A stretch of 35,179 nt of DNA from a virus. The stretch spans positions 1-35,179 of IMG/VR virus record IMGVR_UViG_3300042879_002721; one strand, given 5' to 3'. A model generated the notes under the pieces. That model was not told the DNA's origin and ran no database searches. It was given only the letters and a program-made list of their open reading frames with translations. A program made the position numbers and the translations under genes. Numbering within the stretch: position 1 is the first letter of the stretch; every line of letters starts with the position of its first letter. This document shows, in pieces, positions 1 to 35,179 of this stretch.

Positions 1-204
1 TTGCGACAGAATGGGGTTGCGATGAGAGAACGGTGAGAATGGCCCGAGTCGGGTTGATTAAAAAAGGGTTCTGCACTTTAGTCGAGGATGGGAAAAGGCA
101 GTACTTGACTCCGACTTATAAAGGCGGTTGCGGATCATTCCGATCCGGTCAGGAGGACAAAACCGGATCAAAACGATCCGCGGATCGAAACGATCCGGAT
201 CAAT
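1..204. repeat. Left copy of 204-bp terminal redundancy
   Basis: Bases 1-204 match 34976-35179 except for two substitutions: 128 (T) against 35103 (G), and 148 (G) against 35123 (A). The first is silent in the initiator gene; the second swaps Gly for Asp. An open reading frame passes intact from the right end into the left end. The simplest reading is a circular or circularly permuted genome whose contig overlaps itself. The mismatches suggest population variation or a long-read consensus; a true terminal repeat is less likely but not excluded. Confidence 0.9.
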
Positions 205-947
205 CAGATCCGCAGCGCGGATCATTCCGATCCGCGAGTGCGGATCAAAACGATCCAACCGTACTATATATCAAAAAAGAATGTATTAAGAGAAATGTAT
301 TAAGAGAGACCAAAGAGGGGCTAACGCCCCAGGTCGCTTCGCTCCCTTCGCCTTCGGCTCATTGTGTTTCTGATGAAGTTCAGGAGCAGCTAATCAATCC
401 AGCGTTTGTGTCAGAGCCAACAGCACTCGAAGCCCTCGTTGACCAACTCGTAGCAAAGAAGCTTGCAGAAGCCTCTAGAAGCCTCGCAACAACCACGGGC
501 CATAGTGATACTAGCACCGACCCTATTCAAGGGCAGGAAGGTGGCAAAACGGAGCCTACAGCAGCATCAGTGCCGACTATCACAAAGCCAAAGAGCAGCA
601 AGCCGAAAAAAGCCAAAAGCTACACTCAGTTTTCAGAACATGATTTCTTTTGGCCCGATCACTGGACGGGACGTGGAAGACAAGCTTTGCAAACATGGGT
701 TGAGTACAAGCGCGATACAGGGAAAGCCGTTCTGCTCCAGAGCTATCAGCAAGCAATCAAGAACTTCATCGGGGACGAGTCAGGGTTTGTCCTTGCCGTC
801 GATCACTCAATCGCTAACGCCTATCAAGGATTATTTAAACCCAACGGTAACCAGTTACGGGAGGCTCAGAAGCAGCAACAGCAAACACAAATTGAAAGCA
901 CCGACTGGCACGATCGCTTGGCTGAACTTTTGGCAATGGAGGACTAG
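3..947 (+). CDS. Replication initiator protein (O-like), 3' portion of a gene that starts at 34825
   Basis: This is the C-terminal 314 codons of a protein that begins at 34825; joined across the contig ends it is 365 residues. The junction region reads as a winged helix-turn-helix (the stretch around LATEWGCDERTVRMARVGL), followed by a basic strand and wing ending near YLTPTYKGG. A low-complexity Ser/Asp/Arg/Pro linker follows, encoded by the palindromic repeats at 132-256. After that come a polar linker and a C-terminal domain starting around YTQFSEHDFFWPDHW. The order (DNA-binding domain, in-gene iterons, C-terminal partner-binding region, then a loader gene) is that of lambda O and other theta initiators. 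Here it would bind the palindromes and recruit the loader encoded 3 bp downstream. The function is inferred from architecture; no catalytic motif is expected. An ATG or GTG at 33 or inside the repeat is not the true start. Confidence 0.75.
   Translation, partial: ATEWGCDERTVRMARVGLIKKGFCTLVEDGKRQYLTPTYKGGCGSFRSGQEDKTGSKRSADRNDPDQSDPQRGSFRSASADQNDPTVLYIKKECIKRNVLRETKEGLTPQVASLPSPSAHCVSDEVQEQLINPAFVSEPTALEALVDQLVAKKLAEASRSLATTTGHSDTSTDPIQGQEGGKTEPTAASVPTITKPKSSKPKKAKSYTQFSEHDFFWPDHWTGRGRQALQTWVEYKRDTGKAVLLQSYQQAIKNFIGDESGFVLAVDHSIANAYQGLFKPNGNQLREAQKQQQQTQIESTDWHDRLAELLAMED
132..256. repeat. Six GGATC-N5-GATCC palindromic iterons
   Basis: Copies lie at 132-146, 165-179, 182-196, 197-211, 219-233 and 242-256. 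All twelve GGATC/GATCC half-sites are perfect. The 5-bp centres are ATTCC (twice), AAAAC (twice), GAAAC and AATCA. Start-to-start spacings are 33, 17, 15, 22 and 23 bp. Each copy holds two GATC (Dam) sites, twelve in 125 bp. The first four copies are seen again at the right contig end. Confidence 0.9.
280..307. repeat. Two tandem AT-rich 14-mers (candidate unwinding element)
   Basis: The exact sequence AATGTATTAAGAGA occurs twice back to back (280-293, 294-307) within an AT-rich tract that begins after the last iteron. The position and composition fit a DNA unwinding element next to initiator sites. The repeat is coding (Lys/Glu/Arg-rich), but a 14-bp unit is not a multiple of three, so the two copies are read in different frames. 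DNA-level rather than protein-level conservation is therefore likely. Confidence 0.65.
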
Positions 948-950
948 GAC

Positions 951-1544
951 ATGAACAACAAACAAGTCGAGTTCTTGATCTCTATGCTTCGTGACTGCTT
1001 CCCGACCGCCAAGGGCTATGACAGCCCGACAGTGGTTCAGAGTTGGCACACCATGGGCCTATGCGATCTCTCATTCGACAAGGTGCTTGTAGCGGTTCAG
1101 AAGGGCATCAAAGAGACCCGGTGGGACTATCCGCCGTCAATCAATGACATCCTGAAAAGCTACAACGATTCCATGCCAAAAGTCCCAATGGACTATGAGG
1201 GGCTAGCCGAAAAGTCAGCGGTTAAGAAGGCAATAGACGCAAGGGTGAACAAGAGGTTCCCCTTGATCGACACTAAGCGCCAGTTCAGGGATATCGAGGC
1301 ATACAACGATGCTGTTGCTATTAACGCCGCCCAGCGAACCAAATACACTAACGAACTCTACAAGGAGGTAAAACCAAAGATTCAAGCGCTAATGAACAGC
1401 GGTTTAGGGACGACCAAAATCATCGCTGAAGTGTTTGGCCTGGAGTACGTCCGGCCAACTCACAAGGGGTATTTGGGGCAGAGCACGAAGCAGATCGAAG
1501 ACCTTGCGAACCAACTGGCGAAGAAACTTCCGGGAGGTGCGTAA
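951..1544 (+). CDS. Helicase loader-like protein (G39P/P type)
   Basis: This 197-residue protein has an N-terminal part (about 1-70) that resembles the phage G39P/'loader and inhibitor of G40P' fold: a short helical domain containing the signature-like stretch KETRWDYPPSINDILK, where PP-x-I-x-DI is the family hallmark. Such proteins bind a replicative helicase and deliver it to the origin-bound initiator. The C-terminal part is charged and helical (ALMNSGLGTTKIIAEVFGL near residue 150). The gene follows the initiator by 3 bp with a GGAGG ribosome site at 937-941, so the two are surely co-transcribed. No helicase or primase gene is visible, so the target would be host DnaB. The family match is by eye; the order initiator-loader supports it. 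Confidence 0.6.
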   Translation: MNNKQVEFLISMLRDCFPTAKGYDSPTVVQSWHTMGLCDLSFDKVLVAVQKGIKETRWDYPPSINDILKSYNDSMPKVPMDYEGLAEKSAVKKAIDARVNKRFPLIDTKRQFRDIEAYNDAVAINAAQRTKYTNELYKEVKPKIQALMNSGLGTTKIIAEVFGLEYVRPTHKGYLGQSTKQIEDLANQLAKKLPGGA

Positions 1545-1741
1545 TGGGCAACTTCTACAAAGACAAGACAGGCAAAACGTTGCCCGAAGGAGTGGTTAGG
1601 TTCGAGTGGCGCGACCAGTACGGGCATGTAGTCCCGATGCCAGAGGTTGATGACCCAGAGGTGGTCCAAAAGCGGAAGGAAATTAACGCGCGATACAATG
1701 GGTTGATTTACAGATACGCGGTTAGGGAAGGGCAAGAGTAA
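1544..1741 (+). CDS. Small hypothetical protein
   Basis: This 65-residue protein is not recognised. Its start overlaps the previous stop by one base (TAATG), with a GGGAGG ribosome site a few bases upstream, so translation is probably coupled to the loader gene. It is charged, with no membrane segment, cysteine or evident motif; a central PMPEVDDPEVVQKRKE stretch looks like a linker into a helix. Its place in the replication operon suggests a role in early DNA metabolism, but nothing in the sequence shows one. Confidence 0.7.
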   Translation: MGNFYKDKTGKTLPEGVVRFEWRDQYGHVVPMPEVDDPEVVQKRKEINARYNGLIYRYAVREGQE

Positions 1742-1742
1742 C

Positions 1743-1764
1743 AACGGAAAAAGGAGAATAGGAG
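1743..1764 (+). repeat. Inter-gene cassette repeat, copy 1
   Basis: The segment AACGGAAAAAGGAGAATAGG ends just before the ATG at 1765 and supplies its ribosome site. It matches copy 3 (2633-2665) almost exactly, but the leading GCAGGATTAA part of the repeat is absent here. Confidence 0.7.
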
Positions 1765-2277
1765 ATGGGGGTACTACTACCGTTTAGAAGAAGAAGTAAA
1801 TGGGACGATCTCTGCGCCAGTGGTCGCTCATATGCTTTGTTGGTGGTGGGATCTGGGTGCTACGAACTAGACGACCCATACCTTGGAGAGAAGACTAGTC
1901 TTTGGTTGCAAAACGCAAAAAAACCTCTTGCGGGAGTCATGGAAGTTTTGAGTGTCATATCGACGGACCTTGTAGAATATCCAGCCTCAGCTTTTAGCTT
2001 CACAGAGCGAGACGTGTCGAATTTTATAAACGATGGAGAGGCGGGGTATGTGGAAGTCGGAGGATGCCCACAAGTTCACACACATCACAGTAATGGAGGG
2101 TGGTACGGGCATTCGATTGGCGGATTGGATTGTTATGAGGTTGGATGCGATCATGAGGGGTGCGCATGGATCATGTGGTGGCTTGATCGTCGGTATAACT
2201 TCAAAAGAAGTTGGCACGAAAAAGGAGAGTGGTTGTCTGCATATAGACAAACAGGAAATAGGGGCGGGTACGGCTAA
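1765..2277 (+). CDS. Hypothetical protein, Trp/Gly/Cys/His-rich C-terminal half
   Basis: This 170-residue protein is not recognised. The N-terminal third is basic (FRRRSKWDD). The second half is unusual: a VHTHHSNGG stretch near 104-112 is followed by YEVGCDHEGCAWIMWW (about 124-139), where Cys, His and acidic residues could bind a metal. No family assignment is made. An overlapping ORF in another frame (2033-2290) covers the same DNA, but the strong ribosome site and continuous frame favour this one. It belongs to the early rightward operon, between the loader and SSB genes. Confidence 0.65.
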   Translation: MGVLLPFRRRSKWDDLCASGRSYALLVVGSGCYELDDPYLGEKTSLWLQNAKKPLAGVMEVLSVISTDLVEYPASAFSFTERDVSNFINDGEAGYVEVGGCPQVHTHHSNGGWYGHSIGGLDCYEVGCDHEGCAWIMWWLDRRYNFKRSWHEKGEWLSAYRQTGNRGGYG

Positions 2278-2280
2278 CAA

Positions 2281-2312
2281 GCAGGATTAAATAACGGATA
2301 GGGAAAATAGGG
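2281..2312 (+). repeat. Inter-gene cassette repeat, copy 2
   Basis: It begins GCAGGATTAA and runs through AACGGATAGGGAAAATAGGG into the ATG at 2313. This copy is wholly non-coding and carries a weaker, diverged ribosome site than copies 1 and 3. Confidence 0.75.
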
Positions 2313-2642
2313 ATGGACGCAGGACAAGTTAGCGATGGGTACCACACTTTTAATGAGCTATACGAGCATCGGTGTTTAGTCTTTTTGTTGTTATGCGAGC
2401 GAGTGGGCGCAGTGAGTTGGCGACCGCATTACGAGGGATGGGACGCGGTTTATTTATACCTCACCCTTAATCCAAAGTCGCAGATAAGTTATCATGTGCC
2501 TGTCAAATATAGACCAGCGTATGAGCATTACCCTAAAGCCTCGGAAGGGGAGTGGGACGGACATACGAGCGAGGACGTAGTTACGAGAATGCAACATGAG
2601 CTATTGAGAGCAATCGCAGAGCGAAGGCGGAAGCAGGATTAA
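2313..2642 (+). CDS. Conserved phage hypothetical (DGYHTF...WDGHTS family)
   Basis: This 109-residue protein carries the features of a small protein family found in many phages and prophages: DGYHTFNELYEHR near the N-terminus, a central beta stretch with YHVPVKY, and EWDGHTSEDVVTRM near the C-terminus. The biochemical role of the family is not known to me. It is probably cytoplasmic, with no signal or membrane segment. The last codons (RRKQD-stop) are supplied by the repeated GCAGGATTAA cassette, so the true conserved protein may end slightly earlier. It is part of the early operon. Confidence 0.8.
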   Translation: MDAGQVSDGYHTFNELYEHRCLVFLLLCERVGAVSWRPHYEGWDAVYLYLTLNPKSQISYHVPVKYRPAYEHYPKASEGEWDGHTSEDVVTRMQHELLRAIAERRRKQD

Positions 2643-2665
2643 ACAACGGAAAAAGGAGAATAGGA
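2633..2665 (+). repeat. Inter-gene cassette repeat, copy 3
   Basis: The full-length copy: GCAGGATTAA, then ACAACGGAAAAAGGAGAATA, then GGA before the ATG at 2666. Its first ten bases encode the end of the upstream gene, including its stop codon, and its last part is the ribosome site of the downstream gene. Confidence 0.8.
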
Positions 2666-3202
2666 ATGGAAGATTGGGAAAAAGTAGTAGTAAGATTTTT
2701 AGACAAGATTGAGGGATTGGAAAGTTATCATAGTTGGTGGGATGCGGCGTTCTTAATTGCAGTAGCTACGGGGAAGGGGAAACGAAAGTTTACTCTAAAC
2801 AGAGAGGAGATTCGGACGATGTCGGAGGGCTTGCAATTTGAGGGGTCGTCGGCTCTAGGGTTCGCTGAAAACCGATTAAACTCGCCGCCGTTAATGGTGG
2901 AGGACCGGAAAGGGAAAAAGAAGGTCTTCCCAGCGTATACGATCAAGGAATCGATTGATGGAATTGAATCGGCTTATAACATACGTGGGAGTTTTATCAT
3001 GACATCTCAGAGGAAAATCACTGATAAGGATTGGAAGTACGAGGTTAAACTATCACCCACCTTTGTCCCTGACGCGATTCTACACGACAAAGACTTACGG
3101 GGCGCGGACTTTCGGGGGAAGATGAATGGCGGTTTATTTGTAATGGCTGAACGTTTTTTCGGGACATACGAGAAAGAAGAAGCAGGATTAAACAACGTGT
3201 GA
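2666..3202 (+). CDS. Hypothetical early protein
   Basis: This 178-residue protein is not recognised. It starts after an AAGGAG ribosome site supplied by cassette copy 3. It is soluble and rich in Lys, Glu and Phe. A Trp/Tyr-rich N-terminus (YHSWWDAAFLIAVATGKGKR) could be an amphipathic helix, followed by mixed alpha/beta sequence. The C-terminal residues EAGLNNV come from cassette copy 4 read in a different frame from copy 3. It lies directly ahead of ssb, so a DNA-metabolism role is plausible but unproven. Confidence 0.7.
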   Translation: MEDWEKVVVRFLDKIEGLESYHSWWDAAFLIAVATGKGKRKFTLNREEIRTMSEGLQFEGSSALGFAENRLNSPPLMVEDRKGKKKVFPAYTIKESIDGIESAYNIRGSFIMTSQRKITDKDWKYEVKLSPTFVPDAILHDKDLRGADFRGKMNGGLFVMAERFFGTYEKEEAGLNNV

Positions 3203-3212
3203 GGATGATAAA
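3182..3212 (+). repeat. Inter-gene cassette repeat, copy 4
   Basis: It begins GCAGGATTAAACAACG, identical to copy 3 over 16 bases, then diverges into the GAGG ribosome site of ssb. Here the repeat is coding: it forms the last six codons of the upstream gene in a frame where GCAGGATTAA is read through. Confidence 0.75.
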
Positions 3213-3605
3213 ATGAACAGATTAACAATCGCGGGAACAGTAGAGAAAACGGTGTATCAACTCGGCAACTCAGACAAGGTGGGAGAGTTCTTGATCAAGG
3301 TGGCCGATAAGGTTTACAACAAGGATACTCGCAAATCAGAAGAGGGGCACTCCTTCCTGCCCGTTAAGGTTTTCGGCAAGGCTTTAGAGGTAGCACGCAA
3401 GCACCTAAGCAGAGGCTCGAAATGCCTCGTGGCGGGGAAGTTGGAAGGGCGCGAGTACAACGGGAAGTACTACACGAGCGTGGTTGCTGAGGAGGTTTTC
3501 CCACTCGTAGGAGGGGAAGCAGGACAAGCACCAAGAGCGGGAAGTCATGAGGCACCGCATCAAGTAGGCGCTCCGAGTTGGGCAGAGGACGATATACCTT
3601 TTTAG
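3213..3605 (+). CDS. ssb: Single-stranded DNA-binding protein
   Basis: A 130-residue SSB. Residues 1-100 form the OB fold, with the usual opening MNRLTIAGTVEK, a central FLPVKVFGKALEVARKHLSRGS, and the GKLEGREYNGKYYTSVVAEEV strand pair. A short Gly/Pro/Ala linker leads to the acidic C-terminal tip ending DDIPF, the classic peptide that docks replication and repair partners. Bacterial SSBs are about 170 residues, so the linker is short, as is common in phages. It coats single strands during phage replication and recombination, and probably works with the initiator and loader upstream. The ribosome site is GAGGATG. Confidence 0.95.
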   Translation: MNRLTIAGTVEKTVYQLGNSDKVGEFLIKVADKVYNKDTRKSEEGHSFLPVKVFGKALEVARKHLSRGSKCLVAGKLEGREYNGKYYTSVVAEEVFPLVGGEAGQAPRAGSHEAPHQVGAPSWAEDDIPF

Positions 3606-3616
3606 GGGGGGGTGAG

Positions 3617-3856
3617 ATGAATTTATATTTGCTAAAACAGGAGATAAACACGGGCTACGATACTTACGACTCGTGTGTTGTCGCGGCAGAGTCGGAGGAG
3701 GACGCAAGGGTTATTCAGCCGAGGGAATTACACTTTGAGCCAGACGACAACTTTAGCGACTGGGCATCACCGGAGTATATCACCGTCATTCTGATCGGAG
3801 TAGCAGCGGAGAGCGTGAAAAGAGGGGTGATATGTGCCAGTTTTAACGCAGGGTAG
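3617..3856 (+). CDS. Conserved small phage protein (YDTYDSxVVAAES family)
   Basis: This 79-residue protein is chosen from ATG 3617, preceded by a GGGGGGG-GTGAG ribosome site; a start at 3578 inside ssb is less likely. It shows a pattern I recognise from small phage and prophage proteins: LYLLKQ, GYDTYDSCVVAAESEEDAR, then SPEYITVILIGVAAE, and a GVICASFNAG ending. It is likely a compact alpha/beta protein of unknown role, cytoplasmic. It is the last gene of the early rightward operon. Confidence 0.8.
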   Translation: MNLYLLKQEINTGYDTYDSCVVAAESEEDARVIQPRELHFEPDDNFSDWASPEYITVILIGVAAESVKRGVICASFNAG

Positions 3857-4001
3857 TAGTTTCAGCTAGTTAGCCACTCCCCTGCCCTGTCCAATTAGGT
3901 CAAAGCTAGGTCAAATGAGGCCTAGTAGGCCTAAGAAGGGATGGGGGAGGGGAGAAAAAACCGGGACGGGGTTAATCAAATACGGCAATAGAATCCTTAT
4001 C
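3857..4001. other. Convergent intergenic region with repeats and a palindrome
   Basis: The region lies between convergent transcription units. It holds two direct copies of AGGTCAAA (3897-3904 and 3908-3915, 11-bp period, one helical turn), the palindrome AGGCCTAGTAGGCCT (3918-3932), and a distant pair CTCCCCT (3877-3883)/AGGGGAG (3948-3954) beside an A6 run. No canonical terminator with a U-tract is seen for either strand, although one is expected here. The AGGTCAAA pair is the reverse of the TTTGACC motif found at 4677 and 4698. Confidence 0.5.
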
Positions 4002-4271
4002 CTATCCAGCTCCTTCAGCTAGATCTTCTAAAAGACTTACGATGTCACCGCCCGTTTCTTTTGCATCATCGGGAGTGCTAATTTCTTCCGGCGTAATCGT
4101 GTTGTCTGGTGTCTTTTCCATCGTCAATCCTTTAGTCAATAGTCGTTCTACGATCTGCGTGCGGGTCTCTCCCGTGCGCTTTTCTTCCGTTGCCAAAGCC
4201 TCGACCAGCTCCGGCGGAAACCGAAAGCTGGCGGGCGGGAGGCGCTTAACGTAACCTTTTGCTACTCGCAT
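4002..4271 (-). CDS. Ribbon-helix-helix DNA-binding protein
   Basis: An 89-residue protein, started at the ATG of 4271 because AGAGAGG lies just upstream; the longer frame to 4313 overlaps the preceding gene. Residues about 10-50 fit a ribbon-helix-helix (CopG/Arc type): a beta strand (ASFRFP), helix 1 (PELVEALATEEKRTG) and helix 2 (TRTQIVERLLTKGL). The tail is acidic and disordered. Such small repressors bind operators as dimers and often control their own operon. The palindrome TACACGTGTA lies in the promoter spacer of this operon at 4612-4621, a natural target. It is the second gene of a leftward pair; its start is 1 bp beyond the upstream stop. Confidence 0.75.
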   Translation of the reverse strand: MRVAKGYVKRLPPASFRFPPELVEALATEEKRTGETRTQIVERLLTKGLTMEKTPDNTITPEEISTPDDAKETGGDIVSLLEDLAEGAG

Positions 4272-4272
4272 A

Positions 4273-4563
4273 TTACCTCTCTCCCTTGAGTAGATCTTGT
4301 ATCGAGGCGCCACGGTTATCGATCCAAAACTTAGCGTCAGTGCGTAGGGCTAGCTTGCGGACAAGAGGGGATATTGTGTCAGCGTCAGTGCCTACCCTCG
4401 CTCCTAATTTGCTCAAATACAACGTAGAGCAACCCAGTTGCTTAGCTCGGATATCCTCCGCCCACTCTACTTGCTTGTCCGAGCCAGATAGAGGCGCAGC
4501 ATCAACAACTAGCTCAGACTTTGCCCCAGGCGTGCCCCATTTGATTGTGATTGTGTGTGTCAT
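4273..4563 (-). CDS. Conserved hypothetical (EWAEDIRAKQL / DAKFWIDNR type)
   Basis: A 96-residue protein with an N-terminal strand pair (THTITIKWG, SELVVDAAP), then SGSDKQVEWAEDIRAKQL and a C-terminal LRTDAKFWIDNRGASIQDLL. The last two segments recur together in a group of small phage and plasmid proteins of unknown function. No membrane segment or catalytic motif is seen. It is the first gene of the leftward pair with the ribbon-helix-helix protein, so a regulatory or toxin/antitoxin-like partnership is imaginable, but nothing specific supports that. Confidence 0.7.
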   Translation of the reverse strand: MTHTITIKWGTPGAKSELVVDAAPLSGSDKQVEWAEDIRAKQLGCSTLYLSKLGARVGTDADTISPLVRKLALRTDAKFWIDNRGASIQDLLKGER

Positions 4564-4604
4564 GTTAATCCTTGTTATGTCGGCAGCTCACTTGCTACTC
4601 CTTA

Positions 4605-4639
4605 ACTGTACTACACGTGTAATACGCATACAAGTACTT
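4605..4639 (-). promoter_or_regulatory. Leftward promoter with palindromic operator in the spacer
   Basis: On the minus strand, TTGTAT (4633-4628) and TACAGT (4610-4605) are separated by exactly 17 bp. The spacer contains the perfect palindrome TACACGTGTA (4612-4621). A second palindrome AAGTACTT (4632-4639) overlaps the -35 edge. Binding here should block transcription of 4563-4002; the ribbon-helix-helix product is the obvious candidate. Confidence 0.5.
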
Positions 4640-4676
4640 TTTAGATCTTTTTTTTAAAAAGTTACCGGTGAGTCAC

Positions 4677-4727
4677 TTTGACCCACAAATGGGGCTTTTT
4701 GACCCAGCAAAATTGTGGTACATTATA
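4677..4727 (+). promoter_or_regulatory. Rightward promoter of the late block with paired TTTGACCCA boxes
   Basis: Two identical TTTGACCCA boxes lie at 4677-4685 and 4698-4706, 21 bp apart (two helical turns). The second contains a -35 (TTGACC, 4699-4704) with CATTAT (4721-4726) 16 bp downstream. It lies upstream of VRR-NUC and the packaging genes. The doubled box could be a regulator site in which the proximal copy overlaps the -35. Confidence 0.5.
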
Positions 4728-4800
4728 GGGAGGATGGGAGGGAGCGCGAGCTTGTCTTTATCCGAATTAGCTGTACCACCGACTACCTACCACGATTTAT

Positions 4801-5184
4801 ATGTCAGAGGCGGAAGAAGCAGCAGCCCTTTGCAAGTACATGGCCCTACGGCACCCACAAGTTTGGGACCACATGCTGCACATCCCGAACGGCATGAAAT
4901 CCAACGGCCGATCGGTCAATCAACTCAAAAATCAAGGCTTGAAACCGGGAGTACCGGACTACTTTATAGCCATTCCAGTGGGCAAGTATCACGGGCTCTG
5001 GCTCGAGCTAAAAGCAGGCAACGGCAAGGCGTCAGCACTACAAAACGAATGGCTCGAACGGCTAACAATACAAAATTATGCTTGTGTCATCGCGTGGGGT
5101 TGGGACAGCGCAAGGCAGTGTATAGAACAATATATTAACGGCTCAGTGGACAAGCTCGTTTTAAAAGAAATGGTGGAGCAATGA
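4801..5184 (+). CDS. VRR-NUC domain nuclease
   Basis: A 127-residue single-domain VRR-NUC (PD-(D/E)xK superfamily) protein. Visible motifs are E3/E5-E6 in the first helix, HIPNG near 27-31, then GLKPGVPDYFIA with the catalytic Asp, and LWLELKAGNGKAS with the ELK (E-x-K) pair. The Gln in ALQNEWL follows as usual. Phage stand-alone VRR-NUC proteins are thought to act as structure-specific nucleases or resolvases that clear branches before packaging. ATG 4801 has no clear ribosome site and follows a roughly 70-nt leader; an in-frame stop at 4768 and the lack of other ATG codons make it the best start. It opens the late block and overlaps the next gene. Confidence 0.9.
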   Translation: MSEAEEAAALCKYMALRHPQVWDHMLHIPNGMKSNGRSVNQLKNQGLKPGVPDYFIAIPVGKYHGLWLELKAGNGKASALQNEWLERLTIQNYACVIAWGWDSARQCIEQYINGSVDKLVLKEMVEQ

Positions 5185-5501
5185 GAACCCCAATCATACT
5201 TACTTATATCAGTGGACTAGCCAAAGACGTTGAACACACGGACCTTAAAAAAGTCACAATCGAGGATGTTCCGGTGCTCCTTCGGCTACCACACTCCAAC
5301 TCAATCGGGCTCATCGAGGACGCTTACGGGAGAGCCCCAGACGGCGATCCTTTTACGAGTCGCAAGGAGGCTGAGGAGTGGCTAAAAAGTTGGGTCGGCA
5401 AGGAGATCACGAAGCTACAAGACAAGGTTCGGGAGTACGCGGAAGGGCTTCAAGTAGCGTTAGGGAAGGATGTGGAAAGTATCGATGATGGGGTAGAATG
5501 A
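5181..5501 (+). CDS. Hypothetical protein
   Basis: A 106-residue protein that is not recognised. It overlaps both neighbours by ATGA, so translation is coupled to VRR-NUC and the methyltransferase. The N-terminus is strand-rich (PIILTYISGL), followed by a SRKEAEEWLKSWVGKEI helix and a charged tail. No motif indicates an enzyme. Its position between a nuclease and a methyltransferase suggests DNA processing, with no direct evidence. Confidence 0.75.
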   Translation: MRTPIILTYISGLAKDVEHTDLKKVTIEDVPVLLRLPHSNSIGLIEDAYGRAPDGDPFTSRKEAEEWLKSWVGKEITKLQDKVREYAEGLQVALGKDVESIDDGVE

Positions 5502-6715
5502 AAACAACAGAAACCCCCATCGAATTGATAGTCCCCTACCATCGCAACAACAAAACCCACAGCTCAACGCAGGTGGACAGGATAGCCCGTAGCATCAAGG
5601 AATACGGTTTTAATCAGCCTATCGTGTGCGACAAAGAGGGCGTGATAATCGTAGGCCATGCAAGGTTAGAGGCAGCTAAACAGCTCGGGTTGAAGACTGT
5701 TCCGGTACTAACGGCTACCCTCACAGAGCAGCAAGCGCGGGAGTATCGCATACTCGATAACAAGTTATCCGACCAGGCGGAGTATGACTTTGAGGCGCTC
5801 AACATTGAGCTTGAAGAGCTTCAGATAGACGGGTTTGACTTGGAGGGGTGGGGGCTTGAATTATTTCAAGAAGAAGCGGACATCGAAGAGATAGAAAGCT
5901 CTGAAGACTTCGACCCAGCTCAGGAAGAGTCGCTCTTTGTTAAGGTTGGAGACCAAATAGAGATCGGAAGCCATCGCGTCTTTTGTGGCGATGTTATCGA
6001 CGCACCAGAATGGCTGTTCGGGATGGGAGGTGGATACTGGGATCTTATGGTGACCGATCCTCCCTATGGCGTCAGTTATGTAGGGAAGACGCAGGATGCT
6101 TTGGTTATAGAGAACGACGATCTCGAGGCTGACGAACTAAAGATATTTCTCCAAGAGCGAATGCAGGTGGCGGTAAGGTACGGGACGAAGGGCGCGTCTG
6201 TGTACATGGCGGCCCCGCCGGGGCCGCTGAATGAAATCTTTCAGTCCGTGCTGGGCGAGCTTGGCATTCTTCGTCAAACTCTAATATGGCTAAAAGATAG
6301 CATGGTGATGGGGAGATCTGACTATCACTATAAGCACGAACCTATCTTGTACGGCTGGATGCCTGGTGCTGCGCACAAGCCTGTGATGGATAGGACTAAG
6401 ACGACCGTTTGGGAGTTTGCGCGACCAAAGAAGTCAGAGCAGCACCCGACTATGAAGCCAGTCCCCCTATTCGCAGAGGCTATTCTAAACAGCTCCGTTC
6501 GTGGGGATCTGGTTTTTGATATGTTTCTAGGGTCGGGCACCACGATAATAGCAGCCGAGGAGACGGGGCGGATAGCGTGCGGGTGTGAATTGTCGCCAAG
6601 CTACGCCCAAGGAATAATAATTAGGTACCTAAAGTTTTGTAAGGGCAAGGACAAACCCTTCACTTGCAAGATTAACGGCGAAGACATAACGAGCGAGATG
6701 CTTAATGCCGCCTAA
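5498..6715 (+). CDS. ParB-like domain fused to beta-class DNA methyltransferase
   Basis: A 405-residue two-domain protein. Residues about 8-85 form a ParB/Srx-type domain, with VGHARLEAAKQLGLKTVPV at 52-70. Residues about 145-385 form a SAM-dependent N4-cytosine or N6-adenine methyltransferase: motif IV DPPYGV at 187-192, a HPTMKPVPL segment at 316-324, and motif I FLGSGTT at 343-349. Motif IV before motif I is the beta-class order of CcrM- and RsrI-like enzymes. It probably methylates phage DNA to evade host restriction or to mark replicated DNA; the target base and site are not readable. There is no cognate endonuclease nearby. ATGA overlap upstream; it overlaps terS by 11 bp, a common phage arrangement. 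Confidence 0.92.
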   Translation: MKTTETPIELIVPYHRNNKTHSSTQVDRIARSIKEYGFNQPIVCDKEGVIIVGHARLEAAKQLGLKTVPVLTATLTEQQAREYRILDNKLSDQAEYDFEALNIELEELQIDGFDLEGWGLELFQEEADIEEIESSEDFDPAQEESLFVKVGDQIEIGSHRVFCGDVIDAPEWLFGMGGGYWDLMVTDPPYGVSYVGKTQDALVIENDDLEADELKIFLQERMQVAVRYGTKGASVYMAAPPGPLNEIFQSVLGELGILRQTLIWLKDSMVMGRSDYHYKHEPILYGWMPGAAHKPVMDRTKTTVWEFARPKKSEQHPTMKPVPLFAEAILNSSVRGDLVFDMFLGSGTTIIAAEETGRIACGCELSPSYAQGIIIRYLKFCKGKDKPFTCKINGEDITSEMLNAA

Positions 6716-7106
6716 GCCAAAAACCCCAACACCAGAGCAGCGACAGAAGGTTAAGACTCTATCAGGGTACGGTCTTAACAATGTACAGATTGCCAACATA
6801 ATGGACATGTCTCGGCCTACGCTCGAAAAGCACTATAGTGAAGAATTGAGAAAGGGAAAAGATGAAGCTCTAGCCCTAGTCACTAACTCCTTATTTAGCA
6901 ATATAAAAAAGGGAAACGTCCCATGTATCTTATTCTACTTAAAATGCCAAGCAGGTTGGAAAGAGCGGGATGCGCTAGAATTAACGCCTTCCACGATTGA
7001 CAAAATAGTCGCCGGTGTAGGCCGTAGTCGTAGCATGTCACACGAAGAATGGGTTAAGTTTGCAGAGGAACAGAAAGCAAAATCGAAACTGAAAGCAGCG
7101 AAATAG
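6705..7106 (+). CDS. Terminase small subunit (TerS)
   Basis: A 133-residue protein with an N-terminal helix-turn-helix (about 12-45: the VKTLSGYGLNNVQIANIMD helices, then SRPTLEKHY). A central helical stretch contains LFSNIKKGNVPCILFYLKCQAGWKER, a pattern I recognise from phage small terminases. The C-terminus is Lys/Ala-rich and presumably contacts TerL. TerS recognises the packaging start and stimulates the TerL motor. Its stop TAG (7104-7106) overlaps an in-frame ATA of the TerL frame, and TerL lies in the -1 frame relative to it; see the TerL entry for the start problem. Confidence 0.85.
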   Translation: MPPKPKTPTPEQRQKVKTLSGYGLNNVQIANIMDMSRPTLEKHYSEELRKGKDEALALVTNSLFSNIKKGNVPCILFYLKCQAGWKERDALELTPSTIDKIVAGVGRSRSMSHEEWVKFAEEQKAKSKLKAAK

Positions 7107-8455
7107 TCATAGCATGGGAGCCTCAGGAAGGTCCACAGGCGGTCGCCTTATATGCGACTCATGTACACGTATTACTTTTTGGTGGGGCTCGTGGTGGTGG
7201 TAAATCGGATTACCTACTAGGCGACTACTATCAGGACGTCTACGAGTATGGGCGCAACTGGCAAGGCATTATGTTTCGGCGGACCTATCCAGAGCTTGAA
7301 GGGCTCATTCAGCGCGGTAAGAGCATGTTTCAAGATGCTGAATGGCTGGAAGGTAAGCGCCAGTTTCAATGGCCCAACGGGGCGATTCTCAAGATGCGAC
7401 ATGCTGAAAATGTGTCAGATGTCAGCAAGTATCAGGGTCATCAATATGGATGGGTAGGCTTCGATGAGATTACGAATCAGAAGGATGAGCAGGTGTTCCG
7501 GCAGCTACTCGCGATTAACCGTTGGGCAGAGTGTGAGCTACCAACTAAGCGCGTGAGGCTATCAGGCAACCCCGGCGGTCCAGGTCACCAGTGGGTTAAA
7601 AAGCTTTTCATCGACCCTAGCCCAGGCGGCTATGAAGTCATTAACGACGGCGACTTTCAGCGGCTATTCATTCCCTCTCGTGTGCAAGACAATCAAATTC
7701 TAATGGACGCAGATCCCCGCTATGTCAAAAACCTCGAGTCTATCGGGAGTGCTGAACTCGTTAAGGCATGGCTCGAAGGTGATTGGAACGTGGTGCTAGG
7801 TTCATACTTCAGCGAGTTTGGAGCGACTAATGTCATAGCTCCGGTTCCCCTTCCCGCTCATTGGATGCGATTCAGGGCTATGGATTGGGGATTCCATGCT
7901 CCTAGTACCTGTTTGTGGATTGCAGTTTCAGATGGCAGTCTTGACGGCATACCAGACGGGGCTCTAGTGGTATACCGAGAGCTACAACGGGCAGGGATGA
8001 CGGCGGAAGAGTTCGCGCTAACAGTTGAGAGCATGACAGCCGAGACTATCGCATATTCAGTGTGCGACCCTTCGATGTTCGCCAAACAAAGTCAAATTGT
8101 CAAAGGCCCATCGCTTGCGGAAGTCTTTCGTGGTCGCGGTATAGCCCTATCGCCCGGCGACAATGAGAGATTGCCTGGTTGGATGCAGATTCGGCAACGC
8201 CTCAAAGCGGGAATGCTACTTATATTTAGCACATGCAAAGAGCTGATTGCAGAGTTACCCCTACTACAACACGACAAACTACACCCTGAGGACCTCGACA
8301 CTACCGGTCAAGACCATTTAGCGGATGCCCTTCGTTACGGGTGCATGAGCCGACCATACATCAAACGCGAGCCAGTCAAGATTAAACCCATTAGAGGGTT
8401 TGGTGACTATAACTACAACGATTTACACAGAAGCATAGAAGGGCAATATGAGTAG
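7103..8455 (+). CDS. Terminase large subunit (TerL), no standard start codon
   Basis: The ATPase-nuclease packaging motor, about 450 residues. Numbered from 7103: Walker A GGARGGGKS 27-35, Walker B around GWVGFDE near 120, the coupling motif LSGNPGGPGHQW near 155-164, then an RNase H-like nuclease with Asp in AMDWGF (about 261), VCDPSMF (about 322) and ADALRYG (about 408). The conserved opening WEPQEGPQ sits at 5-12. The first ATG in frame (7271) would remove Walker A, so it cannot be the real start. The frame is open from 7058, but no ATG, GTG or TTG occurs before 7271. Candidates are ATA 7103 (overlapping the terS stop), ATC 7082, or a -1 frameshift from terS. I list 7103 provisionally. Confidence 0.9.
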   Translation: MVIAWEPQEGPQAVALYATHVHVLLFGGARGGGKSDYLLGDYYQDVYEYGRNWQGIMFRRTYPELEGLIQRGKSMFQDAEWLEGKRQFQWPNGAILKMRHAENVSDVSKYQGHQYGWVGFDEITNQKDEQVFRQLLAINRWAECELPTKRVRLSGNPGGPGHQWVKKLFIDPSPGGYEVINDGDFQRLFIPSRVQDNQILMDADPRYVKNLESIGSAELVKAWLEGDWNVVLGSYFSEFGATNVIAPVPLPAHWMRFRAMDWGFHAPSTCLWIAVSDGSLDGIPDGALVVYRELQRAGMTAEEFALTVESMTAETIAYSVCDPSMFAKQSQIVKGPSLAEVFRGRGIALSPGDNERLPGWMQIRQRLKAGMLLIFSTCKELIAELPLLQHDKLHPEDLDTTGQDHLADALRYGCMSRPYIKREPVKIKPIRGFGDYNYNDLHRSIEGQYE

Positions 8456-10580
8456 TACAGAGCACGAAAACAAGGAATGGGCAACCGAATTAACGGCGGC
8501 ATATAAAAGCCCTAACCGCGAACGCTTCCTACTGCAAGCCAAAAAGGCATGGAGCGCCTACGATGCGGGAGCCAAGGAAGGCGCGAGGAAGTCAGGCGAC
8601 AGCAGGGACTACGCTATATTCTGGTCTACGATAGAAACGAAGCTACCGTATATATTCTCAAACATCCCTACTCCGAGAACCCGTAGAACAGGAGCAGCAA
8701 GTAATCCCATTGATGCCAAGGCTTGCTTTATCTCCGAGGCTTTGATGGAATTGCAGGTAGAAGGGCAAGATTGCGAGTACATCTTTGAGGAGGTGGTTAA
8801 GAGCTACCTTATTACCGGCCTAGGCCAGCTATGGGTACGCTACGAGCCAACCATCAGCGTGGACCCGAGTGGGCAGACGGAGGTAGCCCGTGAGGCGGTC
8901 CGGTTTGATAGCGTGCACTATGATGACTTCCTCTTTCCAGATGTTCGCAGCTGGTCAGATGTTGAATGGGTAGCACGTCGCATATTCCTGACTGGCGAGG
9001 ACATCAAAGAGCGGTTCAAGGTCAGCGGTGAGCAGATCGACAAAATGACTTTCAAGACCGGTAACCGTGACGGCGAGACCATCGGCGTTATGAACCTCAT
9101 GGGCAAGGACGACTTGCAGACTACCGCTATATGGGAGGTGTGGTGCAAGCGTAGTCGGTCGGTGTACTTCTTCTCAGGCGATGAGTTTGACGTGATGTTG
9201 ACCACCAAGCGACCGTTAGACCCGGTGCGCTTCCGTGGCTTCTTCCCTTGCCCTCGCCCCCTACTTGGCACGACTGGCACGGATACCCTATGGCCGATAC
9301 CTAACCATGTGTATACGGCTACGAGCGAGGAGACCATACAGGCCAGTAAGAAGACTCAGAGAGCTCTAGTCCGTAAGGCTATGCCGAAAGCCCTATTAAA
9401 CGGCGAGTTTGGCGACGAGCTTAAGAAACTATGGAATGCTAACGAACCAATAGGGCAGGTGCTTGAGAACTGGATCCAATTCGTCAATAAAGGCGGATTC
9501 CAGGGCAACGTAGCATACAGCCCAGTTGAGGAGTACATCAAGGCAGCCCAGACGATGAGCCAACAGATTCAAGAGGAGCTGAACAGCTACTGGGAGCTAT
9601 GCGGCATTACGGATTTGATGCGAGGTATTGCAGACCCGATGAACGCGGCAGCCACTAACCAGATGATCAGCGACCACGGAGACACAAGGACAGAGCGAAT
9701 CGTTAAGAAGGTGGCTATATTCTTTAAGCAGGCATACGGCTGCATGTATGATGTGATATGCGACGTGTTCAGCCCACAATCTATGATACGGGATAGCGGC
9801 GGGGACATGAACGATCCGAACGCTCAGCAAGCCGTGATGTTGCTCAAAAATGAAGGGCAAAGGCTATTCCGGGTAGCTATCGAGACAGGGACTACCCTCG
9901 CAAGCAATAGCGGAACTAATCTCGCCAAGTCTACCGAGATGTTTAACGTGTTGGGCCAAGTCCTAACACTTGCCCTCCAAACCGCCGAAAAGGCTCCTTC
10001 CTACGCTCAGGCTATGCACTCGCTCATCATGCACACAGTACGCAGCATGAGCGAAGGTCGCAAGATTGAGGAGGAGCTAGAACAGGCGTTCTTGCAAGGC
10101 TTAGAACAGGCCAAACAAGGCCAAGAGCAAGCCATGCAAGCCCAACAGGCCCAACAACAGCAAGAGCAGCAAATGGCCCAGATGCAGCAACAGATGCAAG
10201 AGTACCAGATGCAGATTCAGAGCAGGGAAACGGGCGTTAATGAGTTCGAAGCGCAGATTAAGCAGTTTATTGCACAGTCTAATGCACAAATTGAACAGCT
10301 TAAGCTACAGATTGAACAGGCTACGGCAGGGCAAAAAGCACAATCCGATGCAACTACAGCTCAGATGACGGCCCAGAAAGCACAAACCGAAGTAGCTAAA
10401 GCTCAGGCTGATATGATGTCAGCCCAACAACGGGTAGAATTCGAGGCAGCTAAGGCAAGCCGTGAGCTGGACATTAAAGAAGGCCAGGTACTAGCAGATA
10501 CGCAGCTCAAAAAGCAGGAGCTAGAGGACAAGCGGATTGTGAATACCGCGGAGCTGTTGACTACGGGGGAAGTGAGGTAG
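8448..10580 (+). CDS. Portal protein (P22-like)
   Basis: A 710-residue protein of P22 gp1-type size and layout. It has the helical N-terminus, the SRDYAIFWSTIETKLPYIFS stretch, a WVRYEP core strand, the VHYDDFLFPDVRSWSDVEWV segment typical of this portal family, and a long stem/clip region. Residues about 550-700 are a Gln/Ala/Glu-rich coiled coil (QAQQAQQQQEQQMAQMQQ), comparable to the P22 barrel. Twelve copies would form the vertex through which TerL pumps DNA. It overlaps terL by 8 bp, with a GAAGGG ribosome site. Large podoviral portals of this kind argue for a short-tailed virion. Confidence 0.88.
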   Translation: MSSTEHENKEWATELTAAYKSPNRERFLLQAKKAWSAYDAGAKEGARKSGDSRDYAIFWSTIETKLPYIFSNIPTPRTRRTGAASNPIDAKACFISEALMELQVEGQDCEYIFEEVVKSYLITGLGQLWVRYEPTISVDPSGQTEVAREAVRFDSVHYDDFLFPDVRSWSDVEWVARRIFLTGEDIKERFKVSGEQIDKMTFKTGNRDGETIGVMNLMGKDDLQTTAIWEVWCKRSRSVYFFSGDEFDVMLTTKRPLDPVRFRGFFPCPRPLLGTTGTDTLWPIPNHVYTATSEETIQASKKTQRALVRKAMPKALLNGEFGDELKKLWNANEPIGQVLENWIQFVNKGGFQGNVAYSPVEEYIKAAQTMSQQIQEELNSYWELCGITDLMRGIADPMNAAATNQMISDHGDTRTERIVKKVAIFFKQAYGCMYDVICDVFSPQSMIRDSGGDMNDPNAQQAVMLLKNEGQRLFRVAIETGTTLASNSGTNLAKSTEMFNVLGQVLTLALQTAEKAPSYAQAMHSLIMHTVRSMSEGRKIEEELEQAFLQGLEQAKQGQEQAMQAQQAQQQQEQQMAQMQQQMQEYQMQIQSRETGVNEFEAQIKQFIAQSNAQIEQLKLQIEQATAGQKAQSDATTAQMTAQKAQTEVAKAQADMMSAQQRVEFEAAKASRELDIKEGQVLADTQLKKQELEDKRIVNTAELLTTGEVR

Positions 10581-10585
10581 CCGAC

Positions 10586-10660
10586 ATGGACCACACACTA
10601 ATGATCATCGTCGGATTATTAGTGATGTGGGTGGCATATGAGAATTGGGAGGGCAAATAA
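10586..10660 (+). CDS. 24-residue predicted membrane peptide
   Basis: A tiny frame of 24 codons between portal and the next gene. It encodes a peptide with one hydrophobic helix (LMIIVGLLVMWVAY) followed by a charged end (ENWEGK). It begins 6 bp after the portal stop, with GTGAGG upstream as a possible ribosome site, and its stop overlaps the next ATG by one base (TAATG), which suggests coupled translation. Function is unknown; a membrane-associated virion or lysis-related peptide is possible. The size makes the call tentative. Confidence 0.55.
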   Translation: MDHTLMIIVGLLVMWVAYENWEGK

Positions 10661-10998
10661 TGGCACGCTACAGATATGATAAAGATACCGGCAGAATGTA
10701 CGAGGTGGGCGATCCGCAGCACAACCGACGGATACACATCATTAACGACAATGCAGACAGCGAGGGCAAGGGCTACCTATGGCATCCTGCGTTTGATGAG
10801 CATGAGCAGCATAAGGCGTATTTTAGCAGCAAGTCCAAGTTTCGAGCAGAGACCAAAGCGCGCGGCTTCGAGGAAACCGGGACTGGTAGAGATCCGGACA
10901 AGGAACGGCGGTACAGAGATAACACGAAGGAAGTACAAAGCAAGATGCGAGAGGCTATCATAAGGCACGTCAAATCACTCAATTTAAGGAATCCATAG
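10660..10998 (+). CDS. Hypothetical protein, basic
   Basis: A 112-residue protein started at ATG 10660 (GGGAGGG ribosome site), not the upstream TTG at 10645. It is soluble, rich in Arg, Lys and Asp, with YRYDKDTGRMYEVGDPQHNR at the N-terminus and a conserved-looking WHPAFDEHEQHKAYF centre. The C-terminus is helical. It is not recognised as a known family. The position between portal and scaffold suggests a head-assembly or minor virion role. Confidence 0.7.
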   Translation: MARYRYDKDTGRMYEVGDPQHNRRIHIINDNADSEGKGYLWHPAFDEHEQHKAYFSSKSKFRAETKARGFEETGTGRDPDKERRYRDNTKEVQSKMREAIIRHVKSLNLRNP

Positions 10999-10999
10999 T

Positions 11000-12163
11000 A
11001 TGGACGGCATAGAAATAGGCGCACCGGCAGAGACCACTACAGAGGCGCCACAGGTCAGCGAAAGTAAGAGCTTGAACGACAAGATTGCGAATGTGGTAAA
11101 AGCTCGCGTAAAGGAGTTTAGCGACGATGCCTCTAAGGAAGAGGTAAAGCCGGTAGTCTCAGAGACCATAACAAAGCCCGAGGCTGAAAAAACTGAGAAG
11201 GTAGCGCCGAAGGAGGTGAAAAAGGCGGAACCTATAGTAGCTAAGGATGAGAAACCCGAGGTAGTTAAGGCTCCAGCATCATGGACTAAAGAGGAAAAGG
11301 CGGCATTCGAGAAGCTCCCTCCCGATCTAAAGTCAGTGGTGCATAAAAGAGAGCTAGAGCGAGACGGATACCTAACTACTCAAGGTCGAGAAGTCGCAAA
11401 GCTAACGAAAGTGGTCGAGAGCAGCAAGGAGGCCATCGAGGCGCATGAGTACGTTAAGCAGGTAGCAGAAAAGAGCGGAGCCCCTACCACTCGGCACTTT
11501 ATCGAGCGCATGGTTGAGGCACAAGAGCAATCAGTACGCGATCCAGTGGGTTTTGTCGCAAGGATAACCGACCAGAACCCTATCGGCTTCGTAAAGGCAC
11601 TAATGCAAAGGTACGACATCGATGTTAGGCAACTTGCAGCCGGTAGGGACGACCTAGCATTTGACATCCAGACGCATCAACAACAAGCAGAGATGCAGCG
11701 GATCCAGCGGGAGAATGCTGAAATGCGGCAATACTTCGAGAATCAAAGGCTGCAGCAAGAACAAGCCCAGGTCAGCCAACAGCAACAACAGTATGATCAG
11801 GCGGTGGGCTCTATCGCCGATGCTATGGAGCAGTTTTACGGCGAGAAGAGCGAAGGGGAGAGAGAAGCTGCAACGCCATACCTTGAACACGCCGTTCGGG
11901 TAGTGGTGGCAGAAGCTGGTCAAAAGGGCGAGCAAATCAATTCCTACGGAGAGCTAATCCGTAGGGCGCACGCTAAGGCCCTAAGGCTTAACGACTCCTA
12001 CAATCCCCCGCTACCCCAAAGGGCGGACTATGCAAGCAGTCGGGCGGTTAGCCCACACAGTAGAGGCGGATCAGCTACGGGAGTACCGACGAGCAAGCCG
12101 TCTGGTAGCTTCAACGACATGGTAGCCCAGATCGCCAGAAACAATTTACGAAAGTACTCGTAA
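11000..12163 (+). CDS. Scaffolding-like protein
   Basis: A 387-residue protein. The N-terminal third is low-complexity and Lys/Glu/Pro/Val-rich (disordered). A SWTKEEKAAFEKLPPDLKSVV segment near 93-113 and a long helical region follow. Residues about 225-275 are a Gln-rich coiled coil. The last 30 residues are basic (IARNNLRKYS). A helical, disordered, charged protein ending in a basic helix, located between portal and capsid, matches phage scaffolds, whose C-terminal basic helix binds the capsid protein. Assignment rests on position and composition. Confidence 0.65.
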   Translation: MDGIEIGAPAETTTEAPQVSESKSLNDKIANVVKARVKEFSDDASKEEVKPVVSETITKPEAEKTEKVAPKEVKKAEPIVAKDEKPEVVKAPASWTKEEKAAFEKLPPDLKSVVHKRELERDGYLTTQGREVAKLTKVVESSKEAIEAHEYVKQVAEKSGAPTTRHFIERMVEAQEQSVRDPVGFVARITDQNPIGFVKALMQRYDIDVRQLAAGRDDLAFDIQTHQQQAEMQRIQRENAEMRQYFENQRLQQEQAQVSQQQQQYDQAVGSIADAMEQFYGEKSEGEREAATPYLEHAVRVVVAEAGQKGEQINSYGELIRRAHAKALRLNDSYNPPLPQRADYASSRAVSPHSRGGSATGVPTSKPSGSFNDMVAQIARNNLRKYS

Positions 12164-12357
12164 AAGGTATTGACAGTTATGCGTGATTTATGCGTCAATA
12201 AAAGCAAAGGCGCATAACTCGCAATCAATATATACAGTGGCAGCTACGACCGTACCCCAGCCACTTAAAACAAACGTAGTCCGGAACAGCTGGATCTTTC
12301 CACCTCAGTTATCGGATTAAAAATACTATTTTTTAATCTTTATAACGAGGCAACATC
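12164..12357 (+). promoter_or_regulatory. Leader region of the capsid gene with TTATGCG repeats
   Basis: This 194-bp gap upstream of the major capsid gene holds a consensus -35 (TTGACA, 12170-12175) but no convincing -10 at 16-18 bp. TTATGCGT occurs twice in direct orientation (12177-12184, 12188-12195; 11-bp period), and its inverse CGCATAA lies at 12211-12217. TATATA at 12229-12234 is an alternative -10 without a good -35. It is probably a capsid promoter with an activator or repressor site. Confidence 0.45.
12315..12338 (+). other. AT-rich hairpin just upstream of the capsid ribosome site
   Basis: GATTAAAAA (12315-12323) and TTTTTAATC (12330-12338) form a perfect 9-bp stem with a 6-nt loop. 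It sits 19 bp before the capsid ATG. It is too AT-rich for a strong terminator; a 5' mRNA stabiliser is possible. Confidence 0.4.
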
Positions 12358-13338
12358 ATGGCAGATCCGAACCTCTCCCAGATGACCTCAGCGACGTTTG
12401 AAGACGTCACTAAGGTCGTTTATGACAACTTCACAAACAACAACCCACTACTAGGCGAACTCAAGAAAAAAGGAAACATTACCGAGGATTACACCGGTGG
12501 TGAATATATCCGACAAACCCTTGCATACGCCGAAAACAGCACCTACACGCACTACAGAGGCGCGGAAAGGCTTAACATCTCCGAAGTTTCTATCCTTTCA
12601 GCAGCCAAGTTCGACATCAAGCAAGTAGCCCTTTCCGTGACCATGAACGGGCTTGAAGAAGTGATGAACGCTGGTGAGGCCAAGCTGATTGACTTGTTCC
12701 AGACCAAATCAATGGTCCTCAAAGGCACCTTTGAAAACAACTTCGAAGCAGACCTTTTCTCGGCAGGAACGGCATCAGGCGGTAAGCAAATCGGCGGCTT
12801 GCAATCCCTAGTAGCAGATACCCCAACGAGCGGTACAGTAGGCGGAATTAACGCAGCTACGTACAGTTGGTGGAGAAACGTTTCTTATGACGCGTCTTCA
12901 GACGGGGGCGCAGCTACATCGGCCACAAACATCAAGACCTACCTTGATGCAGTGATGAGGCAAGTCCGACGAGGTCAGGACCTCCCCGATTTCTTAATTG
13001 CTGATAATAACTATTACGCTTTTTACGAGACCTACCTAAGCGGCCTACAAAGAATCACCGACGGCGGGTCTGGAAAGGCTCAAGGCTCAGGCGCGGATGA
13101 GTTGACCTACAAAGGCCGACGATTCGTTCTAGGCGGCGGCCGTAACGGTTCAGTACCTACGGACCACGTTTACTTCCTGAATACCGACTATATCAAGCTA
13201 AAAGAAGCCAAAGGGCGAAAGCTAAAGATGCGCGAAGCAGTCAAGGCGATCGATCAGGATGCTGAAGTGAGCTTGGCACTATGGGCCGGTAACCTCGTGT
13301 TGCCAAACAGATTTGTGCACGCTGTGCTTAAAGCTTAA
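12358..13338 (+). CDS. Major capsid protein
   Basis: A 326-residue protein with HK97-fold features: an N-terminal helical arm, then EDYTGGEYIRQTLAYAENST, a spine helix (EAKLIDLFQTKSMVLKGTFE), the IGGLQSLVADTP turn often seen in this phage capsid family, and a closing RFVHAVL strand. Some 415 copies would build a T=7 shell. Placement after the scaffold and before a decoration-like protein, the isolated leader with a strong -35, and a terminator after the next gene all fit the most highly expressed virion protein. The ribosome site is CGAGG. No protease gene is nearby and no prohead cleavage is implied. Confidence 0.88.
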   Translation: MADPNLSQMTSATFEDVTKVVYDNFTNNNPLLGELKKKGNITEDYTGGEYIRQTLAYAENSTYTHYRGAERLNISEVSILSAAKFDIKQVALSVTMNGLEEVMNAGEAKLIDLFQTKSMVLKGTFENNFEADLFSAGTASGGKQIGGLQSLVADTPTSGTVGGINAATYSWWRNVSYDASSDGGAATSATNIKTYLDAVMRQVRRGQDLPDFLIADNNYYAFYETYLSGLQRITDGGSGKAQGSGADELTYKGRRFVLGGGRNGSVPTDHVYFLNTDYIKLKEAKGRKLKMREAVKAIDQDAEVSLALWAGNLVLPNRFVHAVLKA

Positions 13339-13353
13339 TTAGGAGGCTAAGAA

Positions 13354-13893
13354 ATGACTATAGTGAATCAAACAAGTTTCGGGCTGGCGGGAGTTGGCAT
13401 ATACGAGACATCGCTAGATCAAAAATATGCGCTAGGGACTCGGATTCGAATCAACTACGGAGACAATAAAGACAAATCAGCAGAAGTGGTTTATGTGAAA
13501 TCGCTCGGGAACCGAACGGCTGGGCTTTGTTATGAAATGCCCATGATCTCAGGCACAGATGCGTATCAACTTGATACGATTATCACAACTGCAAACGCGG
13601 CGACTCTGTGCGGAGCTGTCGGCAGGTCGGTTCGGGTTTGCGTTCCGTGTGTCGCTTTGGCTACGAGTGAATTTGGGTGGGTCTTTGTTCAGGGCGTTAT
13701 TCCAATCTTGCTTGGGGCTAACTGTGTTGCGGGCGCTCCGCTTTACACAACGTCCACCAACGGAATGTTAGACGATGCTAGCGCTAGTTCGCATCTACTA
13801 TCGGGGGTTTGGGCAATAACGACAGTCGGCGGTTCTAATGCAACCACTGATTGTTTTGCACTCAACGATCTATACGTAACTCAAACGGTATAA
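13354..13893 (+). CDS. Capsid decoration/cement-like protein
   Basis: A 179-residue, mostly beta protein directly downstream of the capsid gene (AGGAGG ribosome site). It has the pattern of capsid cement proteins: alternating hydrophobic strands, FGWVFVQGVIPILLGANCVA, then GAPLYTTSTNGMLDDAS, a G-rich beta turn shared with many head decoration proteins. Four cysteines lie in the middle and could be structural. It presumably binds the outer shell after expansion. It is followed by a strong intrinsic terminator, so capsid and cement form one high-expression unit. Confidence 0.65.
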   Translation: MTIVNQTSFGLAGVGIYETSLDQKYALGTRIRINYGDNKDKSAEVVYVKSLGNRTAGLCYEMPMISGTDAYQLDTIITTANAATLCGAVGRSVRVCVPCVALATSEFGWVFVQGVIPILLGANCVAGAPLYTTSTNGMLDDASASSHLLSGVWAITTVGGSNATTDCFALNDLYVTQTV

Positions 13894-13913
13894 CGACCTA
13901 TAGCGACCTAAAC

Positions 13914-13938
13914 GGGGGTCTAAAAAGCCCCCTTTTTT
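13914..13938 (+). terminator. Intrinsic terminator after capsid/decoration genes
   Basis: GGGGG (13914-13918) pairs with CCCCC (13928-13932) around a 9-nt loop, followed by six T (13933-13938). It is a compact rho-independent terminator in the middle of the virion operon, so it probably tunes rather than stops downstream expression. Confidence 0.8.
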
Positions 13939-13960
13939 AACCTTTTTAAACATAGACATC

Positions 13961-14767
13961 ATGGATTTTTCACAAATACAACACGGCAACGTACAGCTCG
14001 ACGGGTTGATGTCTAACCCAGAGTTTGCGGACCTCCTCGGCGAAGACTTTAAACAGTCACACGTCAAATGGAACGCTGAAGACGACGCTAAACTGATCGT
14101 CAAATTTATTAGCATGCCGAAAATCCTCTCCTTCGTCAGCAAGCAAACCGGCAAACCTAAGCTCATCCAGAGCGACTACGTATCAATAAGGCTCGATGAG
14201 TACAGCGAGCACGTTGTAGAGGTGGGCTTTGTTCGTGACGCCTACGGGAAGATTGAAGAAGTGGCAGGAATTCAAATCCCCTCACCTAAGCGTGAGGAGT
14301 ACTTAGCTCGATTCCCTAAAGCCTGGGAAGCGTACCAACGACAGTTCGAAAGAGCTGAAGGAACGCCGCTAAGCCAGCTTAAAGGCATTACGCTGAATGA
14401 GATTGCTCAGCTATCGGTGTACAAGATTCGTACCATTGAGGCGCTCGCAGACTCAACAGACCGGCTCTACATCCCTTCGGGCTCTCAGCCAGCTCATTTG
14501 GACCTAAGAGACGGCGGCGGAAGTTACGTAGAGCTAAGAGAGGCAGCTAGACGCTACATCAAGGAGAATGGAGAGTTCGAGGCGGTCGTACAAGCTAAAG
14601 CAGAAGCGCAAGCAGAAGCGGCAGCTTTACGCGAAGTGGTCGCAAGGCTACAGGCCGAACTGTCAGCTACTGGACCAACGGCAAGCGAGCAGATCGCAAT
14701 CCATAACGACCAGCTAGCAAGAGACGCCAAGTTAGAAGCACGAGTAAAAGCAGAGAAACGTTCGTAA
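13961..14767 (+). CDS. Conserved phage structural-region protein (GTPLSQL type)
   Basis: A 268-residue protein. The first 110 residues are beta-rich; a RFPKAWEAYQRQFERAEGTP segment leads into LSQLKGITLNEIAQLSVYKI and RTIEALAD, a motif cluster I recognise in a conserved group of phage proteins of unknown function near capsid genes. Residues about 190-265 form an Ala/Glu-rich coiled coil with AEAQAEAAALREVVARLQAE. It could be an assembly chaperone or minor head protein. The ribosome site at ATG 13961 is weak. It lies just after the capsid terminator. Confidence 0.6.
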   Translation: MDFSQIQHGNVQLDGLMSNPEFADLLGEDFKQSHVKWNAEDDAKLIVKFISMPKILSFVSKQTGKPKLIQSDYVSIRLDEYSEHVVEVGFVRDAYGKIEEVAGIQIPSPKREEYLARFPKAWEAYQRQFERAEGTPLSQLKGITLNEIAQLSVYKIRTIEALADSTDRLYIPSGSQPAHLDLRDGGGSYVELREAARRYIKENGEFEAVVQAKAEAQAEAAALREVVARLQAELSATGPTASEQIAIHNDQLARDAKLEARVKAEKRS

Positions 14768-14782
14768 CCCCTTAGAGGCAAG

Positions 14783-15664
14783 TTGGCTTTAACGCTATTG
14801 CAGATAGTACAAGATGCGGCGGTGCTATGTGGGCTTGACAAACCCTCTAGTGTCGTCGGGTCTACGCATCCTACAGCCGTTAAGGCCCTTGCTATGCTAC
14901 ATGTTGAAGGGGCAGCTCTACGGCGTGATTACAGCTGGGATGTACTAAAAAGGCTTCACACAATCACTTTAGTTGATGGCCAACAAACCTACGCGCTACC
15001 AGCAGATTTTGAGCGGCATGTATTCGGCACGCAGTGGGATAGCGGGATGTCACTACCGGCAAGCACGGCAACATCACAAGATTGGCAGTATGTTCAAAAC
15101 GCCAACTTCGTTTACACATCCTCCAAAATAGCCCGTTTCTGGGGATGGCTTAACAATCAGATTTATTTATATTCAACCCCCGATTCTACCGATGTTGGCA
15201 ATACTATCACTTTTGAGTATCAATCTGCTACTTGGATCCGTTATCAAACATGGGCGCCAATAACCGCCTACTCATCGGGCAAAAAAGTCTGGTACAACGG
15301 TAATCGATATGCGTGGGTATCGGGCACTACAAGTGGCAGCACCCCACCAACTCACACATCGGAGAGTGTTACAGATGGTGGTATAAGTTGGCAGTACCTT
15401 AATATATCAAACGGGCTACAGGAGCGATTCGAATTTGATACAGACGTTCCGCTACTTGATGGTGTGGTACTTCAACTATGCCTACAAGCTGCCTTTTATG
15501 AGGATCTCGGGCAGTCAGAACAGGCCGGGAATCAACGGGCACGAGCGCAACAATTAGCGGCGCAATGCTGCACTAACCTCAAAGGCATAAGCACCATAGC
15601 ATTGACCGATATGGGCGTCTCTGAAGGAGCTTTTATGTCTAATAACTCGGTGAGGCTGATATGA
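14783..15664 (+). CDS. Head-tail adaptor-like protein with carbohydrate-binding-type insertion
   Basis: A 293-residue protein, start TTG 14783 with AGAGG upstream. The beginning (LLQIVQDAAVLCGLDKPSSV, then ALRRDYSWDVLKR and YALPADFERHV) is typical of podoviral adaptor/neck proteins (P22 gp4 and T7 gp11 role) that extend the portal. Residues about 157-206 look like an inserted small beta module of the chitin-binding CBM5/12 type: W-x-x-x-x-x-Y, GKKVWYNGNRYAWVS, GTTSGSTPPT, DGGISWQYL. The C-terminal helices (QLCLQAAFYEDLGQSEQAGN) resume the adaptor. The insertion would sit on the outer rim of the neck. It overlaps the next gene by ATGA. Confidence 0.65.
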   Translation: MALTLLQIVQDAAVLCGLDKPSSVVGSTHPTAVKALAMLHVEGAALRRDYSWDVLKRLHTITLVDGQQTYALPADFERHVFGTQWDSGMSLPASTATSQDWQYVQNANFVYTSSKIARFWGWLNNQIYLYSTPDSTDVGNTITFEYQSATWIRYQTWAPITAYSSGKKVWYNGNRYAWVSGTTSGSTPPTHTSESVTDGGISWQYLNISNGLQERFEFDTDVPLLDGVVLQLCLQAAFYEDLGQSEQAGNQRARAQQLAAQCCTNLKGISTIALTDMGVSEGAFMSNNSVRLI

Positions 15665-16722
15665 GCGCACCAATACCACCAATGAACCCAAGTTGGGCGA
15701 TGGGCTGGGAGCGTGCTAATGGACGCCCTCCTACACAAAAGGATTGGGAGGCTCAAATCAACCGGCAGAGAAACGGGGGAATTGAGGAGCCTACTACGGC
15801 CAGCCAGGCGGCCCAGTTCGCGGGGCCAGTTGGCACCGCCTTAGGGACAATCGCGGCGAGTAAAATCCCGGGATTGCTTGCTTCGGGTACGACCGCAGCA
15901 GGAACAGGCGCAGGAATAGCAGGGACTGCGGGAGCTGGAGCAGCGGGCACAACAGGAGCTTCTTTAGCAGCTCCACAAGTACTAGGTGCTAAGTTTGTGA
16001 GTGGTAGCGGAACGGGACTATACGGAACAATGAGCGCAGCCGCACCGGTTGCCCTCCCAGTAGCGGCCGCATTAGTCGCCGCATATAACACTAATAAAGC
16101 TTATGAAGCTTCAAAGGGGAAATCCGTCGGTGAAATGCTTAGCGATGAAGTTAAAAAGCCACGAACATGGATATCTCCAGTTAGCTTATTAGGCGGTATT
16201 TACGGCTCTGTATTCGGAGGCAGACGAACGCGAGAAGAGGAACAGAAATGGAGAGCTTTAGGAGAAGAAGGCTACTCTTTACCCGAATGGGTTTCCAGTA
16301 ATCAAAATATAGGCGAGGAAGGGGCATGGTCTCGCGCAGATCTTGCCCCCGACTTTATCGGCAAGGCTCCAACGGCAGGCGAGGCACTAGGAATAGGCGC
16401 GACCCCAGAAGGGACATGGGTTAATAACAAATTCGCAACATCTCGAGATGAGGCAGATCTACGACCAGAAGACATTTGGGGCTATGCCTCTATGGTAGAA
16501 AGGTTCGGACCTGAATACATGAAGACCAGCGAAGAGAATCGAAGAGCCATAGCTCAGAAGGTACTCGATTTAGGTCTCGCAAACGAGCACCACGGGACTA
16601 TTGATATCGGCGAAAGCGAAGAACTCGACAATGCGTGGAAAGACATGCTAACCGCTCCAAAGAGCGCTAACCAACAGATCGCCGAAACCGTGCAGGATAC
16701 GGTTAGGAGATACAACAAATGA
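15661..16722 (+). CDS. Probable ejection/internal virion protein, Gly/Ala-rich
   Basis: A 353-residue protein. Residues about 50-145 are Ala/Gly/Thr-rich and hydrophobic (GTALGTIAASKIPGLLASGT, VALPVAAALVAAY), a membrane-active character shared by P22-type ejection proteins. The rest is soluble and helical (RTREEEQKWRALGEEGYSL). Position between adaptor and hub, with coupled ATGA starts on both sides, makes a DNA-ejection role plausible. No sequence motif proves it. Confidence 0.55.
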   Translation: MSAPIPPMNPSWAMGWERANGRPPTQKDWEAQINRQRNGGIEEPTTASQAAQFAGPVGTALGTIAASKIPGLLASGTTAAGTGAGIAGTAGAGAAGTTGASLAAPQVLGAKFVSGSGTGLYGTMSAAAPVALPVAAALVAAYNTNKAYEASKGKSVGEMLSDEVKKPRTWISPVSLLGGIYGSVFGGRRTREEEQKWRALGEEGYSLPEWVSSNQNIGEEGAWSRADLAPDFIGKAPTAGEALGIGATPEGTWVNNKFATSRDEADLRPEDIWGYASMVERFGPEYMKTSEENRRAIAQKVLDLGLANEHHGTIDIGESEELDNAWKDMLTAPKSANQQIAETVQDTVRRYNK

Positions 16723-18176
16723 GCGCCAATAGCGTAACAATACCAACGAGCTTAGGTGGCTGGAATACAGATAGCGCTCCCGATACATTCCCTGCTGAAG
16801 ACGCAACTGTATTCAAAAACCTCATCCTCGAACGTAGCAAGATAAAGGTTCGGCCAGGTTACTCCGATTATGCGACATTCTCTGGCACATCAGGCGGCAA
16901 CTGCAAGGCTATCCAACTATCAACAGAGAGCATAACTGATATCCTCGTAGGCACTCGCTATGGGCTTTGGAGTGAAGCGGGCGGTTCTGTATACAGCGAT
17001 GGGACAAATACTAAGCAATGGCAGTTTTGCACATTCAACAAAAGAGCTTTTGCCGTTGGTTTCACTAACCTAAGCCCGGCGATCACTCGTAGTTGGGACG
17101 GCACTACACTAACCTCAAGTCCCTACACCGGGGCGGGTAGCATCTCGTACTTTTGCCCTCACCGAAACCGCATGTATGTACTCGGCACTGATAGCGGCAC
17201 AGTTAACCTATTCTACAGCGGAGTTAATGCCGTATCGGGTGCGGTTACGCTCTTTGATGCCAACTCAATGTTACGAAAGGCCGGGTATCTGGTTGGAATA
17301 GGCTCTCTAAGCAGAGAGACGGGGGCAGGAGATAAAAGCCAACTCGCCTTATTCTCAAGTACTGGCGAGATCTTAATTTACGATGGAGACTACCCGGGCG
17401 CTACTGACTGGGTACTAGTTCGCCGTCTCAACACTCCTCCACCAATAACCGATAACAGATCCTTTGATGTTTTGTGTCAAGTCTCAGATGATTTATGGAT
17501 CTTAACAGTAGCGGGAGTATTTAGCTTGCAAGCCCTCTTAAGCGGTAGCCGTGATTCTATCGCGGTAAAAGCTACTCAATGGATGATAGACAATTGGGAT
17601 TTAGCGACATATGGGAGTAACGACTTCCCAAACTACAGTATGTGCTACTACGGGCGAAAGAACTCGGTAATCATCAATATGGTGACGGACAATACCGGAA
17701 CCCACACCTACGATCAGGTTGTCGTCAACCTTGGCACGGGCTCAGTTTATCGGTGGTCGGATATTCCAGTTCAGTGGTTTTTTGATTGCGGCTACACGCT
17801 TAAAGGCATCGGCAAGCGGAACAACAACAACATTTACACGATGTGGATAGGCACGACCGATGACGGTGCGGCTATAGCATGGGAATACGGCAGCCCGTGG
17901 ACGCAACTCGGCACGCCAAACAGCAAAAAAGTGTCGTCCATTAAGCCCGTAATCAAATCAGCGGCAGCAGACAGCCTAACAACTAAACTAGACGCCGATC
18001 TAGTTGAGAGTAATAACGGGTACACATCAACGCTAGTGGCTAACACGTATCAACAGGGCTGGATTCCGGTAATCGGCAGTGGCAAGCGGTTCAGGGTCCG
18101 CTTGTCGGGCAGCACATCAGTCGCCACAGAGTTAGGCAGCATCGAAGCTTTAGTATCCCAAGGGAGTAGTAAATAA
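16719..18176 (+). CDS. Tail hub / DNA stabilisation protein (gp10-like)
   Basis: A 485-residue beta-rich protein. It opens with SLGGWNTDSAPDTFPAEDAT and VRPGY, a signature of a podoviral family whose N-terminus binds the neck and whose body is a beta-propeller-like tail hub (P22 gp10 role: closes the portal channel and carries the tail needle). Repeated strand patterns with Trp/Gly turns run to about 400 (RNRMYVLGTDSGTVNLFYSG, DDLWILTVAGVFSLQ). It lies downstream of the adaptor. The gp10 assignment is from fold pattern and position. Confidence 0.6.
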   Translation: MSANSVTIPTSLGGWNTDSAPDTFPAEDATVFKNLILERSKIKVRPGYSDYATFSGTSGGNCKAIQLSTESITDILVGTRYGLWSEAGGSVYSDGTNTKQWQFCTFNKRAFAVGFTNLSPAITRSWDGTTLTSSPYTGAGSISYFCPHRNRMYVLGTDSGTVNLFYSGVNAVSGAVTLFDANSMLRKAGYLVGIGSLSRETGAGDKSQLALFSSTGEILIYDGDYPGATDWVLVRRLNTPPPITDNRSFDVLCQVSDDLWILTVAGVFSLQALLSGSRDSIAVKATQWMIDNWDLATYGSNDFPNYSMCYYGRKNSVIINMVTDNTGTHTYDQVVVNLGTGSVYRWSDIPVQWFFDCGYTLKGIGKRNNNNIYTMWIGTTDDGAAIAWEYGSPWTQLGTPNSKKVSSIKPVIKSAAADSLTTKLDADLVESNNGYTSTLVANTYQQGWIPVIGSGKRFRVRLSGSTSVATELGSIEALVSQGSSK

Positions 18177-19633
18177 TGGCATTAACAGCAGCCCAGAAAA
18201 AGAAGTTCTTCAGAATACGCAAGGAGCAGGGACCCGAGGCGGCTGAAGTTTTCCGCACTCAAGTTACGGGCGGCGCAGAAGTTACACCGGGAGCACCAGC
18301 GGGAGCACCTCCTTCGATAGACCTCAGCAACCCTCAGAGCGTCATCAATGCTCAAGGGCAGATGAACGACCGTACAGTAACGCAATCAACCCCGAACGTT
18401 ACTAACGACTTCGGATCTCGCACGATAACAACCGATCCCGTTACTGGGCAGAAGACTGTTGCCGAGGGGCTAACCGGCGCAAACAAAGCGCTAATGGAGC
18501 AAGGTCAAGCCAATCAGGGCATGATCAACTCTGAGTTTGCCAGACAAATGGGATTTGCAAGCGAGCAAGGCAGGTTCGACCCAAGCAAAGGCCAGACTGC
18601 GCAAAATGCTTTCGACCCTTCCAGTATGGGCAAGCTTCCCGAGTACCAAGACCCACGAGCAGGGTTGAGCCAACTTCCAAGCTGGGAGGACCCACGAAAG
18701 ACGCAAATACAGGCTCCCGGAAGCTTTCGGGACATGCAACAGCAGACATACCAGAACGCCTTGCAGGACTACACCTCATCGGTCAGGGAAGACCAGAGCT
18801 TCCGGCGTGACGCCTTAGAGCAACAAATGGCGAACGAAGGCATACCGCGCGATAGCGTCAAGTATCAAAGAGCCATGGCGCAGTTTGAGAAGACAGCTAA
18901 TGAGGGCATCAATCAAGCTACGAGGGCAGCTTATCGCGATTCCATGGACGTTGGGAGCCAAGCGTTCCAAAACCAACTCGCAGGACAAGGGCAAGAGTTT
19001 AACCAGAACTATTCAACAGGCGATCAGCGGTTTAACCAGAGCTACAACGCACGAGGTCAAGCCTTTGGGGAAAACCGAGCAACGGGGCAGGATCAGTTTG
19101 ATAGGGCTTATAACGCACGCGCGCAGAACGCGGGGTTTCAGGCTCAAGCATTCGGGCAGCAAGGCCAGCTTAACGACAGAGCGGAGCGGATGAATCAGAG
19201 CGAATACATGATGCCGCACCAGATCGCAGGGCAATACATGGGCACACAAGGGCGATTTGAAAACCCAAACATGGGACCAACGCAGAGTATTAACACACCA
19301 CAAATTGACGCGCTAGGCTATAGCACTAACTACCTCAACAGAAGCCAGCAAGGCGATCAGTTTGGCGCAACGATGGACTTTAATCGCTGGAAGGCTCAAG
19401 GGGACTGGAACACTTCTAGATCCAACGCGGCATCTTCGGGGAATCCTCTCGCTAATCAAAAAGAGATGGCGCGATACCAGGACGAGTTGGCACGAAATCG
19501 ATGGTGGGAACAGCAAGGAGCTACAGCAAACCAAGGACCACAACAACCCGGATGGGGTGAGGTGGCCGGTAACGCAGTAGGTGCGGCAGTGAGCGGATTT
19601 GGTCAGGGCTTAGTTAATAACAGAAGAAGCTAA
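18176..19633 (+). CDS. Gln/Asn-rich virion protein with 11-residue repeats
   Basis: A 485-residue hydrophilic protein. A helical N-terminus (AAQKKKFFRIRKEQGPEAAE) is followed by disordered Gln/Gly-rich sequence. Around 265-330 lie repeats of about 11 residues, such as GQEFNQNYSTG, DQRFNQSYNARG and QDQFDRAYNARA, which suggest a long helical rod. The C-terminus has AGNAVGAAVSGFGQGLVN, a possible membrane-active segment. Proteins of this kind occur in the ejection-protein cluster of podoviruses. TAATG coupling upstream. Not assigned to a family. Confidence 0.6.
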   Translation: MALTAAQKKKFFRIRKEQGPEAAEVFRTQVTGGAEVTPGAPAGAPPSIDLSNPQSVINAQGQMNDRTVTQSTPNVTNDFGSRTITTDPVTGQKTVAEGLTGANKALMEQGQANQGMINSEFARQMGFASEQGRFDPSKGQTAQNAFDPSSMGKLPEYQDPRAGLSQLPSWEDPRKTQIQAPGSFRDMQQQTYQNALQDYTSSVREDQSFRRDALEQQMANEGIPRDSVKYQRAMAQFEKTANEGINQATRAAYRDSMDVGSQAFQNQLAGQGQEFNQNYSTGDQRFNQSYNARGQAFGENRATGQDQFDRAYNARAQNAGFQAQAFGQQGQLNDRAERMNQSEYMMPHQIAGQYMGTQGRFENPNMGPTQSINTPQIDALGYSTNYLNRSQQGDQFGATMDFNRWKAQGDWNTSRSNAASSGNPLANQKEMARYQDELARNRWWEQQGATANQGPQQPGWGEVAGNAVGAAVSGFGQGLVNNRRS

Positions 19634-19634
19634 T

Positions 19635-20051
19635 ATGTGGTGGAACCAAAACAGAATGGGCGGTTACGGCTACGGCGGAATGCAACAACCACAGTTTCAA
19701 GGCGGACGGGGCAATACTCAACAGTCGCAATGGGGTGGCGGCTATCAGCCACAACAGAACTTTGGCGGGTTCGGCGGCTCTCCTTTCGGTAACGGTCAGC
19801 AATGGCAAGGCGGCGGGCAAAACTGGGGTGGTGGCTACGGCTACAACCAACCACAGCAACAACCATACTTCGGCGGAATGATGGGCTATCAGCCAGAGCA
19901 ACGGCAGAGCTACGGGCAGTTTAATCAACCGCAACAAGGCCAGTACAACCAAGGCGGCGACATGGGGTTTAAGCAACCGAGCATAAACCAAGGCGGTCGT
20001 CAAGCCTACGGCGATTCGATGGGCAAATTCAGCGGCGGAGGCTGGAAATGA
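19635..20051 (+). CDS. Prion-like Gly/Gln/aromatic low-complexity protein
   Basis: A 138-residue protein composed of 39 Gly, 31 Gln, 10 Asn and 24 aromatic residues (10 Tyr, 8 Phe, 6 Trp), with no Leu, Val, Cys or His. Runs such as GGGQNWGGGYGYNQPQQQP repeat with variation. This composition resembles eukaryotic prion-like/FUS-type domains that self-associate. It is a real gene: it starts 1 bp after the previous stop, overlaps the next by ATGA, and supplies a GGAGG ribosome site for it. It lies in the middle of the ejection-protein cluster, so it may be packaged in the virion or shape the assembly of neighbours. The function is unknown. Confidence 0.75.
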   Translation: MWWNQNRMGGYGYGGMQQPQFQGGRGNTQQSQWGGGYQPQQNFGGFGGSPFGNGQQWQGGGQNWGGGYGYNQPQQQPYFGGMMGYQPEQRQSYGQFNQPQQGQYNQGGDMGFKQPSINQGGRQAYGDSMGKFSGGGWK

Positions 20052-21217
20052 GCTACTACGATCCCCTCTTACAAGAGCTTGAACAGCTAGACCAGCCGAA
20101 CTACTTGACGCAGTCCGGCCAAGCGATGTCCATGCGCGGTGCTCCTATTCAAGTTGGCGGCGGCTTTTGGTCGAACCTAGCAGCGCAACTTGTACCGGGA
20201 CTACTCGGCGCGGGAATGTCGTATTTGGGGCAGCAGCAGAATCGAGGCGCAGAAGCGGATCTATTGGAAGCGGCAAAGCTCCAAGACCCTGTAGCAATAG
20301 CGGCAAAGCTCGAAGCGGGCGGGTATAAAGGAGTCGCGGCAAAGGTATTGTTTGCGGCTCAGGCGCAGAAGGCAGAAGAGGCGGCGAAATTAAAGCTCAT
20401 TCAGGACGAGTGGGAAAATACAACCAAAAAGACTTGGGATCTGCAAAAGACCGACAGAGATCGAGATTACACGCTAAAAGAGAAGCAGATCAACGCGACG
20501 ATAGGAGCGAATGACGCAACCAGATACGCAGCGGACCAGTCGAAAGCGGCTCAACTAGCAGCGGCAAAACTCAATGCGGCCATGGCAACAGAGGAAAAGC
20601 TAAACAATACGTTTGATACATCAAAGGCCATTACCACATACGAGGACATGGCAAGCGGCGCACGCTCTTTGATAGATTTTGCTAACAAGAAAGAAGTTAC
20701 CGGAACCGACATGATCGCGGCTGGAAAGGTCATGTCTGTCATTATCAGAAATGAAGCCGTGAATGAGGGGGACACGAAGGCAATAAACGAAGCAGGAGGA
20801 TTAGATCAGTACGTCAAAAATAAAACCGCCTATTACATGAACAAAGGCGCGCAAGACCCAAGCGTTTTGCAGCCATACCTAGGCACGGCAAACAGTATGC
20901 TCGAAGGCAAGAGATCTCAAGCCGAATCCGTCTATAACGCACTACAGAATAGAGCAGCCGATTACAGCAAGTTCAACGAGTACCTTTCTCCTGGTCGCGT
21001 AGGTCGCCCACTATCACCAAACCCAATAGCAGAGGCGATGGCGAAAAAGGAGCAGGAGGCGTCAAAGCTAACACAAGGGCCACAGGCGGTGCAGATGCCA
21101 AAAGCAGTAACGGCTCCAGTAATTCCCGCAGGGAAGAAGAGCGGCGACACATGGACAGAGGGTGGATACCAGTATCGGATAGTTGGAACGGACATCCAAA
21201 AGAGGGCGATTAAGTAA
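20048..21217 (+). CDS. Probable internal virion / ejection protein
   Basis: A 389-residue, mainly helical protein. Residues about 38-60 are hydrophobic with Gly-rich turns (VGGGFWSNLAAQLVPGLLGA), then a long Ala/Lys/Gln coiled coil to about 200 (AKVLFAAQAQKAEEAAKLK). The C-terminal 60 residues are Pro/Lys-rich, ending in a small GDTWTEGGYQYRIVGTDIQK strand pair. Helical protein with a membrane-active N-terminal patch, within the ejection cluster, fits a gp16/gp20-type role, but the assignment is by context. The start overlaps the upstream gene by ATGA. Confidence 0.55.
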   Translation: MSYYDPLLQELEQLDQPNYLTQSGQAMSMRGAPIQVGGGFWSNLAAQLVPGLLGAGMSYLGQQQNRGAEADLLEAAKLQDPVAIAAKLEAGGYKGVAAKVLFAAQAQKAEEAAKLKLIQDEWENTTKKTWDLQKTDRDRDYTLKEKQINATIGANDATRYAADQSKAAQLAAAKLNAAMATEEKLNNTFDTSKAITTYEDMASGARSLIDFANKKEVTGTDMIAAGKVMSVIIRNEAVNEGDTKAINEAGGLDQYVKNKTAYYMNKGAQDPSVLQPYLGTANSMLEGKRSQAESVYNALQNRAADYSKFNEYLSPGRVGRPLSPNPIAEAMAKKEQEASKLTQGPQAVQMPKAVTAPVIPAGKKSGDTWTEGGYQYRIVGTDIQKRAIK

Positions 21218-23316
21218 TGGCGGATGAGTGGGAAACAATAGGGACTTTGCCAGCGTCACAGAGTGACGGATGGGAGACCGTGGGCAGCACGTTAGCACCG
21301 GAGCGCACCTGGACCCGTGCCATTGCCGAAAACATCGCGCCTCTTATCAGCTCAAACCCCAATGCGGTGAATGCGCTCGAAGGGTCCTTGCTACAACAGC
21401 AAGGCGAAATAGAGGGCGTTAGTCGGTCGTTTATGAACGGCTACACGGCAGGGTTTGGGGATGAGGCATTAGCGGCCAAAGATCCAGCGTTCGCAAGCCA
21501 ATACCGCGCAGATTCTAAAGCATTTGCCGAACAAAACCCCGTACTCAACTTCATTGGGAACGTCGGAGGCGGCATCGTCTCTCCTCTTAATAAACTTGCG
21601 CTACTTGGTAAGCTCAAATCTGTGGCTCCAGTAGCGGCGGCACTGCCGGGATACATAAGAACGGCTCTTAACGTAGGCTCCCAAGCAGCCGTGCAAGGGT
21701 ATGGAGAAGGGGAAGGAGACTGGAGTACTCGCCTAGCATCCTCGGTAGCATCAGCCCCGATAGCGGCGGCGTTTGGTGGTGGTCTTAATGTTGTCGGCGG
21801 AGTCGGGACTAAATACCTCGGGCCAAAGGTAGACCCGATCATCAAAAAGATTGCAGAGCTAACGGGCTACGATGCGCCTTCGCGCGAGGTAATAGAAGCG
21901 GCTACTACAAGAATGAGAGACGCACAACAGGCAGAGATCCCAGGGTACGCTGTAATCGACGCACTACAGCCAGCATATGTGCCGGGCGCTCCAACATCAA
22001 AAAGCACTATCGGTGCCTATGTAAGAGGCGCCACCAAGGGCAGTATGGGTGACGGCGCAATGGCGGATGCCCATACACTTATTTATAGTCGCCTTCCCTC
22101 GCCTCTAAGGGCAACGGAGAAGGTGCTTGACGCAATATCACCGGGGCTAGACCCAGAAGATGCAAATATCCTCATAACACAGGCGTCAAAGGGGGCAATA
22201 AAAGAAGCCAAGGCTGAACGCGCTAAAATTACAGGGCCATTATACGAGGCGATAAAAGAAGAGTTTCCTACTGTCAAACCACAAGCAAGCGGAAAGCTTT
22301 TTGACTTTACGCCAGTTGAGAAAACAGACGCCGACCAGCTTATAAAGAACAAGTATATCAAGAGCGAGTTAAATCAGATTCGGGCGGCATACGCGCCAGA
22401 CGATGTTAAGCTAGGCGCACATCCTGAAGATTGGAGCACCGACACATGGATTAGCGTTCGGTCTCGATTGCAAAAGCGGATACAAAACACACTCGCCAGC
22501 ACATCGGAGACTAGGGGTAATGACGCAAGAGATTTAGGCGGCGTACTCGATCGAGTGGATACTATGCTATCCAAGATAACAGGCGGCAAAACCGACGAGG
22601 CAAAGGCGGTCTATGCAGCTATTACACAATCACAACCAGAAGTGTTTGACCCAGACGGTATCATTGCACGACTAGCCAAGACCAAGACGGCGCGGAACAC
22701 TCTAGGGGCAACCAAAGATGTTTGGGGTAATGCCGCTCGAAGCGTTAAAAATGTGGGCCGCATAGAGGATCGGCTAGGTAATCAGGTGAACCGGGCAGGA
22801 TTCCGCGCGGTCAGTGGGGAGATGTTACCAGATCGCAAATTCTCAAACGCAGCAAAAACATTACTCGAATCTGATAGGTGGACGCAGCAAGCAGAGCAAA
22901 TACTAACCGCTTCAGAGGTGGCAGATCTTACAAGAAAACTCAACTACCTTCACACCATCTCTGACAACAACAATTTTTTAACCGGGAACAGCACGACGGC
23001 AAGCGAAGTCATGAGTTCTATGCAAGACGCGCCAACCAACTTAAAGCCCGAGATTAATCCACTAAGGTGGGTAGCTAACGCAATAGCAGAATCGCGCGGA
23101 ATGTTAGCTAGGGATACGCGAAACAAGATGCTTCACACCGTCATGAAGTCAGGTGATGAAGGCATAGCTACACTAGACGACGTTGCGCGATACATGCAAG
23201 AGGCGCAGCTATTTAGAGATAAAGCGGAGCCATGGAGGCAGATAGGACTAAGCACCGGGAAAAACATAGGGCCTAATGACATCATGGCAATAATTAGAGG
23301 ACTTACAGGAGGATAG
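21217..23316 (+). CDS. Large ejection / internal virion protein
   Basis: A 699-residue protein, the largest of the ejection cluster. The N-terminus repeats a short motif (EWETIGTLP, then GWETVGSTL), which may be a docking peptide. It continues with FMNGYTAGFGDEALAAKDPA, the G-x-x-x-GFGDE-type motif common in phage internal virion proteins that enter the cell envelope. A Gly/Ala-rich hydrophobic stretch (NFIGNVGGGIVSPL, then SSVASAPIAAAFGGGLNVVG) follows, and the remainder is helical and charged. Probably released from the capsid before DNA to form a trans-envelope channel. It is not a tape-measure protein: no tail-tube genes accompany it. Confidence 0.65.
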   Translation: MADEWETIGTLPASQSDGWETVGSTLAPERTWTRAIAENIAPLISSNPNAVNALEGSLLQQQGEIEGVSRSFMNGYTAGFGDEALAAKDPAFASQYRADSKAFAEQNPVLNFIGNVGGGIVSPLNKLALLGKLKSVAPVAAALPGYIRTALNVGSQAAVQGYGEGEGDWSTRLASSVASAPIAAAFGGGLNVVGGVGTKYLGPKVDPIIKKIAELTGYDAPSREVIEAATTRMRDAQQAEIPGYAVIDALQPAYVPGAPTSKSTIGAYVRGATKGSMGDGAMADAHTLIYSRLPSPLRATEKVLDAISPGLDPEDANILITQASKGAIKEAKAERAKITGPLYEAIKEEFPTVKPQASGKLFDFTPVEKTDADQLIKNKYIKSELNQIRAAYAPDDVKLGAHPEDWSTDTWISVRSRLQKRIQNTLASTSETRGNDARDLGGVLDRVDTMLSKITGGKTDEAKAVYAAITQSQPEVFDPDGIIARLAKTKTARNTLGATKDVWGNAARSVKNVGRIEDRLGNQVNRAGFRAVSGEMLPDRKFSNAAKTLLESDRWTQQAEQILTASEVADLTRKLNYLHTISDNNNFLTGNSTTASEVMSSMQDAPTNLKPEINPLRWVANAIAESRGMLARDTRNKMLHTVMKSGDEGIATLDDVARYMQEAQLFRDKAEPWRQIGLSTGKNIGPNDIMAIIRGLTGG

Positions 23317-23319
23317 TAA

Positions 23320-23682
23320 ATGGCATTAACCAACAGCGTACTAATAACAGACAACGTAGCAGACACCCAAGTCAACCAACGCACGGCCACCACCGACACA
23401 GCAGAAAACGCATGGGTAGCAGCACAAGGCACAGGCAAGCGGATCTATCTCTTAGGTCTCGACTGGAGCGACGGGTCAGCTACGGTGATCACCATCAAGA
23501 GCGCAGCCGATACTATTGCAGTATTCGACTTAGCGGCCCACAGGGGCATTTCGGCCCCACTAACAATCCCCATCATGACGAATCTTAACGAAGCGCTAAA
23601 TATCACCACATCAGCAATTGGGGTACTTCGTATCGCGTGGACCACTGATCAAAGAATAGCCTATAAACTACGAGTAATCTAA
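23320..23682 (+). CDS. Small beta-rich virion-region protein
   Basis: A 120-residue beta-strand protein with a strong GGAGG ribosome site. Strands such as KRIYLLGLDWSDGSATVITI and LRIAWTTDQRIAYKLRVI are visible, with no signal or membrane segment. It has the look of a small jelly-roll attachment or tail-tip subunit. It precedes a similar-sized protein and the receptor-binding protein, so it may anchor the fibre to the tail. No family recognised. Confidence 0.6.
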   Translation: MALTNSVLITDNVADTQVNQRTATTDTAENAWVAAQGTGKRIYLLGLDWSDGSATVITIKSAADTIAVFDLAAHRGISAPLTIPIMTNLNEALNITTSAIGVLRIAWTTDQRIAYKLRVI

Positions 23683-24071
23683 TGGCAAGCGCAATTGAGA
23701 CCACAGAATCACGAGCTTTTTACGTTGCCGGGCAGAATATCGGTACAATTATCCAAACTTGTATAGAGTTTGATGATAGCTCAGATGTGACAATAGCCAC
23801 ACCGACCAGCCCGGAGTGCATCTTTTTGTTAGCGTACGACTATGCCGTAACGTCAGCCCACTCCCTGGTTTTTAAAAGCGGAACGGGTATCGTTAAGAGC
23901 TTGTCCTTTAGCGGGGCGACAAGTTTTGTTAGTGGCTATGTTAATACCGGATTATTATTTACCGGAGCAGGCGAAGCGCTTAAAGCATCTTTAACAACTC
24001 CAGGATATCTCACAACCTTTCACACCACATCGCACGAGCTAGCGGCGGCGTTTTTGAGAAAGAGCATATAA
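23682..24071 (+). CDS. Small beta-rich virion-region protein
   Basis: A 129-residue protein rich in Ser/Thr and small strands (ECIFLLAYDYAVTSAHSLVF, SGATSFVSGYVNTG). It begins on the stop of the previous gene (TAATG) and ends on the start of the receptor-binding protein, so the three are translationally coupled. It does not clearly resemble the preceding protein in sequence, though both seem to be all-beta. Probable fibre adaptor; function inferred from position only. Confidence 0.55.
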   Translation: MASAIETTESRAFYVAGQNIGTIIQTCIEFDDSSDVTIATPTSPECIFLLAYDYAVTSAHSLVFKSGTGIVKSLSFSGATSFVSGYVNTGLLFTGAGEALKASLTTPGYLTTFHTTSHELAAAFLRKSI

Positions 24072-26833
24072 TGACAAAGATTAATAGCCTCAACATTAGA
24101 ATTAGTGGAGCCGATCTCCGTGTTGAAACCGTCGATACTACTCCAGATTTTGCAGGGTTTGCGCCCTGGGTGGAATCGCTAACTTTAGCGCAATGGCAGA
24201 CAAATACCGGATTGACGGCGCTGCAATATATAAATGCTCAGGACAGTAAATCCGTAACGCTTGGCATCCCCGATTTTGCCGATGTAGTAGCGGATAAAAC
24301 CTCCAACAATCACGATATTGATTTCGATCCAGCAAGCAGACTGTTCAATCTTACGACTACTAACGGGATTTTGGCGGAGGTCTCAAACGGCTTTAACTCT
24401 ACAGTGTGTGCGAGCTTTACCGGGAACCCCGTATCAAATCCAATGATCCTTGCGTACTGCTTTCAGATTTCACGCACTCCGACAGCAACAGAAACGTTAA
24501 TGTCGTTTGGTGCTACCGCTTCAGACGTTTTTCGCAGCTTAGAAATTACGACGTCTCGCTACATCCAATACTCCTACAAGGACAACAGCGGAAATACGCT
24601 AACTAAAACAGGCTCTACGGTCATCCCTTTCGACAGAAAGATTATGGTCTTTTTGTTCCTCGAAAGAACAAAAGTGCGCGTGTTTTTGCACGATGGCGTA
24701 TCCTTAGATCACGATCTCGAAATAACTAACGAGGGCGCCTTTAACGTCTCATCAACCCTTGACATTCAGGCGATTAATTGCAAATCAGCTAACGGCGCTA
24801 TCAGCCAAGAGCGTACCAGCGGCTACTACTTCGGGCACGTACTGGCGGAAGCGGTAGCATTAAATACGTTTACGATTATCGAGCAGACCTGCGGCATGTT
24901 TGGCGTACCTTATGCCCTAACCGATGTCTCTACGCTTGACTCTGGTATCGTTAGCTTAATCCAAGGGCCGGGCGCGGGTAACTTAGCTACTCCAAAAGCC
25001 GACGTGGTGGACCTTGTAGCGGGTACTGTATTTACAGCTAATGGAACACTTCCAACAGCCGGAGACGGCAAGTTTCACAAAGCCATACAGCTAACTAACT
25101 TTACCTCAGCGATCTTTCTAAAAGCCACAACGCCCGCAGCGTGGGATTTGTTCGGCTCAAGCGCAGACTTCACACTAGCCTTGAGATATAAAACCGGCAC
25201 GCTTGACGCTTCAAACCGTACCATTTTACACTTCGGCGACAGTACGACACAATACTGGAAGCTCAGCCACAACAACGGCCCGATTTTATTTGTAGTTGAC
25301 GCATCGACAAAGGCAACATCAGCAACTTCGTTAGCTAGTGACACATGGTACACGATAATTCTAAAACGGGCCTCTAGTGTCGTAACGCTACAAGTAAACG
25401 GAGAAACCCCGGTAACGGCATCAGCTCCCGGCACTCGTAGCGTGGTGGGGCAAGCTTTTACATTAGGTGGTTCGTGGGCTACGTCCACAACTAGCCAGTT
25501 TCTAGGGCGTGGCTTGATTGATTGCATTGCCTTATACAATAGAGCACTTACGTCGGATGAGATTATCCAGCTACGCAAAGGAGAGGCAGGGCGAGACGGC
25601 TTCTTCTCTTACCTCTCCTCTGATATTTACGTTGATGGTGGCAGTAGCGTGGTGTACGAGTATAGAGGGCCGCAAATTGCAGCGACTAACAATAATGCCC
25701 TACCCTTAACCGGCGCGGTTGCTTCGGGGAACAGTGCAACCTACCTCAGCTTTAAATCGCCAAGATCGGGCATATTAAAGGCCGTGGATTTTTGGTGGAA
25801 GTCAAAGTCTACTGGGGTTTATGCAGCAGGAACGGGCGGTACATACACCTTAAGCGTGAGAACAGACAGTGCGGGGATTCCTTCATCAACAGTAGTGGCG
25901 CAAGTTACGGGGATTACGGGCTTTGACAGAGGCTCGACGAACGGCAATACAAGTCAAGATTTTAGAAGTCATACACTAACCCCAATAACCGGCGGCGGCG
26001 CGATTGTAGCGGGCACGCAATATCATCTTTGCATACTCAACACCGACGCCAGCCCGACAGCTAACTACATGTCACTTAACGGCTCAGCGGTATATAGCAA
26101 TAGCAGGTCTTTAAACCGCCCGACTATGGATAACTTTACAGACTTTGCTATGAGGCTGGGGAACGGCTACGGCGGCGGGGCGTTCAATAGCTACACGTCA
26201 GGAGTAACTACAGGCAATGCGGTAAACGTAACCTTCCACGTTGATACAGACAGCAGCGGAACGGCTGATTTCTGGTTTGGTAATCCATGGACGGATCCAG
26301 TATCCGGCAATTCAGGCGCCACATCGGTCCCTTTTAGTGGCGCAACTCGGATTCGGCAAAAACTACCGATAGCGGCAGGAGATAGCTTTACTATCACATC
26401 GGTGAACGTCGCACTCACTAGAATCGGGGCAAGCACGGGGGTCTCGTACCGCTTTTTGGCCTCTAACGGGACTACTGTGCTCGCAAGCGGGACAATCTCA
26501 GAGTCTAACTTTCCGTCCTTCGCGGCGCCTAGCAGCACATCAAATCCATCATGGGGCAAGGCGGTATTGTCCAGTCCGTTAGCAATAACAGGCGGGAACA
26601 CGTACTACCTCGAACTATGGGCCGCATCCGGTACGTATTACCCGAGCGTTATGAACCACCAGTCGCCGACCTACGGATCGTCAGCGATACAGGGGGCAAA
26701 TGGGACTCGCGGGGGGTGGTATGGTGGGGTAAACGGAATTTTGCAACGGAGCACTAACAGTGGCGCCTCATATGGTACGTATGACAGCGGGAAGAGGTGC
26801 TTAGCTTTCTATTTTGAGGTAACCGTACCTTAG
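24071..26833 (+). CDS. Receptor-binding tail fibre/spike with lectin-like domains
   Basis: A 920-residue all-beta protein and the longest gene. Residues about 75-280 look like one concanavalin/LamG-like sandwich (FDRKIMVFLFLERTKVRVFL and similar strands). Residues about 325-510 are a clearer LamG domain: FHKAIQLTNF, SADFTLALRYKT, SDTWYTIILKRASSVVTLQV and FLGRGLIDCIALYNRALTSD. Residues about 550-680 and 750-915 look like two further jelly-roll carbohydrate-binding modules (GGTYTLSVRTDSAGIPSSTV; ITGGNTYYLELWAA). No catalytic or pectate-lyase repeats are obvious, so it is more likely a binding fibre than an enzymatic spike. It should set the host range by binding surface glycans. Confidence 0.7.
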   Translation: MTKINSLNIRISGADLRVETVDTTPDFAGFAPWVESLTLAQWQTNTGLTALQYINAQDSKSVTLGIPDFADVVADKTSNNHDIDFDPASRLFNLTTTNGILAEVSNGFNSTVCASFTGNPVSNPMILAYCFQISRTPTATETLMSFGATASDVFRSLEITTSRYIQYSYKDNSGNTLTKTGSTVIPFDRKIMVFLFLERTKVRVFLHDGVSLDHDLEITNEGAFNVSSTLDIQAINCKSANGAISQERTSGYYFGHVLAEAVALNTFTIIEQTCGMFGVPYALTDVSTLDSGIVSLIQGPGAGNLATPKADVVDLVAGTVFTANGTLPTAGDGKFHKAIQLTNFTSAIFLKATTPAAWDLFGSSADFTLALRYKTGTLDASNRTILHFGDSTTQYWKLSHNNGPILFVVDASTKATSATSLASDTWYTIILKRASSVVTLQVNGETPVTASAPGTRSVVGQAFTLGGSWATSTTSQFLGRGLIDCIALYNRALTSDEIIQLRKGEAGRDGFFSYLSSDIYVDGGSSVVYEYRGPQIAATNNNALPLTGAVASGNSATYLSFKSPRSGILKAVDFWWKSKSTGVYAAGTGGTYTLSVRTDSAGIPSSTVVAQVTGITGFDRGSTNGNTSQDFRSHTLTPITGGGAIVAGTQYHLCILNTDASPTANYMSLNGSAVYSNSRSLNRPTMDNFTDFAMRLGNGYGGGAFNSYTSGVTTGNAVNVTFHVDTDSSGTADFWFGNPWTDPVSGNSGATSVPFSGATRIRQKLPIAAGDSFTITSVNVALTRIGASTGVSYRFLASNGTTVLASGTISESNFPSFAAPSSTSNPSWGKAVLSSPLAITGGNTYYLELWAASGTYYPSVMNHQSPTYGSSAIQGANGTRGGWYGGVNGILQRSTNSGASYGTYDSGKRCLAFYFEVTVP

Positions 26834-26881
26834 ATTAAGCAGTTTATTTTTGCAGTTACTTTTTATTTAAAGAGGATTGTT

Positions 26882-27259
26882 ATGAGCAGAGAACTAGTTA
26901 TCAGCCGCATTCGGGATTTCTTCACAGAAGCTTTAGCGGCGGATGTTTTTCCTCTCGAAGAGTCTATCCGATTCTGCAGGGAGCTTGAACCGCTACTTGT
27001 TGAGACCTCCACCCTAGAAGCTAGAAGCGTGGCCCTGAGTAATCAAATCACTGGGTTCTTGACTAAATACCCTGCTACAGACAAGCCAGACTATCGCGAA
27101 CTACCGACGCTGAAAGTAGAAGTGGCGAAGGTGCAAGCGGACCTCGAAGCCGCAAAGCTCAAAATCGCCAAGCTCGAAGCGGAGAGGATCGTAATAGTCG
27201 AGAAAATTAAGGAAGGACCGATTATTGAACCAGTAGTTGAGCCCGAGCCTGTAGTATGA
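26882..27259 (+). CDS. Coiled-coil hypothetical protein
   Basis: A 125-residue protein; residues about 45-112 form a strong coiled coil (KVEVAKVQADLEAAKLKIAK). It ends in a Pro/Glu/Val tail (EPVVEPEPVV). No signal peptide or membrane segment. AAAGAGG ribosome site after a 48-bp gap. It opens the small-gene cluster leading to the endolysin, so it may be a lysis-timing or tail accessory protein. Not recognised. Confidence 0.65.
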   Translation: MSRELVISRIRDFFTEALAADVFPLEESIRFCRELEPLLVETSTLEARSVALSNQITGFLTKYPATDKPDYRELPTLKVEVAKVQADLEAAKLKIAKLEAERIVIVEKIKEGPIIEPVVEPEPVV

Positions 27260-27447
27260 AGATCCACCTAGAATTTGAGCCTCATGAGCAACAGGAAGTA
27301 ATCGACTACCTGCAAGCGCAAGACGAAGCCGCTATCCTGCATGACCTTCGGGGCTCTATTCGCCGCATTTTGAAGCACTCGGATGATGAGGAACTGATTA
27401 AGTGTGCAGAGTGGGCAAGGGTTGAATTGGAGAAATTGGAGGATTAA
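27256..27447 (+). CDS. Small helical acidic hypothetical protein
   Basis: A 63-residue protein, ATGA-coupled to the upstream gene and TAATG-coupled to the endolysin. The N-terminal strand HLEFEPHEQQ is followed by two or three amphipathic helices rich in Glu and Asp. No cysteine pairs, signal or transmembrane segment. Unknown function; its tight coupling suggests co-expression with lysis proteins. Confidence 0.65.
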   Translation: MKIHLEFEPHEQQEVIDYLQAQDEAAILHDLRGSIRRILKHSDDEELIKCAEWARVELEKLED

Positions 27448-27983
27448 TGGCGAAACCCCTTCTACACGGCTTAACGCTAGAAAAGTGGCGACTGATACAG
27501 CAAGCGGCGGTAGTCCTTGAAGTACCAGCTTTGCACTTGGCGGCGGTAATAGCCTTTGAGACAGGGGAGAGTTTTAGCTCCCAAGTCGCTAACCCCCTAT
27601 CGGGCGCCGTAGGATTGATACAATTCACACCCATGGGCTACGAGTCGATCAAGGGGCGTGGCTACAGCTACAGAGACCTGCGGTTAATGACTTTCGAGGA
27701 GCAGCTACTCGGGCCGGTCATTGATTATCTGATAGCTAACAAGGCAGTAGGACGCAAAGAGCTTGCAGACCTCTATATGGCAGTCCTAGCCCCGCGATTC
27801 GTGACTAGGCCCGTGGAATCTGTGCTGTACCGGGCGCCCAATAAATCGTATACTCAGAATAAGGGCCTTGACGATGCGAAAAAAGGCTATATTACAAAAG
27901 CTGATGCGGCGCAGGAGGTTTTAAAGAAGCTTGAAAGAGTGAAGGCAAGAGTTAAAAAATTGGAGGCAACATGTCAAAGTTAG
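27447..27983 (+). CDS. Lysozyme/transglycosylase-like endolysin
   Basis: A 178-residue protein with the lysozyme-like (SLT/goose-type) core AAVIAFETGESFSSQVANP, then LSGAVGLIQFTPMG. Glu38 in FETG is the likely catalytic acid, and the GLIQF segment is typical of this superfamily. The C-terminal 30 residues are Lys-rich and helical (EVLKKLERVKARVKKLEATC). No signal peptide, so it would need a holin. It cleaves peptidoglycan at the end of infection, or acts as a virion-associated muralytic enzyme during entry. Strong GGAGG ribosome site. Confidence 0.8.
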   Translation: MAKPLLHGLTLEKWRLIQQAAVVLEVPALHLAAVIAFETGESFSSQVANPLSGAVGLIQFTPMGYESIKGRGYSYRDLRLMTFEEQLLGPVIDYLIANKAVGRKELADLYMAVLAPRFVTRPVESVLYRAPNKSYTQNKGLDDAKKGYITKADAAQEVLKKLERVKARVKKLEATCQS

Positions 27984-28144
27984 AGATCGGCTTAGTGCTA
28001 CAAGTAATCAGTTTTCTCGAAGGCATTTGGGAAACATTTAACGACGGCGATAGAAGCGACGACTTTGACGATGGAGTTAAGTCTCTAAAGCGGGCGTTCC
28101 GGTTTAGCGATGACTGTGAACATAAAGAAGAGAAGGAAGAGTAA
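27971..28144 (+). CDS. 57-residue hypothetical protein after endolysin
   Basis: A short frame overlapping the endolysin end by 13 bases, with GGAGG 5 bp before its ATG. The N-terminus is mildly hydrophobic (LEIGLVLQVISFLEGIW), possibly an amphipathic membrane-surface helix; the rest is acidic (DGDRSDDFDDGVK, ending KEEKEE). Possible lysis-accessory or holin-regulating peptide, not recognised. Confidence 0.6.
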   Translation: MSKLEIGLVLQVISFLEGIWETFNDGDRSDDFDDGVKSLKRAFRFSDDCEHKEEKEE

Positions 28145-28145
28145 C

Positions 28146-28250
28146 ATGTTAGCGAACACCGGTACCCTACCCCCTCGGCTTGTCTACCTCGGCCTTTACG
28201 ACAGCGGCCAAGCTGGGGTTTTGCCTATACAGATTTGGGTGATGCGATGA
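28146..28250 (+). CDS. 34-residue hypothetical peptide
   Basis: A tiny frame starting 1 bp after the previous stop and ending in an ATGA overlap with the next gene, with GGAAGAG upstream. It encodes a hydrophobic, Pro/Gly/Leu-rich peptide with no clear membrane helix. The strict coupling on both sides is the main support; it may simply serve to carry ribosomes to the next start. Confidence 0.4.
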   Translation: MLANTGTLPPRLVYLGLYDSGQAGVLPIQIWVMR

Positions 28251-28534
28251 ATTTAAGCGTAGGCGATATTACAGGACATCTCGAATCAATCGGGCAGTTA
28301 ATAATCGCCCTTGGATCGCTCGGATTGTTTGGCAAAATTTGGCAGGGTGTCGGGTTGCTGAAGAACATTGAACTAGAAGTCCGCAGCATCCAGACGCGGA
28401 TCTCTACTGTTGATTTCCGGATCACAACAGTCGAGAAATTCATGTCCGAATCTCAGAGAGATAGGGAGGGGTTGCATATTGCAATAGAAGCCCTCGAGCG
28501 TAGAGTTGCCACGCTCGAAGATCGGGAAGGTTAA
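28247..28534 (+). CDS. Membrane-anchored coiled-coil protein, holin or spanin-like candidate
   Basis: A 95-residue protein started at ATG 28247 (ATGA overlap) rather than TTG 28235. Residues about 14-35 are a hydrophobic segment (QLIIALGSLGLFGKIWQGVG). Residues 38-95 are a coiled coil (IQTRISTVDFRITTVEKF, then ALERRVATLED). One membrane helix followed by a coiled coil next to the endolysin is the layout of an inner-membrane spanin, while a short holin is the alternative. No second component is adjacent on the same strand. It is the last gene of the late block. Confidence 0.6.
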   Translation: MNLSVGDITGHLESIGQLIIALGSLGLFGKIWQGVGLLKNIELEVRSIQTRISTVDFRITTVEKFMSESQRDREGLHIAIEALERRVATLEDREG

Positions 28535-28564
28535 TCTTCTTTCTTATTCTCCTAGCAAGAAGAT
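28534..28564. terminator. Possible weak bidirectional terminator between convergent genes
   Basis: ATCTTCTT (28534-28541) and AAGAAGAT (28557-28564) are perfect 8-bp inverted repeats between the convergent genes ending at 28534 and 28544. The stem is AT-rich and has no clear U-tract, so its strength is doubtful. Confidence 0.3.
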
Positions 28565-28783
28565 AGCCTTCACAGGTCGTTCGTCATCATCGCTGTAATA
28601 ATCTTCATCGTCTTCGGGTTCGCCGATATCTCCCGGCGAATAATCGTTACCGTCAAGAACGTGCCAACCTATTACGATGTTGACCACTTCGTACGCGTGC
28701 CCAACTCCCAACTCTTGCCCGTGTAAAACTTCCGCATCTTGCGGCAGCTTTCTCAGCTTCTTAATCAACTCTTTAACTTTCAT
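28544..28783 (-). CDS. Conserved small acidic phage protein (MKVKELIKKLRKLPQDAEV type)
   Basis: A 79-residue protein whose opening matches a widespread small phage and bacterial family: KVKELIKKLRKLPQDAEV, then a strand-rich core and an Asp/Glu-rich tail (DDEDYYSDDDE). The family has no established function that I know. The acidic tail could mimic DNA, but that is speculation. It overlaps the upstream 58-codon gene by ATGA. Last gene of the leftward block. Confidence 0.75.
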   Translation of the reverse strand: MKVKELIKKLRKLPQDAEVLHGQELGVGHAYEVVNIVIGWHVLDGNDYSPGDIGEPEDDEDYYSDDDERPVKAIFLLGE

Positions 28784-28956
28784 TCCGTCCCCTTTATATC
28801 TTTAGCCTTGTAGAATTTCTTGACTACCTTCAACAGCGCCTTGACATTCTTTATCGGAATAGACTTATCCGATTCGGAGATCTCCTTTTCGATTAGTTGG
28901 ATCAGTTTAAACATCTTCAACATTGTCGTAGTATCGGTTTCAATCAGTTCTTTCAT
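28780..28956 (-). CDS. 58-residue helical hypothetical protein
   Basis: A short, mostly helical Lys/Glu/Leu-rich protein (EKEISESDKSIPIKN, ALLKVVKKFYKAK). It starts inside the end of the lipoprotein gene (17-base overlap), with GGAG about 10 bp upstream, and ends ATGA-coupled to the next gene. No domain is recognised. The overlaps on both sides and the plausible ribosome site support it as real. Confidence 0.6.
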   Translation of the reverse strand: MKELIETDTTTMLKMFKLIQLIEKEISESDKSIPIKNVKALLKVVKKFYKAKDIKGTE

Positions 28957-29401
28957 TGTTCATAATCTCCAATTTACATTCGCCAAACTTCACGATCCAC
29001 TTTGCCTTTGGGTTAAGGCTCAACGGGCCTTTATAGTGCGAACGCTCTCCTATGCCGTCCGGATTCGCACAAGCATTAAACGGCAACTTCTCGCACTTCT
29101 TAACCGTACAAACTTCCACAGATTCAAACGTCCGAATATCACCACTCAGCAGAAAGGCAAAATTCTTCGGGTTCGTGTCAGACCGCTTAAACAGCGTGCC
29201 TCCTTTGCCATCGCCAAAGATTGCAGACTTGCAAGACTTCAAAGGCGCATGAGGGGCGCACCTATTTGCTGGCGTCGGCAAGATGGTAGGTGCTTCTCCT
29301 ATCGTCGGCGTAGGAGTAGGCACCGGCGTAGGCGGCTTACTCGGCGACTCTGGGAGGGGACAGCCGGTTAAGAGTAGGCTAGTCAGTAGTAGTTTCTTCA
29401 T
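28940..29401 (-). CDS. Proline-rich lipoprotein
   Basis: A 153-residue predicted lipoprotein. The signal peptide is KKLLLTSLLLTG with the lipobox LTGC (Cys14). Residues 15-45 are a Pro/Thr spacer (PSKPPTPVPTPTPT), followed by a compact domain with about six Cys (CAPHAPLKSCKS, CTVKKCEK, NAC, GEC) that could form disulphides. It should be acylated and anchored facing the periplasm. Phage lipoproteins of this sort act in superinfection exclusion or, when short and Pro-rich, as outer-membrane spanins; this one is long for a spanin. Leftward block, next to a secreted nuclease gene. Confidence 0.75.
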   Translation of the reverse strand: MKKLLLTSLLLTGCPLPESPSKPPTPVPTPTPTIGEAPTILPTPANRCAPHAPLKSCKSAIFGDGKGGTLFKRSDTNPKNFAFLLSGDIRTFESVEVCTVKKCEKLPFNACANPDGIGERSHYKGPLSLNPKAKWIVKFGECKLEIMNNERTD

Positions 29402-29670
29402 TTGCGCCCTTTCGGTTTATTTAATTCACTTTCCGCTATTTCCGCCATCTCCCTTATTGGCACCTCCTCTATTCCGCTATCATCAAAAAGCACATCTCCG
29501 TATTCCCTCATAGCCTGCACTACCTTTGCCCACACATCATGATTGCCGACAACAGAGATAGTGCAGCACCAATCAAGATCCTCGTTCAGTGTCCAAATAT
29601 GGCCGTTTTCTTGACAGCCGGAGCATCGGCAAGAGGCTCTGACAATTTTAATTTTAGGTTTCACTTCCAT
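29398..29670 (-). CDS. Hypothetical Cys-rich small protein
   Basis: A 90-residue protein with an N-terminal CRCSGC cluster and a WCC pair (positions about 14-19 and 34-36), which may bind zinc. The remainder is helical and acidic (VPIREMAEIAESELNKPK). It overlaps the start of the lipoprotein gene by ATGA. No signal peptide, so it is probably cytoplasmic. Not recognised. Confidence 0.6.
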   Translation of the reverse strand: MEVKPKIKIVRASCRCSGCQENGHIWTLNEDLDWCCTISVVGNHDVWAKVVQAMREYGDVLFDDSGIEEVPIREMAEIAESELNKPKGRK

Positions 29671-30104
29671 CCCTTTCCCTTCAAAGCATTCCGTTGTTTC
29701 TTCGTCAGTAGCCCGTCATACTTCGTGCTCGGGTACCGCTTCCTCATCTCCACATTCAAGCAGCCCTTTTGGCTCTCCACTAGTCCCAAGGTTCGCCCGT
29801 AGCGGTCTTTTCCGAACCGCTCGATAGTCACGTAGTTACCGGCCAATTCAACAAGCTCGCTCGATGCTTGCTTGTATTTGCCTTCTCCCCTTTCGGGAGT
29901 ATCAACGCCTATTAACCGCACCGTCTCCACATTCGGATCGCGAGCGGGGCAGAGGATCTTGATTGTATCGCCATCCACCCCCCGCACTACGACACACTCA
30001 AACGGCTGGCCAAATGCTACTTTGGCCAGCCCGATCCACATCACTAAGCACAATAGAATCGAGAAAAACCGCAACATCACAGTCGTGCAATGCTCAGTGT
30101 CCAT
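29661..30104 (-). CDS. Secreted thermonuclease (SNase-like)
   Basis: A 147-residue protein with an N-terminal signal sequence (LRFFSILLCLVMWIGLAKVA, likely cut near AFG/QP) and a full SNase core: VRGVDGDTIKI (metal-binding Asp), VRLIGVDTPE (Arg, Asp-Thr and Glu matching SNase R35, D40-T41, E43) and DRYGRTLG (the R87 equivalent). All key residues are present, so an active Ca-dependent nuclease in the periplasm or outside the cell is expected. ATG 30104 has a GGAG ribosome site; the later ATG at 30077 has none. A role in scavenging, or in destroying incoming competitor DNA, is possible but unproven. It is adjacent to the lipoprotein gene in the same operon. Confidence 0.88.
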   Translation of the reverse strand: MDTEHCTTVMLRFFSILLCLVMWIGLAKVAFGQPFECVVVRGVDGDTIKILCPARDPNVETVRLIGVDTPERGEGKYKQASSELVELAGNYVTIERFGKDRYGRTLGLVESQKGCLNVEMRKRYPSTKYDGLLTKKQRNALKGKGWK

Positions 30105-30387
30105 TCAGCTCCTTTAACTTATGTTTCAACATCTTTAGCGTCCATTGCTTGTCAAGGTTCAGGGCTTCACAAACTTGCGAAAAGCTATAGCCGTCCTCGT
30201 CCTTTAAAAACCAGCTCAAGGCTTTCTGCCTCCAATTTTCCAGATCCTTGACCGACCCCGAGTGTGTTTCATGTTCCATCACGTCCTTAATAGCCCTTTT
30301 CAAGACTTCAAAAGCTAGCACCTGTTCCGGACTCAACTGCGCCTGTGAGAAATTTCCGTTTGTTATCTTGTTAAAATCAAACCTCAT
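30094..30387 (-). CDS. Hypothetical protein with C-terminal helix-turn-helix-like segment
   Basis: A 97-residue protein; ATG 30387 is preceded by GGGGAGGGGAGCA, a strong ribosome site. It is helical, with LSPEQVLAFEVLKRAIKDVM and a C-terminal YSFSQVCEALNLDKQWTLKM that resembles a helix-turn-helix seen in small phage DNA-binding proteins. Possible regulator; overlaps the nuclease gene by 11 bp. Confidence 0.65.
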   Translation of the reverse strand: MRFDFNKITNGNFSQAQLSPEQVLAFEVLKRAIKDVMEHETHSGSVKDLENWRQKALSWFLKDEDGYSFSQVCEALNLDKQWTLKMLKHKLKELNGH

Positions 30388-30749
30388 TGCTCCCCTCCCC
30401 AACTCATTGTTTCTCTTTCCGACATTCGATGTAACATCCTCCCATCCTCTGACCAGACCATTTTGCTTGACGGCTCAGGCGTAACACTCGCTACATTATG
30501 CACAGCCTTTATCGGCTCGTCACTCCTAAACTTTACTTCAATAACATCGCCATTTGCCCGTTTTACCGACACTTCACGGGCGATAGTGGCGTAGGCTCGC
30601 AAGTCGTTTAATAAGTCGTCCATTAGTTCCGGCAGTATGTCGGAGTCTTCGTCTTCTGCTTCATCCTCTACCGCCACGGATGGACGGCGGGAGATAAGAC
30701 AAGCGAAACCGAAGATGCCAAGAATTGTGTAGATCGCTTCAGGTTCCAT
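30384..30749 (-). CDS. Single-pass membrane protein, acidic
   Basis: A 121-residue protein; I choose the ATG at 30749 rather than the upstream frame start at 30797, because GGGAGATGG lies about 10 bp upstream. Residues about 6-23 form a membrane segment (AIYTILGIFGFACLIS). It is followed by an acidic linker (EDEAEDEDSD), then helical and strand segments. It overlaps the upstream gene by 11 bp and the next by ATGA. Function unknown; the topology is that of a small inner-membrane phage protein. Confidence 0.6.
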   Translation of the reverse strand: MEPEAIYTILGIFGFACLISRRPSVAVEDEAEDEDSDILPELMDDLLNDLRAYATIAREVSVKRANGDVIEVKFRSDEPIKAVHNVASVTPEPSSKMVWSEDGRMLHRMSERETMSWGGEQ

Positions 30750-30987
30750 ATAAATCCATCTCCCAATGTCCAGCCCTATCGTTCCACTGGAAACCACGGA
30801 GCTTTAGTTTATGTCGCACGTGGTACGTGTTAGGACCAGACGCTACAAACTTTCCGTCGGTATACTTAACATCGATAAAAACCTTCTCGTTTCCCGTGAT
30901 CTCTACGCAAGCCTCAGCAAGTTCTTCCTGAATCGCGCTTGCTAGCTTCTTGTGCTTCTTTGCCGCGATTATTTGTTTGGCATCCAT
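30739..30987 (-). CDS. Hypothetical protein with LKxRGFQW C-terminal motif
   Basis: An 82-residue protein. The basic helical N-terminus (KHKKLASAIQEELAEA) leads to a strand-rich C-terminus, VRHKLKLRGFQWNDRAGHWE, which resembles the L-K-x-R-G-F-x-W motif found in small plasmid and phage proteins. It touches the upstream gene (1-bp overlap) and overlaps the downstream one. Function unknown. Confidence 0.6.
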   Translation of the reverse strand: MDAKQIIAAKKHKKLASAIQEELAEACVEITGNEKVFIDVKYTDGKFVASGPNTYHVRHKLKLRGFQWNDRAGHWEMDLYGT

Positions 30988-31370
30988 TACAAAAACCTCC
31001 GGTCTAAATATTTAACAACCCGTCTCCCTATCTCTGATCGGTACCAGATATATTCCTGGATTTTGTCGTGGTCGTAAACATCATCCCACCTTGATATAAA
31101 ACTGCGTACATGCCCGAATTTTCTTTTTAAATAATCGTCTATAGGTCTCCCTATATCCATCTTAATCGGCTCATGCTCAGGATGTTCGCTCATGTAGACC
31201 CATAGCCTAGGAAGACTAATTTCTTCATTTCGGAACTGAGATTTGTCTGTTATGTTTGCATCGTTAGTCGTTCTAATTTTTATACTTCTATTAAACCACC
31301 AAAGTTCATACCGGGTAACGTGACGGATGTTTAATCTTCTGTTTTTTATTTTTATAAAGCTGGATTTCAT
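30987..31370 (-). CDS. Hypothetical protein, basic and aromatic
   Basis: A 127-residue protein rich in Arg, Ile, Trp and Tyr (YELWWFNRSIKIRTTND; ends VVKYLDRRFL). GGAG ribosome site 8 bp upstream. No recognised domain, signal or membrane helix. It is the first gene after the terminator at 31384-31413, so it may be expressed at a reduced level or from a separate promoter not seen. More AT-rich than its neighbours by eye. Confidence 0.6.
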   Translation of the reverse strand: MKSSFIKIKNRRLNIRHVTRYELWWFNRSIKIRTTNDANITDKSQFRNEEISLPRLWVYMSEHPEHEPIKMDIGRPIDDYLKRKFGHVRSFISRWDDVYDHDKIQEYIWYRSEIGRRVVKYLDRRFL

Positions 31371-31383
31371 TGTGGATCTCCTA

Positions 31384-31413
31384 TTTTAAAAGGCAGACTT
31401 TAACCGGTCTGCC
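31384..31413 (-). terminator. Intrinsic terminator of the leftward recombination operon
   Basis: On the minus strand GGCAGAC (31413-31407) pairs with GTCTGCC (31398-31392) around an 8-nt loop and is followed by TTTTAAAAT. It lies between the annealing-protein gene and the next leftward gene, splitting the block into two expression levels. Confidence 0.75.
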
Positions 31414-31431
31414 AGCGGTGTAGGGGGTGAC

Positions 31432-32238
31432 TTATGCGGCGCATCCCTGCTCTATTTGCTGCGCCTCTAGCGCGTCATTCAAATCGGCAAGAACGCTATA
31501 CTGCAACTTGCTATCCGTAACCTCGTTTAGCCTCTTAAGGCTATACCGAGCTTTGATTTCGTTTGCGACATCAACCGGGTTCACAAGGGCCTTTAAGATT
31601 TCGTTTGCAGCCTTGACATACTCAGCTTGGGCGCTCCGGTCCAACGGTTCGGCCTCTACTGCGGGCGCAACATCAGGAAGAGCTGGTAAGGCAGGAGTCT
31701 TGTCGAGCTTTGCGGCTTTCCGTGGCGGAGTCGAAGCAAATTCACCTTCAATAACATCCACCATTTCCTCCGGCGAATACATGCCGTGCAAACAGCCCGG
31801 GTATATAGTCCGAACACCCTCAGAGATACACCGAGACCGTTTCATGGCGGCCCCAAACTTGTGGTGCAAGTTGCCAAGTCCAGCAGCCTTAACGCGCTCA
31901 TCGTCCCATGTGATAGTCACCGATCCGCCTTTCGGGTGAGTAAACTTGATAGTCACCTTTCTATCTGTATACTCCTGCACCTCTATCACCCCGTCAGCAG
32001 CTTGGAAGTTGGCTAGCATCACCTCGGCTTTTAAAGTTGGTACTGCGTTGCCCTTGAACTCCATCATGTGATACCGACGTGTCGCCGTCATCGGATGAAG
32101 CCCTTCGGCTTGTGCCAGGAGCATCAGCGATGCGGCCTTTTGTTTCGTATCAATACCTGGGAACATCTTTGACTCTGCGACGTAAACAGCCATTTTTTCA
32201 ACGTCGTTAAGTGGTATTGTTGGTAAATTGTTGCTCAT
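31432..32238 (-). CDS. RecT-like single-strand annealing protein
   Basis: A 268-residue protein. The first 165 residues show the pattern I know from a large phage group annotated as RecT-like annealing proteins: LLAQAEGLHPMTATRRYHMM, GNAVPTLKAEVMLANFQAA, WDDERVKAAGL, then KRSRCISEGVRTIYPG and MYSPEEMVDV. A Pro/Ala/Glu linker follows, then a helical tail. Such proteins anneal complementary single strands in phage recombination and replication; usually an exonuclease gene is nearby. None is recognised here, though SSB and VRR-NUC are encoded elsewhere. GGGGG ribosome site; the gene ends before a clear terminator. Confidence 0.75.
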   Translation of the reverse strand: MSNNLPTIPLNDVEKMAVYVAESKMFPGIDTKQKAASLMLLAQAEGLHPMTATRRYHMMEFKGNAVPTLKAEVMLANFQAADGVIEVQEYTDRKVTIKFTHPKGGSVTITWDDERVKAAGLGNLHHKFGAAMKRSRCISEGVRTIYPGCLHGMYSPEEMVDVIEGEFASTPPRKAAKLDKTPALPALPDVAPAVEAEPLDRSAQAEYVKAANEILKALVNPVDVANEIKARYSLKRLNEVTDSKLQYSVLADLNDALEAQQIEQGCAA

Positions 32239-32248
32239 ATTATTCCCC

Positions 32249-32785
32249 CTATTTTATTCTTAAACTCTTCCCCTCAACTGGCTTCATGTATGCCCAGTCG
32301 CATGTTTCCCCTTCCGGTAGCTCTTTCAGATACTTCGCTATCTCGTTCAACTTCGGGTCGTAGCTCACTTTCTGGAATTGGATCGGAACTGATTCTTCAA
32401 GCGGAATAACCAGCTTATCTTTCTTCTTAGCGAGCGACAATTTAACAAACTGCCCGTCAATCTTTTCACGTCCGCTAATCTGCATGTTGCGTATTAGGTA
32501 CTTCTCAAGTCTCTCAGCCTTGTTTTCTGCGTCGCGGGCGTACTGAGCTACCCGCTGAGACTCCTTTCTTGCAGCTTCCGCAGTGGCTTCAAGCACCTTT
32601 ATATACCGCGCGACCGACTCGGCTTTCACGTCGAACTCGTATCCCATCTCGCTCATGACACCGAACAAATCGCTTATCCGCCTATCTTTCTCCTCGTCCG
32701 AAAGGCTCGAATCGTCAACAACCCGATCGTAGCCCTCTATCAGTTTTTGCAGATCCTCACCTAACATCCAAAGTGTGTTGTTCAT
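32249..32785 (-). CDS. Siphovirus Gp157-like protein
   Basis: A 178-residue helical protein. The pattern of the Gp157 family is visible: an N-terminal helix with LQKLIEGYDRVVDD, a long central coiled coil (YIKVLEATAEAARKESQRVA, AENKAERLEKYLIRNM), and a short beta C-terminus (VKLSLAKKKDKLVI, then VPIQFQKV). The family lies beside recombination genes in many phages and has been linked to resistance against other phages in one streptococcal system; its biochemistry is not settled. It overlaps the upstream gene by ATGA. Confidence 0.85.
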   Translation of the reverse strand: MNNTLWMLGEDLQKLIEGYDRVVDDSSLSDEEKDRRISDLFGVMSEMGYEFDVKAESVARYIKVLEATAEAARKESQRVAQYARDAENKAERLEKYLIRNMQISGREKIDGQFVKLSLAKKKDKLVIPLEESVPIQFQKVSYDPKLNEIAKYLKELPEGETCDWAYMKPVEGKSLRIK

Positions 32786-33015
32786 TGTCGTAACCCGTTT
32801 AAGTTTTCTCTCACAGTCTTGCCGTGCTCGCCTTTCAATTGATACGCCCTAAGCCCTAATTCCAGCACTTCAGCCAGTGGTATTTCCGTCATCTCGTGGC
32901 CTTCGCGGTGTAGCTCGATTACTAGCCGCTTACCGGGCGTTAGCTCGATATAGTCGCCGTTATCCGTAGTACCTTCGATTCTTGTTACTGCTTTTTTGTA
33001 TTGTAGATTTTTCAT
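32782..33015 (-). CDS. Small tandem paralogue 1 (LxEVLxxGxRA motif)
   Basis: A 77-residue protein started at ATG 33015 (AAGG ribosome site) rather than 33033. Strand-rich N-terminal part (TDNGDYIELTPGKRLVIELH) and a C-terminal helix PLAEVLELGLRAYQLK. That helix is shared with the next two leftward genes, suggesting local duplication. No function known. Confidence 0.6.
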   Translation of the reverse strand: MKNLQYKKAVTRIEGTTDNGDYIELTPGKRLVIELHREGHEMTEIPLAEVLELGLRAYQLKGEHGKTVRENLNGLRQ

Positions 33016-33045
33016 GTTATCCCTTATCTGCATTTTTATTTGCGC

Positions 33046-33258
33046 TTATTTGCAATTTTCCAGAGCCTTGATTCCTGCGTACAACACTTCCGCTAAGTCA
33101 AAAACCTCGTTTTCCGGCTCATCATCGACTACGACCTTCGGGCTATTCGCTCGAATAAAACAGCCGATTGATCTCCCTTCGTATTCGCCAGTTAGAAAAT
33201 TGGAATGTTCGTCAAATCGTAGGTTCGTGATGTATTCTTTTTTTGCGTGATATCTCAT
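33046..33258 (-). CDS. Small tandem paralogue 2 (LxEVLxxGxRA motif)
   Basis: A 70-residue protein with strands in the first 50 residues (ANSPKVVVDDEPE) and the C-terminal helix FDLAEVLYAGIKALENCK, which matches its neighbours in L-[AD]-E-[VI]-L-x-x-G-[IL]-[RK]-A. GGGATAGGG before the start; ATGA overlap with the upstream gene. Function unknown. Confidence 0.6.
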   Translation of the reverse strand: MRYHAKKEYITNLRFDEHSNFLTGEYEGRSIGCFIRANSPKVVVDDEPENEVFDLAEVLYAGIKALENCK

Positions 33259-33494
33259 TCCCTATCCCCCAAAATAGCCCTTATCCCTGCGCTTAGAATT
33301 TCGTCTAAAGCCCACAAAATTGACGACTTCTCCCCGTCGTACCTAATCTCAAGCAGCTTGTCTTTGACCGTCAAATCACAATACACATGAGCGCCGTCTA
33401 CACGGCCTACCAGATCGTTGCTTAAGCTGCCGTCCATGTGATTCGTGCCAAGTAGCACCGACAACCGTTCTTCGTTTCCGCATAATTCCATCAT
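33255..33494 (-). CDS. Small tandem paralogue 3 (LxEVLxxGxRA motif)
   Basis: A 79-residue protein with DGAHVYCDLTVKDKLLEIRY strands and the C-terminal helix WALDEILSAGIRAILGD. GGGGAG ribosome site about 9 bp upstream. It is coupled to its neighbours by ATGA. With the two downstream genes it forms a set of three short proteins sharing one C-terminal motif. Function unknown. Confidence 0.6.
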   Translation of the reverse strand: MMELCGNEERLSVLLGTNHMDGSLSNDLVGRVDGAHVYCDLTVKDKLLEIRYDGEKSSILWALDEILSAGIRAILGDRE

Positions 33495-33712
33495 TTTTCA
33501 AAACTCCCCAAGAATTTAAATAGCCCCGATTGTCTTCGAGTAACCGACAGTTGCGACTCGGCTATAGTCTTACTCTCGACACCTTCCAGTTCGTCATTGT
33601 CATACCGATGCACTGTTGCAATAACTTCAATCGCGGCGTCTAGTTTATCTCTCGGCCGGTCGCGCTCGTGTCGTAGTATTCGGTTCACATTGTCTGCATA
33701 CCCTGTATTCAT
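33491..33712 (-). CDS. Hypothetical protein
   Basis: A 73-residue basic and acidic mixed protein with helical segments (ADNVNRILRHERDRP, KLDAAIEVIATVH). GGGAG ribosome site, ATGA overlap with both neighbours. Not recognised; part of the leftward early operon. Confidence 0.6.
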   Translation of the reverse strand: MNTGYADNVNRILRHERDRPRDKLDAAIEVIATVHRYDNDELEGVESKTIAESQLSVTRRQSGLFKFLGSFEK

Positions 33713-33906
33713 GATTGCACTCCCATTTTAGTTAATTCCAGTACATACCACTTGCCGATTTCGCTACTGCCAAGATTTTTTGTTTTTAACTCCCATTCAA
33801 CTCTCGACCTTACTTCGTGAGCTGGCTTGCCAAGCGCAAAAGCCGCTCGATTTATCGCGCCATCATGCGGCTTTTGAACTTCTGTAATTTGCCTAACCTT
33901 GCTCAT
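33709..33906 (-). CDS. Hypothetical protein
   Basis: A 65-residue protein started at ATG 33906 (GAGAGG ribosome site) in preference to the frame start at 33945. It has KPHDGAINRAAFALGKPAHE and a C-terminal GKWYVLELTKMG strand. ATGA overlaps on both sides. Not recognised. Confidence 0.6.
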   Translation of the reverse strand: MSKVRQITEVQKPHDGAINRAAFALGKPAHEVRSRVEWELKTKNLGSSEIGKWYVLELTKMGVQS

Positions 33907-34109
33907 TTTTTTTTCCTCTCGTGAAAACTTTCGCCATAACCGCAAATGATCCGACTTTTATTTGCTACCCTAAAATCACACGCGCACCTCTCATTCTGCT
34001 CCGAGTAGCACCACTCAACGCCCTTCGGCAGTGGTTCTTGTTTCGGTGCCTCTACTTTTTTTTCCTCTACTTGTTGCGGCATTAAAGCCGCCAAAATTGA
34101 TTCAAACAT
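33903..34109 (-). CDS. Hypothetical Cys-containing protein
   Basis: A 68-residue protein with a hydrophobic start (FESILAALMP), a charged linker (EEKKVEAPKQEP) and a Cys-containing C-terminal half (WCYSEQNERCACDF, IICGYGESFHE). Four cysteines could bind a metal ion. It has no clear ribosome site. Not recognised; located 59 bp downstream of the H1-like micro-gene. Confidence 0.55.
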   Translation of the reverse strand: MFESILAALMPQQVEEKKVEAPKQEPLPKGVEWCYSEQNERCACDFRVANKSRIICGYGESFHERKKK

Positions 34110-34145
34110 GGTCCCTCAGATCTAAAGTTAAACTGTACAACTCAA

Positions 34146-34161
34146 GCCCCTGGCTCGGGGC
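34146..34161 (-). other. GC-rich hairpin between the micro-gene and the rest of the leftward operon
   Basis: GCCCC (34146-34150) and GGGGC (34157-34161) pair around a 6-nt loop, 8 bp after the micro-gene stop on the minus strand. The following sequence (TTGAGTT) is only weakly U-rich, so partial termination or RNA-end protection is possible. Confidence 0.45.
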
Positions 34162-34168
34162 GGTTTGA

Positions 34169-34258
34169 CTACTTCTTTGCAGCCTTCTTTTTTGCTACTG
34201 GCTTCTTTGCTGCTGCTTTCTTGGCTACGACTTTTTTTGTCGCTACTTTTTTGCTCAT
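34169..34258 (-). CDS. Histone-H1-like Lys/Ala-rich micro-protein
   Basis: A 29-residue protein composed almost only of Lys, Ala and Val with KK-spaced repeats (KKVVAKKAAAKK, PVAKKKAAKK). This is the repeat pattern of H1-like C-terminal tails (chlamydial Hc1, Bordetella BpH1, AlgP). It should bind nucleic acid non-specifically. Start ATG 34258 follows GGGAAATAAAA, a weak ribosome site, and the frame is closed by TAG. It is the first gene of the leftward operon and is flanked by hairpins. It might compact DNA or bind RNA; it is too short for a folded domain. Confidence 0.65.
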   Translation of the reverse strand: MSKKVATKKVVAKKAAAKKPVAKKKAAKK

Positions 34259-34275
34259 TTTTATTTCCCATATTG

Positions 34276-34349
34276 GGTGGATAAGCCCACCGGGCGGGCC
34301 GCCTTAAGCAGCCAACCCGCTAGTCTTTTCAATCGCTTAACCAGCGATT
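34276..34349 (-). promoter_or_regulatory. Structured leader of the leftward operon
   Basis: On the minus strand the leader ahead of the H1-like gene contains two hairpins. AATCGCT (34331-34337)/AGCGATT (34343-34349) has a 7-bp stem and 5-nt loop. GGTGG (34276-34280)/CCACC (34287-34291) has a 5-bp stem and 6-nt loop. Neither has a U-tract. They could protect the transcript or affect start access. Confidence 0.45.
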
Positions 34350-34371
34350 TCTTCTACCCGTACCAAATTTT

Positions 34372-34412
34372 TTATTTTTCCGTTTGACAATGGTCGTCAA
34401 ACTCTCTATTGT
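34372..34412. promoter_or_regulatory. Divergent promoters sharing a GTTTGAC-N7-GTCAAAC operator
   Basis: The perfect inverted repeat GTTTGAC (34382-34388)/GTCAAAC (34396-34402) supplies both -35 boxes. Rightward: TTGACA (34384-34389), a 17-bp spacer, TATTGT (34407-34412), serving the ribbon-helix-helix gene. Leftward: TTGACG (34400-34395) with a weaker -10 (AAATAA, 34377-34372). One dimer could control both operons. Confidence 0.65.
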
Positions 34413-34425
34413 TAGAAGGTAACAG

Positions 34426-34441
34426 ATTACTATTACGTAAT
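34426..34441. promoter_or_regulatory. ATTAC-N6-GTAAT inverted repeat in the regulator's leader
   Basis: ATTAC (34426-34430) and GTAAT (34437-34441) form a perfect inverted repeat just downstream of the rightward -10. Suitable as a second operator for a ribbon-helix-helix dimer. Confidence 0.4.
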
Positions 34442-34482
34442 GCAAGCAAAATAAATAAAAAAAGTAAAAAAGTAGGAGGCCC

Positions 34483-34710
34483 ATGATTGCAAAGAAGCCG
34501 AAGCAGGGATTGGAGGTAGCATCAGTAAGGCTTCTCCCAGGAATGTTTAAAGAGATCAGTCGCATCGCTAAGACCGAAGGTAAGACTAGGAGCTCTATGA
34601 CTAACTATTTGGTCGAAATAGGGCTAGCGGCTTATGGCAAAGGAGACGCTAAGGACGTTGCAGACCTAAGACGGAAGTTGAGGGAGATACAGATTATAAT
34701 TGAGGCATAA
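34483..34710 (+). CDS. Ribbon-helix-helix regulator
   Basis: A 75-residue protein. Beta strand VASVRLLP, helix 1 (GMFKEISRIAKTEGK) and helix 2 (SSMTNYLVEIGLAAYG) form a CopG/Arc-like ribbon-helix-helix; a short helical tail (VADLRRKLREIQIIIEA) follows. AGGAGG ribosome site. It lies next to the palindromic divergent promoter region and heads the rightward replication operon, so it is likely an autoregulator that also controls the leftward operon. It differs from the ribbon-helix-helix protein at 4002-4271. Confidence 0.8.
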   Translation: MIAKKPKQGLEVASVRLLPGMFKEISRIAKTEGKTRSSMTNYLVEIGLAAYGKGDAKDVADLRRKLREIQIIIEA

Positions 34711-34813
34711 AAAAAGGCCCGTGGGGGACACGAGCCTTTCAAGGTAGTATAGCGATTAGAACATAAACACAAAACGCGGACACGTAAGGATAATTTTAAA
34801 ATATAATTGAGGC
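34695..34813. repeat. Duplicated TATAATTGAGGC flanking the terminator
   Basis: The 12-mer TATAATTGAGGC occurs at 34695-34706 (end of the regulator gene) and 34802-34813 (leader of the initiator gene), each followed within one base by TAAAA. The second copy's TATAAT (34802-34807) could serve as a -10, but the best upstream -35 (CGGACA, 19-bp spacer) is poor. Confidence 0.5.
34713..34739. terminator. Intrinsic terminator after the regulator gene
   Basis: AAAGGCCCGTG (34713-34723) pairs with CACGAGCCTTT (34729-34739), one mismatch, around a 5-nt loop. The minus strand has a perfect seven-T tail (34715-34709); the plus side has only TTTC. It immediately follows the regulator stop codon, so it probably acts on both strands, more strongly leftward. 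Confidence 0.65.
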
Positions 34814-34824
34814 CTAAAAGAAGT

Positions 34825-35179
34825 ATGACAAAGAAGAATGAAAAAAGAAAGCCATTTTTCGCGAATATCAATGAGGACGAATTTGATTTACTAACTAGGT
34901 TTGAAGGTAAGTACTTAATCAGGGTCCGGGCATTTTCGGCGATGGATCTGTACATGACCTACACTCATAAGCAGCTTGCGACAGAATGGGGTTGCGATGA
35001 GAGAACGGTGAGAATGGCCCGAGTCGGGTTGATTAAAAAAGGGTTCTGCACTTTAGTCGAGGATGGGAAAAGGCAGTACTTGACTCCGACTTATAAAGGC
35101 GGGTGCGGATCATTCCGATCCGATCAGGAGGACAAAACCGGATCAAAACGATCCGCGGATCGAAACGATCCGGATCAAT
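34825..35179 (+). CDS. Replication initiator protein (O-like), 5' portion; continues at base 3
   Basis: The true N-terminal part of the initiator, starting ATG 34825 and running to the contig end (118 codons). The first 61 codons are unique to this end; the rest repeats the left end in frame. The N-terminus is polar (KKNEKRKPFFANINEDEFDL), followed by the helix LTRFEGKYLIRVRAFSAMDL and the winged-helix recognition region around THKQLATEWGCDERTVRMAR. The Asp codon at 35122-35124 is Gly in the left copy. It belongs to the rightward operon of the ribbon-helix-helix regulator, past a terminator, so readthrough or a promoter near 34802 is needed. Confidence 0.8.
   Translation, partial: MTKKNEKRKPFFANINEDEFDLLTRFEGKYLIRVRAFSAMDLYMTYTHKQLATEWGCDERTVRMARVGLIKKGFCTLVEDGKRQYLTPTYKGGCGSFRSDQEDKTGSKRSADRNDPDQ
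34976..35179. repeat. Right copy of 204-bp terminal redundancy
   Basis: Pairs with 1-204; differs at 35103 (G for T) and 35123 (A for G). It includes the first four origin palindromes. Confidence 0.9.

Follow-up and report, generated by a model that had tools for sequence, protein, structure and literature searches.

A predicted lambda-type replication origin within the initiator gene of a podovirus-like phage, and a possible recognition code among O-like winged-helix initiators

The sequence studied is one IMG/VR virus record of 35,179 bp, referred to below as the window. Its last 204 nt (34976-35179) repeat the first 204 (1-204) with 202/204 identity; both mismatches, T128G and G148A, fall outside the palindrome cores described below. 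Judged by these ends, the genome is either closed or circularly permuted, at about 34,975 bp, with two close variants present at the join. It should be noted that the record is not classed in IMG/VR as having end repeats, even though the genome closes through this overlap. Because the ends overlap, the initiator gene spans the junction, running from its start codon at 34825 to 947, and position 1 of the window falls in the middle of this gene. Joining the ends gives a single gene of 365 codons, and the 365-residue protein proposed in an earlier, sequence-only reading of this DNA is thus borne out. Features of the locus are collected in Table 1.

Table 1. Features of the initiator locus and its surroundings (window coordinates)
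Feature	Position	Strand	Remarks
O-like initiator, first third (start codon, winged helix, three iterons)	34825..35179	+	overlap; wHTH fold predicted; 34976-35179 repeats 1-204
O-like initiator, remainder (365 aa in total after circle closure)	1..947	+	phrog_678, E 5.5e-12
Predicted recognition helix codons, residues 59-72, ERTVRMARVGLIKK	24..65 (also 34999-35040)	+	DSSP of model
Iteron 1, GGATC-ATTCC-GATCC	132..146	+	
Iteron 2, GGATC-AAAAC-GATCC	165..179	+	
Iteron 3, GGATC-GAAAC-GATCC	182..196	+	
Iteron 4, GGATC-AATCA-GATCC	197..211	+	
Iteron 5, GGATC-ATTCC-GATCC	219..233	+	
Iteron 6, GGATC-AAAAC-GATCC	242..256	+	
AT-rich, purine-rich candidate unwinding region	257..316	+	least stable 50-mer within; ACTATATATC at 263-272 shared with L005
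Tandem 14-mer, copy 1, AATGTATTAAGAGA	280..293	+	
Tandem 14-mer, copy 2, AATGTATTAAGAGA	294..307	+	exact duplicate
Small GC hairpin, GGGGC-TAAC-GCCCC	317..330	+	right after AT-rich stretch; kept in L005; weak by shuffles, 5/50
Helicase-loader gene	951..1544	+	phrog_2289, E 1.1e-6; 70% identical in L005

The phage is podovirus-like as far as its head genes indicate: weak P22-like portal and terminase signals occur at 7271-13338, and the capsid protein is 25-39% identical to those of the Bradyrhizobium phage ppBjS10J-1, the Stenotrophomonas phage BUCT555 and the Myxococcus phage Mx8. The region 31432-32785, on the minus strand, encodes a RecT-like annealing protein (weak, E 2e-4) adjoining a Mu Gam-like end-protection protein (E 9e-22). 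The sign of the GC skew switches close to the initiator locus, a signal confounded with gene direction.

Six perfect GGATC-N5-GATCC palindromes lie within the initiator gene itself (132-256), as in origins of the lambda O type, and by sequence they are, again as in that type, inverted repeats suited to dimers. The six palindromes and the two tandem 14-mers at 280-307 agree with what the sequence-only reading had described. No perfect GGATCN5GATCC occurs elsewhere in the genome, the copies at 35107, 35140 and 35157 being the terminal overlap read a second time. When the gene was recoded synonymously with the protein held fixed, the 20,000 trials averaged 0.16 sites and never exceeded 3, where the gene has 6; for perfect 5-5-5 palindromes, of which the stretch has 7, its dinucleotide shuffles averaged 0.35 and peaked at 4. 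Moreover, the six sites divide evenly between two codon phases, one encoding GSFRS, GSKRS and GSFRS and the other DRNDP, DQSDP and DQNDP, so that the repeat is conserved as DNA and not as peptide. The recoding result, the excess over shuffles and the two codon phases together indicate that selection acts on the DNA.

These data bear directly on the idea that the repeats are simply a repetitive peptide linker, with the DNA palindromes as a by-product of coding. The repeats do encode a low-complexity segment which, given its low model confidence (pLDDT about 41-51), is probably a disordered linker. Since the same palindrome yields two different peptides in two phases, and recoding never produced more than 3 sites, we regard the probability of this explanation as negligible.

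The initiator matches PHROG 678, 'replication initiation O-like', with E 5.5e-12 over residues 41-358; lambda O itself matches the same profile at 1.7e-35. No Pfam family is matched up to E 1, including Phage_rep_O (PF04492), which lambda O matches at 5.7e-36. The protein is thus O-like, yet lies outside the narrow Pfam family. An AlphaFold2 model built with ten related sequences contains a fairly confident winged helix at residues 21-90 (mean pLDDT 77-91 per ten-residue block), with the iteron-encoded tail modeled at low confidence. Sequence searches of solved structures returned nothing useful. The next gene matches PHROG 2289, 'helicase loader'. The sequence-only reading had called this loader G39P-like; the assignment as a phage helicase loader holds, whereas the Pfam model Inhibitor_G39P (PF11417) found no match, nor did it match any control genome.

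The stretch directly after the palindromes is the weakest of the genome: none of the 34,975 50-mers is less stable than the one starting at 261 (nearest-neighbour energy, z 3.96), which opens with ACTATATATC, and an AT-rich region directly beside the iterons is likewise a feature of lambda O-type origins. The two 14-mers within it, placed 14 nt apart, also occupy two codon phases. Tandem repeats with periods of 11-15 follow the iterons in L099, L126, L078 and the L036/L049/L069/L032 family as well (0/60 shuffles reach them), and AGAGA is enriched after the iterons of the L126 family (2.6 per 70 nt versus 0.13 elsewhere in the gene). Because tandem repeats stand at the same place in several relatives, the window 14-mers look like one instance of a recurrent element, although the 14-mer unit itself is not conserved in the relative L005. 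Units of 11-15 nt ending in AGAGA or AAAAG (TACTACAGAGA, TACCATTAAAAG, GATAACAAAGA) were seen after the last iteron in the L126 family, the L036 family, L099 and L078; such units possibly provide a single-strand binding register comparable to DnaA-trios. GC hairpins similar to that of the window (gtcgggCAAGcccgac) follow the repeats in L128, L131 and L084, a 10-bp stem is found in L126, and the counterpart position in lambda reads gtcagag-N14-ctctgac. As a general origin part, a downstream hairpin was considered and set aside as weak, only 10/48 relatives reaching at most 2/50 shuffles.

INPHARED (50,697 phage records) contains neither a relative of the window initiator or of that of L005 nor similar DNA, and no relatives were found in bacterial genomes. 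The most telling relative is L005. The two initiators are 48% identical overall and nearly identical over the last ~110 residues, and the loaders are 70% identical. The winged helix of L005, however, is different, and at the position of the window iterons it carries TTCATTA-N8-TAATGAA palindromes, after which ACTATATATC is kept. In L099, which is more distantly related, this place is taken by TTGCA-N9-TGCAA repeats. Thus, between the window and L005 (one pair in the subfamily) the N-terminus and iterons are exchanged together, while the C-terminus and loader stay; by sequence, this is the module swap expected of modular initiators. A natural swap of N-terminus plus origin is known for the RepA_N chimera pPR9 (PMC5703833), and origin and RepA_N modules covary in PLEs (PMC8263062). 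The absence of any repeat at this position in relatives, which the sequence-only reading had named as one of the results that would speak against an origin, is not what we find, since L005 has other palindromes there; the co-variation of iterons and winged helix that it proposed to look for is present in L005 and, residue by residue, in the L126 family discussed below.

Taken as a whole, the locus is very probably where theta-type replication of this podovirus-like phage begins, laid out on the lambda O plan, with dimer binding, unwinding and loader recruitment as predicted steps. By its architecture we classify it with high confidence as an ordinary lambda-type in-gene origin, in a little-known phage. 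That dimers bind, that the AT-rich stretch unwinds and that the steps come in the order given here is inferred by analogy with lambda. The N-terminal winged helix, presumably as a dimer, would bind each of the six palindromes, with one subunit per GATCC half-site; as half-site centres are 10 bp apart, both recognition helices would lie on one face of the double helix. Together, the dimers on the six sites would then strain the adjacent AT-rich stretch (about 257-316), which would open. The conserved C-terminal domain, reached via the iteron-encoded linker, would recruit the loader (951-1544), and the loader would deliver a host DnaB-type helicase.

Winged-helix proteins that sit on palindromes are typically repressors, and a fold search with the model returned mostly MarR/ArsR-type regulators and generic winged helices, with the Rep-DNA structure 5kbj at rank 49. 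On these grounds the palindromes could be operators used by the protein to repress its own gene or an early operon, replication starting elsewhere. The sites, however, are confined to the middle of this one gene, relatives whose palindromes are unrelated in sequence carry them at the same position, and no 50-mer of the genome is weaker than the one next to the sites; furthermore, the O-like match extends over both domains and a loader gene follows. We therefore assign the operator explanation a very low probability.

The 125-bp iteron cluster holds 12 of the 140 GATC sites of the genome, and the variant G148A creates one more beside iteron 1. A DNA methyltransferase (PF01555) with an N-terminal ParB domain (PF02195) is encoded at 5498-6715, in this genome with a GATC-rich origin. 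The site density and this enzyme would suit a cluster that is chiefly an element for GATC methylation or sequestration, as in SeqA-controlled origins, with palindromy secondary. Yet GATC is missing from the arms of L005 and of most members of the related family (TGCTC, TGTTC, GTATC, TACCC), so that GATC is one arm sequence among many, and a primary role in methylation appears very improbable. Methylation could nevertheless tune binding at the window iterons.

Lambda iterons are described as almost perfect inverted repeats to which O binds as a dimer (PMC5043065, PMC7466680), in contrast to plasmid iterons, which are mostly direct repeats (PMC5043065). They read TCCCTC-AAAAC-GAGGGA, that is, a 5-5-5 core of CCCTC-AAAAC-GAGGG to be set beside the window's GGATC-AAAAC-GATCC. 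In both origins the iterons are inverted repeats placed centrally in the initiator gene and followed immediately by a purine-rich AT region and then by the loader gene (P in lambda). The Stx phages P27 and 933W have six iterons, as does the window. The two systems differ in that the arm sequences are unlike, PF04492 is matched by lambda O alone, the proteins are only remotely alike, and the window loader matches phrog_2289. Palindromic geometry was accordingly rejected as a novelty, since lambda has 5-5-5 inverted repeats too. In the sequence-only reading, the in-gene origin with an O-like initiator, an adjoining AT-rich region and a loader gene next to it is supported; its contrast between palindromic iterons and lambda fails.

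A second group comprises the O-like/DnaD-like initiators of the Staphylococcus and Bacillus phages SpT152, 42E and vB_BhaS-171 and of IMG/VR contig 2667527875_000003 (L126; phrog_6493). As in the window, these have a winged helix and tandem repeats after the palindromes; these palindromes also lie in the gene, and their 5-5-5 layout centres on an A-tract (GTATC-AAAAT-GATAC, TGGTC-AAAAT-GACCA, and GGATC in L126/L127). The order of initiator then loader is shared with the Staphylococcus phages, where a DnaB gene follows. The window protein belongs to another winged-helix subfamily, and L126-type genes differ from it in the arm-reading residues. In phage SPP1, the origin-binding protein G38P is followed by the small helicase loader G39P, and origin boxes are within the gene; the window has this gene order and a predicted in-gene origin as well, and PF11417, silent in the controls too, gave no match in the window. 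RepA_N plasmid initiators (pSK41, pTZ6162) and the PLE RepA combine a wHTH N-terminus, a linker-encoded origin and a host-specific C-terminus, and their origins have inverted repeats converging on a poly-A tract (PMC5703833, PMC7145576, PMC8263062). The window initiator, for its part, has no Pfam match to RepA_N (PF06970), and its likeness to 5kbj is only at the level of any winged helix.

Nor is the arm sequence new. IMG/VR was scanned for two GGATC-N5-GATCC palindromes within 30 nt, which returned 91 stretches; 23 of them, on 23 other contigs, have at least two AT-rich spacers. All but two of these AT-spacer arrays (21/23) are inside recognisable winged-helix initiator-like ORFs, the exceptions being L066, in which the sequence ends before the helix, and L063, which has no clear ORF. 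PHROG 678 is matched by 15 of the 19 AT-spacer records tested, and L023 and L026 match other initiator PHROGs. By contrast, 0/7 control records with other GGATC repeats match phrog_678, and 9-bp periodic GGATCN5GATCC matches (L024, L044, L056 and similar) were rejected as origins. GGATC arrays in the initiator genes of many unrelated phages make this a recurrent arm sequence, and the iterons can no longer be called novel-looking, as they had been at first.

A comparison of initiator residues with iteron arms covered 88 genes, made up of 80 viral loci collected with a profile of L126-type initiators and eight others. Matching palindromes numbered at least 2 in 73/88 genes, and 48 were kept at <95% identity. 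Of the alignment columns that precede the iteron-coded part (88 in all), those for residues 71 and 68 tell most about the arm, and both residues belong to the recognition helix (positions 5 and 2, respectively, of helix 67-80 in the L126 model). In the 48 initiators, K at residue 71 goes with G at arm base 1 in 12/13 cases, R with T in 28/30 and I with T in 3/3. Across L126-L205, about 330-440 nt into each gene, residue 71 (K, R or I) is seen to track the outer iteron base. On a tree built without the helix columns, R changed to K at least four times, each time with a T-to-G change in the arm. The best of 352 column-base tests on the tree pairs residue 71 with arm base 2 (6/6 co-changes, P 1.1e-6; two arm calls, L158 and L121, were amended after visual inspection of the raw sites). 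Position 68 has strong mutual information with arm base 3 but no co-change on the tree (P 0.77); for this reason, only position 71 is claimed with phylogeny.

The K-R pattern with P, A or G ahead of the T also accompanies GGATC in other families (L036, L026, L078, L023, L037 and L084). The window helix, D-E-R-T-V-R-M, departs from the K-gives-G rule of this larger family. A helix resembling it, D-T-R-R-I-R-I, occurs in L009/L052, which also have six GGATC palindromes; D-x-R-x-[VI]-R-[MI] with GGATC is thus a sample of two lineages (the window and L009/L052), and no close relatives of L009 were found beyond L009 itself and L052. From these alignments it may be proposed that O-like winged-helix initiators read in-gene palindromes by a simple, transferable code in which a few helix positions set the outer arm bases, and that unrelated phages reached GGATC through at least two helices, [P/A/G]-T-[VI]-K-R and D-x-R-x-[VI]-R-[MI]. 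We put the chances of this proposal at about even. No published statement of such a code was found in the literature searched, which mostly excluded subscription papers.

Taken alone, the locus is a further clear lambda-type origin, and the lesson from its relatives is, in our opinion, more interesting than the locus itself. A K/R switch at one residue that predicts the outer iteron base makes origin specificity among O-like initiators directly testable. If the proposed code is true, the protein by itself could be enough to predict the origin that it recognizes and, with it, whether phages are compatible in replication.
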